NCBI GenBank assembly: GCA_022572185.1
Contig: JACZWL010000005.1
Location: 1-64,000, forward strand
Reading direction: 5' to 3'
Source of the DNA: Pseudomonadota bacterium
GTDB taxonomy: Bacteria; Pseudomonadota; Gammaproteobacteria; Steroidobacterales; Woeseiaceae
DNA: 64,000 nt
In this document: positions 1 to 64,000 of the stretch, piece by piece
Numbering within the stretch: the stretch's first letter is position 1
Layout of the letters: every line of letters starts with the position of its first letter
Program-made: the position numbers and the translations under genes
Notes under the pieces: model-generated
What the model saw: the letters and a program-made list of their open reading frames with translations, nothing else
Told to the model about the DNA's origin: nothing
Databases searched by the model: none

Positions 1-248
1 TGACCAGTTCCCGACAGCAGGCGAGACGACTCGATGCCGGCGTCCACCAGTTGCTCCAGCAATAAAATCTTTTCCTCGACCGAGAGCGAATTTCCCTCGC
101 TCGTGGTGCCGAAAACGGCAAGGCCGATGTTTTGTGAAAGCAACCAGCGGCAGTGCTGCACGAGCCTCTCAGGATCGGGACTGAGGTCATCCCTGAAGGG
201 CGTGACAACAGGGGATAGCACACCCGATAAACGTTCAGGTGCAGCCAT
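1..248 (-). CDS. Dihydrodipicolinate synthase (DapA) family protein, N-terminal part
   Basis: Only the first 82 codons lie in the window; the gene runs off the left edge. Seen: an N-terminal VVTPF strand followed by GTTSEGNSLS at about residue 48, the phosphate/pyruvate-binding GTTxE-type motif of the DapA / N-acetylneuraminate lyase family of class I aldolases. Members condense or cleave a keto acid through a Schiff-base lysine, but that lysine would lie outside the window, so the substrate cannot be called. The ATG overlaps the TAA stop of the upstream protease gene by one base (TAATG), which suggests translational coupling. It could be a true DapA or one of the many hydroxy-acid lyase relatives; the SEGN variant of the motif argues slightly for a relative. 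Confidence 0.8.
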   Translation of the reverse strand, partial: MAAPERLSGVLSPVVTPFRDDLSPDPERLVQHCRWLLSQNIGLAVFGTTSEGNSLSVEEKILLLEQLVDAGIESSRLLSGTG

Positions 249-3200
249 TAATTGCGAATGCTGATAATGGTGATGGCAACAAGGCCCTGCGGCGTGTTGT
301 GAGAAATGCCGCCGAGATAAAGCGTATCCGATTCGAGGCCCGTCCAGCTTACGTCAACATTCGCGGTAGTTCCCGCGGTGACGAAGCCGGGTCCGGACGC
401 CGTCATATTGCCCTGGTCGTCGATCAGGCCAAACGCCCAGCCGAGAAGCGTGTAGTTTGCACCGGGGCCGCCCGCGACATTGTCGGTTTCGAATCCGTGA
501 ATCAGGACGGCGTATCGGCCTGCGCCAGGCAAAAGCACATTGAACTGCTCGCGCGAGGTGGGCTCACCGCTTTGCCCGATCTTCGTGCAGTTCACGTTAT
601 CGGGGCAGTAATAGACGTGCATATCGAGGTCGTCATCTCCGTCTGTCAGTTCGTCGAACATGGCAAAGCGCAGATAGAGCTGATCGGCGGGAACGTCGAT
701 CAGGTGCGCTGTTACGCCGTTGGTCGAACGGAATGTGAAGGTCTTGGTCGGGTCCTCATCAACGAAGCCGTTGATGAGCAGCGGTTTGCGCAGGCCATGA
801 ACGCCGGGTGAGTAAGATCCCGTGTAACCGAACTCGACCGGGAAGCTCACACTTCCGGTCCCGCCAAAAGACGTTACTTCGGCCGGCGCGGTCACTGACA
901 CCGGTCTGACGGCAAGTACGCTTCTTACGTCGTGATTACTGCTGGACCAGGTGAGACTGCCGAAACGCCACAGATCGAGCGGTCCGCTGACATAGGTAAG
1001 CGTGACGGTGAATGTCGCGGACTGCCCCGGGCCGATTGTCAGATTCGCCGGTACGACGTCAACCATCATTGCGGGCGGCGCGATTATGCCGGCGACGTAC
1101 GTTTCCGTCTCGTCTCCGACGTTTGTGACGCGACGGCTGATGGTCTGGCTGTTCGCAAGCTGCGAGACGGCGATAGATGGCTGGTTCAGGTCCTCGCCTT
1201 TGAATGAAAAGCCGCCCGCAGACAACGCGTCACAGCGCGTCTGGTCGATAGCCGGTGAGGCGGTACCACAGGCGAAAGCGTCGTATTCATCATCTGTGAC
1301 GTCATAGATGAGGCCGGGATCATTGGCCTTGTTCGGGTCGATATGCCCGCTGCCGAAATCGAAGGGGATCGCCGGTGTCGAACCGCCTTGCTGGTTCACG
1401 GTCTGATACGCGGTCGTCATCAGCGCCGACTTGATTGCGGCCGGACTCCAGCCCGGATGCGCTTCAAGCAGCAGTGCGGCGACACCTGCAACATGTGGTG
1501 TGGCCATCGACGTGCCGGTGATATAAGCGAAATTCTCGCCCGAGACCGAGTTAGCAGCGTCGGGCGTAAATCCGGCCAGAATGTTTATTCCCGGGGCAGT
1601 CACATCCGGCTTGAGAATGTCCTGAACGGGCGCGGGCCCGCGGGCAGAAAACGCGCCCATGACGTTGCCGGTCTCTTCTTCCGTGAGGAAAAATCCCTTG
1701 TCCAGCACAAGCTCGACGGTCTGGCCTGCGTCGATCTCGTCGAGAATCAGGTTTCCATCCGCCTGGCCGATCATCAAAGCCGGGATTACTGGTGATCCGA
1801 GCAATCCCGTCGCGGGCGTCATGACGATTGGTTTGCCCGCGATATTGAAAACCAGTACGGCAATTGCGCCTGCGTCCTCCGCGTTGGCAACCTTGATCTC
1901 AAAACTGCAACCGCCGCGCTGAATAAACGCGATGTTACCCGAGACTTCACTGCCGTTTACAAGTGGTTCGCAGGCGTCGAATGTCGTACCGGCGCTGCCG
2001 TCGTCGAGCACCTCATCATTATCATCGACGAGGATAAGACTGGCTTCGATGGGATCGAGGTCGATCAAAGGCGAAGTGAAACTCGCCTCCTTGACGGCGT
2101 ATTTGCCGGCGATGGATGGCGGGGACGAAACCTCGAGCGCTTCGTCAAAACGCTGGCCATCGCGGCTCGATGCCGCCGTCGTAATAACCCAGGGCGCACC
2201 GGCGGGAGAACCAATCGTTGCAGGGTCCGGTCCTTCGTTGCCGGCGGCGACGGCAGCGAGGACGCCTGCTTTCGCTGCTGCCATTAATGCGATGTCGTCA
2301 GGAGCCGTCGCCGTGCGCAGGGTGCTGCCGACGGAATAGTTAATGATATGGACGCCGTCGGCCACCGCCATATCGATTGCATTCGTGAGATCCGAGGTGT
2401 TGCAGCTGGCACGCAGGTCGCCGGGCCGCAGCCAGCATGCTTTATAGGCCGCAATTCTTGCACGCGGTGCAATACCTTGGACCGCGCCAAGCAGGGTGCC
2501 GAAAATAGAGGCATTAACGCGGTTGCCTGCAGCCGTGGTTGCCGTATGTGTGCCATGACCGTCGGTGTCTCGCGCGGAAATGATTTCTCCATCATCGATC
2601 GGCCCGCTGTTCTGTGCACCATCGATAAAGTAACGAGCGCCGATTAGTTTGTTGTTGCATGTCGTTTCTTCGAACCGTTCGCCGGCCTGACATATTCCGT
2701 TCCAGTTCTCGGGGGGATCAAACAGGAGCTTGTCTTCCTGTGTCTTGTAAATGCGGCATAGCCACTGACCCAGCAAGGAATTTTCGGCCCATGAAGTTCG
2801 ACACAGCCTTGGGCGATCCGCCTCACGGCTGTCCTTGAGGGCAGGGTGCTCCGGCGTTATACCGCTGTCGATCACGGCAATAATCACACCGTCTCCATCC
2901 AGGCCGGGCGTGCCGCGCAATCCTACCGTCGGTTCAAATAGCCCCAGGAACTGTGGACTGAAGTTTGTTGCCAGCGGGCGAATTTCGTCTTCCCAGACGT
3001 TCAGCACTTCTTCGAAATGTTTGAGCTTGTGCGCCTCGGCCGCCGTCATCCGCGCAGCAAAGCCGTTGAGCGTGTATCGGTAGCTGTAAATTTTCTTGGC
3101 GTCAGGGCTGATCCGCGCGAGAGTTTCATCTTGCAGAATACCCAGTTTCGCCGTGTAAGACTGCACGGCTGCACTGTTCTTGTCGAAGGAACGGGCTGGC

Positions 3201-3418
3201 GCCGACAAACCTTTGCCGGCGAGACTCGCAAAGTGCTCGGCCGCAGACGGCGATCTAAGCTGAACGATATAAACTTTGCGCTGCGCGCCCGGGTCCTCGC
3301 TGCCCGCGAGGCGGATGCTCGCAGCGCTACCGCCCTCACGGAGCCGGGTCTCGTTGTCCGACAAGGCGCTGCCGGCCACGAACAAACAGCCGAGAATGAA
3401 CAGCCTGGCAATAGTCAC
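248..3418 (-). CDS. Secreted subtilisin-like serine protease (S8 family) with PA domain
   Basis: A 1056-residue secreted endopeptidase. Seen: a signal peptide over about residues 1-20; an inhibitor-I9-like propeptide at about 48-140; a subtilase fold with Asp184 (AVIDSGI), His288 (DGHGTHTA) and Ser637 (GTSMATPHVAG), plus Asn394 as oxyanion residue; a protease-associated (PA) domain inserted at about 440-560 between the His and Ser blocks; and a beta-rich C-terminal region of some 370 residues ending in a pre-peptidase-C-like jelly roll. The large PA insertion gives the layout of lactocepin and plant subtilases rather than compact Bacillus subtilisins. No sortase or type IX sorting signal is visible at the C-terminus. 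The start is GTG. A TATAAT-like -10 lies at 3450-3455 on this strand, without a good -35. The stop overlaps the downstream aldolase start. Confidence 0.93.
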   Translation of the reverse strand: MTIARLFILGCLFVAGSALSDNETRLREGGSAASIRLAGSEDPGAQRKVYIVQLRSPSAAEHFASLAGKGLSAPARSFDKNSAAVQSYTAKLGILQDETLARISPDAKKIYSYRYTLNGFAARMTAAEAHKLKHFEEVLNVWEDEIRPLATNFSPQFLGLFEPTVGLRGTPGLDGDGVIIAVIDSGITPEHPALKDSREADRPRLCRTSWAENSLLGQWLCRIYKTQEDKLLFDPPENWNGICQAGERFEETTCNNKLIGARYFIDGAQNSGPIDDGEIISARDTDGHGTHTATTAAGNRVNASIFGTLLGAVQGIAPRARIAAYKACWLRPGDLRASCNTSDLTNAIDMAVADGVHIINYSVGSTLRTATAPDDIALMAAAKAGVLAAVAAGNEGPDPATIGSPAGAPWVITTAASSRDGQRFDEALEVSSPPSIAGKYAVKEASFTSPLIDLDPIEASLILVDDNDEVLDDGSAGTTFDACEPLVNGSEVSGNIAFIQRGGCSFEIKVANAEDAGAIAVLVFNIAGKPIVMTPATGLLGSPVIPALMIGQADGNLILDEIDAGQTVELVLDKGFFLTEEETGNVMGAFSARGPAPVQDILKPDVTAPGINILAGFTPDAANSVSGENFAYITGTSMATPHVAGVAALLLEAHPGWSPAAIKSALMTTAYQTVNQQGGSTPAIPFDFGSGHIDPNKANDPGLIYDVTDDEYDAFACGTASPAIDQTRCDALSAGGFSFKGEDLNQPSIAVSQLANSQTISRRVTNVGDETETYVAGIIAPPAMMVDVVPANLTIGPGQSATFTVTLTYVSGPLDLWRFGSLTWSSSNHDVRSVLAVRPVSVTAPAEVTSFGGTGSVSFPVEFGYTGSYSPGVHGLRKPLLINGFVDEDPTKTFTFRSTNGVTAHLIDVPADQLYLRFAMFDELTDGDDDLDMHVYYCPDNVNCTKIGQSGEPTSREQFNVLLPGAGRYAVLIHGFETDNVAGGPGANYTLLGWAFGLIDDQGNMTASGPGFVTAGTTANVDVSWTGLESDTLYLGGISHNTPQGLVAITIISIRN

Positions 3419-3543
3419 GGAGAATTGGGTCCCCAGGTTCTTTCTGTCGATTATAAAGAAACCAGTGTAAGGCCCGGTTTTAAAAGGAACTTAACATATT
3501 CCCACGGCAGTCTGCCAGTAGCGTCCAGCGTAAGCGCCGGGCG

Positions 3544-4104
3544 CTAGTCGTCCCGGTAGCCGGCAAGCTCCTCGGCGGAGTAGCTGACGCCGAGGCCCAA
3601 GGCTATCCGGTTGACAAAATTGAAGTAGGCGACGATCAGTGTGATATCGAGAATATCCTGATCCGACAGACCCTCGGCGCGCAGGGGATCGAGATCGCTT
3701 TCAGTCATTGCCGAGGGCGCCGAGCTTAGTTTCTCGGCGTGTATGACAATATTGCCGAGGCGCGGTTCCAGTACCTCGAGGCCATCCGCGCTCGCGAGTG
3801 TCTGCAGGATGTCTTCGTCCTTGATGTACCGCCCAAGTGCTTGCACGTGATGACTCACACAGTATTCGCAGTCGTTTGTCGCAGACACGACGACGGCAAT
3901 CGCCTCCCGTTCCGCACGACTCAGGCCTGACTTGCCGAACATGATCCTCATGTAAAGATCGAGATGGCTGGCCATCGCATCCGGGTTCAGACTGTGTACC
4001 CGCAGAATGTTTGAAATTGCGCCGCGCTTCTCCAAAAGCTCGGCATACACTTGTGCGAGTTTTCCTTCGGCCTCGGTCACTTCGATTTCTTCAATCCACG
4101 ACAT
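3544..4104 (-). CDS. Carboxymuconolactone decarboxylase / AhpD-like peroxidase-related protein
   Basis: A 186-residue all-helical AhpD-fold protein. The diagnostic motif CEYCVSHH lies at about residues 78-85: two cysteines separated by two residues, then a histidine, the redox centre used by AhpD-type alkylhydroperoxidases. The length and the N-terminal WIEEIEVTEA stretch match the uncharacterised peroxidase-related enzyme subfamily rather than the short, decarboxylating carboxymuconolactone lactonases. The substrate is unknown; reduction of organic peroxides is the likely general role. It lies 16 bases downstream of hemF on the same strand and is probably cotranscribed with tsaC-hemF. That would put a peroxide-handling protein beside an oxygen-dependent step that makes hydrogen peroxide; this link is inference. 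Confidence 0.85.
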   Translation of the reverse strand: MSWIEEIEVTEAEGKLAQVYAELLEKRGAISNILRVHSLNPDAMASHLDLYMRIMFGKSGLSRAEREAIAVVVSATNDCEYCVSHHVQALGRYIKDEDILQTLASADGLEVLEPRLGNIVIHAEKLSSAPSAMTESDLDPLRAEGLSDQDILDITLIVAYFNFVNRIALGLGVSYSAEELAGYRDD

Positions 4105-4120
4105 GGATGCGTTCTTTCAG

Positions 4121-5044
4121 CTATTCCTGCTCCAGCCAATTCTGGGGCCTGAGGTATTCCGCAGTGAGTTTTTCTTCCGGAGAACCCGGTTCCGGTTGCC
4201 AGGCGTATTCCCAGCGCACCCTCGGCGGCAGTGACATCAATATGGACTCTGTTCTTCCGCCGGACTGAAGCCCGAAAAGCGTGCCACGATCGTAAATCAG
4301 GTTGAACTCGACGTAACGGCCGCGACGGTAGAGTTGAAACTCGCGTTGCCGCTTACCGTACGGGTGATTCTTATGCGCATCGACGATCGGCAAATATGCC
4401 GGCAAGAACTGGTCACCAACGGCCCGTGTGAATTCGAAGCATCGCTCAAACCCCCATTCGTTCAGATCGTCAAAGAACAGGCCGCCGACACCGCGTGTTT
4501 CATTGCGGTGCTTCAGGAAGAAATACTCGTCACAGCACTTTTTGTACTTGTCATAAATATCATCACCGAATTTGGTACAGGCTTGCCGTGCTGTGCGGTG
4601 CCAATGAAGTACATCGTCACGAAAGGGGTAGTACGGGGTCAGGTCAAAGCCACCACCGAACCACCAGACCGGCTCGGCCTTGTCAGCTTCAGTACAAAAA
4701 AACCGGAAATTGGCGTGGGTCGTTGGTACGTACGGATTTTTCGGGTGTAGTACGAGTGATACGCCCATCGCCTGGAAGCCGCGACCGGCCAGTTCGGGTC
4801 GTGTCGTGGTTGCCGACGGCGGCAGCTCTTCGCCATGCACATGCGAATAACTGACGCCCGCCTGCTCGAATACGCTGCCATCCACGAGGACCCGGCTTTG
4901 TCCTCCACCCCCGGCTGCACGCTGCCACTCATCGTGGCGAAACTTTTCTTTGCCGTCGATGCCTTCGAGTGCATGAACAATTTGCTGTTGTAACGATTTC
5001 AGGTATTCATCGACCTGCCGAATTGAAGCATCAAAATCGTTCAT
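4121..5044 (-). CDS. hemF: Oxygen-dependent coproporphyrinogen III oxidase
   Basis: Converts coproporphyrinogen III to protoporphyrinogen IX by two oxygen-dependent decarboxylations in haem biosynthesis; acts in the cytoplasm as a homodimer. At 307 residues it has the usual family length and is colinear from end to end. Seen: the glycine-rich [10 protein letters not shown] segment near residue 45, [11 protein letters not shown] near 75, the THANFRFF block near 110, [14 protein letters not shown] near 127 and [19 protein letters not shown] near 245. Its ATG overlaps the tsaC stop by four bases (ATGA), so the two are translationally coupled. Having the aerobic enzyme implies a life with oxygen; ferrochelatase (33.1-34.2 kb) is encoded separately. 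Confidence 0.97.
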
Positions 5045-5598
5045 GTCTTTCCTGCTCTCAACACCTTACCGCTCATCAGGTCGCGAATTTCCGAGGGACC
5101 GGCAGCCGGGCCGCAATGACCCGGAACAATGCAGTCTACTAAACTACCGAAGCGGCGGCGGAGAACATAAGCGCTTCGGGCAGGTGGTGTCCCGGCAACA
5201 TTGGCGCTTGTGGAGACGAGCGCTGAATCGGCAGCTTCGCAAAGGGCTGCGGCGACCGGGTGCGTCGTTATCCGAACAGCGAGACCACGATGCTCGCCCC
5301 TGATCCAGTAAGGGACATTTCGCCGGGCCGGCACTATCCAGGTGACGGGTCGCTCGGGACTCGATTTCAGAGCGGTCGTCGCCGGCAAGTCCACCCAATC
5401 TTCAAGTTGCTCGATATCCGATGCGATGAGGACCAGCCCTAAGGCGGGGTCGCGTTTTTTGATCGACAAAATTCGAATAACAGCATCAGCGTAATCAGGA
5501 ATACAACCGAGTCCGAAGACGCCCTCGGTCGGATAAGCAACAATGCCGCCCGATCTCAATATTCTGCCGGCACGATGAATTGGAAATGACAGGGCCAT
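5041..5598 (-). CDS. tsaC: Threonylcarbamoyl-AMP synthase, Sua5/YrdC/YciO family
   Basis: Makes threonylcarbamoyl-AMP from threonine, bicarbonate and ATP, the first step of the t6A37 modification of ANN-decoding tRNAs. The 185 residues match the short TsaC (RimN) form without the extra Sua5 domain. Seen: [12 protein letters not shown] near residue 21, [14 protein letters not shown] near 45 with the KxR ligand-binding residues, [11 protein letters not shown] near 98, and the STSANVAG segment near 130. The order tsaC-hemF with a four-base overlap occurs in other Gammaproteobacteria. YciO paralogues look similar, but the length and gene context favour TsaC. Upstream lies a 268-base gap that holds REP-like repeats. 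Confidence 0.92.
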
Positions 5599-5663
5599 AG
5601 CCGTAGCTTACTAAGCTTTGTCGCTTGCAGGGCACTTCGCAGGAGTGACTCGGCGGTGCGGTT

Positions 5664-5733
5664 TGTAGGAGCGGCTTCAGCCGCGATTGCGTCAGAACTA
5701 TCAGGTCCGATCGCGGCTGAAGCCGCTCCTACA
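5664..5733. repeat. REP-like inverted repeat pair
   Basis: Two perfectly complementary 24-base arms (5664-5687 and 5710-5733) are separated by 22 bases. Each arm contains its own small palindrome, GCGGCT-tc-AGCCGC, so the unit can fold as one long cruciform or two small hairpins. The sequence TGTAGGAGCGGCTTCAGCCGC belongs to a REP type common in Pseudomonas and Xanthomonas relatives (established knowledge). It lies in the gap between topA and tsaC; on the minus strand it is downstream of topA and upstream of tsaC. Confidence 0.9.
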
Positions 5734-5798
5734 AGCCGCTCCTACAAGCCGCTCCTACAAGCCGCTCCTACAAGCCGCTCCTACGAGCCGCTCCTACG
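5721..5798. repeat. Six-copy 13-bp tandem repeat grown from a REP arm
   Basis: Six head-to-tail copies of AGCCGCTCCTACA start at 5721, 5734, 5747, 5760, 5773 and 5786. The last two copies end in G instead of A. The first copy is the outer end of the right arm of the adjoining REP pair, so the array looks like slippage expansion of a REP end. No spacers and no coding potential. Confidence 0.95.
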
Positions 5799-5866
5799 CG
5801 CACAGCCGGCAGTGAAGTAAATCCGGCGCAAGCAATGCGTATCGTGTTAGCTTGTCCGATGTGCCT

Positions 5867-8317
5867 CTAGGCGTCAGTGCCGCCGGGTTCCTTGCCGGCC
5901 GTAGTTTTCTTCTTCTTCGTGGTTTGCTTTTTTCTGGTCTTTTTCTTCGCCGATTTCTTTTTCGTGGTTTTCTTTGCCGCACTGGTTTTGGTATTCGTTT
6001 TCTTCTTCTTGCCACGCCGCCCCCTGACGGGCGCCGCGGCAAGCAATTCCTTGCATTCCTCCAGCGTCATTGATTTCGGTTCGCGATCCTTGGGCACGCG
6101 CGCATTCTTGGTTTTGTCCGTAACGTATGGCCCATAACGACCATTCAACACCTGAATGCCCTCATCTTCGAAATCCTGAATGATGCGATTGGCATCCTCT
6201 ATTTTCTTGGCTTCAACCAACTCGAGAGCCCGCGGCAGCAGAATCGTATAAGGATCGTCGTCACCGCGGAGTGAGACGTACTTGTCGCCGTAACGAACGT
6301 ACGGACCAAACCGGCCAACGCTCGCGGATACCGGAAGACCATCCGCCGTCTGCCCCAGGTCGCGCGGAAGCTTGAAGAGTTCAAAGGCCTCTTCCAGCGT
6401 AATATCGTTCATCTTTTGACCGGGACGCAGGCCCGCAAACTTTGGTTTCTCCTCGTCATCCTTTGTGCCGATCTGAACGAATGGGCCATAGCGCCCCATG
6501 CGTACAGTGACCGGTTTGCCGGTCTTTGGGTCGACGCCGAGGTCGCGCGCCTGCGCTACCTGCTCGCGGCTTACGCTCTGTTCTTTGTGTTCGACGAGTT
6601 CGGAAAACGGTTTCCAGAAGCTCTCGAGTAACGGGATCATCTTTTTCTTGCCAAGCGATATTGCATCGAGGTCGTCTTCGAGCTTTGCCGTAAAGTCGTA
6701 ATCGACATATTGCGTGAAATGTTCGGTCAGGAAACCGATAACGATTCGGGCAATGTCGGTCGGGATGAACCGCTTGCCATCCATTTCAACATACTCGCGA
6801 TTCTTGAGTGTCGCGATAATGCTTGCGTACGTTGAGGGCCTGCCGATTCCGTATTCCTCAAGCGTCTTGACAAGACTCGCTTCAGTAAATCGCGGGGGCG
6901 GCTCGGTGAAATGCTGTTCGGGACGCAATTCATCGAGGCTGATGACGTCGCCTTCGGCGACTTCCGGCAACAATCGATCGCTTTCGTCATTGCTGATGTC
7001 ATCCTTGCCTTCCTGATAGACGGCCATGAATCCAGGCTCGATGAGAACGGAACCGTTCGCCCGGAAACGATGCCCGTCGTCGCTGTCCGGACCGGCCGCC
7101 ATTTCGAGCGTGACCGTGTCGAACACTGCAGGAACCATCTGACATGCCATCGTACGTTGCCAGATCAGGGTGTACAGCTTCAGCTGGTCCTTGTCCAACT
7201 TGCCTTTGAGCGAGTCGGGAGTGCGGGCGGCCGATGTCGGCCGGATTGCTTCGTGTGCCTCCTGGGCGTTCTTTGCTGTCGTCTTGAATTGGCGAGGAGA
7301 CTCGGGAACGTTCTCGGGACCGTAGCGGTCGGCGATGACATCACGAATTTCGTTCAAGGCGACACTCGCAAGTGTGACGGAATCCGTGCGCATATAGCTG
7401 ATCAGGCCGACGTTGCCTTCGTCGGCAAGCTCGATGCCCTCGTACAGGCGTTGGGCGACACGCATCGTCCACTGGGTATTGAAACCGAGTTTGCGTGAGG
7501 CTTCCTGTTGTAGTGTAGAAGTAGTAAACGGCGCTGCAGGATTTCGTCTGCGCTTCTTCTTCTCTACACTGACGGCTGTCAGTTTCCCGTCGGCAGCATC
7601 GAGAATTGTTTTCTCGACTTCCCTGGCCGAATCCTCGGTTTCGAAAGTGAATTGTTCGACTTTTTCACCACGATATCGAACGAGCCGCGATACAAACGGC
7701 TGCCCTTTCTTGCTCACGTCCGCCTCGATGGTCCAGTACTCGCGAGCATTGAATGCTTCGATTTCCAGCTCTCTTTCGACGATCATCCTTAACGCCGGGC
7801 TCTGTACGCGCCCGGCAGATAACCCCCGCTGGACTTTTTTCCACAGCAGGGGGGAAAGATTGAAACCGACGAGATAGTCGAGTGCCCGACGTGCCTGCTG
7901 TGCGCTGACGAGATCCTCCGAAATGGCACGAGGGTGCGCAATTGCTTCCTTGATCGCGTTTCTCGTTATCTCGTGAAACACGACCCGGTGGACGGGTTTG
8001 TCATTCAGCGCTTTTTTTTCTTTGAGAATCTCTGTCAGATGCCAGGATATCGCCTCTCCCTCTCTGTCCGGGTCAGTCGCGAGGTACAGCGCTTCTGCTT
8101 TCTTGAGCGCGCGTATGATGGCGTTGACATGTTTTTCGTTTCGCTCGATGATCTGATACTTCATCGTAAAACCATCGGCAGTATTCACCGCGCCTTCTTT
8201 GGGCACAAGGTCGCGGACATGGCCGTATGAGGCCATGACGTCAAAGTCCTTACCCAGGTACTTGCTAATCGTCTTTGCCTTGGCAGGAGACTCAACTATG
8301 ACAAGATTCTTGGACAT
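5867..8317 (-). CDS. topA: DNA topoisomerase I (type IA)
   Basis: Relaxes negative supercoils by a transient 5'-phosphotyrosine strand break. The protein has 816 residues. Seen: an N-terminal TOPRIM domain with Glu9 (IVESPAKA) and the TDPDREGE acidic cluster (Asp82, Asp84); catalytic Tyr308 in LISYMRTDS; and the type IA core to about residue 590. The C-terminus differs from E. coli: instead of cysteine zinc ribbons there are cysteine-poor TopA C-terminal repeats with GRYGPF/GRFGPY/GRYGPY signatures near 615, 680 and 735, followed by a Lys/Thr-rich tail of about 50 residues. The same plan occurs in mycobacterial and some proteobacterial TopA; the basic tail is expected to bind DNA. A terminator and a promoter-like pair lie just upstream. 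Confidence 0.97.
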   Translation of the reverse strand: MSKNLVIVESPAKAKTISKYLGKDFDVMASYGHVRDLVPKEGAVNTADGFTMKYQIIERNEKHVNAIIRALKKAEALYLATDPDREGEAISWHLTEILKEKKALNDKPVHRVVFHEITRNAIKEAIAHPRAISEDLVSAQQARRALDYLVGFNLSPLLWKKVQRGLSAGRVQSPALRMIVERELEIEAFNAREYWTIEADVSKKGQPFVSRLVRYRGEKVEQFTFETEDSAREVEKTILDAADGKLTAVSVEKKKRRRNPAAPFTTSTLQQEASRKLGFNTQWTMRVAQRLYEGIELADEGNVGLISYMRTDSVTLASVALNEIRDVIADRYGPENVPESPRQFKTTAKNAQEAHEAIRPTSAARTPDSLKGKLDKDQLKLYTLIWQRTMACQMVPAVFDTVTLEMAAGPDSDDGHRFRANGSVLIEPGFMAVYQEGKDDISNDESDRLLPEVAEGDVISLDELRPEQHFTEPPPRFTEASLVKTLEEYGIGRPSTYASIIATLKNREYVEMDGKRFIPTDIARIVIGFLTEHFTQYVDYDFTAKLEDDLDAISLGKKKMIPLLESFWKPFSELVEHKEQSVSREQVAQARDLGVDPKTGKPVTVRMGRYGPFVQIGTKDDEEKPKFAGLRPGQKMNDITLEEAFELFKLPRDLGQTADGLPVSASVGRFGPYVRYGDKYVSLRGDDDPYTILLPRALELVEAKKIEDANRIIQDFEDEGIQVLNGRYGPYVTDKTKNARVPKDREPKSMTLEECKELLAAAPVRGRRGKKKKTNTKTSAAKKTTKKKSAKKKTRKKQTTKKKKTTAGKEPGGTDA

Positions 8318-8338
8318 TCCTTAGAACTTTCTCAACTC

Positions 8339-8366
8339 AAAAAAAACCGCAGACATTGCCGCGGTT
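8339..8366 (-). terminator. Rho-independent terminator after smg
   Basis: Read on the minus strand, AACCGC (8366-8361) and GCGGTT (8350-8345) form a six-pair stem around a 10-base loop, followed by an uninterrupted T tract over 8346-8339. It ends the dprA-smg transcript before topA. Confidence 0.7.
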
Positions 8367-8368
8367 GA

Positions 8369-8395
8369 ATTACATGCTTGGCTTCTCAGTGTCAA
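8369..8395 (-). promoter_or_regulatory. Possible sigma70 promoter for topA
   Basis: On the minus strand, TTGACA (8395-8390) is followed after 15 bases by TGTAAT (8374-8369), five of six matches to the -10 consensus. The -35 is perfect but the spacer is two bases short. The predicted start point falls inside the terminator stem, so the transcript would not carry the whole hairpin. Confidence 0.4.
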
Positions 8396-8404
8396 GAAGT
8401 ATTA

Positions 8405-8881
8405 TTAATGTACCGCTCCTGCGCTTTCATCGAAAACCAGGTCTTCCATGCGGGCATAGGCAAGTTCCTGGCCGGGTTGACTGAATAAAACCATCAGAAC
8501 GACCCACTTGATTTGCTCAACGTCGATATCCGGCGTTTCGAGCGCCAGAAGGCGGTCAATCAGTATTTCGCGCTGAGGTGGCGACAGAATTCCAATCTGT
8601 TCCAGATATGTTATGAAGCCACGAGAGCCCGCATCGAGACGGGCCTGCTCGGCATCGTTGTATATCCGGGTGCCGTGTGCTGTCTGTGGGTTGTACGTCA
8701 GGCCGCCCTGATTTTCTGCGAGCCCGTCGAGCCAGTCCAGCGCATGATCGATTTCAATATCACCGAAACCAGCCCTGGAGAGCTCGTCGCGAAGTTCGTT
8801 CTGATCCGGTTCCGGTTCTTCTTCCGCGTCGACATAGGTCTCAAAAAGATACATCAGCACATCGAGTACGTTCTCTTTCAT
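8405..8881 (-). CDS. smg: Smg protein (DUF494 family)
   Basis: A 158-residue acidic, mainly helical protein of the DUF494/Smg family; its molecular role is not established. Recognised from the N-terminal MKENVLDVLMYLFETY block, the central GFGDIEIDHALDWLDGL block and the position next to dprA, which matches the smf-smg pair beside def-fmt in E. coli and relatives. The start lies 15 bases after the dprA stop, so the two form an operon ending at the terminator before topA. No transmembrane segment or metal motif is visible. Confidence 0.93.
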   Translation of the reverse strand: MKENVLDVLMYLFETYVDAEEEPEPDQNELRDELSRAGFGDIEIDHALDWLDGLAENQGGLTYNPQTAHGTRIYNDAEQARLDAGSRGFITYLEQIGILSPPQREILIDRLLALETPDIDVEQIKWVVLMVLFSQPGQELAYARMEDLVFDESAGAVH

Positions 8882-8896
8882 GCCTGGAGCCGCTCC

Positions 8897-10000
8897 CTAT
8901 TTGTTCCGTATTAAATATTTGCCACCAGATAGTGCCTCGATTTTTTCCTCGAGCTCCAGGATCAGAAGCATGGAGGAAACCTGATCGATCGTCAATCCGG
9001 AATCTTCCGCAAGTTCATCGGCGCTGGCGGGATCGTAGGACAGGGTATTCAGCAGAATCTCATAGTCGGCGTCACGATCGATAGTCGGGGATTCGCGATG
9101 CACTGCGTCGGTATCATTTTCCATAAGATACCCGGCGAGGGCGCCTAACTCGCTGACGATGTCTTCCGCACTTTCGACAAGTTTGGCGCCCTGCTTGATC
9201 AGTTGATGGCAGCCGCGGGACAGGGGGCTGTGGATAGAACCGGGAATCGCAAACACTTCGCGGCCCTGTTCTCCGGCCAGCCGGGCTGTGATGAGAGAAC
9301 CGCTGCGCCTTGCGGCCTCGACGACAAGCGTACCCAGACTCAGGCCGCTGATAAGCCTGTTGCGCTGCGGAAAATGCTCACGGCGAGGCGGACTCCCGAG
9401 TGGATATTCGGACACCAATGCGCCATTTTGTGAAATTCGATGCGCGAGATCACGATTGCCTGCGGGGTACACGCGGTCGATTCCATGGCCCAGGAATGCC
9501 ACGGTCATCGCATCGGCATCGAGTGCGCCCTCGTGCGCCGACGTGTCGATGCCCTGCGCCAGCCCGCTGACAATGCAGAAGCCGCATTGCCCGAGGTGCT
9601 TCGCAAACTCGTAAGCATTTTCCCTGCCTCCGCGGGTCGGATTTCGGCTGCCTACAATCGACAAGGCCGGCATGTGGAGGGCGGCGGCGTTACCGACCAT
9701 ATATAAAAGAGTGGGTGGGCCCGGAATTTGCTGCAGCAGCTCCGGATAGTCATCAGAATCACAGGGAATTATCCGGTTGCCCGGTTTTTCCAACCAGGCA
9801 AGGGATTTGGCAATCGATCTTTCGTCGGGATTCAGCATCGCCGCGCGTAATTCATCAGTGACGCCGGATCTCGCCAAAGCTGCAGTGCTCAGGTGTGCGA
9901 CTTTTTCCACAGCGCCATATTCATCGAGAAGCGCGGTGAGCTTGTCGACGCTGATTCGTGCATTGGCCAGAATCAGCCAGGCTCGATCCTTATCGCTCAT
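8897..10000 (-). CDS. dprA: DNA-processing protein DprA (Smf)
   Basis: Binds incoming single-stranded DNA and loads RecA during natural transformation; also kept in species that are not known to be competent. Seen: an N-terminal SAM/HhH-like helical region (about residues 1-100), the Rossmann-like core with SIVGSRNPTRGG near 115, SGLAQGIDTSAHEGAL near 150, and QRNRLISGLS with VVEAARRSGSL near 210-230, then a winged-helix-like C-terminal domain (about 300-367). The start at 10000 was chosen over an upstream TTG because AGGGGG lies six bases before this ATG. It follows a strong terminator, so transcription is separate from the LysM gene upstream. Confidence 0.95.
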   Translation of the reverse strand: MSDKDRAWLILANARISVDKLTALLDEYGAVEKVAHLSTAALARSGVTDELRAAMLNPDERSIAKSLAWLEKPGNRIIPCDSDDYPELLQQIPGPPTLLYMVGNAAALHMPALSIVGSRNPTRGGRENAYEFAKHLGQCGFCIVSGLAQGIDTSAHEGALDADAMTVAFLGHGIDRVYPAGNRDLAHRISQNGALVSEYPLGSPPRREHFPQRNRLISGLSLGTLVVEAARRSGSLITARLAGEQGREVFAIPGSIHSPLSRGCHQLIKQGAKLVESAEDIVSELGALAGYLMENDTDAVHRESPTIDRDADYEILLNTLSYDPASADELAEDSGLTIDQVSSMLLILELEEKIEALSGGKYLIRNK

Positions 10001-10029
10001 AAAACCCCCTGACAGCAAATTAACCGCCC

Positions 10030-10064
10030 AAAAAAAGGCCGGTACCCCGCAAAGAGTACCGGCC
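10030..10064 (-). terminator. Rho-independent terminator after the LysM gene
   Basis: GGCCGGTAC (10037-10045) and GTACCGGCC (10056-10064) form a perfect nine-pair stem. On the minus strand it is followed by seven Ts (10036-10030). It lies 16 bases past the LysM stop and just before the dprA Shine-Dalgarno sequence. Confidence 0.88.
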
Positions 10065-10079
10065 CTTTTCAGGCTTTGA

Positions 10080-11261
10080 TCACTCGGGGTTGCGTACGAC
10101 GTCGAGTACGTGAATCGGGGTGGTTGCCTCCATCACGAGCCCGTATCCGATACGGTCATATACCTTAAATACCATGAGAGTGCCGGCTTCCTCATCCGGC
10201 AACTTTACCATTGCACCTCTAAACATCGAGCCGCTTGCATAATGGTCCCGCACAACTTCGCCCGTCTGCAAAATCGCCAGGACGTCTCCCGGTGCCAGAC
10301 CGTCTCGTGCGCCACGATTTATGACCACGACCTGATACTGACCGATCATAGACACGCCATCTACTACCGCGATGATTCGACCATCAATCTCCGTATCGGG
10401 GGCCTTCGGGAAGAAATTCAGCGGAATCTCCACGGATTCCGGGATGAGACGATCGCCACTGAGCGCCTCACGATTAGTATCCGTCAGTGCAACAGTAGCC
10501 GGGTCGCCACCGCGAGCCAGCAAACCTTCGCCGACATAGATTCCCTGGTAGCCGATAAGCTTGTCGTCGTCCGGATCCCGTAATTGCTCACCGACGTGAA
10601 CAACACTGTATTGCGTCCCTGGCTCGGTCGCCGGGAGGCCGCGCACGTAAATTTCGTTGCCGGCAGCCGCCATCATGTGATCGCCACGGGTCGCAACGAT
10701 ATACGGTAGTTTATCCACCTGCCCTTTCTCGAGAACGAGCCCCTTGGACAGGAACGCAGCTATTTTCTCATACGGAATGCTGGTGATTGCTTCGCTCAAG
10801 GGTGTCGACCTGGCCTGTGGCGATAAGCGGTATGCTGCCCCCCGGCTAACCGTGGTTACGCGCTGCCGGCCGTCGACATGAACCAGGGCGAGTACATCGC
10901 CCGGATAAATAAGGTGCGGGTTTTCAATCTGCGGATTGACATACCAGACTTCGGGCCAATACCACGGGTCTTTAAGAAAGGTTGCGGCGATATCCCAAAG
11001 CGTGTCACCGACCTGGACGATATATTCGTCGGGATGGCCTTCGGCAAGCGGGGTCCGGGACTCCGTTTGCTCAACCAGTTGCGGCTGGTAGGTCGTCTGG
11101 CTTGTGGCCGCCCCGCGATCCATGGATGACGAGCTACTGGGCGCCGTCGTCGTTCGCTGGACAGGAGCCGGGGCCTCGTCGTCATCTGCAAACGGATTCA
11201 GACCGCAGCCAGCCACTGATGCGGCCAGCACGATAACGGTCAGTCGTAGGCTGAGATTCAT
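10080..11261 (-). CDS. LysM-domain lipoprotein
   Basis: A predicted lipoprotein of 393 residues. Seen: a signal peptide ending in the lipobox ASVAGC (Cys19); a low-complexity Ser/Thr/Gln linker; one LysM module at about residues 80-130 (YIVQVGDTLWDIAATFLKD to the YPGDVLAL segment), which binds N-acetylglucosamine-containing glycan such as peptidoglycan; and about 260 residues of beta-rich sequence with no recognised motif. LysM proteins divergent from def and beside dprA are common in Gammaproteobacteria. The start is uncertain: an in-frame ATG at 11282 has GGAG 12 bases upstream and would lengthen the n-region by seven residues. The aspartate after the mature N-terminal region is not in the +2 position (Gly is), so outer-membrane sorting is expected. 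Confidence 0.88.
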   Translation of the reverse strand: MNLSLRLTVIVLAASVAGCGLNPFADDDEAPAPVQRTTTAPSSSSSMDRGAATSQTTYQPQLVEQTESRTPLAEGHPDEYIVQVGDTLWDIAATFLKDPWYWPEVWYVNPQIENPHLIYPGDVLALVHVDGRQRVTTVSRGAAYRLSPQARSTPLSEAITSIPYEKIAAFLSKGLVLEKGQVDKLPYIVATRGDHMMAAAGNEIYVRGLPATEPGTQYSVVHVGEQLRDPDDDKLIGYQGIYVGEGLLARGGDPATVALTDTNREALSGDRLIPESVEIPLNFFPKAPDTEIDGRIIAVVDGVSMIGQYQVVVINRGARDGLAPGDVLAILQTGEVVRDHYASGSMFRGAMVKLPDEEAGTLMVFKVYDRIGYGLVMEATTPIHVLDVVRNPE

Positions 11262-11504
11262 ACAATTATTGCTGAGTGACATGATCGACGGGTGCTCCAT
11301 CAAAGTAGTCTGAACCTGCCAGCAGGCAGGCGTTGCTATAATATGTCGTGTCGACGCCTTTCAGACTGCCAAACGCGTCACAATTCCGGCCCAATTAGGG
11401 CCGCGCAGCCTGATTTTCTGGTGATATTGTCCGTCATCTTATTCAATAAAGTCAAAAATTTAGGTGCATTTTATAGATATTGACACGAGTTAACTCGAGG
11501 ATTC
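11262..11504. promoter_or_regulatory. Divergent promoter region, LysM gene / def
   Basis: An AT-rich gap between two divergent genes. TATAAT occurs at 11337-11342 on plus and TATTAT at 11343-11338 on minus, but neither has a convincing -35. Closer to def there is a TATAGA at 11472-11477 with a poor -35. GAGG five bases before the def ATG is its Shine-Dalgarno sequence. A region-level call; no single promoter is certain. Confidence 0.4.
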
Positions 11505-12026
11505 ATGGCAATACTTGGCATTTTGGAGTTTCCGGATCCGAGACTGCGCAAGACGGCGGTTCCGGTCCCCGCTGTGGACGATGATCTGCACCGCTTGATC
11601 GACGACATGTTCGAGACAATGTATGCAGCACCGGGCATCGGACTGGCAGCAACCCAGGTGGATGTGCACAAACGGCTGCTGGTCGCGGACATCTCAACAG
11701 AGAAAAACGATCCGCATGTGTTGATCAACCCGGAAATTCTGGCGCAGGACGGCGTCACGGTAACGGAGGAAGGTTGCCTGTCTGTGCCTGGTTACTATGA
11801 TGAAGTCGAACGTGCCGGGCATATTCGGGTCCGCTATCTCGATCGCGACGGAAATATTGCCGAAAAGGAAGCGGACGGCCTGCTGGCTGTTTGTATTCAG
11901 CATGAAATAGATCACCTGAACGGCAAGTTGTTTGTCGATTATCTGTCCGAGGCCAAGCGGCAGCGCATTCGCAAGAAGCTGATGAAAGATCGGAGACAAC
12001 AGCCCGCACAAGCCGCGATACTCTAG
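11505..12026 (+). CDS. def: Peptide deformylase
   Basis: Removes the N-formyl group from nascent proteins; a mononuclear Fe/Zn hydrolase that acts at the ribosome exit. All three signature motifs of type I enzymes are present: [10 protein letters not shown] (motif 1, near residue 45), EGCLSVP (motif 2, metal-ligand Cys near 90) and [11 protein letters not shown] (motif 3, two metal-ligand His and catalytic Glu near 133). The 173-residue length is typical. It is the first gene of the plus-strand run def-fmt-rsmB-DUF4390-ntrY-ntrX; a 117-base gap separates it from fmt. Confidence 0.98.
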
Positions 12027-12143
12027 TGGTCCATCAATATGGTCTTGTTGGATCACCAGCCCCGGATATTTCACCACTATGGGCGGCATCTGATAAAACA
12101 AGCGGGCTGACTCAGCACATTCCTTGAAGTTTAGAACCAGTTT

Positions 12144-13076
12144 ATGAGCGGCAGAAGAATCTTGTTCGCCGGCACGCCGGATTTCGCGCTTGCTTCACTA
12201 CGTGCGCTCTGCGATTCGGGCGTCACGCCGCTCGCGGTCTTTACGCAACCTGACAGGCCGGCAGGCAGGGGAAGGAAACTCAAAGCAAGTCCTGTCAAAG
12301 AATTTGCGCTAAGCAAAAAAATTGCGCTGCATCAGCCCGAATCACTTAAAGATACCGATGTCGTAAAGGATATTTCCGAATTACAGGCGGACCTGATGAT
12401 CGTTGCGGCCTACGGGCTCATACTGCCGCAGGCGATTCTCGACCTGCCAAGGCACGGCTGCCTCAATGTTCACGCATCGTTGTTGCCTCGCTGGCGTGGC
12501 GCCGCACCGATACAGGCGGCAATTCTTGCCGGAGATGAGGAAACGGGCATCAGTTTGATGCAAATGACCGCGGGACTCGACAGCGGGCCCGTGTTCGCAC
12601 AGCAATCTGTTCGAATTGGCGATACGGAAAGCGCAGGCGAGTTGCTTGACCGGCTGGCATTATTGGGCGGTGAAATGCTTTGCGAACAATTGCCGGATAT
12701 CCTCGATGGCAAACTTGAGGCACAGCCGCAAGACGAGAATTCGGTAACATATGCCAGCAAGATCAGGAAAAATGATGCGGCGATGAACTGGCGCAAATCT
12801 GCCACAGAGTTGCTGCGGCAGGTGCGGGCGTATACGCCGGTACCCGGAGCATTCTTCGATGTCGACGGCGAGCAGGTCAAGTGCTGGTCGGCCGAGATTG
12901 CCAACGGGCAAGGCGGAACGGTTGGTACCGTAATATCTGCAGGGCGCAACGGTATAGATGTTGCCTGCGGGGATGGCGTGCTGCGAATGCTTGAATTGCA
13001 GCGGCCAGGACGGGGAAGAATCAGTGCAGGCGAGTTCACGGATCAAACGTCCATAATGGGCAGGCGACTGGACTGA
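12144..13076 (+). CDS. fmt: Methionyl-tRNA formyltransferase
   Basis: Transfers a formyl group from 10-formyl-THF to initiator Met-tRNA, the counterpart of peptide deformylase encoded just upstream. The 310 residues match the family. Seen: the N-terminal FAGTPDFALASLRAL segment; the formyl-THF-binding loop with SLLPRWRGAAPIQAAIL near residue 110 (catalytic Asn-His-Asp set, with NVHAS and a later DSGPVF); and the C-terminal OB-like tRNA-binding domain from about 205. The start ATG has only a weak Shine-Dalgarno. rsmB begins six bases after its stop. Confidence 0.97.
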   Translation: MSGRRILFAGTPDFALASLRALCDSGVTPLAVFTQPDRPAGRGRKLKASPVKEFALSKKIALHQPESLKDTDVVKDISELQADLMIVAAYGLILPQAILDLPRHGCLNVHASLLPRWRGAAPIQAAILAGDEETGISLMQMTAGLDSGPVFAQQSVRIGDTESAGELLDRLALLGGEMLCEQLPDILDGKLEAQPQDENSVTYASKIRKNDAAMNWRKSATELLRQVRAYTPVPGAFFDVDGEQVKCWSAEIANGQGGTVGTVISAGRNGIDVACGDGVLRMLELQRPGRGRISAGEFTDQTSIMGRRLD

Positions 13077-13082
13077 ACCCCT

Positions 13083-14429
13083 ATGGATGAAAAGAAGACA
13101 GGCGCCCGGACCCGGGCCCGGGCGGCGGAAGCTGTCGATGCGGTCGTCAATCACGGCCGGTCACTCGATACTGCCTTAGCCCGGGTGGAAGCAGGCATAA
13201 GCCTGTCGGAGCGAGGCCTGGCAAGGGCTCTCTGTTACGGTACCTTGCGCTTTCACTGGCGCCTGCGGTCGCAGGTCAGTGCTTTGCTGGACCGGCCGCT
13301 CAAGGCAAAGGACAGCGTCATCGAGTCTCTGATCGCTGTTGGCATCTATCAGTTAACCGATACCCGAATACCCGACCATGCTGCGGTTTCGATGACAGTC
13401 GAAGCCTCAAGGGTGCTACGACGGCCGAAGTACGCATCCCTGATCAACGCGGTTCTCAGAACCTATCTGCGCAAGAACAGGCAGGCAGTGGAGCCTGCGG
13501 ATGATGAGGCCCGCTACTCGCATCCTGTCTGGCTGCTCGAGCGATTGCGGTGCGATTGGCCGGATCACTGGCTTGAGATAGTGGAAGCGGGGAACAGGCA
13601 GGCACCGATGTGGCTCCGGGTAAACACTACCCGACAGTCTCAGGCCGGGTACATCAACGAACTCAATGAGTCCGGGCAAGCCGCAGACGACGCTGCGCCG
13701 CATCAGGTAATCGCCGGGTTCGACCAGGCCGTCAAGCTGGCGAGCCCTCGGCTTGTCAGTGACCTGCCCGGTTTCACTGATGGGCGGGTATCGGTTCAGG
13801 ACGCCGCCGCGCAGCTGGCCGGACCCTGGCTGCTCCGGGGCGGCGGTAAACGCATCCTCGATGCCTGTGCGGCGCCCGGCGGGAAAACCGGGCAGCTGCT
13901 GGAACTTGCGGGGCCGGATGCCGATCTAACGGCTATTGATCTCGACGAGGAGCGGCTCGACAAAGTTCGCGAGAACCTGGCGCGGCTGGGCCTGTCCGCG
14001 ACCGTTCTTGCGGCCGACGCATCAAAACCAGATGAGTGGTGGGACGGTGTGCAGTTCGACAGGATCCTGCTGGATGCACCGTGTTCGGGTGTTGGTGTTA
14101 TTCGCCGCCATCCGGACATCAAGCTGCTGCGACGCGCTGAGGACATCGAAGCCCTGGCCAGATCGCAGCTGGCCCTGCTGCATGCGCTCTGGCCGCTCCT
14201 CGAGGCCAGCGGGCGGCTGCTCTACGTGACCTGCTCGGTCCTGACAGAGGAAAATGACGCGGTGGTGAGCGAATTTCTGCACACACACGCAGACGCCAGG
14301 GAAAACGATGTGTTGCCAAATAACAACATCCGCGATCTAATGCAGCGTAAGACATGCGGATATCAGATCCTGCCCGGCAGCCAGGACGTGGATGGCTTTT
14401 ATTACGCATGTCTGGAGAAGATTGACTGA
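13083..14429 (+). CDS. rsmB: 16S rRNA (cytosine-967-C5)-methyltransferase
   Basis: Methylates C967 of 16S rRNA with SAM. Of 448 residues, about 1-140 form a NusB-like RNA-binding domain and the rest the Fmu/Nop2-type methyltransferase. Seen: the SAM-binding CAAPGGKTGQLLEL segment near residue 262; DAPCSGVGVIRRHPDI near 336 carrying the TC/PC catalytic-site cysteine; and VTCSVLTEEND near 387 with the second conserved cysteine. It sits in the conserved def-fmt-rsmB series, six bases after fmt and eight bases before the DUF4390 gene. Confidence 0.96.
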   Translation: MDEKKTGARTRARAAEAVDAVVNHGRSLDTALARVEAGISLSERGLARALCYGTLRFHWRLRSQVSALLDRPLKAKDSVIESLIAVGIYQLTDTRIPDHAAVSMTVEASRVLRRPKYASLINAVLRTYLRKNRQAVEPADDEARYSHPVWLLERLRCDWPDHWLEIVEAGNRQAPMWLRVNTTRQSQAGYINELNESGQAADDAAPHQVIAGFDQAVKLASPRLVSDLPGFTDGRVSVQDAAAQLAGPWLLRGGGKRILDACAAPGGKTGQLLELAGPDADLTAIDLDEERLDKVRENLARLGLSATVLAADASKPDEWWDGVQFDRILLDAPCSGVGVIRRHPDIKLLRRAEDIEALARSQLALLHALWPLLEASGRLLYVTCSVLTEENDAVVSEFLHTHADARENDVLPNNNIRDLMQRKTCGYQILPGSQDVDGFYYACLEKID

Positions 14430-14436
14430 CAACAAC

Positions 14437-15030
14437 ATGACTGGAAGAGCGATAACAGCCCTTGCTGCGATTCTCGTATGCGGCTTGATGACAACACTGT
14501 TCCTGATGCCCGCCGAGGCACAGGAAAGGCCTGATCGTGTGGGCTACTTTGATGTGCGATCGGCGTCGACGACCCTGGTCGACGGCGTGCACGTACTTGA
14601 ATCCCGCCTTCAGCTCGTCCTGAGTGACGAAGCACTCGATGCGCTCAACAGTGGCGTCGCACTCCGGATTACCCTCAATCTCAAAGTTATCCGGGTCCGC
14701 CGCTTCTTCCCGGATTCGGTAGATGCCGAGCTCGTCGTTAACTACGAGCTCGAGTACCGGCCGCTGAGCCAGCGGTATATCGTCAGCAACCTGAACAGCG
14801 GTGATCAGGATTCATTCGCGACACTTTACTCGGCACTGAATAACCTTGGCCGGATTCAGGGCCTGCCGGTCATCGATGACTCGATTCTTGAGGCCGACAA
14901 GACTTACCGCATACGTCTGCGCGCCAGGTTGAGCACGGAACAATATCCCGTTCCTTTGCGGATTCTGTTTTTCTGGCGCGACCAATGGCACCTGGAAAGT
15001 GATTGGTTCGAATGGCTACTCGAAAGATAA
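14437..15030 (+). CDS. DUF4390-family exported protein
   Basis: A 197-residue protein with a signal peptide (hydrophobic stretch at about residues 5-25, AEA-type cleavage site near 28) and a beta-rich DUF4390 body; function not established. Homologues occupy this same place between rsmB and ntrY in many Gamma- and Betaproteobacteria, which suggests a role in or beside the NtrY signal (inference). The ATG at 14437 was chosen because it opens directly at the signal peptide; longer forms would overlap rsmB. Its 3' end overlaps the start of ntrY by 19 bases, so the two are translationally coupled. Confidence 0.87.
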   Translation: MTGRAITALAAILVCGLMTTLFLMPAEAQERPDRVGYFDVRSASTTLVDGVHVLESRLQLVLSDEALDALNSGVALRITLNLKVIRVRRFFPDSVDAELVVNYELEYRPLSQRYIVSNLNSGDQDSFATLYSALNNLGRIQGLPVIDDSILEADKTYRIRLRARLSTEQYPVPLRILFFWRDQWHLESDWFEWLLER

Positions 15031-17246
15031 AACAGCTGGTCTATACGGCGCTCGGCGCGACAGGCGTCGGGCTTGCCCTGACTGCGCTTTTTCTTCTCAG
15101 CCGTACCGCCCAGAACTCCGAGGACTTTGACCGGCTGCATATTCTGATTCTGCTGGTTAACGTAGCCGGTGTTGTCGTGCTGTTTGCATTGCTCGTCGGC
15201 AACCTCATCCGGCTGCTGCGTGATTACCGCACTCACGTGCCCGGGGCGAGACTCAAAGCCCGCATGGTCGGCATGTCGGTGACGCTTGCAGTCGTGCCGC
15301 TACTGGTAGTCTTTTACTTCTCGATGCAGTTCATAAACCGCGGCATCGATACCTGGTTCAACGTCGAACTCGAGAAGGGCCTTGATGATGCACTTGCCCT
15401 TAGCCGCGCCGCGCTCGAAATGCAAATGCGCGATCACCTGGCGACGACCGTAGAGATTGCGGAGCGCTTGAGGAACGTCAGCAGACGTCAGCTGATTTTC
15501 GAGTTAAGCATGCTGCGACGGGAAAGTGGTGCGAGCGAGATCAGCGTGTTCGGGCGCAACAGACGGATCCTGGCGACCAGTTCCGATTTCGCCGCGAACC
15601 GCCTTCCACAGGCGCCGAAAGACGAAGTGATTTTGCAGATCCGTCAAAACAGGCCGTTCGTCAGTCTCGATCCACTGGAGCGCGGTAGCTTCCAGATTCG
15701 CACGGCCGTTGCGTTCGGCGACGCAAGCCGGCCGGAAACCATAGGTCTCATTCAGGCGTATTTTCCGGTGTCGGAGAGAATCGGCCGCATGGCCAACAGC
15801 GTCGATAAGTCTTACAGCGAATACAAGCGGCTTCTCTATCTCCGTGAACCCCTCAAGAGAACTTTTACGCTCACGCTGACCGTCGTGTTACTGCTTTCGA
15901 TGCTGGCGTCAGTCTATGGAGCATTTGTACTGTCCAGAAGACTCGTCGCGCCAATTCAGAACCTGGTTGCGGGAACCAGGGCAGTTGCCAAAGGGGATTT
16001 CGATACGCGCCTGCCAGCGCCGTCACGGGACGAGATCGGCTTTCTGGTCAGCTCGTTTAACGACATGATCGAGAAATTATCCGAGGCGCAGCGGCAGGCC
16101 AGCCTGAGTCAGGCACAAGTCGAAGCCGAACGCGCAAATCTCGAAGTCATCCTTGCAAGGCTCTCAACCGGCGTTGTGTCCCTGGAATCGGACCTCAGGA
16201 TTCGCACGGCAAACCAGGCGTCGGGGGCCATTCTCAACGTCGATCTCGAAAACCGAATCGGCGAATACTTACCGGACGTCGCCAGGGGCGAGCCGCTTCT
16301 CGAGCAATTTGTTGATGTCGCGCGGGTTCATCTCGATGCCGGGGAAACCGAGTGGAGAGAGCAGATCGTGTTACGCGGCGAAGTCGGGCGGCGTGTGCTG
16401 ACCTGCGCTTGCACGGCATTGCCAGGCGACGAGGATCACGCTGCGGGATTCGTGGTCGTCTTTGACGACATCACGGCGTTGCTCCAGGCGCAGCGGGACG
16501 CCGCCTGGGGCGAAGTTGCCAGGCGACTCGCACACGAAATCAAGAACCCGTTGACCCCGATACAACTCTCTGCAGAACGGCTGCGGCGCAAGTACATGAA
16601 TACGATGTCGGAGGACGAAGTGCAGGTACTCGACCGTGCGACGCACACGATCGTGCAGCAGGTGGAGGCGATGAAGGAGATGGTGAACGCGTTCAGCGAT
16701 TATGCACGCGCACCGGACATCGACATCAACGTATTCAATCTCGACAAGCTCGCGCATGAGGTTGTCGATCTGTATCGCGCACAGGCAAGCGGCATCGAGA
16801 TCGTCTTGAACACAGATCCGACGCTGCCGGATATCGAGGCAGACATGGGCCGCGTGCGCCAGATGCTGCATAACCTGATACGAAACTCAATAGAGGCGCT
16901 GGAGAACTGCGACTACAAAGGACGCATCGAAGTCCGCATAAGCAAGACGGAAGTCCAGGAAACCGAGGTGGCCGAGATCGTTGTCGAGGATAACGGGCCC
17001 GGGTTCAAGACCGGATCCGTCAGCCAGGTCTTCGATCCGTACGTAACAACAAAGCCCAAAGGCACCGGCCTGGGCCTGGCAATCGTCAAGAAACTGGTCG
17101 AAGAACACGGCGGGACGATTGAAGCTGAGAACGCGGATGGCGGCGGGGCGGTGATTCGCATCCAGCTGCCTGTGAACGAAGCGGCGCGAGAAGCAATGAT
17201 GGCAATATTGCCGGGCCGGGGAGAAATACGGAGGGACAGAGCATGA
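15012..17246 (+). CDS. ntrY: Nitrogen-regulation-type sensor histidine kinase NtrY
   Basis: A membrane histidine kinase of 744 residues. Seen: two N-terminal membrane segments (about 10-30 and 43-67), a third near 90-108, a periplasmic sensor region (about 110-280), a fourth segment at about 285-310, a HAMP linker (about 310-365), a PAS-like domain (about 375-490), HisKA with phospho-acceptor His508 (ARRLAHEIKNPLTPIQ) and an HATPase_c domain with N (LIRNSIEAL), G1 (VEDNGPGF) and G2 (GTGLGLAIVKKLVEEHGG) boxes. This is the standard NtrY order. Start at ATG 15012 rather than the TTG at 15003. Its stop overlaps the NtrX-like gene by four bases (ATGA), so kinase and regulator are made together. 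Confidence 0.94.
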   Translation: MATRKIKQLVYTALGATGVGLALTALFLLSRTAQNSEDFDRLHILILLVNVAGVVVLFALLVGNLIRLLRDYRTHVPGARLKARMVGMSVTLAVVPLLVVFYFSMQFINRGIDTWFNVELEKGLDDALALSRAALEMQMRDHLATTVEIAERLRNVSRRQLIFELSMLRRESGASEISVFGRNRRILATSSDFAANRLPQAPKDEVILQIRQNRPFVSLDPLERGSFQIRTAVAFGDASRPETIGLIQAYFPVSERIGRMANSVDKSYSEYKRLLYLREPLKRTFTLTLTVVLLLSMLASVYGAFVLSRRLVAPIQNLVAGTRAVAKGDFDTRLPAPSRDEIGFLVSSFNDMIEKLSEAQRQASLSQAQVEAERANLEVILARLSTGVVSLESDLRIRTANQASGAILNVDLENRIGEYLPDVARGEPLLEQFVDVARVHLDAGETEWREQIVLRGEVGRRVLTCACTALPGDEDHAAGFVVVFDDITALLQAQRDAAWGEVARRLAHEIKNPLTPIQLSAERLRRKYMNTMSEDEVQVLDRATHTIVQQVEAMKEMVNAFSDYARAPDIDINVFNLDKLAHEVVDLYRAQASGIEIVLNTDPTLPDIEADMGRVRQMLHNLIRNSIEALENCDYKGRIEVRISKTEVQETEVAEIVVEDNGPGFKTGSVSQVFDPYVTTKPKGTGLGLAIVKKLVEEHGGTIEAENADGGGAVIRIQLPVNEAAREAMMAILPGRGEIRRDRA

Positions 17247-18610
17247 GCACACCCCATGTGCTGGTAGTCGACGACGAAGACGACATCCGGGTGCTGATAA
17301 AAGAAATCTTATCGGACGAAGGTTATGAGGTAACCAATGCAGCTGACGCTGCGGAAGCGCGCGCGGCGCGGCAGGAAGGCAAATTTGACCTGATACTGCT
17401 CGACATCTGGATGCCGGACACCGACGGAATCAGCCTCCTTCGGGAGTGGTCCGAGCATGCCGAACTCGACTGTCCGGTCGTCATCATGTCGGGCCACGGC
17501 ACGGTCGATACGGCAGTCGAGGCGACGCGCCTCGGCGCTTTTGATTTCGTGGAAAAACCACTGTCGATCGCGAAGCTCCTCCGTACTGTCGAACGCGCCA
17601 TCGAGTCATCGAAAAAGCGACCGAGCACAACGCGTCGGCTCCTACCTGCTCTGATGACGCCGGTGGGCCGGAGCAAGCTCATGCAAAGTCTTCGCGACCA
17701 GGTTCAGGAGTACGCCAACCACGACTCGCCGGTACTCCTGATCGGTGAGGCCGGAACAGGTCGCGGTGCGTTCGCCCGCTACATTCATGCTTTGAGTGAT
17801 CGCGCCGAAGCTCCGCTGGTGAACCTGCTCGCGGCGTCCCTGACGGACAACAATGCCGAGGAACAGCTCTTCGGCACTGAGGCAAATGGCGAAATTCACA
17901 ACGGTTACTTCGAGCGGGCGAAGAATGGCACGCTCATTATCGATGAGCTTACCGATCTCAACGACCTGGCACAGAAACTCATTCTGAGCGCCCTGGAACA
18001 GGGCGAGTTCGTCCGCCGCGGTGGGCACGAGCCTATCAAGTTGCAGGTTCGCGTTCTTGCGACTGTGAACGCTGATTACGATAGCAGGATCGCAGCCGGG
18101 ACTTTGAGGAGAGAGCTCATATCCAATCTCAACACCTTGAGCGTGCGGGTCCCGCCGCTCAGGGAATACGCGGAAGACGTACCGGAGCTCTTGAGTTACT
18201 ACGTCGACAAACTGGTCGACGGCGAGGGCCTATCGTTCAAAAGATTTGGCGTGGCCGCACAAAACCGGCTCAGAAATTATCCGTGGCCGGATAACGTACG
18301 GGAACTGAAGAACCTTGTTCGCAGACTTTTGCTAACCGGTTCCGGTGAAGAGATCAGCCTGGATGAAGTTGAGAAAGAGATCGCGGTGGTCGCACACGCC
18401 GATCAGCCGTTAGTCAAACAAGATCTCTTGTCACTGCCTTTAAGGGAAGCACGCGAGCAATTCGAGCGGGCTTACTTGCAGCAGCAACTCGTACTGTGTG
18501 ACGGCAAGGTCGGGAAGCTCGCTAAGCGCGTGGGCATGGAAAGAACGCATCTCTATCGCAAGCTACGTTCGCTGGGTGTCGACTTCAGATCTGTAGCCAC
18601 GGAAGAGTAG
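17243..18610 (+). CDS. ntrX: NtrX-like response regulator without a GAFTGA loop
   Basis: Partner of NtrY. The 455 residues comprise a receiver domain (phospho-acceptor Asp54 in LILLDIWMPDTDG, Lys105), an AAA+ domain (about 140-370) and a Fis-type helix-turn-helix at about 415-450. The AAA+ part is altered. Walker A reads GEAGTGRG (168-175) where active sigma54 activators have GESGTGKE, so the phosphate-binding Lys is Arg. The GAFTGA loop that touches sigma54 is missing; only about 13 residues lie between ELFG-like QLFG (208-211) and GYFERA (221-226). Walker B (LIIDEL, 231-236) is intact. From known activators, this protein is unlikely to remodel sigma54 holoenzyme and may act as a sigma70-type activator or repressor (inference). 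Confidence 0.93.
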   Translation: MSTPHVLVVDDEDDIRVLIKEILSDEGYEVTNAADAAEARAARQEGKFDLILLDIWMPDTDGISLLREWSEHAELDCPVVIMSGHGTVDTAVEATRLGAFDFVEKPLSIAKLLRTVERAIESSKKRPSTTRRLLPALMTPVGRSKLMQSLRDQVQEYANHDSPVLLIGEAGTGRGAFARYIHALSDRAEAPLVNLLAASLTDNNAEEQLFGTEANGEIHNGYFERAKNGTLIIDELTDLNDLAQKLILSALEQGEFVRRGGHEPIKLQVRVLATVNADYDSRIAAGTLRRELISNLNTLSVRVPPLREYAEDVPELLSYYVDKLVDGEGLSFKRFGVAAQNRLRNYPWPDNVRELKNLVRRLLLTGSGEEISLDEVEKEIAVVAHADQPLVKQDLLSLPLREAREQFERAYLQQQLVLCDGKVGKLAKRVGMERTHLYRKLRSLGVDFRSVATEE

Positions 18611-18630
18611 CTTCTAAAGAGGTGTCAGTT

Positions 18631-18652
18631 TTATTTTTCTGCAGAAAAATAA
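18631..18652. repeat. Perfect 22-bp AT-rich palindrome downstream of ntrX
   Basis: TTATTTTTCTGCAGAAAAATAA is fully self-complementary. It begins 20 bases after the ntrX stop. It could work as a weak bidirectional terminator (U-rich, but only a short GC core) or as a protein-binding site; it also forms the left edge of the nested palindromic element that follows. Confidence 0.75.
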
Positions 18653-18661
18653 ACTTGATAC

Positions 18662-18887
18662 CACTGCTGTCCCCTAAAGCCGGTACCACGATCAGGGACA
18701 TGGGTTGCAAGGCTTGTCTCAGAGACCGTGGCCCGCAGGGATGCGGGCCCCGAGCCTACATGGACGTACTTGCGGCGTGTCTCTGAGACAAGCCTTGCAA
18801 TCCATGTCCGTAGCGAGACACTCCACCAGAACCCCATACAATCACTTCGTTCCAGCCGCTGCAACATTCGTTTATGGGACAGCAGTG
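18662..18887. repeat. 226-bp nested palindromic element
   Basis: Three nested inverted repeats share one axis. Outer arms: CACTGCTGTCCC (18662-18673) and its complement (18876-18887). Middle arms: 31 bases at 18696-18726 and 18779-18809 with a single mismatch. Inner: GGCCCGCA (18730-18737) and TGCGGGCC (18742-18749), a little left of the centre. The element fills the convergent gap between ntrX and the capA-like gene. It resembles dispersed non-coding palindromes of marine Gammaproteobacteria; no open frame or transposase is present. Confidence 0.85.
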
Positions 18888-18900
18888 ACCTGATACCTTT

Positions 18901-20085
18901 TTAGAAGAGCAATCTGCTGGCTCTGTGCGCCGGTACTATTTTGCCGTCACGCAGAAACCTGATGCCGGGCTTTGCAAAATCTTCAATGCTCAATCCGCGA
19001 ATCAGGTTTAGTGCTTTCTGATTCTCGTCAATCTGCGGGCCGCCCGGTCTGATCTGTATGGTCGAGTGAATCCAGCCCTCGACAAAATTACCCGTTCCAT
19101 CAATGGTTACGATCAGGATTGGTGCGATGCCTTTGATGCCTTCAACGCTGATGCCGTAATAGGTGGCGAAGTTTCCGAGGCTGTAAGCGATCAGGCGGCC
19201 CTTGTAACGCTCCATTGCACGCGCGACATGCGGGCCATGGCCGATCACGAGGTCCGCGCCGGCATCAACCATTAGTCGTGAGAATTTCACGACATCGCCG
19301 CGTGGTTCACCGTAATATTCCTCTTCGTCAAACGGCAAATGGATGACATCTCGCCCCTCGGCGCCGCCGTGAAAGGAAACAATGACGATGTCGTGCGAGT
19401 GTGCACACTCGGCAACCGTCGCGGCTGACTGCTCGTAGTCGAGCATCATGTTGGAATTCTTCGTAACCGCGAACGCAATCAACGCAACGCTAAGTCCGTT
19501 GGATGTGAAAGTCGCGAAATCGCCTTCAAGGCCGGAATGGTGTATGCCCGCGGCGGCAAGCGTCTGCATCGTCGCCAGGCGGCCCTCTTCGCCGAAGTCC
19601 CGGGCGTGATTATTGGCGAGACTCAGCACGTCGAATCCGGCATCGACAAATCGATCGACGTACCGCGGTGGCGAGCGAAACCGATAGCAGGCTGCCGGAT
19701 TGCTGCATTTCTTGCCGGGCTCACCGCCATCAAGCAACACTCCTTCGAGATTGCCGAAAGTGATGTCGGCTAAGGACAGTACTGGCGTTACGGCTTCAAG
19801 AAAACCGACGGCATCGTCGTCCGGCAGATGGTTGTCGGGGTAGTCGGTGCCGAGCATCATGTCGCCAACGGCGGCAATAGTCAGCCTGATTTCTGTCTTG
19901 TGTTCACTTGCTGCGGCCGGGGCCGGCGCCGTGTCGGAAATTATTTCGATACTTTCTTCTTCGAATTGCGGCGGTTCGCCTTCCGGCGCCGTCGCGCAGG
20001 CCGAGATTAATAAGACTACGGGGAAAAGACGGATTACGGTCCCGGTGGCCCAACAAGGTTGTACTGTTGGACCACTAGTCGCCAA
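18901..20085 (-). CDS. CapA-like (PgsA family) metallophosphatase lipoprotein
   Basis: A 394-residue protein of the CapA / poly-gamma-glutamate-synthesis PgsA family, a calcineurin-like phosphoesterase fold. Seen: a hydrophobic segment and lipobox LISAC near residue 30, then AAVGDMMLGTDYP near 72 (first metal motif), FGNLEGVL near 110, LSLANNHARDFGEEG near 155 and VIGHGPHVARAMERYKGR near 295, which hold the conserved Asp, Asn and His residues. The family is linked to capsule or gamma-PGA work in Bacillus, but no capBC or pgs genes are nearby, so the role here is open. The only start in range is a TTG that overlaps the SPOR gene by 11 bases; no ATG or GTG precedes the lipobox. Confidence 0.86.
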   Translation of the reverse strand: MATSGPTVQPCWATGTVIRLFPVVLLISACATAPEGEPPQFEEESIEIISDTAPAPAAASEHKTEIRLTIAAVGDMMLGTDYPDNHLPDDDAVGFLEAVTPVLSLADITFGNLEGVLLDGGEPGKKCSNPAACYRFRSPPRYVDRFVDAGFDVLSLANNHARDFGEEGRLATMQTLAAAGIHHSGLEGDFATFTSNGLSVALIAFAVTKNSNMMLDYEQSAATVAECAHSHDIVIVSFHGGAEGRDVIHLPFDEEEYYGEPRGDVVKFSRLMVDAGADLVIGHGPHVARAMERYKGRLIAYSLGNFATYYGISVEGIKGIAPILIVTIDGTGNFVEGWIHSTIQIRPGGPQIDENQKALNLIRGLSIEDFAKPGIRFLRDGKIVPAHRASRLLF

Positions 20086-20629
20086 GTCTGATTCTCAGTA
20101 CATCAATCTGCGCCTGCCGGAGGCGGCTTCTGAGCACGTTCAGCTCATCGAGATCGTCAATCGGGCCGATTCGGACGCGGTGGTAGGTCTTGTCGTCAAT
20201 CGTCACGCGCTGAATCTTGGATTCGATTCCCTGCATTGCAAGATTTGCCCTGCGTCGATCGGCGTCCTTGTATTCAGTAAACGAGCCGGCCTGGAGAACA
20301 TACACGCCGGGTTTAACAACAGCCTGAGGCCCGGAGTCCGCCCGCACATCAGGTTCCTGTTCCGGGATGATGACTTCGAAATTCGGGAGCATGCTGTAGA
20401 AATCAAAGCGCGACCTGGGGGGCTTCTCCGGTTGGCTTCTGGCTTGCTCGCTGTTGTTATCGATGTTCGCCGGTGGCTGCGCGAGCGGTTCTACGGCAAC
20501 GCCCGGGCTGCGGTCGTTGATGTAAATCGCGAATGCAACCGACAGTCCGATTGTGAGCCCGAACATCATCCAGACCCAGCCCGGATACTCTTCCTTGCGT
20601 GTTTTTCGTCTGCGCTGTCTTCTGGCCAT
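20075..20629 (-). CDS. SPOR-domain membrane protein
   Basis: A 184-residue bitopic inner-membrane protein with a very basic cytoplasmic N-terminus (MARRQRRRKTRKEE), one transmembrane helix at about residues 20-40, a Pro/Glu-rich periplasmic linker, and a C-terminal SPOR domain (about 105-180; YVLQAGSFTEYKDADRRRA and the KTYHRVRIGPI strand). SPOR domains bind glycan strands stripped of stem peptides at the septum, so a cell-division role like FtsN or DedD is likely. The place directly after argS matches the FtsN-like SPOR gene found there in many Gammaproteobacteria. The start at 20629 lies four bases after the argS stop. Confidence 0.91.
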   Translation of the reverse strand: MARRQRRRKTRKEEYPGWVWMMFGLTIGLSVAFAIYINDRSPGVAVEPLAQPPANIDNNSEQARSQPEKPPRSRFDFYSMLPNFEVIIPEQEPDVRADSGPQAVVKPGVYVLQAGSFTEYKDADRRRANLAMQGIESKIQRVTIDDKTYHRVRIGPIDDLDELNVLRSRLRQAQIDVLRIRLGD

Positions 20630-20633
20630 TGTC

Positions 20634-22385
20634 TTACATCGAGTCCGGTGCCGATACACCGAGGATGTTCAAGCCATTGGCGATAACCTGACGCGTGGCG
20701 GCGATCAATGCGAGTCGCGCATTTCGCAGCTCGTCTTCGTCAACTATGAATGTGTGCGCGTTGTAGTAAGTATGAAATTCGCTGGCAAGGTCGCGGAGAT
20801 AATGCACGAGGTGTTGTGGCGCCCGGTTGTTTGCAGCGAGCTCAATGATCTCGGGGTATCGACTCAGTGTGCGCATCAGCGCTTTCTCATGAGTCTCGGC
20901 GAGAGCGGCAAGGTTTTCGAGGCCGGGCCCTTTATCCCATTTCATGGATTTTTCATTGAGCTGCCGGAAAACGCTTGCGACACGCGCATGAGCGTACTGT
21001 ATGTAATAGACGGGGTTGTCATTCGAATGTTTTTTCGCGAGTTCCAGATCGAAATCGAGATGCTGATCGTTCGATCGCATCACATAAAAGAACCGCGCGG
21101 CATCATTGCCGACTTCCTCGCGAAGCTGACGCAATGTCACAAAGCTGCCCGAGCGTGTCGACATCGACAACTTTTTATCGGCGCGGTAGAGGCTGACAAA
21201 CTGAACGAGTTCGACTTCCAGGCAGTCACCGGCATAGCCCATTGCTTCGAGGCCGGCACGAACCCTCGCGACATAGCCATGGTGATCCGATCCGAGAACG
21301 TCTAGCAAGTGATCGTAGCCCCGTTTGCGTTTGCCGTAGTGATAAGCGATATCCGATGCAAAGTAAGTTGTCTTGCCGTTTTCTCGGACGACGACGCGAT
21401 CTTTTTCGTCGCCGTAGTCGGTGGCCCGGAACCATGTCGCACCGTCTTTTTCATATAGCATGCCACGGTCTTTGAGGAGTTGAAGCGCATCGCTGATCAG
21501 GCCCTCGTCGGTCAGGCTTTGCTCGGAAAACCAACGGTCGAATTCGATGCCAAAGCCCTTCAGATCGTCTTCGATGTCTGCACTGATCCTGGTATGCGCT
21601 TCGTGTCGCACATACCGAAACAGATCCTCGCCGAGGAGTTCACCGGCTTTCCGGATAAGTGCGTCGATGAATTGTTCCTTGTCGCCAGCGGGTGCATCCG
21701 GGGGCAGGTCCGAACAGAGTTTGTCAACGCTTACGTCGGGTAATTGCGAGTTGTCAACAGACGCAGCGATTTCACCAATGTAATCACCTTTGTAGCCTGC
21801 CTCCGGAAAAGGCACGCGCTCGCCCCTCTGTTCGAGCATTCTTACCCAGACGCTGACGCCGAGAATATCCATTTGTCGGCCCGCATCGTTCAGGTAGTAC
21901 TCTCGATCGACCGGGTAGCCGGCAGCTTCGATCAGGTTGCCGAGAGTTGCGCCGTACGCCGCGTGACGGCCGTGACCGACATGCAGGGGGCCCGTCGGGT
22001 TCGCAGATACGAATTCGATCAAATAGCGGGGTTTTTCCTTCGCTTTCTGCCTGCCGTAGTTGTCGCCGTTGTCGAGAATGCTGGCTATTTCCTGATGAAA
22101 TGCCGCACTGGCAACGTGAAAATTGATGAAACCAGGGCCAGCAAGCTCGACTTTGTCAACGAACTTGCTGGCAGGCAAATATTCGATGATTTGTGCGGCA
22201 AGCTCTCGGGGATTTTTGTCGACGGACTTAGCAAGGCGCATCGCGATATTCGTTGTGAAGTCACCGTGACGAGAGTCGCGCGTACGTTCTACGGACTTGC
22301 TGATCGACGACAGCTCTGGTGCGTCTGCGAGCTCCGGTATAAGCGCAAGGGCCTGCTCGACAAGATGTGCAATGTTGCTCTTCAA
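20634..22385 (-). CDS. argS: Arginyl-tRNA synthetase
   Basis: Charges tRNA-Arg; class I synthetase. Seen: an N-terminal Add-1 tRNA-binding domain (about residues 1-90), the HIGH-type motif HVGHGRHA near 130, the KLSMSTRSG segment near 385 in the KMSKS position, and the DALR anticodon-binding domain at the C-terminus (YYNAHTFIVDEDELRNARL). 583 residues from the TTG at 22385 fit the E. coli enzyme (577). The open frame reaches 22463, but those extra 26 residues are low-complexity and unlike the family. The TTG has only AGG eight bases upstream, so the start is not certain. Part of an argS-SPOR-capA-like run on the minus strand. Confidence 0.96.
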   Translation of the reverse strand: MKSNIAHLVEQALALIPELADAPELSSISKSVERTRDSRHGDFTTNIAMRLAKSVDKNPRELAAQIIEYLPASKFVDKVELAGPGFINFHVASAAFHQEIASILDNGDNYGRQKAKEKPRYLIEFVSANPTGPLHVGHGRHAAYGATLGNLIEAAGYPVDREYYLNDAGRQMDILGVSVWVRMLEQRGERVPFPEAGYKGDYIGEIAASVDNSQLPDVSVDKLCSDLPPDAPAGDKEQFIDALIRKAGELLGEDLFRYVRHEAHTRISADIEDDLKGFGIEFDRWFSEQSLTDEGLISDALQLLKDRGMLYEKDGATWFRATDYGDEKDRVVVRENGKTTYFASDIAYHYGKRKRGYDHLLDVLGSDHHGYVARVRAGLEAMGYAGDCLEVELVQFVSLYRADKKLSMSTRSGSFVTLRQLREEVGNDAARFFYVMRSNDQHLDFDLELAKKHSNDNPVYYIQYAHARVASVFRQLNEKSMKWDKGPGLENLAALAETHEKALMRTLSRYPEIIELAANNRAPQHLVHYLRDLASEFHTYYNAHTFIVDEDELRNARLALIAATRQVIANGLNILGVSAPDSM

Positions 22386-22489
22386 TGACGTGCCTGGGAA
22401 CCGCTTGAGTGAAGTATGCGCGCTGGGGACGGGAGCCGGCAATGGCCCGGAGGAGCCGGCCATTCTAACGCGGCAGCAGAAAAGCTCAA

Positions 22490-24703
22490 TTAGAAGAGCT
22501 CGATCGGGTCCACGTCGACAGACCAGCGCACGCGGCGGGCAGTCTTATCGGTTTCAAGTTCGGGCCGCAACGCCTGTAACAAGCGATGCAGGGCCTGCCG
22601 GTCGGTGCTTTGCAGGAGTAATTGTGCATGGTAACGGCCGGCCCTGCGCTCCATCGGCGCGCTGACGGGGCCCAGGATGCTGACATTGCTCAAGCCCACC
22701 GCCTGAGCTTTCCCCCGGGCGGCCTCGAGAAACCGGTGCGTATCGCTACGTTTGTGTGCCGCTGCGCGTATCAAAGCCAACCGTGAAAAAGGCGGCCACG
22801 AGGCTGCCAGTCTTTCCTGCAACGCCGATCGGGCAACCCGCTCATAACCTCCCCTGAACAACTCGCCCCAGAACGGATGCTTCGGGAATGCCGTCTGAAT
22901 GATGACTTCGCCCTGGCGCTGTTCGCGCCCGGAGCGCCCGGCGACCTGAATCAGGCTCTGCGCCAGGCGTTCACTCGATCGAAAATCCGTCCCGAAGAGG
23001 CCCTGGTCGGCATTGATAACGCCCACCAGTGTCAGCTTCGGAAAATGATGGCCTTTCGACAGCATTTGAGTGCCGACGAGAATATCTGCGTCACCCTGCG
23101 TCGCCAGCGCCAGCGCTTTGTTCATCGTGTCTTTCAGCCGGGTGCTGTCGCTGTCGACGCGCGTAATCCTGCGGTCAGGGAATTGATGGGCAAGCGACTC
23201 TTCGAGCCTTTCCGTACCCTGGCCCAGGGGCCGGAAGGGCCCGCTGCATTCCGGGCACTGCTGCTCTATCGGTCGGCTCGCGCCGCAGTGATGACAAAGA
23301 AGCTTCGGGTCACCGGCATGCACGGTCATGCGCGCATCACATCGCCGGCACTCCGCGATATGGCCGCAGCTCGAACATATCAAGGTCGGTGCAAAACCCC
23401 GCCTGTTCAGAAAAATGAGAACCTGCCCACCGGCCCGCAGGTTTTCTTCGATGGCCTTGAGCAAAGGCAGGCTAATGCCGTCGTATGCGGGTTGTTGATT
23501 GAGGTCGACAAGCCTCATTAACGGAGGTACCGCACTGCCAGCGCGAGATGGCAATGAGACATGCTGATACATCCCCTCGGTACAGTGTTGCAGTGATTCG
23601 ATAGAAGGCGTAGCCGAACCGAGAACGATCGGAACACCCAGGTGTTTTGCTTTGGCTACTGCGAGGTCCCTCGCGGAATAACGCAAGCCTTCCTGCTGCT
23701 TGAACGAGCTGTCATGCTCTTCGTCGACGACAATCAGTCCCGGGTTCTTTAAAGGCGCGAAAACCGCCGAACGCGTACCGAGCACGAGCGATGCGGATCC
23801 GTTTCTTGCGCTGCGCCATGCGGACAATCTGATACTGTCGGGCAACGAGGAATGCAGCAAGGCCGGTTCAATGCCAAGGCGCTCTTTCAGGCGCGAAACG
23901 AATTGCGGCGTCAGTCCGATCTCCGGAACGAGCACCAGCACCTGACGGCCTGCATCCAGAACGTCTTTCATGAGGTGCAAATAGACTTCCGTCTTGCCGC
24001 TGCCGGTGACGCCGTCAAGCAATGAGACATGAAAACCCGGCTGCCCACGCACTACATCCAGCGCTTTACTTTGATCCACATTCAGGGTCGGACCGTCGGT
24101 CGCGTCTCCGATCTGCGGTTCGAAGTCCGGTTCCGATGGCGATTCGAATAAGCGGAGCCATGATTTATCCAGCATGGTTTTTCGAACACGGCGCCATCCA
24201 GGCATAGCGTCGTCGAGCAGATCGAATCTCACGCCATCGTTAGCATGGCCGCCAAGGAACTCGAGAAGCTCTGCCTGGCGCGGCGCCTTTCTTGCGAGGG
24301 CGGACAAGGATTGAGCGGCGCCTTCGCCGGTGATGGCAACTCGCTGAACGACTGGATTGAGGGGTTTACCCTGGCGCAGCAGCGCCGGCAACGCCGCGGC
24401 AACGACTTCGCCAATGGGGTGATGATAATAGTCGCTCGTAAAGTGGATCAGCCACCGGTCCGGCTCGCGGAGGATCGCCGCGTCGTCGAGTGTCGATAAG
24501 ACGCGACGCAGTTTGGACAGCGGCAGCTCGCTCTGCGTCGCGTGGGCAAGGACCATTCCGATCTGCCGCTGCCGGCCGAAGGGCACGAGAACCCGGCAGC
24601 CGGGCGGAGGAGCCGGGGTAGGCGCAGAGGACGCTGGCAGATAGTCAAAGAGCCGCGAAAGCGGCGCATTGATAGCGACCCGTAAAATCGGTTCCTTGCT
24701 CAT
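22490..24703 (-). CDS. priA: Primosomal protein N' (replication restart helicase PriA)
   Basis: Superfamily 2 helicase that recognises stalled forks and starts primosome assembly. The 737 residues match PriA. Seen: an N-terminal 3'-DNA-binding domain and winged helix (about 1-180); Walker A DGVTGSGKTEVYL near 230; the DEAH-type box VVDEEHDSSFKQQEG near 325; paired zinc-binding cysteines CSSCGHIAECRRC and CHHCGASRPIEQQCPEC (about 440-490); and motifs V and VI (QMLSKGHHFPKLTLVGV, IQVAGRSGREQ) near 560-600. It opens a minus-strand series with argS; a gap of about 100 bases separates them. Upstream (24704-24930) is a divergent gap shared with the ECF-sigma operon. Confidence 0.97.
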   Translation of the reverse strand: MSKEPILRVAINAPLSRLFDYLPASSAPTPAPPPGCRVLVPFGRQRQIGMVLAHATQSELPLSKLRRVLSTLDDAAILREPDRWLIHFTSDYYHHPIGEVVAAALPALLRQGKPLNPVVQRVAITGEGAAQSLSALARKAPRQAELLEFLGGHANDGVRFDLLDDAMPGWRRVRKTMLDKSWLRLFESPSEPDFEPQIGDATDGPTLNVDQSKALDVVRGQPGFHVSLLDGVTGSGKTEVYLHLMKDVLDAGRQVLVLVPEIGLTPQFVSRLKERLGIEPALLHSSLPDSIRLSAWRSARNGSASLVLGTRSAVFAPLKNPGLIVVDEEHDSSFKQQEGLRYSARDLAVAKAKHLGVPIVLGSATPSIESLQHCTEGMYQHVSLPSRAGSAVPPLMRLVDLNQQPAYDGISLPLLKAIEENLRAGGQVLIFLNRRGFAPTLICSSCGHIAECRRCDARMTVHAGDPKLLCHHCGASRPIEQQCPECSGPFRPLGQGTERLEESLAHQFPDRRITRVDSDSTRLKDTMNKALALATQGDADILVGTQMLSKGHHFPKLTLVGVINADQGLFGTDFRSSERLAQSLIQVAGRSGREQRQGEVIIQTAFPKHPFWGELFRGGYERVARSALQERLAASWPPFSRLALIRAAAHKRSDTHRFLEAARGKAQAVGLSNVSILGPVSAPMERRAGRYHAQLLLQSTDRQALHRLLQALRPELETDKTARRVRWSVDVDPIELF

Positions 24704-24930
24704 TTATTGTTTAAAGTCAAAGACATATGCTTATTCATTACGGCCGGGATTTGCCGGACCAGTCATTATGTCAAGCCAATCGGGGCGCACTTTGTGCCCT
24801 TTTTCGGTCAACCGCCCGCCCGCCCGGGCGTTATATAGGCGTGACACGTTATTAGACCCCGTGATGGAGTCAAGATGTTTGACAGAAATGAGACGGATCT
24901 CGAGTGCCCGATTGCCGGAATAGGCAGAGG

Positions 24931-25539
24931 ATGAGCGCTTGCGCATGTGAATTTGCGGTATCGTCCATCCGCGAACATTTTACGGGGACGAAAGAGCTGC
25001 AGCGAGAACAGGAACTCAACCGGTTTTTGGCAGACGTTGAAAGGCGTGCCCTGCGAATCGCGGAGATATCTATTCGCGATCGTGATGAAGCGCTGGATCT
25101 CGTGCAGGAGGCGATGATCAAGCTGGTGCGCAATTATGCAGACCGGTCTAACAATGAATGGACGCCGTTGTTTTACCGGATTCTGCAAAACGGAGTCCGG
25201 GACTGGCATCGACGGCAGGCGGTCCGCAATCGCGTCATGGTCTGGTTCGGCCGTTCCACCAGCGATGGCCGAGACTACGATCCGGTTGCCGCCGCACCGG
25301 ACCCGGCTGGCAGGACGCCGGATGAAACCCTGCAAACGGAGCAGGCGATGGAGAGCCTCCAGCTTGCAGTTGCAGCGCTACCACGGCGGCAGAAGGAGGC
25401 ATTCATGTTGCGCACATTCGAGGGACTGAACGTGGCTGGAACAGCCGTCGCCATGGGTTGCAGCGAGGGCAGCGTAAAGACACATTATTCTCGCGCGGTA
25501 CATTCGTTGCGGGACACATTGGGAGAGCACTGGCAATGA
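24931..25539 (+). CDS. ECF-type RNA polymerase sigma factor
   Basis: A 202-residue sigma70-family factor. Seen: region 2 (about residues 30-95; RDRDEALDLVQEAMIKLV and the RILQNGVRDWHRR segment) and region 4 (about 140-195; LPRRQKEAFMLRTFEGL then a helix-turn-helix with CSEGSVKTHYSRA). No ECF-specific C-terminal extension. It starts a four-gene chain in which each gene overlaps the next: sigma / DUF3619-like / small exported protein / DUF3106. That set recurs in Gamma- and Betaproteobacteria; its stimulus is unknown. The start is uncertain: AGAGG touches the ATG at 24931, too close to be ideal, and an in-frame GTG lies at 24904. Confidence 0.9.
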   Translation: MSACACEFAVSSIREHFTGTKELQREQELNRFLADVERRALRIAEISIRDRDEALDLVQEAMIKLVRNYADRSNNEWTPLFYRILQNGVRDWHRRQAVRNRVMVWFGRSTSDGRDYDPVAAAPDPAGRTPDETLQTEQAMESLQLAVAALPRRQKEAFMLRTFEGLNVAGTAVAMGCSEGSVKTHYSRAVHSLRDTLGEHWQ

Positions 25540-25955
25540 ACGAGCGGGATGCGAAATCCGCCAAAATCGACGATCGGCTTCTCGTCACGAAGGCGAAGGA
25601 ACTCTTCGATCAAAGTGTGGACGGGCTTGATGCGGAAACGCGGTCACGCTTGAATCGTGGCCGGCATGAAGCGCTCGCGCAGCTTCGGCCGGGTGTCCGT
25701 TACGGGCAGTGGCTGCAATGGAATCAGCGGACATTACCAGCTGCCGGCGTCGCCGCAGCCGCGGTGGTTGCCGTATTGATCTGGACCGGTAGGCCGCCGG
25801 TTGACGACCTGACACCACCAGCCACGGCAAGTGACTTCGAAATTTTGCTGGCGGAGGATAGTTTCGAGATGCTGCAGGAGCTCGAATTCTATAGCTGGAT
25901 AGACTTTGAGGCGGAACTTGTCGACGAGCTGGACACGAATGGCAACGTCGGCTGA
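25536..25955 (+). CDS. DUF3619-like single-pass membrane protein, possible anti-sigma factor
   Basis: A 139-residue protein with a cytoplasmic helical N-terminus (LLVTKAKELFDQSVDGLD), one transmembrane helix at about residues 70-86 (AAGVAAAAVVAVLIWTG) and an acidic periplasmic tail ending in FEMLQELEFYSWIDFEAEL. Its ATG overlaps the sigma-factor stop by four bases (ATGA). The topology and place match anti-sigma factors, but no zinc-binding anti-sigma motif is visible, so that role is inference. The DUF3619 assignment rests on layout and context more than on a clear motif. Confidence 0.75.
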   Translation: MNERDAKSAKIDDRLLVTKAKELFDQSVDGLDAETRSRLNRGRHEALAQLRPGVRYGQWLQWNQRTLPAAGVAAAAVVAVLIWTGRPPVDDLTPPATASDFEILLAEDSFEMLQELEFYSWIDFEAELVDELDTNGNVG

Positions 25956-26208
25956 TAAGAGGCAGCCGGATTACTTGCTCAGCGTTGCAGTCCTCTGGGG
26001 CTTATTTGGATGTAGCGGCGTCGTTGCAGCAGATGATGAACAACCCGACATGGAGTTCCTGGAATACCTTGGAAGCTGGGAAGAATCGGATGAGGACTGG
26101 CTGCTGTTTGATGGACTGGGAAACGACACGGTGGCAGCCGATGTGAATAAGCGGAGCGGTCCCGAGCTGGAAGGCAAGGAATCGACGGAGTCAGAAGATG
26201 AAAGCTAA
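25939..26208 (+). CDS. Small exported acidic protein of the ECF operon
   Basis: An 89-residue product with a hydrophobic segment at about residues 13-30 (a possible signal peptide, with a Cys at the end of LWGLFGC that could be a lipobox) and a very acidic remainder carrying MEFLEYLGSWEESDEDWL. Short proteins with this LEYLGxWExxDxxW pattern sit between the DUF3619- and DUF3106-type genes in related operons. It overlaps the preceding gene by 17 bases and the next by 11, which supports it as a real coding sequence. Function unknown. Confidence 0.75.
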   Translation: MATSADKRQPDYLLSVAVLWGLFGCSGVVAADDEQPDMEFLEYLGSWEESDEDWLLFDGLGNDTVAADVNKRSGPELEGKESTESEDES

Positions 26209-26689
26209 ATGGAGAGTGTCAATCGGTGCATTGCTGTTACTGGCAATAAGCGGCGTATCGCTGGCACAGGACGAACACAATTCCTGGGAAAGTCTCAGCG
26301 AGGAACAGCAACGGGTTCTGGGCCCCTATGCCGATTCCTGGAGCACGTTCACGCCTGAACGGCAGGCGCGATTGTCGGCCGGTGCGAAGCGATGGACGGG
26401 CATGTCCCGTGGCGACAGAAAAGCCGCAAAGAAACGGTTTCAGGCGTGGCGCAATCTTTCCGATGAACAACGCGATGTGATTCGGTCGCGGTATCTCGAG
26501 TTCCAGGGAATGTCGCCAGGGGATCGGGCGGGTATCCGCAGGGCCTATGATAGCTTTCGCCGCATGCCGCCCGACCGGCGCCGGGAATTGCGGGACCGTT
26601 ATAGAAAAATGACACCGGATCAGCGTCAGCGGGTACGGCAGAGGTTAAGGGATCGTGCCACCGATCGTCCGCGGCCGACGGACCGGTAA
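26198..26689 (+). CDS. DUF3106-family periplasmic helical-repeat protein
   Basis: A 163-residue secreted protein with a signal peptide (about residues 1-23, ending SLAQ). The mature part is a series of short amphipathic helices with a rough 16- to 18-residue period, each built as W/F-x2-L/M-x2-(E/D/P)-x-R-x-x-(I/V/L)-R (for example WSTFTPERQARL, WRNLSDEQRDVIRSRY, FQGMSPGDRAGIRRAY, FRRMPPDRRRELRDRY, MTPDQRQRVRQRL). It is strongly basic. DUF3106 proteins resemble CpxP/Spy-type periplasmic helical proteins in composition, so a role in envelope stress in this sigma operon is plausible but unproven. Last gene of the operon; a strong hairpin follows. Confidence 0.85.
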   Translation: MKAKWRVSIGALLLLAISGVSLAQDEHNSWESLSEEQQRVLGPYADSWSTFTPERQARLSAGAKRWTGMSRGDRKAAKKRFQAWRNLSDEQRDVIRSRYLEFQGMSPGDRAGIRRAYDSFRRMPPDRRRELRDRYRKMTPDQRQRVRQRLRDRATDRPRPTDR

Positions 26690-26709
26690 TAAGAAACGGG
26701 AACAAGTCG

Positions 26710-26775
26710 AAAAAAAGGCCGACCCGCCAAAAATCTGGAGTGCCACAGATTTTTTTGGCGGGTCGGCCCTTTTTT
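26710..26775 (+). terminator. Long bidirectional terminator / dispersed palindrome
   Basis: A 21-base arm (26717-26737) pairs with 26746-26768, with two extra Ts bulged in the right arm. A-run at 26710-26716 and T-run at 26770-26775 make it a terminator in both directions, serving the sigma operon (plus) and possibly antisense reads into pntB. The loop region contains TGGAGTGCCACA (26736-26747), a core that also occurs at 49611-49622. Confidence 0.85.
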
Positions 26776-26836
26776 CTCTACTCGGGTCTGTCCCGGGGTC
26801 CGTCCCTATTATCCTGACGGGCGATATGTTGCTACA

Positions 26837-28219
26837 TCAAATAGATTTTACTTCCTGAATGAGCTGACTCGCCATCTCCTGGCCATCGCCATACAACATT
26901 CTTGTCTGGTCCAGGAAGAACAATGCGTTCTCGATGCCTGAGAATCCGACGCCCTGTCCGCGCTTGATAACGATGACATTCTTCGCATGATCGGCATTCA
27001 GGATCGGCATGCCGTAGATCGGGCTTGCGGGATCCGTTCGCGCAGCCGGGTTGACGACATCGTTTGCGCCGATAACAAGAGCGACGTCCGCGCTTGCAAA
27101 CTCGGCGTTGATCTCGTCCTGGTCATAAATAATGTCGTAAGGCACGCCGGCCTCCGCCAACAACACATTCATATGGCCCGGCATTCTTCCCGCGACCGGG
27201 TGAATCGCGAACTTGACGTCGACGCCGCGGCTTATCAGTAACTGGGCGAGTTCCCACACTTTGTGCTGCGCTTGGGCAACCGCCATGCCGTAGCCAGGCA
27301 CGATCAGCACTTTGTCGGCAAACGCCATCATGACGCCGACGTCGGCCGCTTCGATAGGCTTCATACTGCCGGAGATATCGCTGGCTTCGCCCACCACCTC
27401 GTCACCGAATCCGGAGAAGAGGACGTTGGCAAGAGAGCGATTCATTGCTTTGGCCATCAACTGTGTCAAGAGCGTACCGGCCGCGCCGACGACTGTACCC
27501 GCAATGATCATCGCGGCGTTCTGCAATACGAAGCCTTCAAAGGCGACAGCAAGGCCGGTCAAGGCGTTGTAAAGAGAAATGACGACCGGCATGTCGGCGC
27601 CGCCGATCGGTAACGTCATCGTCACGCCGAGTATCAGGGCGAGCAGGAAGAACACGGAGACGAGGTTTATGTCGCCATGCTGGAAGACGATAATGCCCGC
27701 AAGGCCGACCGTCGCTGTCAGCAACAAAAGGTTGAGAAGTTGTTGGCCGCCGAAGCGAACAGTGCTCTTCATCAGTCCCTGTAACTTCGCAAACGCAATG
27801 AGGCTGCCGCTGAATGACACGGCACCGATCATGCCGCCGAGGACAGCGAGCGTGCCGAATACCAGGCCATGCTCCTCTCCACCTAACAGCTCAACCGCGG
27901 CAATCGCCGCTGCGGCACCGCCGCCCATGCCGTTATAAAGTGCGATCATCTGCGGCATGTTGGTCATCGCGACTTTCTTGCCGCTGACCCAGGCAAGCAC
28001 GCCACCGATAAAGATGGCCACCATCATCAGGGCGTAATTGCCCATGCCCGGGTACAGGAATGTCACCAGCGTTGCAACGACCATGCCGGCGCCGGCCCAG
28101 ATGATGCCGCCGCGCGCCGTCACCGGAGAGCTCATCCGCTTGAGGCCGAAAATGAACAGGATTGCCGCGATGAAATAACTGGCTTCGATCACCGAACGCA
28201 TCGAGACAAATTCGCTCAT
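26837..28219 (-). CDS. pntB: Proton-translocating NAD(P) transhydrogenase, beta subunit
   Basis: Together with PntAA and PntAB transfers hydride from NADH to NADP+ using the proton gradient. The 460 residues comprise eight to nine transmembrane helices (about 1-265) and a cytosolic NADP(H)-binding domain III (about 285-460) with VPGYGMAVAQAQHKV, HPVAGRMPGHMNVLLAEAGVPYD-type loops and VIGANDVVNPAA, all characteristic. The start overlaps the pntAB stop by four bases. The stop lies 62 bases from the hairpin shared with the sigma operon. PntB supplies NADPH for biosynthesis and glutathione or thioredoxin systems. Confidence 0.97.
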   Translation of the reverse strand: MSEFVSMRSVIEASYFIAAILFIFGLKRMSSPVTARGGIIWAGAGMVVATLVTFLYPGMGNYALMMVAIFIGGVLAWVSGKKVAMTNMPQMIALYNGMGGGAAAAIAAVELLGGEEHGLVFGTLAVLGGMIGAVSFSGSLIAFAKLQGLMKSTVRFGGQQLLNLLLLTATVGLAGIIVFQHGDINLVSVFFLLALILGVTMTLPIGGADMPVVISLYNALTGLAVAFEGFVLQNAAMIIAGTVVGAAGTLLTQLMAKAMNRSLANVLFSGFGDEVVGEASDISGSMKPIEAADVGVMMAFADKVLIVPGYGMAVAQAQHKVWELAQLLISRGVDVKFAIHPVAGRMPGHMNVLLAEAGVPYDIIYDQDEINAEFASADVALVIGANDVVNPAARTDPASPIYGMPILNADHAKNVIVIKRGQGVGFSGIENALFFLDQTRMLYGDGQEMASQLIQEVKSI

Positions 28220-28509
28220 GAGCCTTTCTCCTTGCTGCTCTTGAACATCTCGAGCATTCGCTCGGTGACGACGTAACCGCCGACTGCGTTTCCGGCGCCG
28301 AGAAATACGCCGATGAAGCCGATTGTGAGCTCCATTGTCGTGTCGGCCCTGCCAAGGGCAACCATTGCACCGACCAGAACGATGCCGTGCACGAAGTTCG
28401 ATCCCGACATCAATGGTGTGTGAAGAATGGACGGCACGCGCCCGATGATTTCGTGGCCGACAAACGCTGCCAGCATGAAAATGTAAAGTGCGATGAATCC
28501 GTCAATCAT
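28216..28509 (-). CDS. pntAB: NAD(P) transhydrogenase, alpha subunit part 2 (membrane)
   Basis: A 97-residue membrane subunit with three hydrophobic helices (about residues 3-23, 35-55, 60-82). It corresponds to the C-terminal membrane part of E. coli PntA, encoded separately as in Rhodospirillum rubrum. Seen: FVGHEIIGRVPSILHTPLMS, a conserved membrane-entry motif of the family. It overlaps pntAA by four bases and pntB by four bases, so all three subunits are translationally coupled. Confidence 0.94.
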   Translation of the reverse strand: MIDGFIALYIFMLAAFVGHEIIGRVPSILHTPLMSGSNFVHGIVLVGAMVALGRADTTMELTIGFIGVFLGAGNAVGGYVVTERMLEMFKSSKEKGS

Positions 28510-29639
28510 CGGGCAGGTCCTCCTTCGATGGCTTCCCGTGTTGCTTCATGCTTTATCTCACCGTCACGCGTCAGAGCGGTTTGCGCGAAAACCTCATCCT
28601 CCCAGTCAATGTTCAACTCGCCGTCTTCGATCGCCGGCTTGATGAAATTGAATAGATTCCTGGCATACATCTCGCTTGCATGCCTGCCCAGCGAGGCGGG
28701 AAGGTTGACTGGCCCGACGATCTTCACATTGTTTTCAATGACCGTTTCGCCAGGCTTGGTCAACTCGCAATTGCCGCCCGTTTCCGCCGCGAGATCGATA
28801 ATGACGGCGCCGGGTTTCATCATCGCAACCGCTGCCGCGGAAATGATTCGCGGGGCAGGCCGCCCTGGAATCGCTGCTGTGGTTATAACAACGTCCGAGC
28901 GTGCGATTTCTTTTTCGAGCGCGGCCTGTTGCTGTTCTTTTTCTTCATCCGTCAGTTCGCGTGCGTAGCCGCCTTCGCCCTCGGCACTGACTCCTGTTTC
29001 GACGAATTTTGCACCGAGTGATTCGATCTGTTCCTTCGTTGCACTACGCACGTCGTAGCCCGTGACGATTGCCCCAAGGCGCTTGGCGGTCGCAATCGCC
29101 TGCAAGCCGGCCACGCCTGCGCCGATGACGAGTACCAGCGCGGGCCGAATCGTGCCGGCGGCAGTTGTCAGCATCGGGAAAAACTTATCCAGGGTGGTCG
29201 CCGCGAGCAAAGCCGCCTGGTAGCCGGCGGCAGCGGCCTGGGATGAGAGAACGTCCATGCTTTGTGCCCGCGAAATTCGCGGTATGAGTTCCATTGCGAA
29301 GCCCGTGTGCTTTTTATTTTTGAGGGCCTTGACGAGGCTTGGATTCGAGTGCCCGTACATCAGTCCGACGACGACGGATCCGGAGCTGAGCTTGTTAACG
29401 GCATTCTCGCTGGCTGGCTGCACCGTAAACAACAGATCAGATTTCGCAAGCACGCCTTTTGCATTGGTGAACTCGACGCCCTCGTAATCGGAGTCGAGTA
29501 GTTGCGAGCCCAGTCCAGCACCATGCTCCATGACGATCGCAACACCCAGGCCCTGAAGCTTGCCAGTGATCTCCGGGGTAAGGGCGACCCGTGTTTCAGA
29601 TTGCAGAGTCTCCTTCAGCACGCCAACAGTCAGCGGCAT
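28506..29639 (-). CDS. pntAA: NAD(P) transhydrogenase, alpha subunit part 1 (NAD-binding)
   Basis: The soluble NAD(H)-binding domain I of the transhydrogenase; 377 residues, of the alanine dehydrogenase/PNT family. Seen: the N-terminal VGVLKETLQSETRVALTPE block, MELIPRISRAQSMDVLSSQ near 125, the Rossmann GAGVAGLQAIATAKRLGA near 170 and the mobile-loop region RELTDEEKEQQQ near 220. Start ATG 29639 has TTTTGGAGA eight bases upstream and is preferred over a 15-codon longer frame. First gene of the pntAA-pntAB-pntB operon. The split alpha subunit is typical of alphaproteobacteria and many marine gammaproteobacteria. Confidence 0.95.
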   Translation of the reverse strand: MPLTVGVLKETLQSETRVALTPEITGKLQGLGVAIVMEHGAGLGSQLLDSDYEGVEFTNAKGVLAKSDLLFTVQPASENAVNKLSSGSVVVGLMYGHSNPSLVKALKNKKHTGFAMELIPRISRAQSMDVLSSQAAAAGYQAALLAATTLDKFFPMLTTAAGTIRPALVLVIGAGVAGLQAIATAKRLGAIVTGYDVRSATKEQIESLGAKFVETGVSAEGEGGYARELTDEEKEQQQAALEKEIARSDVVITTAAIPGRPAPRIISAAAVAMMKPGAVIIDLAAETGGNCELTKPGETVIENNVKIVGPVNLPASLGRHASEMYARNLFNFIKPAIEDGELNIDWEDEVFAQTALTRDGEIKHEATREAIEGGPAR

Positions 29640-29883
29640 CGTATGTCTCCAAAAGCCAAGAAAATTTGATCTAGCATCGCGCACTATAGCGACAGAATAA
29701 TGACTGACGAATAGGTGATTTCCGAGTATCCACGTAGCTGAATGCTGTTTTTGGGACGGGTATCCACCCTTCTGTCACGCGAAACGCGAATAATGACATA
29801 GCACGGGTGTTTCGCAAATATGCGCCAGATTTGATTTTTGTTCGGCGTCCTGCAAACTACAGTACTGGGGAGTGTGGGAGCAT

Positions 29884-30534
29884 ATGTTTTACGGGTCAGC
29901 TTCAGATATTTCGCAGCAAGTACTGCGAACCGATGTGGCCGGCATGCCGCTCGAATGGATCGATTACCGTGAGGCGGTACGCCTGTACCACACGGAGCAG
30001 GTTGCCTATGCCTGCGGCAGCCGCCTGTATACGGTGTATGGCGGATACAGTGCGATCAGTGGTTGCCGAAGCGCCATTGACGTCAATTCGATCATTTCTA
30101 CTCGTGGCACGAGCAAGGGACTGACGTTTGTGCGCAATGAGTATGTGCCGCCACTGAATAACCGGACGCTATTCAAGCGTGATGCGAACCTGTGTCTCTA
30201 TTGTGCAATGCGCTTTCCGACCAGGGACCTGACCAGAGATCACATCACGCCACTTTCGCATGGTGGCCGGGACGTCTGGAACAATGTTGCGACGGCTTGT
30301 CGGCGTTGCAATAATCATAAGGGTGGGCGGACGCCTGAGCAGGCTGCATTGCAATTGATTGCAGTACCGTTCACACCGACTTACGCCGAGTACATTTATC
30401 TCAAGGGCCGCAAAGTTCTCGCCGACCAGATGCAGTACCTGCTTGCACATATTCCCCGTTCCAGCCCGCTCCATGCGCGGCTCAGCGATCATCTATCGGT
30501 CGGCGAATCAGCGGGTAATGCAATATCTGATTGA
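29884..30534 (+). CDS. HNH endonuclease family protein
   Basis: A 216-residue protein with a C-terminal HNH nuclease module. Seen: FKRDANLCLYCAMRFPTRDL, then TRDHITPLSHGG (first His of the HNH), WNNVATACRRCNNHKGGRTP (Asn and the second zinc-binding CxxC pair). Paired CxxC motifs hold a zinc as in the McrA/5-methylcytosine nuclease class and in the many stand-alone proteobacterial HNH proteins of this length. The function is not known; no restriction or intron partner is nearby. GGGAG lies just before the ATG at 29884; an in-frame GTG lies at 29872. The 3' end overlaps the exonuclease gene by 17 bases. Confidence 0.87.
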   Translation: MFYGSASDISQQVLRTDVAGMPLEWIDYREAVRLYHTEQVAYACGSRLYTVYGGYSAISGCRSAIDVNSIISTRGTSKGLTFVRNEYVPPLNNRTLFKRDANLCLYCAMRFPTRDLTRDHITPLSHGGRDVWNNVATACRRCNNHKGGRTPEQAALQLIAVPFTPTYAEYIYLKGRKVLADQMQYLLAHIPRSSPLHARLSDHLSVGESAGNAISD

Positions 30535-31402
30535 TGCCAGCGTTTATGTTTTTCGGGCGCATTATTCGATGCCCGACGACATGGTCGATGACGATGGCAA
30601 CCCGATAAACGCACTCTATGGTTACTGCCGCTTTCTCGGCAACTTCATGGAACAGGTAAAGCCGGAATACGTGGCTGTTCTTTTTGATGAAAGTTTGTCG
30701 AAGTCCTTTCGCACAAAAATCTATCCCGAGTACAAAGCAAACCGCGAGCCTGCGCCGCCGGAATTGAAGCGGCAGTTCGCGCAGTGCCGCCGGTTCACAA
30801 GAGCCCTTGGCCTGATGGAATGCGCGAGCCCCGATTACGAGGCGGATGACCTGATCGGAACGCTGGTTGCGGAGGGACGAAAGCAAGGTCGACCCTCCAC
30901 GATCGTCAGCCGGGACAAGGATCTGACTCAGCTTGTTTCCAAGGTCGATGTGTTCTGGGATTTCGCGGGGAAAGGCCGCATTAAATACGACCAGATTCCG
31001 GAATTCTTCGGTGTATGGCCGGAGCAGATCGCCGATTTCCTCGCGCTCGCCGGGGACAGCGCCGATAACATTCCAGGCGTGCCGGGCGTAGGTAAGAAGA
31101 CCGCCGCCGCCCTGTTGCAGCATTTCGGCAGTCTCGAAAAGGTGTATGACAACCTTGAGCGCGTTCACGAAGTGAACGTTCGTGGTGCAAAAACGCTCGG
31201 GGACAAGCTGAACACGCACAAGGATGCGGCAATGCTCGCGCGCAAGCTGACCGGCCTGGTCTGCGATGCCGTGTTTGAAAGGCCGGCATCTGACCTGCGT
31301 CCGGTCGCGCCCGACCTCGGCGAGATCAACGCGCTTTTCGACGAAGCAGGCATCGGTCAGGCACTGCGACGGCAGGCGGCACGCGTCTCGGATCTGGCCT
31401 AA
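30518..31402 (+). CDS. 5'-3' exonuclease (FEN/Xni-like)
   Basis: A 294-residue flap-endonuclease-type nuclease, like ExoIX/Xni or the Pol I 5'-nuclease domain without a polymerase. Seen: YLIDASVYVFRAHYS at the N-terminus, VAVLFDESLSKSFRTKIYPEYKANR near residue 50, SPDYEADDLIGTL near 105, IVSRDKDLTQLV near 130 and the helix-hairpin-helix GVPGVGKKTAAALL near 190. Metal-binding acidic residues of the family (ID, FD, EADD, RDKD) are present. Probable role: processing flaps in DNA repair or Okazaki maturation. Cotranscribed with the HNH gene because of the 17-base overlap. A small GC hairpin (31411-31428) without a T-run follows. Confidence 0.92.
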   Translation: MQYLIDASVYVFRAHYSMPDDMVDDDGNPINALYGYCRFLGNFMEQVKPEYVAVLFDESLSKSFRTKIYPEYKANREPAPPELKRQFAQCRRFTRALGLMECASPDYEADDLIGTLVAEGRKQGRPSTIVSRDKDLTQLVSKVDVFWDFAGKGRIKYDQIPEFFGVWPEQIADFLALAGDSADNIPGVPGVGKKTAAALLQHFGSLEKVYDNLERVHEVNVRGAKTLGDKLNTHKDAAMLARKLTGLVCDAVFERPASDLRPVAPDLGEINALFDEAGIGQALRRQAARVSDLA

Positions 31403-31444
31403 ACAGATTTCGCCCGTCAGGACGGGCGATCTTAGAGCTTAAGG

Positions 31445-32329
31445 ATGCCTGACTGGCAAGACATCTTCGCAGCACTTCGGGAAGACGCTGTTTCCGTAGC
31501 GGATAACGCCAGCCCCCGCCCCGTCGGTGGTGGCGACATCAGCGCCGCCTGGCAAATCGATACTGACGACGCAGCGGTCTTTGTCAAAACCGGGCCCGGG
31601 AATTCACTCGACATGTTCGAAGCGGAGGCAGAGGGGCTTCGTGAGCTCCGCGCAGTAAAGGCAGTTCGCGTGCCGGATGTCCTGGCTTGCGGTGTGACAG
31701 CAGATGCCGCATACCTCGCGATCGAATGGATCGAGTTCGACCGGCCGACCAGCGGTACGGAGCGCCTCTTCGGACAGCAGTTGGCGGTCATGCATCGTAA
31801 TTGCAAAAAGAAATTCGGCTGGCACCGCGATAACACCATCGGCAAAACGCCTCAGCACAATCAATGGTCAAGCGACTGGGTGGAATTCTTCAGGCATCAA
31901 CGCCTGGGCTTTCAGTTGCAGCTTGCATCCAGCAACGGCTTCGGCGGTGAGCTGCAATCGGCCGGTACGGAATTGAGTGAAAATTTCGCGCTGCTTTTTC
32001 ACGATTATCAACCGGCAGCATCGATTCTGCATGGCGATCTCTGGGGCGGTAATTGGGCGGCGACGAACGGCCAAGCTGTGATCTTTGACCCGGCCGTCTA
32101 TTACGGCGATCGGGAATCCGATATTGCGATGACCAAGTTATTCGGTGGTTTTGGGCCTGAGTTTTATGCGGCGTATCAGGAGAGCTGGCCGATGGAACCG
32201 GGTTACGAAAACAGGCTCAAGCTGTATCAGCTCTACCACATCCTCAACCACTTGAATCTTTTCGGAAGCGCTTATCTCGGCAGGGCGATGCGGCTGATCC
32301 GGGATATCAATGCGAGCACTGCAGGTTAG
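31445..32329 (+). CDS. Fructosamine kinase family protein
   Basis: A 294-residue kinase of the aminoglycoside-phosphotransferase fold, fructosamine-3-kinase/YniA type. These enzymes phosphorylate sugars on glycated amines so that the adduct breaks down, a protein-repair function. Seen: the N-terminal VGGGDISAAWQID, VFVKTGPGNSLDMFEAEAEG with the nucleotide-binding Lys and Glu near residues 48-60, LAIEWIEF near 97, ILHGDLWGGNWA near 198 (catalytic Asp) and VIFDPAVYYGDRESDIAM near 216 (metal Asp). Complete and of normal length. It stands 42 bases after the exonuclease stop, so it may be in the same transcript. Confidence 0.93.
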   Translation: MPDWQDIFAALREDAVSVADNASPRPVGGGDISAAWQIDTDDAAVFVKTGPGNSLDMFEAEAEGLRELRAVKAVRVPDVLACGVTADAAYLAIEWIEFDRPTSGTERLFGQQLAVMHRNCKKKFGWHRDNTIGKTPQHNQWSSDWVEFFRHQRLGFQLQLASSNGFGGELQSAGTELSENFALLFHDYQPAASILHGDLWGGNWAATNGQAVIFDPAVYYGDRESDIAMTKLFGGFGPEFYAAYQESWPMEPGYENRLKLYQLYHILNHLNLFGSAYLGRAMRLIRDINASTAG

Positions 32330-32349
32330 TGGTGCAACAAAACAGCCTG

Positions 32350-33078
32350 TTAGTCGCCGTCGTCGGGCGCCAGAAAATCTGCCTCAAACAAGTAAAGCGT
32401 CGTTCCTTCCGGCGCCTCGATCGATAAGAATGCGGATTCGTATTCTGGATTCGTATCGATGTTCAGGCCATGCCTTTCGGCATCAGCCAAAACCGACGTC
32501 AGATCATGGCAGATAAAACAGGGGGAGGGCTTACTGAGCGCCTTGTGCTCACTGAGTCCCAGTGACATGCCGGCGGCAGCGAAGCGAAGGTGCGGTGTCG
32601 GCTCCTCGCGAAGTTCAAGCATCACTGGCGCCAGCGGCGCCCAGAAACGACCGGCGCTCATCGCATCGCGTGCAGGCAGGCTCATTTCAAACCAATCACC
32701 GCAAATCGACTTTTCGATATCCTCTGCGGCCGGTGAAAACGTCCTGGCTTCGATCATGCTAATCATGTGGCCGTCGCGATCACAAAAGCTGAGTTCGTTG
32801 AACACGTCATTGTCGATCTTCAGCAGATCGAAGTCGAATCCGTGATCGGACATTGCACGTGCGTGTTGGGCGAGATCTCGATGGACAAAAGTCAGCGTGG
32901 GCCCGTCAACAGCCCGATCGTGCAGGCCAATACACAATTCGCCGTCGCTAACGACAGCGTATTTGTACGGCCAGACATCTCCAACTTCCAGTTCTGAAAA
33001 ACCGAGCGCCCTATAAAATCTCAGCGACTCGAGGATGTCGGGCGCCTGTACGCTGATTTCGAGAAACTCCCCGAGCAA
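32350..33078 (-). CDS. VOC-superfamily (glyoxalase/bleomycin-resistance-like) protein
   Basis: A 242-residue protein of two vicinal-oxygen-chelate modules, about residues 3-115 and 118-235. Seen: the FLEISVQAPDILESLRFYRALGF strand-helix opening and GHMISMIEARTF end of module one; DWFEMSLPARDAMSAGRFWA opening module two and the final strand TLYLFEADF. Metal-ligand positions cannot be assigned with confidence, so it may be an enzyme or a metal-free binder. It begins two bases after the hemH stop, so the two share a transcript; a functional link to haem synthesis is not evident. Confidence 0.85.
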   Translation of the reverse strand: MLGEFLEISVQAPDILESLRFYRALGFSELEVGDVWPYKYAVVSDGELCIGLHDRAVDGPTLTFVHRDLAQHARAMSDHGFDFDLLKIDNDVFNELSFCDRDGHMISMIEARTFSPAAEDIEKSICGDWFEMSLPARDAMSAGRFWAPLAPVMLELREEPTPHLRFAAAGMSLGLSEHKALSKPSPCFICHDLTSVLADAERHGLNIDTNPEYESAFLSIEAPEGTTLYLFEADFLAPDDGD

Positions 33079-33080
33079 CG

Positions 33081-34193
33081 TCAGCGCTCCGCACCCATTT
33101 TACGTGCACGCTGCAGGCTCTTGTCCATTTCACGCGCCGCTTCAGACAGGCTCCAGTCCGGGGATGCTTCCGGCCAGCCAGCGACATTTCTTTCGATCAG
33201 GCGGCATAAGAAACTGACGTGGTCGTCGCGGGCATTGAGCGCCGGGATGTAGCGAAGCTCTCCGCCGCCGGCTGCGGTAAAGTCGCCGGCGTATCGTATT
33301 GCGATCTCTTCAAGAGTCTCAAGACAATCCACGGCGAACCCCGGGCACACGACGTCGATCTTATCGAGTTTCTCTGCGCCCCAGGTTCTTACTGTGTCAT
33401 CCGTGTATGGCCGCAACCACTCTTCCCGGCCAATACGCGATTGAAAACTTAACTGCCAGGTGCCTTCATCGAGCTCCAGTGATTCTGCAACAAGCCTTGC
33501 GGTTTTCTGGCACTGACAGTGATAGGGGTCTCCTTTATCGAGTAATCGACGAGGGAGGCCGTGAAACGAGAACAAAAGACGCTCACCACGGCCATGCAGG
33601 TCCCAGAAATCACGAGTGCTGGCGGCTATCGCAGAGATATACCCGGCCGAGTCGTGATAATGGTTGATGAAATGCAATTCCGGGACCCAGCGGCGGCGGC
33701 TTAGTGCGGTGGTCACCAGGTCAAAAACGGATGCCGTAGTCGTGCCGGAGTACTGCGGATAAAGGGGCAGCACGAGCAATCGCCGGACATACTGCCGGTA
33801 CATACTCTCCAATGCGCTGTCTATCGATGGATTGCCATAGCTCATTGCCATCTTGACATGCGTGGCCCCGGACAGACGAGTGGAAACTTTTTCCTGAACC
33901 GAGCCTGCGATGTCCATTGAATGCAAAAGAAGCGGTGAGCCCTGGTCTGTCCATACTTTTCTGTAGGCGACCGCCGACTTTTCGGGTCGCACACGGAGTA
34001 TGTAGGCGTGGAGCACAAGCCACCAGATCCAGCGGGGCAACTCCACAACGCGGGGATCGGCCAGGAACTGCTTCAGGTAACGTCTCACGGCATCCGGCGT
34101 TGGTGCATCGGGCGTGCCTGTGTTGACGAGCAGGATGCCAAGGGACTCCGGAAGTCCATGCTCATACTCGGGCGAAGATTCAAAAGGTGGCAT
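33081..34193 (-). CDS. hemH: Ferrochelatase
   Basis: Inserts ferrous iron into protoporphyrin IX, the last step of haem b synthesis; peripheral to the inner membrane. Its 370 residues match the proteobacterial enzyme. Seen: GILLVNTGTPDAP near the N-terminus, YRKVWTDQGSPLLLHS near 85, VLPLYPQYSGTTTASVF near 145, LLFSFHGLPRRLLDKGDPYHCQCQ near 205 (catalytic His), SFQSRIGREEWLRPYT near 245 and the CPGFAVDCLETLEEI block near 280 (conserved Glu). Together with HemF (5.0 kb) this gives two of the late haem steps in the window. Upstream gap to the divergent gene at 34331 is 137 bases and probably carries both promoters. Confidence 0.96.
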   Translation of the reverse strand: MPPFESSPEYEHGLPESLGILLVNTGTPDAPTPDAVRRYLKQFLADPRVVELPRWIWWLVLHAYILRVRPEKSAVAYRKVWTDQGSPLLLHSMDIAGSVQEKVSTRLSGATHVKMAMSYGNPSIDSALESMYRQYVRRLLVLPLYPQYSGTTTASVFDLVTTALSRRRWVPELHFINHYHDSAGYISAIAASTRDFWDLHGRGERLLFSFHGLPRRLLDKGDPYHCQCQKTARLVAESLELDEGTWQLSFQSRIGREEWLRPYTDDTVRTWGAEKLDKIDVVCPGFAVDCLETLEEIAIRYAGDFTAAGGGELRYIPALNARDDHVSFLCRLIERNVAGWPEASPDWSLSEAAREMDKSLQRARKMGAER

Positions 34194-34330
34194 ATAAGGG
34201 ATTGCCCGTGGTCAGTTTACGCAAGTGCTTGAGTAACAATACTAAATCACCGGAACTGACGCTAGCCCGCACAGCGCAGGTCGGCTGTCTGACACATGCT
34301 ATATTCACAGCACTTTGAGGCAGGCGATCG

Positions 34331-34777
34331 ATGGCTGGCGAACCGGAAAAAGTTGAAGAAAACGAGGGTCCCGACCGCTGGACACTTATCCGGGACGTCG
34401 TCGTGTTCCAGGTCAAACTTCTATTCGACGGCTTTCGTGACCTGCTGTTGCTGCCGGTTTCATTGGTTGCCGGCATTCTCAGCCTGGTTCGCGGAGGAGC
34501 AAGACCCGGCCCGGAATTTTATGACCTGTTGCGCGTTGGCCATCGCAGCGAACGCTGGATAAATCTTTTCGGTGCGGCCTCGCGCGTTCACGGCCTACCG
34601 GAAGACGATGACAAATTCCCGATTGAGGATGTCGACAAAATGGTCTCACGTGTCGAGGCTTTCGTCGTAGACGAGTATCGGAAAGGGGGGGTCACCGCAC
34701 AGGCAAAGGATCGCCTGGACAGCGCATTGGATTTACTTCACAAAAAAACTCGGCGCCGGGACAGCGCAGACACATAA
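34331..34777 (+). CDS. Conserved hypothetical membrane-associated protein
   Basis: A 148-residue product not recognised by family name. Seen: an acidic N-terminus, an amphipathic helix (WTLIRDVVVFQVKLLFDGFRD), a hydrophobic segment at about residues 40-58 (LLLLPVSLVAGILSLVRGG), then a soluble, charged C-terminal half with FPIEDVDKMVSRVEAFVVDEYRK. Similar small proteins with a single hydrophobic hairpin, PGPEFYDLLRxGxRxExWINLF and a short C-terminal helical domain are widespread in Gammaproteobacteria and have no known role. AGGCGATCG precedes the ATG. Followed by a 155-base gap before the next gene; I see no terminator there. Confidence 0.8.
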   Translation: MAGEPEKVEENEGPDRWTLIRDVVVFQVKLLFDGFRDLLLLPVSLVAGILSLVRGGARPGPEFYDLLRVGHRSERWINLFGAASRVHGLPEDDDKFPIEDVDKMVSRVEAFVVDEYRKGGVTAQAKDRLDSALDLLHKKTRRRDSADT

Positions 34778-34932
34778 TATCCTGTCCGGCCTTGAAGGCA
34801 GCTGTCGGTAATCACAGACAGTCGTCCGGAAAAAATATCTTCGGTATTATGTGAATCTACCCACCGACGCGGCGCGGTTGCTTGCTACGGTCCCGGGACA
34901 AGAACAAATTTCGACACAGGGTTGGAATTCAC

Positions 34933-35847
34933 ATGATTACTCAAATGAATCGATTGCGGGTCTGGATCGGCGTCGCTCCGTTCCTTGTTCTCACGGCGTG
35001 TGGTGGTGGTGAAGAAGTGCCCGTCGAGCAAACAGGAATAATTAATATTGCCATTACGGACGCAACTATCGACGAGGTCACAGAAGTCAATGTGCAGTTT
35101 GCGGGTGTCACGCTGAAGCCACAATCGGGTGACGAGATCGAAGTGCTTTTCGACCCACCGAAAGATTTTGATCTGTTGACATTATCGGGCGGCATGACGG
35201 CCGAGTTGTTACCCGACACACGCGTGCCCGTGGGGTCGTACAACTGGATACGGCTTGCAGTGAATGCAGAGTTCGACAACATATTCGATTCCTACGCGAT
35301 GGTGCCGCAAGGCCGGTTCGAGCTGAGGGTACCGAGCGGAAGTCAATCCGGCCTGAAGCTGGTGAGCGGATTTACGGTGACGCAGAATCAGTCGACAAAC
35401 ATCGTTATTGACTGGGATTTGAGAAAAGCACTAAGCGATCCCGTTGGTCAGCCTGGGCTGCAGCTCAGGCCTGCTCTCCGGGTTACGAACCTGGCCGCGT
35501 ATGGCACTCTGAACGGGACGGTCGCGGAAGCGCTCGTAAATGACGGGAGCTGTACGAATAATCTCGCGATGGATACAGGCAATGCAGTTTACGTATATGC
35601 CGGCGTCGTCGACCCGCCCGGCGACATCGGTGATCGGACTAATGATCCTTTGACGACTGCCACAGTGTCACAGAGCGAGTCAGGGACGTATGTTTACGAG
35701 GTGAACTTTCTGTCCGTAGGCGAGTACACCGCGGCATTCACCTGCCAGGCAGATGACGACGATCCCGAGACAGACAACGACATAGAATTTCCGGTATCAC
35801 AAGCCTTTTCCATCGAGGATGGTGCAACAATCATCGTTGACTTTTGA
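34933..35847 (+). CDS. DUF4382 lipoprotein
   Basis: A 304-residue secreted lipoprotein. Seen: a signal peptide with lipobox VLTACG (Cys about 25); a DUF4382 domain at about residues 35-175, starting GIINIAITDATIDEVTEVNV and ending with FTVTQNQSTNIVIDWDLRKAL; and a C-terminal carboxypeptidase-regulatory-like beta domain (about 185-304). The function of DUF4382 is not established; it is common in Bacteroidetes and marine Gammaproteobacteria surface lipoproteins. The residue after the lipobox Cys is Gly, which predicts outer-membrane placement. A second ATG lies 12 bases further in. It is followed by a 164-base gap in which I see nothing. Confidence 0.87.
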   Translation: MITQMNRLRVWIGVAPFLVLTACGGGEEVPVEQTGIINIAITDATIDEVTEVNVQFAGVTLKPQSGDEIEVLFDPPKDFDLLTLSGGMTAELLPDTRVPVGSYNWIRLAVNAEFDNIFDSYAMVPQGRFELRVPSGSQSGLKLVSGFTVTQNQSTNIVIDWDLRKALSDPVGQPGLQLRPALRVTNLAAYGTLNGTVAEALVNDGSCTNNLAMDTGNAVYVYAGVVDPPGDIGDRTNDPLTTATVSQSESGTYVYEVNFLSVGEYTAAFTCQADDDDPETDNDIEFPVSQAFSIEDGATIIVDF

Positions 35848-36011
35848 CGCGCAGCTGACCAGACAAGGGTTATTCTGGCCCGAATGTTTCAGCAGTTGCT
35901 GTGTAAGATCGCTTAAGGATTTGATCGGTTGAGGGATTTTCTGAGTGAGTGGAACAACCTTGTGTATTTCCGAGAGCGCAGGGCCGCACTCCGTAGAGGT
36001 GAAACATTCGG

Positions 36012-37727
36012 CTAACGCGATTCGACGTCTTTCCCGGAAAGAAGATCCTCGATACTCGGTGGCGGATGGCCCGGCCCCATGCGGCCATCTTTGAGTCTGC
36101 TGATATAGTCTTTGTATGCCCGCATTGCCTGGTAGCCGAATATCCAGCAAATCGGCAGATTTGCCCAGACCATTACGCCGAGCCCGATGCCCGTCATGTT
36201 GTCGAGATCGGTATCGGTCTGTATGTGTCCCAGCGTTGCGAGAAACGTCAGGCCACAATAGACAAGTTTGAAAGGCAACACGCCCCTGTCGCCGACGAGA
36301 TAGATGATCCCCTGCTCGCCGTAATAAGCCCAGGCAATGATGGTTGATATCCCGAACAACCAGGACGCAACGGTGATGAGCCATTTACCAAGCCCGGGAG
36401 TAACCGAATCGAGCGCTTTGGCCGTTAACGTTGCTCCGACATAAGTCTTGTACAGTCCACCGGCGACGATTTCCGGTTTGACCGCGACATCGAGAGCATC
36501 CCAGTTGATCACGAAGCCCGTAGCCTGCGCGGTCACGATGCCGTCGATGCGATGGTAGGGCTGACCAGTTGCCGTATTCTCGCCTGCTTTGACAACAAGT
36601 GTAACGATCTCGCCGTCCGTCCATTCACCATCCGGCGCAGCGGTATCCTCGTATTGCCAACCGGACTCGGTCTGTACTGCGTCCGGGGCGCCCGCGAACA
36701 TGACGTCCGGGCCGCGGTTCCAGATACCGGTAGCGAGAATAATGAACGCCGTAAAGGTACAGACGACGATTGTGTCGATGAATGGTTCGAGCCCGGCGAC
36801 CACTCCTTCCCGCGCAGGCTCGTCGGTTTTCGCCGCCGAGTGTGCGATCGGCGATGAACCTTGGCCGGCTTCATTGGAGAAAACAGCGCGTTTCATGCCG
36901 AAGAGAAAAGCGGACGCGACCGTGCCACCGATAAATGCGCCGCTGGCTTCCGTCGGTGTAAAGGCGTTTGTGATGATCAGCGCAAAAATCCCCGGAACTT
37001 TTTCGATGTTCAGGAAAAGAACGTAGAAGCCGACCAGCAAATAAAGGACGACCATGAACGGCACCAACGTGCCGGCGACCTTGCCGATTCTCGTAATGCC
37101 GCCGATGATGACCATCGCGACAAGCGCAGCCAGGACGAACCCGCAAATCCAGCCCGGAATCCCAAAATATTCGTTGGTGACTTCGGCGATATTCCAGGCC
37201 TGGAACATATTTCCACCGGTTGCCGATGACATGAGCAGACAGATGCAAAAAATAATCGCGATTGCTTTGCCCAGCCATTTTAATTCCGGTTTCAATCGGG
37301 CGAGCGCCTTGTCGGCTACCCACATCGGACCACCATGCGGGTTCAGCGGATCGTCGGTGTTTCTGTAGAGCATCGACATCGTAACTTCGGTCAGCTTGAT
37401 CGCCATGCCGAGGAAGCCAACAACCCACATCCAGAAGATCGCGCCCGGACCACCGAGCGTAATGGCGAGCGCCACGCCGCCAATATTTCCGAGCCCGACC
37501 GTACCCGAAAGGGCCGCCGAGAGCGCTTGGAAATGATTGATAGCACCCGGGTCGTCAGGGTCGTCGTACACGCCGCGAACAACGGCTGGTCCATGCGTCA
37601 AAGCCCGGTACTGTGAAACGCCGCTCCAGACCGTGAAAAGAATGCCTGTACCAACAATGATATAGAGCCAGGTTTCGTTCCACAGGACGGCGTTAATCGC
37701 CGCCAGTATTTCGCTGAATTCCCCCAT
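36012..37727 (-). CDS. Sodium:alanine/glycine symporter (AGCS family) with an inserted domain
   Basis: An amino-acid:Na+ symporter of the inner membrane, 571 residues. Seen: LSGTVGLGNIGGVALAI near 75, GGNMFQAWNIAEV near 171, AVFSNEAGQGSSPIAHSAAKTD near 281 and WAYYGEQGIIYLVG near 467, all family signatures. Most AGCS proteins have 440-490 residues. The excess here is a hydrophilic insert of about 85-90 residues (roughly 340-427) between GIWNRG and the transmembrane block that normally follows directly (YVGATLTAKALDSV). The insert contains beta-like segments (EIVTLVVKAGENTATGQPY) and should face one side of the membrane, probably the periplasm. Monocistronic; a gap of 114 bases separates it from the thiolase upstream. 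Confidence 0.92.
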   Translation of the reverse strand: MGEFSEILAAINAVLWNETWLYIIVGTGILFTVWSGVSQYRALTHGPAVVRGVYDDPDDPGAINHFQALSAALSGTVGLGNIGGVALAITLGGPGAIFWMWVVGFLGMAIKLTEVTMSMLYRNTDDPLNPHGGPMWVADKALARLKPELKWLGKAIAIIFCICLLMSSATGGNMFQAWNIAEVTNEYFGIPGWICGFVLAALVAMVIIGGITRIGKVAGTLVPFMVVLYLLVGFYVLFLNIEKVPGIFALIITNAFTPTEASGAFIGGTVASAFLFGMKRAVFSNEAGQGSSPIAHSAAKTDEPAREGVVAGLEPFIDTIVVCTFTAFIILATGIWNRGPDVMFAGAPDAVQTESGWQYEDTAAPDGEWTDGEIVTLVVKAGENTATGQPYHRIDGIVTAQATGFVINWDALDVAVKPEIVAGGLYKTYVGATLTAKALDSVTPGLGKWLITVASWLFGISTIIAWAYYGEQGIIYLVGDRGVLPFKLVYCGLTFLATLGHIQTDTDLDNMTGIGLGVMVWANLPICWIFGYQAMRAYKDYISRLKDGRMGPGHPPPSIEDLLSGKDVESR

Positions 37728-37841
37728 AGCGCTCCCCGCATTTCGCGGCCAGTGTTCTGGTCAGTTGGCGCTCAGTAGTTAGCGCTCCGTAGATGGTGCT
37801 CAATAATATCTCGTCGGGCCGTGTCGGCCAGGCGGCGTTCC

Positions 37842-39134
37842 TTAGCGCGTTGCCGCTTCCATGATTGCGGTCACGCCCATGCCCCCGGCCGTGCAGACCG
37901 ACACCAGGCCGCGACCTGATCCTTTGTCGTGCAGCAGCTTGGCCATCGTAGCAATTACCCGGGCACCAGTCGCAGCAAACGGATGCCCGATCGCAATGCT
38001 GCCACCCTTGACGTTGAGCCTGGCGAGCTCAATCGGACCCAGGGGTTCATTACGACCCAGCCTCGCGCGGCAAAACTCTTCCGACTGCCAGGCCTTCAGG
38101 GTGGCGATAGTCTGTGCGGCGAAAGCCTCATGAATTTCGTAAAAGTCGAAGTCCTGCAACCGAAGGTTGGCTTTCCTTAGCATGTCCGAGACCGCAAATA
38201 CCGGCGCCATCAGGAGTCCGTCGGCACCGACAAAGTTAACGGCCGCAACATTGACAAATGTTATGTAGGCAACGATCGGCAGGTTTTTCTGCCTTGCCCA
38301 GTCTTCGGAGGCGAGCAACACGGCGGCGGCGCCATCGGTCAACGGCGTGCTGTTACCCGCCGTCATCGTTCCCCCTTCACCCTTGTCAAAAACCGGCTTC
38401 AGGGCGGCGAGTTTTTCATAGCTCGTATCCCGGCGAATGTTATTGTCTTCTTCGGCACCTTGGTAGGGAACGACAAGGCCGTCATAAAAACCGTCCTCGT
38501 ATGCATTCGCCGCTTTCACGTGGCTGGTGAATGCAAGCTGGTCCTGGTGCTCACGGGGCACTTCCCACTCCTTCGCCGTAATCTCCATACTCTCGCCCAT
38601 CGACAGGCCCGTGCGCGGTTCTGTGATGCCGGGGAGCTCGGGCAAAAGATGCGGAGGTCGAAGCCGAAACCAGGGAAGAATCTTCCCCATCACAGATCTG
38701 CTGCCGTGGCTGTCCAGCATGATTCTGCGAAGCCCGTCCCGATAAACGATGGGCGAATCGCTTATAGAGTCCGTTCCACCGGCAATGCCCGCTGTGATCT
38801 GCCCCAACGCGATTTTGTTCGCGACCTGTATACAGGCCTCAATGCTCGTGCCGCACGCACGCTGCAAATCGACAGCCGGCGTCTTCAGTGAAAGTCCCGA
38901 ACCGATGACCGATTCCCGGGCAAGATTCCAGTCCTTTGAATGCTTTATCACCGCACCGAGCGCAACATCGCCGAGCGTCTGGTCCTTTAAGTCGTACTTG
39001 TCGACCAGGGCACTCAATGTGGCTGTCATCATGTCCTGGTTGGAACAGCCTCTGTATACAGAATGGGCGCGACAGAAGGGAATCCTCAAGCCCCCGACTA
39101 CCGCCACCCGCATGGATCGTCCATCGTGCAACAT
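37842..39134 (-). CDS. Thiolase, 3-ketoacyl-CoA thiolase (FadI-like) / acetyl-CoA acetyltransferase
   Basis: Thiolytic cleavage of 3-ketoacyl-CoA, or the reverse condensation; cytoplasm. From the ATG at 39134 it has 430 residues. Seen: the nucleophile Cys94 in LQRACGTSIEACIQVA, a family-typical FYEIHEAFAAQT near 320, GGSIAIGHPFAATGARV near 375 (catalytic His) and VCTAGGMGVTAIME near 410 (second catalytic Cys). Length and layout are closer to FadI (435 residues) than to the 390-residue PhaA/FadA group. CGGAGA lies six bases before the ATG, which fixes the start over a 24-codon longer frame. No hydratase/dehydrogenase FadJ gene is next to it. Confidence 0.92.
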   Translation of the reverse strand: MLHDGRSMRVAVVGGLRIPFCRAHSVYRGCSNQDMMTATLSALVDKYDLKDQTLGDVALGAVIKHSKDWNLARESVIGSGLSLKTPAVDLQRACGTSIEACIQVANKIALGQITAGIAGGTDSISDSPIVYRDGLRRIMLDSHGSRSVMGKILPWFRLRPPHLLPELPGITEPRTGLSMGESMEITAKEWEVPREHQDQLAFTSHVKAANAYEDGFYDGLVVPYQGAEEDNNIRRDTSYEKLAALKPVFDKGEGGTMTAGNSTPLTDGAAAVLLASEDWARQKNLPIVAYITFVNVAAVNFVGADGLLMAPVFAVSDMLRKANLRLQDFDFYEIHEAFAAQTIATLKAWQSEEFCRARLGRNEPLGPIELARLNVKGGSIAIGHPFAATGARVIATMAKLLHDKGSGRGLVSVCTAGGMGVTAIMEAATR

Positions 39135-39250
39135 ATCTGTCTCCGATATTCCAATGAGCGCGCCGAGATCGCGCCGCAACTTTACACTATTGCAAGCATT
39201 GAACATAAGCGCTACGTGCTACAGTCGCATTCCCCAACACCATAATACGA

Positions 39251-40606
39251 ATGACAACTTTTGCACCGAGCAAAAACTGGCGTCAGGAAGCCAGGGCGCT
39301 CTTGCGCCTGGCCGGTCCGCTGGTCATCAACAACCTTGCCATCGCAGGCATGCAGTTTGCGGATGCGGTGATGGCCGGGCGCCTTGGCGCTGAAGCGCTC
39401 GCCGCCGTCGCAGTTGGCGGCAGCGTGTGGTTTCTTGGTTTTACGGTAATGCTCGGCTTGATGATGGCGATTTCCCCGATCGCGGCCCGGCATTTTGGTG
39501 CGGGCAATCCATCGCTCATAGGAGCGTATACCCGTCAGGGGCTTTGGTTGAGCGTGGTGCTCGGCGTTTCAATTCTGGTTCTCGCCCAGTTGCTTGTCGA
39601 ACCGGCACTTCGTTTCGTGGGCATCGCGAGCGAGTTTCGGGACCTGACCGTAGCGTACGTTCGCGCGATCATGTTTGGTGCGCCCGCGATCTGCGCGTTC
39701 CTGGTGTTCCGGTTTACGTCGGAGGGCATTGGCCATACCCGACCGATCATGTACACGTCTCTGCTCGCGCTGGCGTGCAATGTGTTCCTGAACTATGTAT
39801 TGATGTTCGGCCATTTTGGTGCGCCTGTGCTCGGTGTCGTCGGGTGCGGCTTGGCAAGCGCGATCACGATGTGGCTGATCATGATTGTGCTCGGAACGTA
39901 TGTATGTCTTCATCCAAAGTATCGGCCGCTGCAGATATTCGCTCGCGCAGCTGTCAGTCGCATTTCAATTCTCAAGGAGATTTTCTCCCTGGGCACACCA
40001 ATAGCACTGATGATCACGGCTGAAGCAGGTCTGTTTTCGGCAGTGTCGATATTGATGGGCACGCGTAGCGCGGAAATCACTGCGGCGCATCAAATTGCGA
40101 TTAATTTCGCGGGAACGATGTTCATGATTCCACTGGCCCTTAGCTCCGCGGCGACTATCCGCATCGGTCATGCGCTGGGTGCTACCAATCCGCTGGCTGC
40201 CCGATTTAGCGGTGTAATAGGTATTCTGATGTGCGGCTTTTTCATGGCCTGCACTGCATTATTTCTGCTGGTTTTCAGGAACGCCGTCGTGAGTCTTTAT
40301 ACGAACGACCCGGCGGTGCAGGCGATCGCCATCAGCCTCTTGCTGATGGCTGCGGTATTTCAGATAGGAGACGGTGTGCAAATCGGGGCGACGGGTGTGT
40401 TGCGCGGTTACAAGGACACACGGGTGCCGATGGCCATCAATATATTCTCGTACTGGTTCCTGGCCTTTCCACTCGCCTATTTGGCCGCCATCACATATCG
40501 CCTTCCGCCTCAATACGTCTGGGCAGGCTTCGTTCTTGGCTTGTCGGTCGCCGCAATATTGCTAACGGTCCGCTATCTGCGAGTGTCGCGGCAACATTTG
40601 GCATAA
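39251..40606 (+). CDS. MATE-family multidrug efflux pump (NorM-like)
   Basis: A 451-residue antiporter with 12 predicted transmembrane helices in two homologous halves. Seen: LLRLAGPLVINNLAIAGMQFADAVMAGRLG in halves (MatE repeat 1 opening), GIASEFRDLTVAYVRAIMFG near 120, and the second-half opening IFSLGTPIALMITAEAGLFS near 240. NorM-type pumps export cationic drugs using Na+ or H+. Divergent from the thiolase gene with a 116-base gap. One of three MATE pumps in this window and not closely alike to the other two. A palindromic element follows directly. Confidence 0.94.
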   Translation: MTTFAPSKNWRQEARALLRLAGPLVINNLAIAGMQFADAVMAGRLGAEALAAVAVGGSVWFLGFTVMLGLMMAISPIAARHFGAGNPSLIGAYTRQGLWLSVVLGVSILVLAQLLVEPALRFVGIASEFRDLTVAYVRAIMFGAPAICAFLVFRFTSEGIGHTRPIMYTSLLALACNVFLNYVLMFGHFGAPVLGVVGCGLASAITMWLIMIVLGTYVCLHPKYRPLQIFARAAVSRISILKEIFSLGTPIALMITAEAGLFSAVSILMGTRSAEITAAHQIAINFAGTMFMIPLALSSAATIRIGHALGATNPLAARFSGVIGILMCGFFMACTALFLLVFRNAVVSLYTNDPAVQAIAISLLLMAAVFQIGDGVQIGATGVLRGYKDTRVPMAINIFSYWFLAFPLAYLAAITYRLPPQYVWAGFVLGLSVAAILLTVRYLRVSRQHLA

Positions 40607-40610
40607 TTGA

Positions 40611-40754
40611 GAAACAGACCACGTTTTTGTCATCCGCCGGGCTCACGGCATGCATCGGGTATATCCCCCTCGCTCGGGATTTAAACTCACTCGTGGGACA
40701 CACTCGATGCATGCCGCTCGCAACGTCAGCGAAAACCAAAACGTGGCCTGCTTC
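40611..40754. repeat. Long imperfect inverted repeat in a convergent gap
   Basis: About 50 bases at 40611-40660 pair imperfectly with 40702-40754; best-matched blocks are CCACGTTTT near the outer ends and GGCATGCATCG at the inner ends. It starts five bases after the MATE stop and ends five bases before the DUF924 stop on the other strand, so it can form a shared hairpin between convergent genes. No T-run, no open frame. Confidence 0.75.
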
Positions 40755-40758
40755 CCAA

Positions 40759-41421
40759 TTAACCCTGATCGAAATCGGGGCTGTCGTCTGCCAGGTACTT
40801 GTCTTCTTCGGGATTGTTTTCGCGGTTCAATAATTTGTTGCGGTGCGGGAATCGACCGAAGCGGTCGATGATGTCGGCATGGAGATCGGCGAACTGGGCA
40901 ATGGTCTCGAACGTCTCTTTGTAGGTGGGTGATACCGCCCCGGCAAGGCGTTCGAAAATTTTGCGGGATTTGGCCTGCACCTTGCGCGACTCGGCATGTT
41001 GCAGGGGCATGTAAAAGAATACCCGATGTATGGGTGCCAGGTCCCTGTCCGTTTTCGCCATTGCTCCTTCGACACAGAGTTTCAAGGCAGCTCTATCCTT
41101 CTCGAACGCTTTGGCAGTACCGCGATAGATATTCCGCCGGAACTGGTCGAGCAGCAGGATCAGGGCCAGCCGGCCCCTGGGGTCGTGGGCCCAGTGGTCG
41201 AGTTCACCGGCTGATGCTCTGTCAACGTCCTCCGCAAACTCCTTTTCAATCTCGTGATCGAATACGGGGTCCTCGCCAAACCAGGTATCCATGCGCCCGT
41301 CTATCTGTGGGGCGCTGAGTTCATGGTCCCTGAACCAGAAAGACAAAATTCCGTCCATGCGAACCTGGTCATCGTCGGTAATCGTCGCGTCCATGCTTTC
41401 GCTCAATAATTTTACTGCCAT
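40759..41421 (-). CDS. DUF924-family protein
   Basis: A 220-residue all-helical, TPR-like protein of the DUF924 family; function not established. Seen: ILSFWFRD opening, DPRGRLALILLLDQFRRNIYRGT near 85 (the LxLDQFxRNxxRGT signature), HRVFFYMPLQHAES near 135 and RFGRFPHRNKLL near 193, which together are diagnostic. The start is uncertain: in-frame ATGs at 41454, 41421 and 41394 are possible; 41421 was chosen for the GGCGGTG upstream. It ends at the palindromic element it shares with the MATE gene. Confidence 0.9.
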   Translation of the reverse strand: MAVKLLSESMDATITDDDQVRMDGILSFWFRDHELSAPQIDGRMDTWFGEDPVFDHEIEKEFAEDVDRASAGELDHWAHDPRGRLALILLLDQFRRNIYRGTAKAFEKDRAALKLCVEGAMAKTDRDLAPIHRVFFYMPLQHAESRKVQAKSRKIFERLAGAVSPTYKETFETIAQFADLHADIIDRFGRFPHRNKLLNRENNPEEDKYLADDSPDFDQG

Positions 41422-41583
41422 ATCACACCGCCAATAATGAAGAGTTGCATCCATGACCGGGAGCTTCGATTCGATCTGCGAACCAAGTCACAGAATAGGG
41501 CGGGTCCATCCGCTCATAGTGTGTTTTAGCATTATATTTCGGGAAGCTCTATTTAATTGTTCGATCCCGACGGGGCAGGCTCT

Positions 41584-42027
41584 ATGCGATTGATTACGGC
41601 ATGCATGGTGTGCGCGTTGCTCACTGCCTGCGGAGGCCCTTCTGCCGGGCCCGAAGAGGCGCTCCGCCATTGGGTTGCCAACGCAGAAAGCGCCGCCGAG
41701 GGCCTGGACCGCCGAAGCCTGATGGCTACGATCTCGGAGAACTATGCGGATGCCAGGGGCAATGACCGAGATGCAATCGATAAGATTCTGCGTCTCTATT
41801 TTTTGCGCCAGAAGGCAATTGTGCTGGTATTGAAAATAGACGAGATGACAATTACGGATGATACAGCCGCCGAAATCTTGCTTACAGTCGCCGGCGTCGG
41901 AACGACGAGCCGTGCGCTCGGCGTCAATGCCGACGCCTACCAGTTTTCTCTGGAGCTGGAGATGGACGATGACGAATGGATGCTCATCGGTGCTCGCTGG
42001 GGAGAACTGGGGCAGAAGCTTCATTGA
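41584..42027 (+). CDS. Small lipoprotein, unknown function
   Basis: A 147-residue lipoprotein with lipobox LLTACG (Cys about 16) and a soluble alpha+beta mature domain beginning GPEEALRHWVANAESAAEG. The fold looks like the cystatin/NTF2-like lipoproteins with an HWxxxxxxAAExxD start (RHWVANAESAAEGLDRRSL), in which a helix is followed by three or four strands; this is inference from pattern only. Divergent from the DUF924 gene; it precedes another lipoprotein by 22 bases on the same strand, so the two probably form an operon. Confidence 0.78.
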   Translation: MRLITACMVCALLTACGGPSAGPEEALRHWVANAESAAEGLDRRSLMATISENYADARGNDRDAIDKILRLYFLRQKAIVLVLKIDEMTITDDTAAEILLTVAGVGTTSRALGVNADAYQFSLELEMDDDEWMLIGARWGELGQKLH

Positions 42028-42049
42028 GCATCGCAAGGCCGGGGTAAAT

Positions 42050-42517
42050 ATGAATAGTCAAAACTTTGGATTAAGAACCGCATCGTTTGTTGCCATTGTT
42101 GCGATGTCTGGCTGTGCCGGAATGGATGCAGTGATCAGCTCGCCTTCCGTCAGGCTCACGAGCGTCGAGATTACGGACGTCGACTTTCACCGGCAAACTT
42201 TCCTGCTTGGCTTCGATGTCAGCAACCCGAATCCGTTTCCGCTACCGATCAAGTCGGTACGATATCGCGTCCGGCTCGGAGATCAGCGATTCGCCAGCGG
42301 AGAGACGCGGGGAAATTTCACCGTGCCGTCGGATGGTAACGGCCAATTCATGATCAGCGTGGAACTGGATCTGCTGAGAACGACTTCACAACTCTCGTCA
42401 CTCATTGGAACCGGCATGCGCAGGAATATGGATTACGAGTTGAGCGGAAGTTTTGCCGTCGATATTCCTTTTGCCAAACCATTGGCGTTTTCCAGTAGCG
42501 GGCGCATTGAATTGTAG
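42050..42517 (+). CDS. LEA14-like (WHy-domain) lipoprotein
   Basis: A 155-residue lipoprotein: signal peptide with lipobox AMSGCAG, then a WHy / LEA type 2 beta-sandwich (about residues 30-155). Seen: the SVEITDVDFHRQTFLLGFDVSNPNPFPLPI block, in which DVxNPNPFPLPI is the family hallmark, and the ETRGNFTVPSDGNGQFMISVEL strand pair. Plant LEA14 proteins relate to desiccation; the bacterial lipoproteins have no proven role. CCGGGG ahead of the ATG acts as a Shine-Dalgarno. Second gene of a small two-gene lipoprotein operon. Confidence 0.88.
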   Translation: MNSQNFGLRTASFVAIVAMSGCAGMDAVISSPSVRLTSVEITDVDFHRQTFLLGFDVSNPNPFPLPIKSVRYRVRLGDQRFASGETRGNFTVPSDGNGQFMISVELDLLRTTSQLSSLIGTGMRRNMDYELSGSFAVDIPFAKPLAFSSSGRIEL

Positions 42518-42576
42518 GCAGCCGGATTGTAGAAACGAATTCTGGTTCGCAACGGATATTTCCACCGCGCAGACCC

Positions 42577-43317
42577 TTAGCTGACTGCACCGCCGGCGGC
42601 GACAATGTCCTGTCCGGTAATCCAACGCGCCTGGTCCGAGACAAGAAACGCCACGATATCGGCAATATCCTCCGGCGCGCCGACGCGGTTGAAAGGCGAC
42701 ATTGCCCGGGCGTGTTGCTTAGCGGCTTCCGACGCGTCCTGAAACATGCCGGGTTCCACTGGTCCGGGGCTGATTGAGTTCACCGTAATTCCCTGCGGCC
42801 CGAATTCCTGGGCGCCAATTCTGGCGAACACTCTCGCTGACGCGCGGGTCGCGGCATACAAAGCGGTGCCGGGACGGCTGAGTTGTGCGAGGATTGATGA
42901 GATGTTGATGATTCGACCGCCCTCGCCAATTCTCTTCGCCGCTTCCTGCATACAGAAAAGATAGCCTTTGGTGTTAACCGCGAAAGCGCTTTCGTAGTCT
43001 TCCTCGGAAATCTCGCTGATGCTTTTTTGTATGCCCACGCCGGCGTTATTAATAAGTATATCGAGCCGGCCATATGTGTCATCGATGCCGGCGAACATCG
43101 CCCTGATCTGCGCGGTGTCGGAAATGTCAGCTTTGAATGTACGTGCCTCGCTGCCGGCAGCGGCCACGAGGCGAGCCGTTTCGGTGATGCCTTTGAGGTT
43201 GCTGCCATAGTGGCCTGCGATGGCGGCGCCCTGCGACGCAAGCTTCACCGCAATCGCACGCCCGATGGCGCCCGAAGCGCCGGTTATAAGTGCCACCCTG
43301 CCCTCAAGTTGACTCAC
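42577..43317 (-). CDS. Short-chain dehydrogenase/reductase with altered catalytic lysine
   Basis: A 246-residue classical SDR, FabG-like in layout. Seen: the TGASGAIGRAIA cofactor glycine motif near residue 13; NNAGVG near 90; the catalytic Ser region INISSILAQ near 138; the Tyr at about 154 in YAATRASARV; the PG motif SPGPVEPGMF near 183. The usual YxxxK is YxxxR here: the codon is CGC, so catalytic Lys is replaced by Arg. Some SDR-like proteins with this change are poor enzymes or have other roles; others may keep activity. Annotated product: SDR of unknown substrate. The 15-residue VGAPEDIADIVAFL segment and GGAVS end are family-typical. Confidence 0.9.
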   Translation of the reverse strand: MSQLEGRVALITGASGAIGRAIAVKLASQGAAIAGHYGSNLKGITETARLVAAAGSEARTFKADISDTAQIRAMFAGIDDTYGRLDILINNAGVGIQKSISEISEEDYESAFAVNTKGYLFCMQEAAKRIGEGGRIINISSILAQLSRPGTALYAATRASARVFARIGAQEFGPQGITVNSISPGPVEPGMFQDASEAAKQHARAMSPFNRVGAPEDIADIVAFLVSDQARWITGQDIVAAGGAVS

Positions 43318-43366
43318 GCCAACCCCCCTTTGAAACGGACGACCAGCAACTTGCCACGTGACCAGA

Positions 43367-43654
43367 TTACTCGTGAGCTATCGGTTTGTCGGTAAACAGG
43401 ATGTCCTTTAGCTCGGCATCAAACGTCGAATCCCTACGGCGAATCCACTCAAGGACCATTGCCGCGTGCTCCTTTTCCTCGTCCCGGTTGTGCGCAAGAA
43501 TCGCCGCGAGGTCAGCATCTCTGCACGCGTCAACCCGCTGGTTGTACCAATCGGTGGCTTCCAGTTCCTCCATAAGGGAGGTAATTGCGCGGTGCATATC
43601 TCTGGTGTCGTCAGATAGCTCGTCGATGGGTTCGTGATAACCCTCGTTTGCCAT
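43367..43654 (-). CDS. Encapsulated-ferritin-like (EncFtn-family) protein, without cargo tail
   Basis: A 95-residue two-helix protein highly similar in pattern to EncFtn, the ferroxidase cargo of encapsulin nanocompartments. Seen: HRAITSLMEELEATDWYNQR (helix 1, metal-ligand Glu) and HNRDEEKEHAAMVLEW (helix 2, ExxH at Glu60/His63), both classical EncFtn blocks that form an annular decamer with a di-iron site between subunits. EncFtn proteins usually end in an extension with a targeting peptide resembling TVGSLGIGSLK; this one stops at HE soon after helix 3, and no encapsulin shell gene is within the window. GGGAG eight bases before the ATG at 43654 fixes the start. Probable iron oxidation or storage role. 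Confidence 0.87.
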   Translation of the reverse strand: MANEGYHEPIDELSDDTRDMHRAITSLMEELEATDWYNQRVDACRDADLAAILAHNRDEEKEHAAMVLEWIRRRDSTFDAELKDILFTDKPIAHE

Positions 43655-43821
43655 GATGTGTTCTCCCAAATGAGGCTTTCCTCATTCTGTCAGATTTTTG
43701 TCGGCGTTACGCAATACCGGGAAATTTTATCTGCCGCCGGTGAATCAGGAGCAGGCGGTGCAATCGGTAATCAACGATCTGCGCGGATAATCATCGAAAA
43801 GCGAACTGCCGCAATTGCGGG

Positions 43822-45867
43822 CTACGAGTCTGCGGAGGGCAGTCTTATTTGAAACATGACGCCACCGTCAATGTTATCGGCACTGATCGAGCCGCCGTGG
43901 CCTTCGGCAATAAGTCGGGCGATAAACAATCCCAGCCCCAGGTGTTTGTCTCTGTTGTTGTCTCTTACGGATACCATCGAATCGAACAACTGACTCAGCA
44001 TCTTATCAGGCAGTGGTGGACCGGGATTCGATACCGTCACGATCACCTCACTTGCGTCGGATGTCAGCGTAATGTCTATCTGGTCGCCGTGAGCGCTGAA
44101 TTCCACGGCGTTTTCCACAAGCTTGTCGAGCATTTGAATGATCAACTCTGGCGCGCCTTCGATAGTGGCGTCAGCTGACTCCGAACTTAGCGAGAAGTGC
44201 CTCTCCGGATAGGCGTCGCCGTATGCGGCGATGGTTGATGTGAGCGCATCGTGCAGATTGAATCGCTCGAGTTCCGGGTCTTCCATGAGTTCTTCTACCT
44301 TGCTTGCTTCACTCATCGCGTTCAGGATTTTTTGTAACCGTTTCGCGCCGTCTTTTGCGCGCGCGGTGTAGCTGGCAGCTTCGTCTGTCAGCGGTTCGTG
44401 CTCCAGGTTTTCGAGTGATGAAGTAACTATGGTCAAAGGCGTTCGCAGTTCATGCGACAGCCTGGCTGCCAGGGAACGCAAATACTCGTTGTAGTTGCCG
44501 AGCCGTTGCAGGACGCTCGCAAAACTGCGTGAGAGATCGCCGATTTCGTCGTTTGCATACGCACTCGGGAGGTCCACGTGCACCTTATCCTCGTCAAGCG
44601 CAGTTTCGGCCGCGCTGCTAAGGCGCCGAATCCTCAGAGACAGCCAGTTCGAGTAGCCAAGAAGCGCGGCTGCCACAGCAAGTGTCGCGAACAGCGTGAA
44701 GTTCATCAGCCTCGTTAATGCCTGGCTGGTCAGGCTGAGGATTGCGTCGGTGCCCTGCTGGAGAATGACGACGCCTGTTTGTACATTACCGGACCAGACC
44801 GGTTGCGCCACGGCGACGATAGCACGGCCGTCACTGCGGCTACGGAACCAGCTCGTCGCTTGCGTAGCATTCAATGCCTGCGCGACGTAGTTCTGCTGCT
44901 CGCGGCCCGAAGGATCGGGTTCTGCGAGAAGCGCCTCTTCGCCCGGTTCCAAAAGCATGTTGTAGGCTATGCGCATCCAGCGTGACGAACCTTGTCCTGC
45001 CTCCTGGTCCGACCGGAAAAGCGAGATGTCGCCTGCCTGGGCCAGCCGCCATCCGGTCCGGTCAGTCACGATGAGTCGCAGGCCGGGCTGGACGTAACCT
45101 GCAACCACGCTCTGGAGCAGCGGAGACGCAGTGACAAATCGCCCCGGCAGCCGGCTGCCAAAGCTCGAGCTGCGAATACCGGGGTCATGCGCGCTTTTCG
45201 TGTTTGTAACAACGATACCAAGGTGTGAATCGAGCAGGCGTCGCGGCAGACGTGCTTCGAGTCGATAACCGGATGCGGTGTCCTGCCAGACCGCGAGAAT
45301 TCTTGGTTCAGAGAAGCGCCGACCGTCCGTTTGGACTGTGGCTACCAGGGATCCTGGCGCCTCGGCGGCAAATTCGAATAACGAGGTGAGATCGGTGCCG
45401 TCACTGGCTACCAGCACGATTCGATCGGAGAAGGCCTCCACCGCGTCGTCGTTGGCGCCGGCATCCACAGACGCGTAAACGATGTTGTCGTCGCGGACAT
45501 CAACAAACAGAAAAGCATGCTGTCCGCGAATGCCGAATGCGAACAAAATCGGCCCATCGACGCCCCGCATCGTTCTCGCCGACTCGGGCGAAATGGTCCA
45601 ATCGTCGATGTACCCGTCGATCAGGGGAGTTGACGAAAGCGGATGGCCGTATAACTGGTTCTCGCCGAATTGACTGGTGGCTGCGGCAATGGAAAATTCA
45701 TCGGGAAACTGCGACAGGGAATCGGCGATCGCCAGTGCCGTGCCGGACAGCATATTTTGCTGGCCCTCTCGAAGAGCGGATTCGGTTTCGCGAATGAACT
45801 GACAGCCAGCCCATGGTAGCACCAGAGTCAGCAGGCTAACCAACAGCAACTGGCGTCGAAGGTTCAT
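43822..45867 (-). CDS. pdsS: Sortase-system sensor histidine kinase (PdsS-like)
   Basis: A 681-residue membrane kinase of the proteobacterial dedicated sortase system. Seen: an N-terminal signal anchor (about residues 5-22), a large periplasmic region with a CBM9/DOMON-like beta domain (about 75-220; PLIDGYIDDWTISPES and HAFLFVDVRDDNIVY), a second membrane segment (about 388-408), HAMP (about 410-462), HisKA with His472 (ARLSHELRTPLTIV) and an HATPase_c domain (NAVEFS N-box; HLGLGLFIARLIAEGHGG G2-box). The CBM9-like sensor suggests carbohydrate or surface-glycan sensing (inference). It follows the response regulator by 27 bases; the pair is divergent from the sortase target gene. Confidence 0.9.
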   Translation of the reverse strand: MNLRRQLLLVSLLTLVLPWAGCQFIRETESALREGQQNMLSGTALAIADSLSQFPDEFSIAAATSQFGENQLYGHPLSSTPLIDGYIDDWTISPESARTMRGVDGPILFAFGIRGQHAFLFVDVRDDNIVYASVDAGANDDAVEAFSDRIVLVASDGTDLTSLFEFAAEAPGSLVATVQTDGRRFSEPRILAVWQDTASGYRLEARLPRRLLDSHLGIVVTNTKSAHDPGIRSSSFGSRLPGRFVTASPLLQSVVAGYVQPGLRLIVTDRTGWRLAQAGDISLFRSDQEAGQGSSRWMRIAYNMLLEPGEEALLAEPDPSGREQQNYVAQALNATQATSWFRSRSDGRAIVAVAQPVWSGNVQTGVVILQQGTDAILSLTSQALTRLMNFTLFATLAVAAALLGYSNWLSLRIRRLSSAAETALDEDKVHVDLPSAYANDEIGDLSRSFASVLQRLGNYNEYLRSLAARLSHELRTPLTIVTSSLENLEHEPLTDEAASYTARAKDGAKRLQKILNAMSEASKVEELMEDPELERFNLHDALTSTIAAYGDAYPERHFSLSSESADATIEGAPELIIQMLDKLVENAVEFSAHGDQIDITLTSDASEVIVTVSNPGPPLPDKMLSQLFDSMVSVRDNNRDKHLGLGLFIARLIAEGHGGSISADNIDGGVMFQIRLPSADS

Positions 45868-45894
45868 TTATCCAAAATTACCTGTAGCCGCCTG

Positions 45895-46599
45895 TCAGCC
45901 GCTTATCCAGCGATACCCCATGCCATAAACTGTTTCGATGGCCGCAAAATCCGGATCGATTGCGACAAACTTGCGCCTCACTCTTTTTATATGCGAGGTA
46001 ATGGTGTTGTCGTCGAGTACCGCCTGTGCCGCGTCCATCAATTGCTGCCGGCTTTTGACGTGGCCCGGGTAACGGGCGAGCGCATGAATCATCCAGAACT
46101 CTGTCAACGTCAGCCCGACCGGCTGGTCTTGCCATCGTACCGTCATACGGTCGACATCCAGCTCCAGATCACCGCGCGTAATGCGACTTTCCGCGCCTTG
46201 CGGTTTCTGCATCGCCTCGAGGCGCCGAAACAACGCGGCGACTCTCGCCATCAGATGGGGCAGGCTGATGTCCTTTGTCAGGTAGTCGTCGGCCCCCAGA
46301 CGCAGCCCTGAAACAGCATCGAACTCACTGTCCCTTGCCGTGAGAAAAATGATCGGCAAATCGCCGGCACGGCTGCGGAGGTCACGGCACAGATCGAAGC
46401 CGCCCTCGATATCGTCCTTGAGGTTTATGTCGATGACGACGAGGTCCGGCAGCCGGGCTTCGAATGCCTCCATTGCAGGTCTGCGGGCGTCGTAGAGCTC
46501 AACCGAATAGCCCTCGCGTCGAAAAGCCGCCGCGTAGTTCTCGCGGATAGCGGCCTCGTCTTCAACAATCGCAATTCGTTTCGACACGGTTTGCTCCAA
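45895..46599 (-). CDS. pdsR: Sortase-system response regulator (PdsR-like, OmpR family)
   Basis: A 234-residue OmpR/PhoB-type regulator: receiver domain (about 1-125; Asp57 in LVVIDINLKDD, acidic pair Glu13/Asp14, Lys near 107 in TKDISLP) and C-terminal winged helix (about 140-232; LTLTEFWMIHALARYPGHVKS and SHIKRVRRKFVAIDPDF). It pairs with the kinase 27 bases downstream. Its promoter region is shared with the divergent sortase target gene (46600-46766), the natural place for control of the target-sortase operon by this regulator. This is the PdsR position in the proteobacterial dedicated sortase system. Confidence 0.92.
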   Translation of the reverse strand: MEQTVSKRIAIVEDEAAIRENYAAAFRREGYSVELYDARRPAMEAFEARLPDLVVIDINLKDDIEGGFDLCRDLRSRAGDLPIIFLTARDSEFDAVSGLRLGADDYLTKDISLPHLMARVAALFRRLEAMQKPQGAESRITRGDLELDVDRMTVRWQDQPVGLTLTEFWMIHALARYPGHVKSRQQLMDAAQAVLDDNTITSHIKRVRRKFVAIDPDFAAIETVYGMGYRWISG

Positions 46600-46766
46600 T
46601 GATATTAGGCAACTCTGGAACCCAAAGCCTGCGCCTCATGTTCGGCTGCTACAGGCGCCCTGAAGCCATAATTTGCCACATTATGCCGGTGCATTGCCAT
46701 GCCAATGGCCGGGCCATGCCTGATCGTGCTGCTGAACTGTGATCCATGGCAACAAGGAGTGGGGAC

Positions 46767-48974
46767 ATGGATCATCGGGCAGCCGGCGCAACGGACCGCA
46801 GGGCGATCAGGAAAAGAGGGCAGTTATCGACCGCGCAGGAAAGCTGGCACCCTGGTTTGCCCGCCGGGGTCTGCGCAAACCGCATGAGTGAGCTCATGAA
46901 ACGGCATGCGTCGTGGCGCTGGATGACGCTCGGCGTACTGCTTTGCCTGTTGCGGCCAGGCCTGGCCAATACGGTAGCGGAAATCATGTTCGACGACCTG
47001 AGGCCCAGCCAGATGCAAAGTGGCAGTCTCCTCTTGCGCATGCTGTCCGGCTATCGCGTAGCCACGCGAATGAACACGGCTATCGATCTGCAGGTCAGCG
47101 GGCTCGTCGCGCACGTATCCGTGCAACAGAGATTCCTGAACGATGGCGCGGAATGGGTGGAAGGCATCTATGTGTTTCCATTGCCCGATGACGCGGCTGT
47201 CAACCGGCTGCGTATACACATCGGCGAGCGAATTATCGAAGGGGAGATTCGCGAAAAGGAGAAAGCGAGGAAGGAATACGAACAGGCAAAGATTCAGGGC
47301 AAGAAAGCGAGTCTTGTCGAACAGCAGCGAGCAAACCTGTTTACAACTTCAATCGCCAATATCGGTCCGGGCGAAGAAGTAACGGTTGAAATAGAGTATC
47401 TGCAGACCCTGAAATATGACGAGGGCACATTCAGCCTTCGGTTTCCGCTGACGATGACACCGCGTTTCATACCGGGCGCCCCGTTACCGGGCCGCAAAGG
47501 TTCGGGCTGGTCGCGGGATACGGCGCGTGTTCCGGACGCATCACTGATCACGCCGCCTGTCGTCACGAAATCGAAGGACCATAGAGTCACGCTGAATGCA
47601 AGAATCAATGCAGGCGTGCCCCTGGAGATTGTCGCCAGCCGATACCACCCGATCGACGTGCAACAGGTCGGTGACAGCTTCCAGGTGACGCTGATGAATG
47701 GTACGGCGGCACTCGATCACGATCTCGAGCTTCTCTGGCGGCCCGTTCCGGATAAGGCGCCGCGAGCCATGGTCTTCTCTGAAATGCGGAAGGGTGAGCC
47801 GTACGTCCTGCTGATGTTGCTGCCGCCGAACGAAACCATCGCTGACTCTGTCGTCATGCCTCGTGAGCTGATCTTCGTCATCGACACATCGGGTTCCATG
47901 CACGGGACCTCAATTGAGCAAGCGAAAAGGGCGTTACTCCTTGCGCTTGATGGCTTGAAGCCGGCAGATCGTTTCAATGTCATTCAGTTCAATTCGGTTA
48001 CCCGGTCCATTTTTCCGCACAGCGTCATGGCAGATCCCGGAACCGTACGAACGGCCGAGGCTTATGTGCGCGGTCTCAAAGCGAATGGTGGCACCAATAT
48101 GCGCCCGGCACTTGAGAAAGCACTGCGGAGCGCCGCCAGCGAGACTCACTTGCGACAGATCGTTTTCATGACGGACGGCAGCGTCGGCAATGAGCAGGAG
48201 CTTTACACGCTTATCGAGCGGGATCTCGGTCAGGCGCGTTTGTTTACCGTGGGCATCGGATCGGCCCCTAACGGCTGGTTTATGCGCAAAGCGGCCGAGG
48301 CCGGGCGGGGAACATACACCTATATCAGTGCACTGCACGAGATAGACGAAAAAATGGAACGGCTGATCCGTAAGCTGGAAAAGCCGCAGGTCACAGATAT
48401 ACGGATCCAGTGGCCGGACGGACTCAATCCAGTCAGTTATCCGGAAGCCATTCCGGATCTGTACGCCGGCGAACCGATCGTTATCAAAGCGCGGCTCGAA
48501 AACCGGCCGCGGCCGGGGGATCTCATCAGAATTAGCGGCGATTCCGCGGACGGAACCTGGGGTAGTGAATTGCCGCTTGCCGGGGTAAGCGACAGCCCGG
48601 GTGTTGCGGCGCTCTGGGCGCGGGCCCGAATCGAATCACTCCTGGACGACGAGCGGCGTGGCAGGGATCCGGCCGAAACCAGGACAGCTGTTGTGAAAAC
48701 CGCGCTCGAACATCACCTTGTCAGCAAGTTCACGAGCCTGGTGGCAGTGGACAAAACGCCGCAGCGGCCACTCTCGGCAAGCCTCGACAAAGAGCAGGTT
48801 CCCGACCTCTTGCCCTACGGGCAAAGTCAGCAGGCGATATTCGGCTTCCCGGCAACCGCGACCAATGCCCCGATGCAGCGCCTGATCGGTGTTGCCAGTT
48901 TGCTTGCCGCGCTGCTTCTACTTGCGCTTGCGCGTATTCAGGGATCAGTTCGTGAACTGCCGGCCGCTTCTTAG
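46767..48974 (+). CDS. Marine proteobacterial sortase target protein with VIT and VWA domains
   Basis: A 735-residue surface protein. Seen: a long n-region, then a hydrophobic signal segment at about residues 52-66 (MTLGVLLCLLRPG); a VIT (inter-alpha-trypsin inhibitor) domain at about 75-205; a VWA domain with MIDAS residues DTSGS (373-377) and MTDGS (near 469); a beta-rich C-terminal region; and the C-terminal sorting signal FPATA (694-698), hydrophobic stretch at about 706-723, and a short basic-ended tail. The signal is an LPxTA-like sortase motif. AAGGAG seven bases before ATG 46767 decides the start; it gives an unusually long 45-residue n-region, and ATGs at 46884 or 46896 would give a normal signal peptide but lack a good Shine-Dalgarno. 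The sortase gene overlaps its end. Confidence 0.92.
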   Translation: MDHRAAGATDRRAIRKRGQLSTAQESWHPGLPAGVCANRMSELMKRHASWRWMTLGVLLCLLRPGLANTVAEIMFDDLRPSQMQSGSLLLRMLSGYRVATRMNTAIDLQVSGLVAHVSVQQRFLNDGAEWVEGIYVFPLPDDAAVNRLRIHIGERIIEGEIREKEKARKEYEQAKIQGKKASLVEQQRANLFTTSIANIGPGEEVTVEIEYLQTLKYDEGTFSLRFPLTMTPRFIPGAPLPGRKGSGWSRDTARVPDASLITPPVVTKSKDHRVTLNARINAGVPLEIVASRYHPIDVQQVGDSFQVTLMNGTAALDHDLELLWRPVPDKAPRAMVFSEMRKGEPYVLLMLLPPNETIADSVVMPRELIFVIDTSGSMHGTSIEQAKRALLLALDGLKPADRFNVIQFNSVTRSIFPHSVMADPGTVRTAEAYVRGLKANGGTNMRPALEKALRSAASETHLRQIVFMTDGSVGNEQELYTLIERDLGQARLFTVGIGSAPNGWFMRKAAEAGRGTYTYISALHEIDEKMERLIRKLEKPQVTDIRIQWPDGLNPVSYPEAIPDLYAGEPIVIKARLENRPRPGDLIRISGDSADGTWGSELPLAGVSDSPGVAALWARARIESLLDDERRGRDPAETRTAVVKTALEHHLVSKFTSLVAVDKTPQRPLSASLDKEQVPDLLPYGQSQQAIFGFPATATNAPMQRLIGVASLLAALLLLALARIQGSVRELPAAS

Positions 48975-49542
48975 GTTTCGAGCGAGCCATATTGTCGTGG
49001 CCTGCTTGCTCTGCTTTGGATTCTGGCAGTTCGGGCAGGGGGCCTATATTCCCGCCAAAGCCTGGCTCGCGCAGGAACTCATGCAACGTGCGTGGCGGCG
49101 CGCGGGATCCGGCGAGGAACATGCGCCGCCTTGGCCCTGGGCCGATACCTGGCCCGTCGCGCGGCTGACTGCAAGGGGCGGCGATATTGACCTGATCATA
49201 CTTGAAGGGGGTTCCGGCAGAACGCTGGCGTTCGCCCCCGGCCACCTGAGCGCAAGCGTTCTGCCCGGTGAGACTGGCAACAGCATTATCGCCGGACATC
49301 GCGACACCCACTTTCAGTTTTTGCAATACCTGAAGAAAGGCGAATCGATAATGCTCGAAACGACGAAAGGCCGTAAGCACCTTTATCAGGTTACCGGTAT
49401 CGACGTGGTCGACGCCCGTCGCGGTAGCCTGGTTCTGGATACAGAGTCCCCGATGTTGAGCCTTGTCACCTGCTATCCGTTCGCTGCGCCCCAAGTGGGC
49501 GGGCCAATGCGCTACGTCGTTACCGCGAAGATGCTTTTCTGA
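48952..49542 (+). CDS. Class GN-type sortase
   Basis: Anchoring transpeptidase of the proteobacterial dedicated sortase system; 196 residues. Seen: one N-terminal hydrophobic helix (about residues 12-28, HIVVACLLCFGFWQ), the catalytic His116 in IIAGHRDTHFQFL, catalytic Cys174 in LVTCYPF and the catalytic Arg187 in GPMRYVV. The start is GTG, chosen because AGGGA lies seven bases upstream and because longer frames run back into the target gene. It overlaps the target by 23 bases, so the two are translationally coupled. The single dedicated target beside it explains the one-substrate nature of this system. What the target is joined to in a Gram-negative envelope is not established. Confidence 0.93.
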   Translation: MNCRPLLRFRASHIVVACLLCFGFWQFGQGAYIPAKAWLAQELMQRAWRRAGSGEEHAPPWPWADTWPVARLTARGGDIDLIILEGGSGRTLAFAPGHLSASVLPGETGNSIIAGHRDTHFQFLQYLKKGESIMLETTKGRKHLYQVTGIDVVDARRGSLVLDTESPMLSLVTCYPFAAPQVGGPMRYVVTAKMLF

Positions 49543-49585
49543 TTGATGCTATAGAAAAACAGAAAACAGGGATTGAAGAAAGAAA

Positions 49586-49720
49586 AGCAGGGGTCGAACC
49601 GCTGATAATTTGGAGTGCCACAAATTTTGAGCGGTTCGACCCCTGCTTTCCCCTGGCGTGCCACAAATTCCTGGCGCTTCGATCCCTATTTTTTCCTTAG
49701 CGGTTCGACCCCTGTTTTCC
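49586..49720. repeat. Palindromic element with TGGAGTGCCACA core, partly duplicated
   Basis: Two perfect 18-base arms (49586-49603 and 49630-49647) flank a loop with AATTTG (49607-49612), TGGAGTGCCACA (49611-49622) and CAAATT (49621-49626). A degenerate second unit follows with TGGCGTGCCACA (49654-49665) and a final AGCGGTTCGACCCCTG copy (from 49698). The same core occurs at 26736-26747 inside another hairpin. The last copy runs into the 3' end of the NUDIX gene. Confidence 0.85.
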
Positions 49721-50236
49721 AGCGATTTTCAGGATCGCGGCAACGCTGATCGCATCGGTAATCTGACCGCTGTCTACCATTTCCAGGGCATCGTCAAGCG
49801 GCAGCTTTCGAATTTCCAGTTTCTCGGTTTCCTCGAACTCGGGCTCACCTTCGCTTAAGTTTTCGGCCAGGAAAACGAAACCCTCTTCGTCTGTTATCGA
49901 GTTACTCGTATGAAGATGCATGATATGGGTCCATTTTGCCGCGCTGAGCCCGGTTTCCTCCTTCAGTTCACGCTTCGCGGCATCAAGCGGTTCTTCGTCG
50001 CTTGCGGCGCCCCCCATCGGGACCTCCCAGGAGTATGCGCCGAGCGTGTAGCGATCTTGCCCGACAAGCCAGGTATTACCTTCGTCATCCAGCGGAACGA
50101 TGGCGACAGCTTTATTTTTGAAATGAACATGGCCGTACTGATTTTCGCCGCCGCTAGGATTTACGACGTGATCTTCATATACCGTAATCCACGGGTTGTC
50201 GTATACGATTCTTGAGCGGAGTTTCTTCCAGGTCAT
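49697..50236 (-). CDS. NUDIX hydrolase, ADP-ribose-pyrophosphatase type
   Basis: A 179-residue NUDIX enzyme. Seen: the Nudix box GGAASDEEPLDAAKRELKEE then TGL (about residues 75-97; Gx5Ex7REUxEExGU satisfied), preceded by WLVGQDRYTLGAYSWEVPMG, as in NudF-type ADP-ribose pyrophosphatases. Substrate not certain: ADP-ribose or a related nucleoside diphosphate compound. The last codons (KQGSNR and stop) lie in a copy of the palindromic element at 49698-49720, so a repeat has replaced or extended the original C-terminus. The start at 50236 overlaps the stop of an upstream remnant frame by one base (TGATG). Confidence 0.91.
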   Translation of the reverse strand: MTWKKLRSRIVYDNPWITVYEDHVVNPSGGENQYGHVHFKNKAVAIVPLDDEGNTWLVGQDRYTLGAYSWEVPMGGAASDEEPLDAAKRELKEETGLSAAKWTHIMHLHTSNSITDEEGFVFLAENLSEGEPEFEETEKLEIRKLPLDDALEMVDSGQITDAISVAAILKIAGKQGSNR

Positions 50237-50433
50237 CACGGAGAGCCGGCCGCTTCTGTCTCTAGCAGAAGCGCGAAACAACTGAGGCCGGCTTCGCTGC
50301 GCTGACGAATCGCTTTGGCAAAGAATCGCGACATGAATTCCATGATGCCCTTAAAGCTCACCTTTGAACAGGAAAGGAATCGAGTCGTATTGTCATCGAC
50401 CGCCTCCAGGTGACTGGCAATTAGCGTGATGCC
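50236..50433 (-). pseudogene. Probable 5'-truncated SRPBCC-like gene remnant
   Basis: A 65-codon open stretch on the minus strand whose TGA shares one base with the NUDIX ATG. The translation reads like the end of an SRPBCC / polyketide-cyclase-type protein: a DDNTTRFLSCSKVSFKG strand pair, then a long amphipathic helix around FMSRFFAKAIRQRSEAGL. It has an in-frame stop directly upstream (50434-50436) and no start codon until GTG or ATG within the strand region, so the N-terminal two-thirds appear to be gone. The rest of the gap (50437-50586) shows nothing else. Alternative: a short leader-type gene starting at ATG 50343 and coupled to the NUDIX gene. Confidence 0.4.
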
Positions 50434-50586
50434 TCACCGACTCTCAGGGGCACGCCGGGCTGTCCGTGCTTCCATGGGGTATCGCTATTTGTGATTGCGC
50501 GTTGTTGCCTGCTGGGTCATAGTCAATAGTCCTGATGGGGCTGTCGCCGCGATGCCCTTGCCGGCATCGCCAGTCCAGAACTTCTT

Positions 50587-51966
50587 ATGGAATCAACACC
50601 AGCCAGACTAGTTAAAGGGCCGGTAGGCAGACACTTGGTCCATATGACCGTGCCTACGCTCTTTGGCATCTTCACGATGATGATGCAGGCGTTCGTCGAC
50701 ACCTACTTTATCGGGCGTGTCGGCGACCGGGAACTCGCCGCATTGAGTTTCGCGTTTCCTATCTTGATGATAGTAACCAGCGTTGCGATCGGGCTCGGTG
50801 CCGGAACGTCCTCGGTCGTAGCCAGGGCGGTTGGCGCTCATGATCATCGTCGTGCCCGGCGTCTTGCTACCGACAGCCTGATACTTTCCTTTGCCATCAC
50901 CGCGGTCATATGTGCTGTTGGTTTGGCTACGATAGGCCCGTTGTTCAGATTGATGGGGGCACCGGAAGACATGATCCCATTGATTGCGGGGTACATGACA
51001 ATTCTTTACTCGGGCGTTCCGTTCGTGGTCGTCGGCATGGTTGGCATGAGCAGCATGCGTGCGACAGGTGATACACGACTGCCCGGCATGCTGATGGTCA
51101 TCGCGGCGATTGCTAACGTTATTCTCGATCCGATTTTGATCTTCGGGATTGGCCCCTTTCCGGCGATGGGGCTCAATGGCGCGGCAGCGGCCGCGCTCAC
51201 GGCTCGCGGCGCGTTGTTCATTGGAGCGGTGTTGCTCATGTACTACCGCCTGGATATGTTGAGCTTCAATCGACCGAACCCAACCGAACTCAGGAAATCC
51301 TGGGCGGATATCCTTCATGTCGGTCTGCCGGCCGCGGGAACGAATGTGATTATTCCGATCGCGACAGGCGTAGTCATTGCAATGATTGCCAGGTACGGGC
51401 CGGATGCTGTAGCAGGATTCGGCGTCGCCAGCCGCATAGAGTCGCTGATGCTCGTCGTGTTTTATGCGATGTCAGCAATCATCGGACCGTTTGTCGGGCA
51501 GAATATGTCGGCCGGAAAAGCCGATAGAATCTATCTTGCGCTAAGACTCAGCACGGTATTCTGTCTTGGTTTCGGACTACTTATTGCAGCGCTGCTTGCG
51601 TTGGGGGGCAACTGGCTACCTTCTATTTTTAGCGATAGCCCGGAAGTGACCAGGGTTGCGGGCCTGTATCTCTGGATCGTGCCAATCAGCTACGGCACCT
51701 ATGGCATGGTAATGGTAATGAATGCCTCCTTTAACGGCATGGGTAAACCCATGCCCGCCGTCATGGTAAGCATTGCTCGAATGACCGTTCTTTATCTTCC
51801 GCTCGCATTCGCGGGCGACTATTTGTTCGGGGTTGCGGGAATTTTTGGTGCCTATGCGGCTGCCAATATCGTTAGCGGATTCTTCGCTTATGCCTGGGCA
51901 AGAAGTGTCGTAAGAGGGCAATGCGATAAACACGCGACTCCGGTAATCATTACTGAATCTGTATAG
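50587..51966 (+). CDS. MATE-family efflux transporter
   Basis: A 459-residue transporter with 12 predicted transmembrane helices. Seen: HMTVPTLFGIFTMMMQAFVD then YFIGRVGDRELAALSFAFPI (MatE repeat opening), GAGTSSVVARAVGAHDHRRA near 80 and GFGVASRIESLMLVVFYAMS near 285. This pattern with GAGTSS and AxGFGVASRIE fits the DinF/YeeO-like branch often found in marine bacteria, distinct from NorM. Convergent with another MATE gene; only 12 bases separate their stops. Substrate unknown. Confidence 0.93.
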   Translation: MESTPARLVKGPVGRHLVHMTVPTLFGIFTMMMQAFVDTYFIGRVGDRELAALSFAFPILMIVTSVAIGLGAGTSSVVARAVGAHDHRRARRLATDSLILSFAITAVICAVGLATIGPLFRLMGAPEDMIPLIAGYMTILYSGVPFVVVGMVGMSSMRATGDTRLPGMLMVIAAIANVILDPILIFGIGPFPAMGLNGAAAAALTARGALFIGAVLLMYYRLDMLSFNRPNPTELRKSWADILHVGLPAAGTNVIIPIATGVVIAMIARYGPDAVAGFGVASRIESLMLVVFYAMSAIIGPFVGQNMSAGKADRIYLALRLSTVFCLGFGLLIAALLALGGNWLPSIFSDSPEVTRVAGLYLWIVPISYGTYGMVMVMNASFNGMGKPMPAVMVSIARMTVLYLPLAFAGDYLFGVAGIFGAYAAANIVSGFFAYAWARSVVRGQCDKHATPVIITESV

Positions 51967-51978
51967 AACACCAGTAAA

Positions 51979-53301
51979 TCATGCAACAAGCCGTTGCCGA
52001 TAAAAGTAGTGCATGCCGATACCGCGGCTGGCCATAAAAAGCATAAACGACAGCCACAGTCCATGGTTACCCAGGAACTGCAGTGCATACCAGGCGGGCA
52101 CGAATATGACAAATGTTGAAATCAGCATGATGTTCCGCATTTCCTTCGCCAGAGTGGCCCCGACGAAAACACCATCGTAGAGATAGGACCAAACGGCCAC
52201 GAGCGGAGACAGGATGAGCCACGGCAAATAACGCGTGGTTGTCTCACGTATATTAGTGAGGTCGGTCAGTATTGCGATTATCGATGTACCGGACAGTGCA
52301 AAGAAAACACTGAAGCCGACGGCGACAATCAGCGACCACCGCAGGGCCAGTGCCACGGAGCGCTTCAAGGCCTCCCTGTTCCCTTCGCCGATGGCTTTGC
52401 CAACGAGGGCTTCCGCGGCGTGCGCAAAGCCATCGAGCGCAAATGCAAGCAGGAACTGCAGGTTCATGAGAATTGCATTTGCAGCCAGGATCAGCTCGCC
52501 TTGACGAGCGCCCTGGGCGGTGATGAACGCGAACGTAAACATCAGTGCCATCGTGCGTACGAACAAATTCCCGTTCACCGCAAAGAAGGCCGAGTATTCC
52601 CGAACCGTAGTCAGCTTCGAAATGATCCAGTGCCCTTCATGCGCTCTCAGTTCCCTGACGACAAACGCAAGCCCGACCGCGAGGCCTGTAAATTCTGCGA
52701 CAACTGAGGCGAGAGCTACGCCGTCGACTTTCATGCCGACAAGATTTACGAGGATCAGGTCGAGAACGATATTTGTAGTATTGATGGCGAGAACAATGAT
52801 CAATGGGACACGCGCGTTCTGCAGCCCGATAAACCAACCGATCAACGCGAAATTCGCCAGTGTTGCCGGCGCGCTCCAGATGCGTATGGAGAAATACTGA
52901 TCGGCGAAACCCGAAACTTTGGCATCGGCACCGATAAGGCCCAGGGCAATCTTGCCGATGGGCGCCTGGAGCAGAAGCAAAACGCCGGCGATCGCCAGGG
53001 CGGCGATTAACGCCTGTCCCAGTGCGACCCGGAGCCCGTCAAAGTCGTCGGCGCCGAAGCGCTGTGCGCTTATGCCGGTCGTTCCCATTCTCAGGAAATT
53101 GACGCCCATGTACAGGAAGCCGAATATGGTCGCGCCAACCGCGACCGCACCCAGGTAAGAGGCATCCTCGAGATGACCGGTTACGCCGGTATCGACCATG
53201 CCGACTAATGGCACCGAGACATTCGACAGGATCATTGGTCCAGCGATGCGCCAGATGCTTCGGTTGTCTGGCAGGGTGCTGGGTGAATCGAGTTCGGCCA
53301 A
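51979..53301 (-). CDS. MATE-family transporter, DinF-like
   Basis: About 440 residues with 12 transmembrane helices. Seen: IWRIAGPMILSNVSVPLVGM then VDTGVTGHLEDASYLGAVAVG (the DinF-type opening), FLYMGVNFLRMGTTGISAQRFGADD near 75, LDGFAHAAEALVGKAIGEGN near 305 and YDGVFVGATLAKEMRN near 385, which are typical of DinF. DinF proteins protect against oxidative and bile-salt stress in some species. The start is uncertain: no ATG precedes the first helix; in-frame TTG codons lie at 53373, 53322, 53313 and 53301, none with a clear Shine-Dalgarno. 53301 gives the family's normal N-terminus and avoids overlap with the DUF962 gene. Confidence 0.9.
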   Translation of the reverse strand: MAELDSPSTLPDNRSIWRIAGPMILSNVSVPLVGMVDTGVTGHLEDASYLGAVAVGATIFGFLYMGVNFLRMGTTGISAQRFGADDFDGLRVALGQALIAALAIAGVLLLLQAPIGKIALGLIGADAKVSGFADQYFSIRIWSAPATLANFALIGWFIGLQNARVPLIIVLAINTTNIVLDLILVNLVGMKVDGVALASVVAEFTGLAVGLAFVVRELRAHEGHWIISKLTTVREYSAFFAVNGNLFVRTMALMFTFAFITAQGARQGELILAANAILMNLQFLLAFALDGFAHAAEALVGKAIGEGNREALKRSVALALRWSLIVAVGFSVFFALSGTSIIAILTDLTNIRETTTRYLPWLILSPLVAVWSYLYDGVFVGATLAKEMRNIMLISTFVIFVPAWYALQFLGNHGLWLSFMLFMASRGIGMHYFYRQRLVA

Positions 53302-53335
53302 TGTTTCGGGCAATCGCGTCAAAGCGTTGCAGACA

Positions 53336-53803
53336 TTAGTAAGGAATGCCCGTGCGGCGATACAGGCGCGCAAGGAGCCAGATCGGAGCGATCATGATCA
53401 GCTGCATATCCCGGGCCAGGCCATGAATATCACGACCCGACCCCTTGGCGAGATACAGCCCGGCGATGCCGAGTGTGAGCATTGCGATGGAAAGCCAGAG
53501 AAGGGACGTGACAGCAGTGCTCAACAACACGATCAGTGTGGCGGTCGCGACGACCAAGGGCAGCATGCCGAGCGCCAGCGAAATCGAGATAATGAAGTAA
53601 TAGACCTCCGCAGCCATCAGAAAAGTAATGCCCCAGTTGAGCAGTGGAGAAATTTTCAGGAACGCGTCGGGTATCGGCAATGACCATAGCAGTCCGACCG
53701 TACCGAATATAAACAGCGGCACGGCGATCCAGTGCAGAACACGGTTTCCCGTCCGGCTATGGTTGTCGCCGTATTCTGCAAGCCAGCGTTCAGTATCCGT
53801 CAT
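53336..53803 (-). CDS. DUF962 (Mpo1-like) membrane protein
   Basis: A 155-residue protein of the DUF962 family, relatives of yeast Mpo1. Seen: WLAEYGDNHSRTGNRVLHWIAVPLFIFG at the N-terminus in parts, with the NHSR and LHWI histidines that bind metal in Mpo1, four hydrophobic segments (about residues 24-42, 55-78, 79-97, 100-118), and a C-terminal GLARDMQLIMIAPIWLLARLYRR. Mpo1 is an iron-dependent dioxygenase for 2-hydroxy fatty acids; bacterial members are untested. GGAG lies five bases before the ATG. Upstream of the DinF-like gene and possibly cotranscribed. Confidence 0.86.
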   Translation of the reverse strand: MTDTERWLAEYGDNHSRTGNRVLHWIAVPLFIFGTVGLLWSLPIPDAFLKISPLLNWGITFLMAAEVYYFIISISLALGMLPLVVATATLIVLLSTAVTSLLWLSIAMLTLGIAGLYLAKGSGRDIHGLARDMQLIMIAPIWLLARLYRRTGIPY

Positions 53804-54099
53804 TCGTGCTCCAGTCGATCGCGGGCGGCTATTCTACCCTCTTTGAATTAACGGCCGCCGGTGTGCCAAGAGGCCTCGTCGCCCGATTATGATCAATCGG
53901 TCCCTGCGTGGCGGGGCCTTTGAAGGCGATTAAGTCCTGGTTCAGGTTTCGCGTGTTTACAATGCGACCGCGTGAGACAGGCTTTGCTTTTTGTGGCAGA
54001 AACTGTGACCTGCATGCAGGGCCCTGCACTCGCTACCGGGTACAGTTGTCGCGCTGTACCGCATTTCACACCTTTGAACAGCAGGATCGAGGAACTCAC

Positions 54100-54774
54100 A
54101 TGAATACCAAATCGCTAAGATTCATCGTTGCAATAGCAGGCTTCACGGCAATGCTGGCGGGTTGTACCACGCTTGACGCCTACACGCAGGAATCCAAGAC
54201 GAGCAACGCGACCAAAGGAGCCATTATTGGCGCCGTATCGGGTGCGGTCGTTGGCCTGATCTCGGGAGACGATTCAGTCGAACGCCGCAAGCGCGCGTTG
54301 ATAGGCGCCGGCGTCGGCGCCCTGGCCGGTGGTGCCATTGGTTACTACATGGATCAGCAGGAGGCCAGGCTCCGTGCAGAGCTCGAGGGCACTGGCGTGA
54401 GCGTCACGAGAATCGGCGACAACATCACGTTGAACATGCCCGGGCATGTGACGTTTGCGACAAACAGCTCGGACCTTAGCCCGGCGTTCTTTGCTGTCTT
54501 GAATTCGGTATCAAAAGTCCTGACTGAATTCGATCAGACCATCGTGGAAGTGGCAGGCCATACCGACAGCGACGGTAGTGTCCAGTACAACCAGGGATTA
54601 TCGGAGCGCCGTGCGCAGGCGGTGGCACAATTCTTCCGCACGCAAAACATAATGGATCAGCGCCTGATCACGGTAGGTCAGGGCGAATCGAGACCGGTAG
54701 CGGACAACTCCACGGCCTCAGGCAAACAGACCAACCGCCGCGTCGAGATCACCATGGTGCCTGTCACGGCGTAA
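54100..54774 (+). CDS. OmpA-family lipoprotein with glycine zipper (YiaD-like)
   Basis: A 224-residue outer-membrane-type lipoprotein. Seen: lipobox AMLAGC (Cys about 22); a glycine-zipper segment at about 40-90 (GAIIGAVSGAVVGLISG and ALIGAGVGALAGGAIGYYMD); and a C-terminal OmpA-like peptidoglycan-binding domain (about 110-215; FATNSSDLSPAFF, VAGHTDSDGS, GLSERRAQAVAQFF, QTNRRVEI). This is the YiaD layout. The OmpA domain binds meso-DAP in peptidoglycan through Asp and Arg residues of HTDSDG and NRRVEI. Monocistronic; GAGGA lies six bases before the ATG. Neighbouring gaps of 296 and 267 bases show no other gene. Confidence 0.94.
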   Translation: MNTKSLRFIVAIAGFTAMLAGCTTLDAYTQESKTSNATKGAIIGAVSGAVVGLISGDDSVERRKRALIGAGVGALAGGAIGYYMDQQEARLRAELEGTGVSVTRIGDNITLNMPGHVTFATNSSDLSPAFFAVLNSVSKVLTEFDQTIVEVAGHTDSDGSVQYNQGLSERRAQAVAQFFRTQNIMDQRLITVGQGESRPVADNSTASGKQTNRRVEITMVPVTA

Positions 54775-55041
54775 GCCAGGAGTCTGCGCGGTAGAAATAT
54801 CCGTTGCGAGAAGGAGCCTGAGCGAGAACAGTCTTGGTTAGGGTCGTGTGGGCGTAGGCCACCCTGTCTTGTGCACTCACGGACAGGTGTTGGACGGTCG
54901 GCCGGACGAAATAGCAGCACAGCCGCTCGCGTTGCTGTTGCTTCACTGGGAAAAAAGACAGAGGCTGAATGGTAACGAGCCTGCCGGCGAATTATGCTTA
55001 CGGTCAGTCAGGAATTTTGCCGAGCCGGAGACTATCGATCA

Positions 55042-55506
55042 ATGGGTGATGTGAATTGGAATATGATCGGGGCACTCGCCGAACTGTTTGGCGCGATTGG
55101 TGTGTTCGCTTCTTTGTTCTATCTGGCCGTCCAGTTGAAATTCAACGCGGCAGAAACCCGCGACGCAACGATTCAATCCATCATGGAACTGGCGATCCAT
55201 TTCCGGGCTGAGTCGTACAAGGGTGAACTGGCCGAGATCCGGATGAAAGCCAACAGCGACGAAGCCCTGACGCCGCTGGAGTCGGTTAAGCTTGAAGGCT
55301 ACCTGTCCGCGTTGTTCGAACTCACCGAGCTGGTGTTCGTGCAGCATCGGAAAGGAAAACTGGACCCGGAGTATTTCGATGCCTGGGAGTTGCGCACCAA
55401 GGCGGTAATGTCCGTTCCCCGTATTCAACAATTCTGGTCAAAAACGAAAATGGGCTACCGCCGCAGTTTTGTCGAATATATTGACGGGATAATGAATGGC
55501 CACTAG
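55042..55506 (+). CDS. Conserved hypothetical protein with one membrane helix
   Basis: A 154-residue product not recognised by function. Seen: one N-terminal hydrophobic helix (about residues 8-28, IGALAELFGAIGVFASLFYLAV) then QLKFNAAETRDATIQSIME and a helical C-terminal domain with conserved aromatic positions (ELVFVQHRKGKLDPEYFDAWE, IQQFWSKTKMGYRRSFVEYI). Small proteins with an NWNMIGALAELFGAIGVFASLFYLAVQL type N-terminus are widespread in marine bacteria and have no known role. GGAG is 11 bases before the ATG. Its stop codon overlaps that of the receiver gene on the other strand by four bases. Confidence 0.8.
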   Translation: MGDVNWNMIGALAELFGAIGVFASLFYLAVQLKFNAAETRDATIQSIMELAIHFRAESYKGELAEIRMKANSDEALTPLESVKLEGYLSALFELTELVFVQHRKGKLDPEYFDAWELRTKAVMSVPRIQQFWSKTKMGYRRSFVEYIDGIMNGH

Positions 55507-55982
55507 GCGAAAACTAGCAGGGATTTCGCCTGAGTCTTGGCCTCCTCCAGGCTCGTGGTCTGCGAGGACAGCAGGCTCTCCAAGAAACGTACGGTTAAGA
55601 AATTCTGAATGTGGATCTTTACCCGGGCCCTGACGATCGGGGGACTGACCGGCTTGCTGATGTAATCCACCGCGCCAGCCAACAGCCCCCGCTCTTCATT
55701 TTCCGAATCGTCCATGCTGGTCACAAAAATAACCGGGATATCGCGGGTTTCCTCGCTTGCTTTCAGCGCCTCGCACACAGCCAGGCCATCCATGTCCGGC
55801 ATCACCATGTCCAGCAGAATGAGATCTGGCGACTGGCTCTCGGCGAGAGCCAGCGCTTGCTTGGCGTTGGTCGCCGCGCTTAGCATATAATCGTCGGCCA
55901 GGATGTTCGACAGTATGCGGATATTGCCCGGCTCGTCGTCAACGATTAACAGGCGGCTCTTGCTACCGGTTGCTATGGGCAT
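55503..55982 (-). CDS. Stand-alone response-regulator receiver protein
   Basis: A 159-residue protein: one receiver domain (about residues 10-125; LLIVDDEPGN acidic pocket, phospho-acceptor Asp in LILLDMVMPDMDG near 59, SKPVSPPIV near 110 with Lys) and a short C-terminal helix (FLESLLSSQTTSLEEA). No output domain. Such proteins relay or compete for phosphate in multistep phosphorelays or regulate by contact. The large hybrid kinase starting at 56410 on the other strand carries an Hpt domain and is the obvious candidate partner (inference). The start is MPIATGS with AGGGA very near the ATG; an upstream frame to 56054 is rejected as unlike the domain. Confidence 0.86.
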   Translation of the reverse strand: MPIATGSKSRLLIVDDEPGNIRILSNILADDYMLSAATNAKQALALAESQSPDLILLDMVMPDMDGLAVCEALKASEETRDIPVIFVTSMDDSENEERGLLAGAVDYISKPVSPPIVRARVKIHIQNFLTVRFLESLLSSQTTSLEEAKTQAKSLLVFA

Positions 55983-56158
55983 TTCCCTGTGTCCGAATTC
56001 CCTGTGATGGTCCTGTCCATTATACTGACCTTGGCGACACCAAAGATATAACAACGAAGTCAGGGTGTTACCGTGTGCCGATGGACAAACAAGCTACACG
56101 CCTGAGTGTCTGCTAGCCGCCTTGATGCAACAGGCAGAAAGATTAGGAGCAACCGAGC

Positions 56159-56368
56159 ATGAACGCGAGCAGCAGACAACTCAGCGTCGAAGCCCAACTG
56201 TTCAGCAAGCTCAGCCTGTTGACCACGATACCTTTTGCTGTGGTCGGTATGGCTTTCCTCTACCTGACCCTGGCATTCGACAAACCGACCACACTGATTC
56301 CGCCGCCGAATAACCGCCGAGGGCCTTGCTGCCGGGGTTGGAGGCGATGGCTGGCATGCCCGCTTTAA
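56159..56368 (+). pseudogene. Probable truncated membrane-protein gene fragment
   Basis: A 69-codon frame with a good Shine-Dalgarno (TAGGAG about nine bases before the ATG) and a convincing opening: a short soluble start, then a hydrophobic helix (about residues 17-40, LSLLTTIPFAVVGMAFLYL). After about residue 52 the translation becomes Arg/Cys/Trp-rich and loses protein-like character, so the gene appears cut off just past its first membrane helix. It ends 41 bases before the hybrid kinase. It may be a remnant of a sensor or transporter, or a short functional membrane peptide. Elsewhere in the gap (55983-56158) I see nothing. Confidence 0.35.
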
Positions 56369-56409
56369 TATAAACGTGGGTTATTACATTTAAATAGCAG
56401 GTCACCAAC

Positions 56410-59400
56410 TTGAAAACCTGGATCAAATCGCAGTTATGTTTGGTATTAGCCGGCCTGCTGTCGGTAACGCCGCTCATCCCGGCAAACGCGCAAGACCTGG
56501 AACTGACGGAGGCTGAACGAACCTGGATCTCAGACCACCCCGTCATCCGGGTTCACAACGAAATGGACTGGCCTCCCTTTAACTTTAACGAAAATGGGGA
56601 ACCACGCGGCCTTTCCATCGATTTCATGAACCTTGTAGCCTCCAGGGTGGGGCTACAAGTGGAATATATCAGCGGCCCCTCCTGGCAGCAGTTCCTCGAC
56701 ATGATACGCGGCGGGGAACTCGATGTGATAGCCAACGCCACACCCACACCCGAAAGACGGGAGTACATGCATTTCACTTCAACGTTTATCGATCAGCCGG
56801 TGGTAATCGTTATCGATGAATCAACAACCGGAATCAACTCCCTTGAGGATTTACACGGCCGGCGCGTGGCAGTGGTTGAAGGTTTCTTCCACCACGAATA
56901 CATGGAACGTAAATATCTGGACGCTGAGCTGATACTTGAGACCGACATACTCGGCTGTCTTTACGCGGTGATCGAAGGGCGCGCTGACGCGATGGTTGCT
57001 TCGTTTCCGGTTACCAAATACTTGATGGATCAGCACGCATTGATCGGGCTGCGTGTTGCCGGCATTTCAAGAGATCCGGAATTGATGTCCAGCACCGCCC
57101 TAGCTGTACGCAAGGACTGGCCTGTTCTAAGGGACATATTGCAAAAGGGCATGGATGCGCTGGACCAGGAAGAGATGACGGCGCTGCGCCAGAAGTGGTT
57201 CGGAGCAGAATTCACCGACACTTCCACTGAAAGAAAGTTGGTGCTGACGGCTGAAGAAAGAATCTGGATATCGGAACACCCCGTCATACGGGTACACAAC
57301 GAGATGGCATGGCCCCCCTACAACTTCAATGTTGACGGACAGCCGACCGGGTTCTCAATCGACTACATGAATCTTGTCGGGAAAGAAGCCGGGCTCGACG
57401 TCGAGTACATCAGTGGGCCGAGTTGGGATGAGTTCAAGGAGATGATTCAGTCAGACGAACTGGACGTCATGCTCAACATTTCCATCACACCCGAACGACA
57501 GGAATTCATCAATTTCACCAGACCGTACTCGCAGATGGCGGTTGCTGTAATTGTGAAAGATCCGAACATCGGGATTCGCTCATTTGATGACTTGCGGGGA
57601 CTGAAGGTCGCCGCGACGAGGGGATTCTCCACCGAGGAGTACCTGACACAAGAGTATCCCGACGTCGAACTGGTCCTGGAGGACAACATCCTTGCCACCC
57701 TTTATGCCGTGCTTGAAGGTCGCGCGGACGCGACGATGGACGATTTTTCAGCCCTCAACTACCTGATGCAGCAGCATGGCTTACCGGGGCTGCATCTGGC
57801 TTTTCTGAGCAATGATCGCGAGATGGCGGAGAAACCTGCCATCGGTGTGCGAAAGGACTGGCCGATCCTGCGAGACATATTGCAAAAGACAATGGATTCA
57901 CTCGATGAAGCCGATGTAACCGAGCTCCGCAAAAAATGGCTGGGCGTTGATAGGGAAGTCGTACCGACGGCCGGCGCGCTCAATACTGTGTGGTGGCTGG
58001 TCGGCGGCGTGCTCGGCCTTTTCCTGCTATTGATGCTGCTGAATATCATCAGTCGCCGCTTCTCTACCGGTGAAGGCGCAGTATTACAAACGGGCACACT
58101 GCGCTTCCGGATTCTAATTTTCGGTTTTCTCAGCATCTTTGTTGTACTGATCGCCATCGTCGGCTGGTTTGCGCTGGAAAGAATCAACGGGAAAATTCTG
58201 CAGGATATCAATAATAACCTCGAGAATGTACTGCTCACTACCGCCGAACGGCTCGAGATATGGGTAGAACAGCAGAACACCGTTCTCACGCAAATAGCCA
58301 GGAATCCGATAATAGTCACGGACGTCGAGGGCTTGCTGAGTGTCGATGCTGAGGCAGAGACACTATTACGATCCAACGAACTGGCGGCGATTCGCAACGC
58401 GTTGGCGCAGTTCCAGGAAGAGTTTGGCCTCGGCTTCTTCATAGTAAACCGGCAAGGTATTAGCGTCGGGTCGGACAGGGACAACAGTGTCGGCACGCGT
58501 AATCTGATTGCGACACAGAGGCCTGAGCTACTGGGCCGGGTCTTTGGTGGTGAGTCCCTATTCGTGCCGCCAGTTATCTCCGAAGTCGCTGCAGCTGATG
58601 GAAGCATCGAGCGCACAACAAGTCTTTTCATTGCCGTGCCTGTTCGGCGCAGTACCGGGGAGGTAATTGCAGCACTGGCGATGGGGCTCGATCCTGCCCT
58701 TGGTTTCTCCCGAATGTTGCAGTTCTCGAGGATTGGCGAGAGTGGGGAAAGCTACGCCTTCGATCAGACCGGGACTTTGATGTCTGCAAGTCGATTCGAA
58801 AGCGATCTGCGAGCGATTGATCTGCTCGGTGAAGGCGAGTCGAGCATCCTGAACATTCAAATCCGTGATCCAGGCGGGAATATGACGGAAGGTTTTCGCT
58901 CCGATCTCCCTCGTGCCGAGCATCCACTGACACTCATGGCAGAAAGTGCCATTGCTGCCAGCGCTGACGCCCGTAACCAGCGTTCTCCCGTGCAACGAAA
59001 TATTGAGGGGTATCGGGATTATCGCGGCGTTTCCGTTTATGGCGCATGGTTGTGGGATGGTCAACTGGGACTGGGGTTGACGAGCGAAATCGATGTCGCG
59101 GAAGCAATGTCTACCTTCACAATCGTGCGCCTGACCTCATTTGGTGTTCTCGGCGTCACGCTGTTCCTCTCGCTTGGGGGAATACTCTTCGTTCTCGCGA
59201 CCGGCGAACGAACCAACAACGCGCTGATACGTGCTAGAGATGAGCTGGAAGGCCGTGTCGAAGAACGCACCCGAGACCTGAACGCCGCTAAAGAAAAGTT
59301 TTCGACTCTGGTTGAAAACATTCCTGGGGCTGTATATAGCTTCCGCTTTGATGCTGATTTCACGACTATCTTCTGTAGCGAGTATTACAGTGTGCTCACC

Positions 59401-61917
59401 GGCTACCCTGCTAAAGATTTCATGTCCGGGAAATTAAATTTTTTTAGCGATTTGATTCATCCCGATGATCAGCAGTGGGTCGCCGAAGGACGTATGCAAA
59501 GCATTGCTGCCAGGAAGCCGTTCGAACAAGAATTCCGAATCATTGACAATGCCGGAAATATTCGGTGGTTGAGCAGCCGCGGTATGGCTGTCTACGATAG
59601 CGACGGTAATCCCGAGTATGCCGACGGCACGATGTTCGACGTTACAGAGCGAAAACGGGCCGAATTTTCTCTGACTGAGGCAAAGGAGGCTGCAGATGAG
59701 GCCAATCAGGCAAAAGGTGACTTCCTGGCAAACATGAGCCATGAAATTCGTACGCCGATGAATGCCATTATGGGTCTGAGTGACCTGTGTCTTCGTACAG
59801 GGCTAAATCCCAAACAACAGGACTACCTTAGCAAAATACACGCCTCCGCCAATGCTCTGCTAGGCATCATCAACGATATCCTCGATTTCTCAAAGATCGA
59901 GGCCGGTAAGGTGGAGATTGAGCAGATACCGTTTCTGCTCAACGAAGTACTGGACAGCCTGGCGATCGTGTCAACGGGCCGATCGCAGACCAAGGGCCTG
60001 GAATTGCTGTTCCGGCGCGATCCGCATCTTCCCGATGTGCTGCTGGGCGACCCGATGCGCCTGGGTCAGGTGCTAAGCAATCTCGTCAGCAATGCGATCA
60101 AGTTCACCGAAGCCGGTGAAGTTGTCGTTGAACTGCAGCAGAAGAAACGATCCACCAGTAACGTGACCGTGCAATTTTCGGTCAGCGACACGGGTATCGG
60201 GATGAATGAAGAGCAGCTGTCGCATTTGTTCCAATCCTTCTCTCAGGCCGACAGCACAATTACGCGCCAATACGGCGGCACCGGGCTGGGCCTGGTAATT
60301 TCGCAGCATTTGACCCGAATGATGGGCGGTGATATCGAGGTCACCAGTACTGCAGGTCAGGGCAGTACGTTCAGTTTTGACCTTGAAATGGCTGTTGTCG
60401 AGGAAAAGGCGTTGGTCGTTGAATCCGACCAGGAGCTCAAGGACTTGAGTGTGCTGGTCGTGGATGACAATGCCCTGGCACGGCAAATTCTCAACGAGTA
60501 CCTGGATTCATTCGGCTACCAGGTGACATTGACAGACAGTGGTGAACAGGCTCTGGAACGCCTCGAGCAATCGCAGCCTTTCGACCTGGTTTTGGTGGAC
60601 TGGGTGATGCCGGGTATCAGCGGGCTGGATGTGGCTGCCGCGATTCAACAGCGCGACAACCCACCGAAGGTCATCCTGGTTTCTTCCCGAGACATGCACA
60701 ACGTCGATCACGCCGACCTGGTAGACAATTTCCTGGCCAAACCGGTCTATCCGTCGGCGCTGTTTGACGTCATTATGCGAACCTTTGGCAAGAGGGTGGC
60801 TCATCACGCCCGCTTCCGGCGTCGGCTTGGTGAACTGAACCTGGCACCTATGCAGGGCGCGAGAGTTCTCGTGGTCGATGACTCGGAAATCAACCTGCAA
60901 ATTGCCGTAGAGTTGCTGCAGGAAGCTTCGTTAGTCGTGGATGTCGCCAGCAATGGTCAAGAAGCGCTGGCCAAGTTGGCACAGGGTACCTTTGACTGCG
61001 TGCTGATGGATGTGCAAATGCCAGTCATGGATGGTTATACCGCGACGCGAAAGATCCGCGAGGACGCGCGTTTCAAGGACCTGCCGGTGCTGGCCATGAC
61101 GGCGAATGCGATGCCGGAAGACAAGGCCCGGGCGTTGGAAAGCGGGATGAACGATCACATTCCGAAGCCAATCAATCCGCAGGAACTGTATCGTGCCTTG
61201 CTCCACTGGATAACAGGTGAGGAACAGCAGGCGACCCCTTATTCACCTGGAGGATCTGGCTCTGGAGCGGACGCATCAACATTTCTGGAATCAGGAAAAG
61301 AGGCTCCCGGTCTGCCCAGCGAACTTTCGGGCATTCGGATCAATGAAGGGCTTGTGCGGCTGAATGGCAACGCAACGCTTTATTTGAAACTGCTGCAGGA
61401 TCTGATTTCCGAATATGCCGACTGCGCCAGCCATATACAACAGCAGCTAGACACCGGCAACCTGGAGGATGCCAGAAAACTGGCGCACAAGTTGCGGGGT
61501 ATTGCCAACAATCTCAGTGCGTACCAGGTTGGTGAAGCGGCGGAAGTAATTGAAGAGCACCTCAAGGCGCAGCGAGCCGTGACAGTGGAGGACGTGCGCG
61601 CCCTGCACGCTGCGTTTGCCACATTGACGGATTCAGTATCCCGGATCTCGGATGGCATGGAAACCGGTGCAAGCACCGGTATCCGGAATCTTGAGGAAAC
61701 GCTGAAACTCCTGCGGGAGCTGCAACAGTTGATTGCCAGCAGTGATCCCCGGGCGCTTGACCTCATCGAACAACTGCTAGCCGAGGTGGATACGGCACCA
61801 GAACTGGCCAAGGATCTTGGTGCCGCCAAAGAATTACTGGGGGCCTACAACTTTGCCGACGCTGCGCTCAGTTTGTCAAACGTGGAAGCAGTCATTGGCG
61901 AGTCGATCTCGAGCTAG
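56410..61917 (+). CDS. Multi-sensor hybrid histidine kinase with duplicated periplasmic binding domains
   Basis: An 1835-residue BvgS/EvgS-like phosphorelay protein. Order: signal peptide (about 1-27); SBP_bac_3 binding domain 1 (about 35-270); domain 2, a near repeat of the first (about 280-520; both contain [10 protein letters not shown] and [12 protein letters not shown]); transmembrane helix (about 525-548); a second helix (about 570-592); a Cache-like extracellular domain (about 600-900); a third helix (about 905-930); coiled linker; PAS (about 963-1085); HisKA with His1111 ([13 protein letters not shown]); HATPase_c; receiver 1 (Asp1397); receiver 2 (Asp1534); and Hpt with His1693 ([13 protein letters not shown]). 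All phosphotransfer residues are intact. The start is TTG. The ligand is probably an amino acid or similar small molecule in each binding domain (inference). Confidence 0.95.
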
Positions 61918-61980
61918 GAATTGTTGGCCGATTAGTTATGCTGGCACCCTCCTGATACGATCGAGTCTGATTTATCACAC

Positions 61981-63714
61981 CTAGCCCTTGATGATACGCG
62001 GCAGAATCAGCTGGTGGCGCGGGCAAACGGACTTCGGGTTTTGATAGACAGCACCTGCAAATGCCTGCAGATAGGATCGCAAATCACTCAGGTTGACAAT
62101 TTCGTCAACGAATCCGTGTTGTGCACAATACAGTGGGTCTGACGTGTCGCGATAGCGTTGCGCCAGCTCATTCATCTTTTCGATGATGGGTTCCAGCGGC
62201 CGTCCGGCGTCTTTCTCCTTGACTGCGCGCCGCGCATAAGTTGCAACAGCGGCAGTTTCACCGTGCATCACGGCGATTTCGGTTGCCGCCGTACCGAGCG
62301 TAAACGCATTGTGGCGATTGGCGGTCGGACCACCGAGCACATAGTGGGCGGCAGCACTGCCTTTCCTCAGTACGACGAGCATCAGCGCCACTTCTGTCTG
62401 CTGGATAGAATAAATCAGTGACTGCCCGAGTCCGAGCAGCTCGGCCCGCTCGGCTGTGTCGCCGACGTCGATGCCTGTGGTGTCCTGAAACCAGATCATC
62501 GGCACCCGGTCGCGGCCGCAGAGAGTCACGAACTCGTTCATCTTGATGAGTCCCTGACGATACAGCTTGCCGCCTATGCCGGGATAGTCACCGTACTCGG
62601 GGTAGCCTTTGCCGAGAAAACCCTGCCGGTTGCCAATGCAGCCGACAAGCATGCCGTCGATTTTGCAGAGACCGGTGTACATCTCCGGTCCGTAATCCGG
62701 ACGAAACTCCATGTGTTCGCTGCCGTCGACGAGCCGGGCAAGGATCTGATCGAAGTCGTACACCTCCTTCTGGTTGAAGGGCAACAGACTGTAGACATCT
62801 TCTGCCGGAAACTTAGGTGCAGCCGGTTCGGCGACGCGGAAGAATTCCGGTGCGTAGGCGGGTATGCCCTTCATGTATTCCTTGATGCCGTCCAAAACCC
62901 CGGTCTCTTCTTCATAGACGTGCGAGAAGAACCCGGTATGGTCGTAATGCGTCTCTACATTACCGGGTGGGCGGCCGGTAAATTCTTTGGTTTTGGCAAT
63001 AATCTCTTCCAGCATTTCTGCATCGAAGCCACCGCGCGGCGCCATACCGGAGACAATACCGACGCCGCCGACCGCTATGTTGGCATCCTTATGTGCCAAC
63101 AAAATCGTGGGACTGATGCTCTGATAGCCGCCGCCTGCCGGATTGGTGCCGTAAATTCCCGCCAGCACCGGGACGCCGGCCTGCTCGAGTTCGGCATGTC
63201 GAAAAAATGGTGTGCCCGCGCCACGACGATTGGCGTAGAACTTCTCCTGCTCGGGAAGTTTCGCGCCGCTGCAATTGACCAGCCAGACCAGCGGAATATT
63301 CAGCCGCATTGCCAGATCTGTCACGCGCAGGATGTTTTCAGACTGCCCGGGCAACCATGCGCCGGCCATGAACTTATTGTCGAAACCGATGACCACGGCC
63401 CAGCGTCCCTCAATCTTTGCGAGGCCATCGATGACGTTGGTCGTGCCCTCAGCGTTATCGAGCGGGTTGTACAGGGTGTGCAACGGTCTCCAGCTGCCCT
63501 CATCGACGAGATACTCGAGTCGCTGCCAGACCGTCATCCATCCGCGTGCGTTGATCTTCTCGGTCGGAAAACCAACTTCCTCGACCTTTTTCTTTTCACT
63601 ATCGATTGCGGCCTCGGTCTCCCGCAACTTTGCCAGGCTTTCGGCGGCGCGCTTGATGCGCCCGGCCTTCAGCTCTTTGCCGAATTCATCCATGTGCTCG
63701 AAATAAGGTCTCAT
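61981..63714 (-). CDS. Acyl-CoA carboxyltransferase, glutaconyl-CoA decarboxylase alpha-like (GcdA type)
   Basis: A 577-residue carboxyltransferase with two crotonase-type halves. It matches the glutaconyl-CoA decarboxylase alpha subunit from end to end: GSWRPLHTLYNPLDN near residue 73, LVWLVNCSGAKLPEQEKFY near 140, RRGAGTPFFRHAEL near 162, AGIYGTNPAGGGYQSISPT near 185, ARLVDGSEHMEF near 320, IGGKLYRQGLIKMNEFVTLC near 380 and WFQDTTGIDVGDTAERAELLGLGQSLIYSIQ in parts near 410. The longer acetyl/propionyl-CoA carboxylase beta subunits differ in the N-terminal region. Known GcdA moves CO2 from glutaconyl-CoA to biotin in a Na+-pumping complex; GcdB, GcdC and GcdD are not in the window. Lies 15 bases downstream of an acyl-CoA dehydrogenase gene. 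Confidence 0.9.
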   Translation of the reverse strand: MRPYFEHMDEFGKELKAGRIKRAAESLAKLRETEAAIDSEKKKVEEVGFPTEKINARGWMTVWQRLEYLVDEGSWRPLHTLYNPLDNAEGTTNVIDGLAKIEGRWAVVIGFDNKFMAGAWLPGQSENILRVTDLAMRLNIPLVWLVNCSGAKLPEQEKFYANRRGAGTPFFRHAELEQAGVPVLAGIYGTNPAGGGYQSISPTILLAHKDANIAVGGVGIVSGMAPRGGFDAEMLEEIIAKTKEFTGRPPGNVETHYDHTGFFSHVYEEETGVLDGIKEYMKGIPAYAPEFFRVAEPAAPKFPAEDVYSLLPFNQKEVYDFDQILARLVDGSEHMEFRPDYGPEMYTGLCKIDGMLVGCIGNRQGFLGKGYPEYGDYPGIGGKLYRQGLIKMNEFVTLCGRDRVPMIWFQDTTGIDVGDTAERAELLGLGQSLIYSIQQTEVALMLVVLRKGSAAAHYVLGGPTANRHNAFTLGTAATEIAVMHGETAAVATYARRAVKEKDAGRPLEPIIEKMNELAQRYRDTSDPLYCAQHGFVDEIVNLSDLRSYLQAFAGAVYQNPKSVCPRHQLILPRIIKG

Positions 63715-63729
63715 TCGTCTGTACCCCGG

Positions 63730-64000
63730 TTAGCGATTGGGGGCAAAACCGCAGGCCACACTGGAGATGATCATTTTCTGCACGTTGGACGTTCCTTCGA
63801 CAATCTGCAGTGATTTTGCGTCACGATAGAAGCGCTCCGCAGGGTATTCGGTCGAATAGCCGTAAGATCCGAAAATCTTCATGCACTCGTTGGCGGCGTG
63901 GACGGCGGCCTCGGAGGCCGCAAGTTTTGCGACGGAGGTTTCATACTGATTCGGTCGGTTCTGATCCTTGAGCCACGCAGCCCGATAGACCAGTAGCCTG
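63730..64000 (-). CDS. Acyl-CoA dehydrogenase, C-terminal part
   Basis: The last 90 or so codons of a gene that starts outside the window. Seen: YRAAWLKDQNRPNQYETSVA-type helix, NECMKIFGSYGYSTEYPAER and YRDAKSLQIVEGTSNVQK, the C-terminal helical bundle of FAD-dependent acyl-CoA dehydrogenases (FGxYGY and the RDA-xxxxIxEGTxxxQ block). Flavin oxidises a Cα-Cβ bond of acyl-CoA. The catalytic Glu lies in the part outside. It is separated by only 15 bases from the GcdA-type gene; in anaerobes a glutaryl-CoA dehydrogenase is found with GcdA, so the substrate may be glutaryl-CoA (inference). Confidence 0.92.
   Translation of the reverse strand, partial: RLLVYRAAWLKDQNRPNQYETSVAKLAASEAAVHAANECMKIFGSYGYSTEYPAERFYRDAKSLQIVEGTSNVQKMIISSVACGFAPNR

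Follow-up and report, generated by a model that had tools for sequence, protein, structure and literature searches.

Tailless EncFtn-like proteins in Gammaproteobacteria: occurrence apart from encapsulin shells and linkage to peroxide-defence genes

The window, by which we mean the whole stretch of 64,000 nucleotides analyzed here, carries on its minus strand (43367–43654) a gene for a tailless EncFtn-like protein of 95 residues, of the kind called s-FLP or Non-EncFtn, identified by PF22277, by a full-length match to PDB entry 3k6c and by conservation in relatives. The reading frame is intact from the ATG at 43654 to the TAA at 43369–43367, and a ribosome-binding site, GGGAG (43663–43667, minus strand), can be read from the sequence 8 nt upstream of the start codon. 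The PF22277 EncFtn-like profile matches the protein with an E-value of 3.6e-42 and 142.5 bits (curated cut-off 27), which places it in the family; the NCBIfam model TIGR04535 gives 127.5 bits, marginally above its cut-off of 125. An AlphaFold model (pLDDT 91.6, pTM 0.77) has two long helices (residues 15–43 and 47–74) and a short third (76–86), as the EncFtn-like family requires, and among PDB structures this model matches 3k6c best, with R. rubrum EncFtn also among the first. The closest solved relative is 3k6c itself, NE0167 of Nitrosomonas europaea, which resembles the window protein in its 95 residues, in a gap-free alignment of residues 1 to 95 from end to end, in the final KPIAHE and in the fold; it differs in having Leu at the position of Trp36 and in belonging to another organism. 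The window gene and 11 relatives show 37–51 synonymous and 8–17 non-synonymous codon differences, and because the former far outnumber the latter we conclude that the gene is under purifying selection.

The next gene upstream (43822–45867, minus strand) encodes a sensor histidine kinase that resembles the kinase of the proteobacterial dedicated sortase system (TIGR03785, 543.5 bits, below the cut-off of 612.2), and beyond it lies a response regulator gene of that system (45895–46599, minus strand; TIGR03787, 390.7 bits, cut-off 335.7). Together with genes for a target protein (TIGR03788) and a class GN sortase (TIGR03784), these two make up a sortase system that extends from 43822 to 49542. 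The next gene downstream (42577–43317, minus strand) encodes a short-chain dehydrogenase (best match TIGR01830, 188.5 bits, below cut-off), and there is no sign at the locus of a functional link between it and the EncFtn gene. A perfect 7-bp inverted repeat, AATGAGG-4-CCTCATT (43669–43686), stands between the kinase and EncFtn genes beside the ribosome-binding site and is a possible operator. By eye, the repeat was seen before the window gene and in none of the other upstream regions listed; the upstream regions of tailless genes, inspected in the same way, gave no common motif, and a conserved operator was rejected.

Both helical blocks that a preliminary description of this DNA had called nearly canonical are present as quoted there, with a complete set of ferroxidase residues. 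The first, MEELEATDWYNQR (residues 28–40; 43535–43573, minus strand), contains the entry-site residues E29 and E32, the ferroxidase residues E30 and Y37, and W36. The second, EEKEHA (residues 59–64; 43463–43480, minus strand), contributes ferroxidase E60 and H63 and exit-site E59 and E62, so that all four di-iron ligands of the family (E30, Y37, E60 and H63) are found in the window protein. The residues that excerpts of PMC5012862 name for R. rubrum EncFtn (E31, E32, E34, Y39, H57, E61, E62, E64 and H65) fall, in a gap-free alignment, on E29, E30, E32, Y37, H55, E59, E60, E62 and H63. Within this alignment the first block corresponds without gaps to R. rubrum E31/E32/E34/W38/Y39 and the second to E61/E62/E64/H65. 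Ten R. rubrum ferroxidase, entry and exit residues were mapped for the conservation count, including W38, which we take to be a site residue and the counterpart of W36. Eight positions, E29, E30, E32, Y37, E59, E60, E62 and H63, are identical in all 183 distinct tailless genes; H55 is kept in 182 and W36 in 181.

The protein ends in the short sequence DKPIAHE (43370–43390, minus strand), with a conserved His94 and no cargo tail. R. rubrum EncFtn (Rru_A0973; PDB 5da5) has the same fold, is about 60% identical and agrees at every ferroxidase, entry and exit residue, but its disordered tail bears a targeting peptide and it has a family 1 encapsulin as partner, according to excerpts of PMC5012862; the window protein has neither such a tail nor such a partner. 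No targeting motif was found in the window protein or in any of the three reading frames along the 200 nt that follow it, which confirms the absence of a targeting peptide claimed in the preliminary description. An EncFtn domain with a short C-terminus and without the C-terminal targeting peptide of an encapsulin cargo (FLP-TP) is what defines an s-FLP or Non-EncFtn, and this is the combination found here.

The same ending is seen throughout the group. The 220 loci encode 194 proteins of at most 104 residues, 23 longer ones and 3 fragments; removal of duplicates left 183 short and 21 long genes, 20 of the latter being used in residue and tail counts after exclusion of L212, a fusion locus. All 183 tailless orthologues end 6–15 residues past residue 88, and 178 have a His in this C-terminal tail, compared with 4 of the 20 long genes (first 12 tail residues). 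The published targeting consensus occurs in 14 of 20 tailed and none of 183 tailless proteins, and a wider pattern, drawn up after the tailed sequences had been seen, in 19 of 20 and again none of 183. A frameshift or lost tail was rejected on two counts: the downstream frames are empty of the motif, and the orthologues, whose C-termini the preliminary description had proposed to check, terminate at the same position in 183/183. On a gene tree (93 columns, 206 rows, 11 starred branches) the tail state changes about 4 times, versus 20 for shuffled labels; because the tree is poorly resolved, it serves only for this rough count. The missing tail is thus a feature of the group, with a short end that is itself conserved, and no accident. 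The preliminary description had implied an oddity, and here it was mistaken: the window gene belongs to a form that is widespread and conserved and has a relative of solved structure, has not lost a tail, and is neither broken nor unusual.

Little remains of the idea that the gene is a relic, a former cargo on its way out after loss of its shell. One orthologue, otherwise well conserved, has an in-frame TAG at codon 70 (L021, G035:C52), and two genomes (G061 and G085) retain fragments only, as a decaying gene would. The invariant ligands, the strong purifying selection and the single conserved C-terminal form, however, together with a spread over 59 families in the sample and a tail state that changed only about four times, largely refute it, and we give it a negligible chance.

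Two loci depart from the simple division into short and long forms. L212 (G253:C227) is a 492-residue frame that combines an EncFtn core with the latter half of an encapsulin (only profile positions 116–252); it may reflect a deletion, a real fusion or an assembly fault. L173 (G132:C20) encodes a 122-residue EncFtn with a Lys/Ala/Pro-rich tail, without a targeting motif or a family 1 encapsulin; it was counted as long-tailed despite the absent motif, and its genome carries a family 2 shell gene elsewhere.

The preliminary description had noted that the window contains no encapsulin shell gene, and this holds for the whole genome (3.14 Mb, 99 contigs, 96.1% complete): a search with PF04454 found no encapsulin, while its positive controls matched, and PF19307 found no family 2 encapsulin. 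The window gene consequently lacks the encapsulin partner, adjacent or elsewhere in the genome, that marks an FLP-TP cargo, and neither of the findings that the preliminary description had named as counting against it, an encapsulin gene or a frameshift restoring a tail, was made. Encapsulin is likewise absent from the 36 other genomes of the window's family that were searched; it was found in 3 of 60 relatives, every one in other families of the order.

A set of 80 loci, the best 80 of 574, is biased to tailless forms, and rates were taken from a sample of 369 Gammaproteobacteria genomes only. EncFtn was matched in 105 of these; 14 rows with weak or partial matches (E above 1e-11) were dropped, and 103 full-length places in 98 genomes were retained. 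Encapsulin is present in 19 genomes, a tailless EncFtn in 82 and a long EncFtn in 20. A tailless gene and encapsulin occur together in 4 genomes with 4.22 expected (Fisher p=1; the 369 genomes are non-independent), and an encapsulin gene lies within 10 kb of 20 of 21 long-tailed genes versus none of 82 tailless ones. Encapsulin is found in 19 of the 20 long-tailed genomes, and all 19 encapsulin genomes hold a long-tailed EncFtn. The family 2 shell PF19307 occurs in 6 of 369 genomes, including the tailless G194, and also G132; 81 of the 82 tailless genomes are without it.

Tailless EncFtns are already known as a kind. Excerpts of He 2016 (PMC5012862) use 'Non-EncFtn' for a group without an encapsulin sequence, and a 2024 review (PMC11202242) uses 's-FLP' for the tailless form, with NE0167 as type member, and regards their entry into shells as unclear. 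The review allows that the window protein is still an encapsulin cargo, retained through a signal of undefined nature in the short C-terminus. The TIGR04535 name is encapsulin-associated, fusion cargos need only a short linker (PMC11202242), and tailless genes do coexist with encapsulin in the 4 genomes mentioned. Against this, encapsulin is missing from 78 of 82 tailless genomes and lies adjacent to the tailless gene in none, nearly all lack a family 2 shell, and every encapsulin genome owns a long-tailed EncFtn that the shell gene, in 20 of 21 cases, adjoins; we regard the cargo reading as highly improbable. Targeting by a different route, which the preliminary description had offered, is at odds with the same 78 genomes without any family 1 encapsulin, and its other suggestion, that the protein works free in the cytosol, gains support from the lack of association between tailless genes and encapsulin. 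That tailless EncFtn works independently of any shell is well supported.

Two genomes of one genus hold both forms. In G037 (L224, G037:C72) the tailed EncFtn and the encapsulin are each missing large parts and the tailless gene is whole; in its congener G052, the tailed EncFtn, its encapsulin (L225, G052:C55) and the tailless gene are all intact. The losses in G037 could be an assembly fault, though they lie at separate places.

The genes around tailless EncFtns, called with a simple ORF caller, point instead to peroxide defence. When neighbours were clustered, those that recurred were rubrerythrin, a GlpC-like Fe-S oxidoreductase (RFO) and DUF3501, and the commonest order is rubrerythrin, RFO, tailless EncFtn, DUF3501. 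Rubrerythrin, RFO and DUF3501 are the three components of the aerobic-type rubrerythrin operon of Cardenas 2016, excerpts of which do not name EncFtn (PMC5114695). DUF3501 is the gene that marks this operon. A DUF3501 gene lies within 6 kb of the tailless EncFtn in 20 of the 82 sampled tailless genomes (16 families), mostly within the operon, and of none of 21 tailed genes. At the level of whole genomes, DUF3501 is present in 58 of 82 with a tailless gene versus 102 of 287 others (odds ratio 4.4, p=1.7e-8, for non-independent genomes), and at the level of families in 48 of 59 versus 41 of 120 (179 families, taken from genome labels and unequally sampled); 24 of the 82 tailless genomes are without it.

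Further neighbours are peroxiredoxins, catalase, disulphide reductases and LysR regulators; some of these names were read from the sequence, and Pfam confirms the peroxiredoxin, catalase and reductase domains. Among 95 immediate upstream same-strand genes (95/95 scanned), Pfam finds the CCG domain 12 times, DUF3501 4 times, and catalase and AhpC/TSA 3 times each; among 64 of 67 downstream genes, three overlapping upstream kinases being omitted, it finds DUF3501 8 times and AhpC/TSA 3 times. For control genes 2.5–5 kb away (107 of 110 scanned, three very long proteins being omitted), CCG, DUF3501, catalase and AhpC/TSA are absent among the 25 families listed. In the 93 loci with 4.9 kb of flank on each side, members of six peroxide-related clusters number 33 within 2 kb and 1 at 2–5 kb; called genes of every kind number 469 and 484 over the same two ranges. 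A peroxide-defence gene lies within 2 kb in only 30 of 183 tailless loci, and the window locus is not among the 30; the rubrerythrin-linked genes are scattered on the gene tree (17 changes for 19 genes, with 65 of 500 shuffles as low), so that they cluster no more than shuffled labels do. From this linkage, tailless EncFtn probably has a role in peroxide stress.

The window gene itself lies outside such an operon, beside neither rubrerythrin nor RFO nor DUF3501. Its genome has a rubrerythrin on another contig (L228, G000:C89, 3333–4924), with a shortened Fe-S oxidoreductase (311-residue frame) and then no more than the final part of a DUF3501 gene downstream; the shortened partners may represent a deletion or an assembly fault. 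The upstream kinase raises the alternative of a lineage-specific role outside peroxide defence, in which the protein would, in the window's family, serve the envelope signalling or sortase system of the preceding kinase. At 12 of 183 loci, including that of the window, the end of a histidine kinase gene meets the tailless gene or falls immediately upstream of it. A kinase lies within 300 bp at only 14 loci, however, 2 of these downstream, and beside most tailless genes there is none, which makes this alternative doubtful.

The protein could also, in line with the delivery of iron to another store that the preliminary description had suggested, be an iron feeder. It would then carry iron to bacterioferritin, or to di-iron and Fe-S enzymes (rubrerythrin and its Fe-S oxidoreductase, for example), or oxidise it for them. 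The window's genome holds both a bacterioferritin (TIGR00754, 253.7 bits) and the rubrerythrin, and at orthologous loci the EncFtn gene is often flanked by those for the Fe-S oxidoreductase and DUF3501. Bacterioferritin nevertheless occurs with tailless genes at chance (32 of 82 versus 107 of 287, p=0.80, in a count of this one store). It is no commoner with a tailless gene across the 369 genomes and was rejected as a partner store; a feeder role is a lesser possibility, though one with some weight. The same genome also encodes a 177-residue ferritin-like protein with a weak EncB match (L222, G000:C80, 1456–1989; 30.8 bits, cut-off 90), and the gene preceding it is presumably that of a 2-oxoacid oxidoreductase beta subunit.

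The reading that we favor, at a probability of roughly 60%, is that the window gene encodes an open-ring ferroxidase which works in the cytosol and brings down the level of reactive Fe(II) when the cell meets peroxide stress. It takes up the intact sites, the absence of targeting tail and shell, the conserved short tail and the linkage of orthologues to peroxide-defence genes, and presumes that the window's copy has the same role as its orthologues. The helical subunits would pair and assemble into an open ring of ten, a prediction based on the 2024 review's description of 3k6c, and two subunits would share a di-iron ferroxidase site; decameric rings and ferroxidase activity are known for EncFtn relatives (PMC11202242; excerpts of PMC5012862). 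Fe(II) would be bound at the E29/E32 entry site and oxidised at E30/Y37/E60/H63, by analogy with R. rubrum EncFtn, and Fe(III) would be released via H55, E59 and E62 to the exterior of the ring. At that point Fe(III) may be retained, or perhaps handed over, by the conserved His and the acidic residues of the C-terminus. No store would be filled; the task would be to keep reactive Fe(II) low under peroxide attack, alongside rubrerythrin, peroxiredoxins and catalase.

Dps mini-ferritins remove Fe(II) under peroxide stress, a task like the one proposed for tailless EncFtn. Dps, however, is a closed 12-subunit cage, and EncFtn is an open ring (PMC11202242). According to excerpts of PMC5012862, R. 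rubrum EncFtn did not act as a peroxidase on ortho-phenylenediamine, and it aggregated with iron when its shell was absent; because of this aggregation, a free EncFtn ring could be a poor iron sink.

Neither the count of shell independence nor the rubrerythrin link was found in print among openly licensed PubMed Central papers, and excerpts of PMC8346489, PMC7050145, PMC6934571, PMC11518796 and PMC7760498 mention neither. The group is more interesting than the single gene, appearing as a widespread, cargo-like ferroxidase that has no shell and often lies beside peroxide defence. The chances are about even that tailless EncFtn is an overlooked member of aerobic rubrerythrin and peroxide defence, acting as a lone cytosolic guard, with this shell-free use of the protein the commoner one in Gammaproteobacteria (82 versus 20 of 369 genomes). 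The genome counts answer, for Gammaproteobacteria, the question of shell entry raised by the 2024 review, and they point to a testable role of tailless EncFtn in peroxide defence beside rubrerythrin. They also indicate that the TIGR04535 label 'encapsulin-associated ferritin-like protein' is misleading in genomes without a shell, which here means 78 of the 82 tailless ones. If our reading is true, 'encapsulated ferritin' would describe one of two uses of the EncFtn fold.
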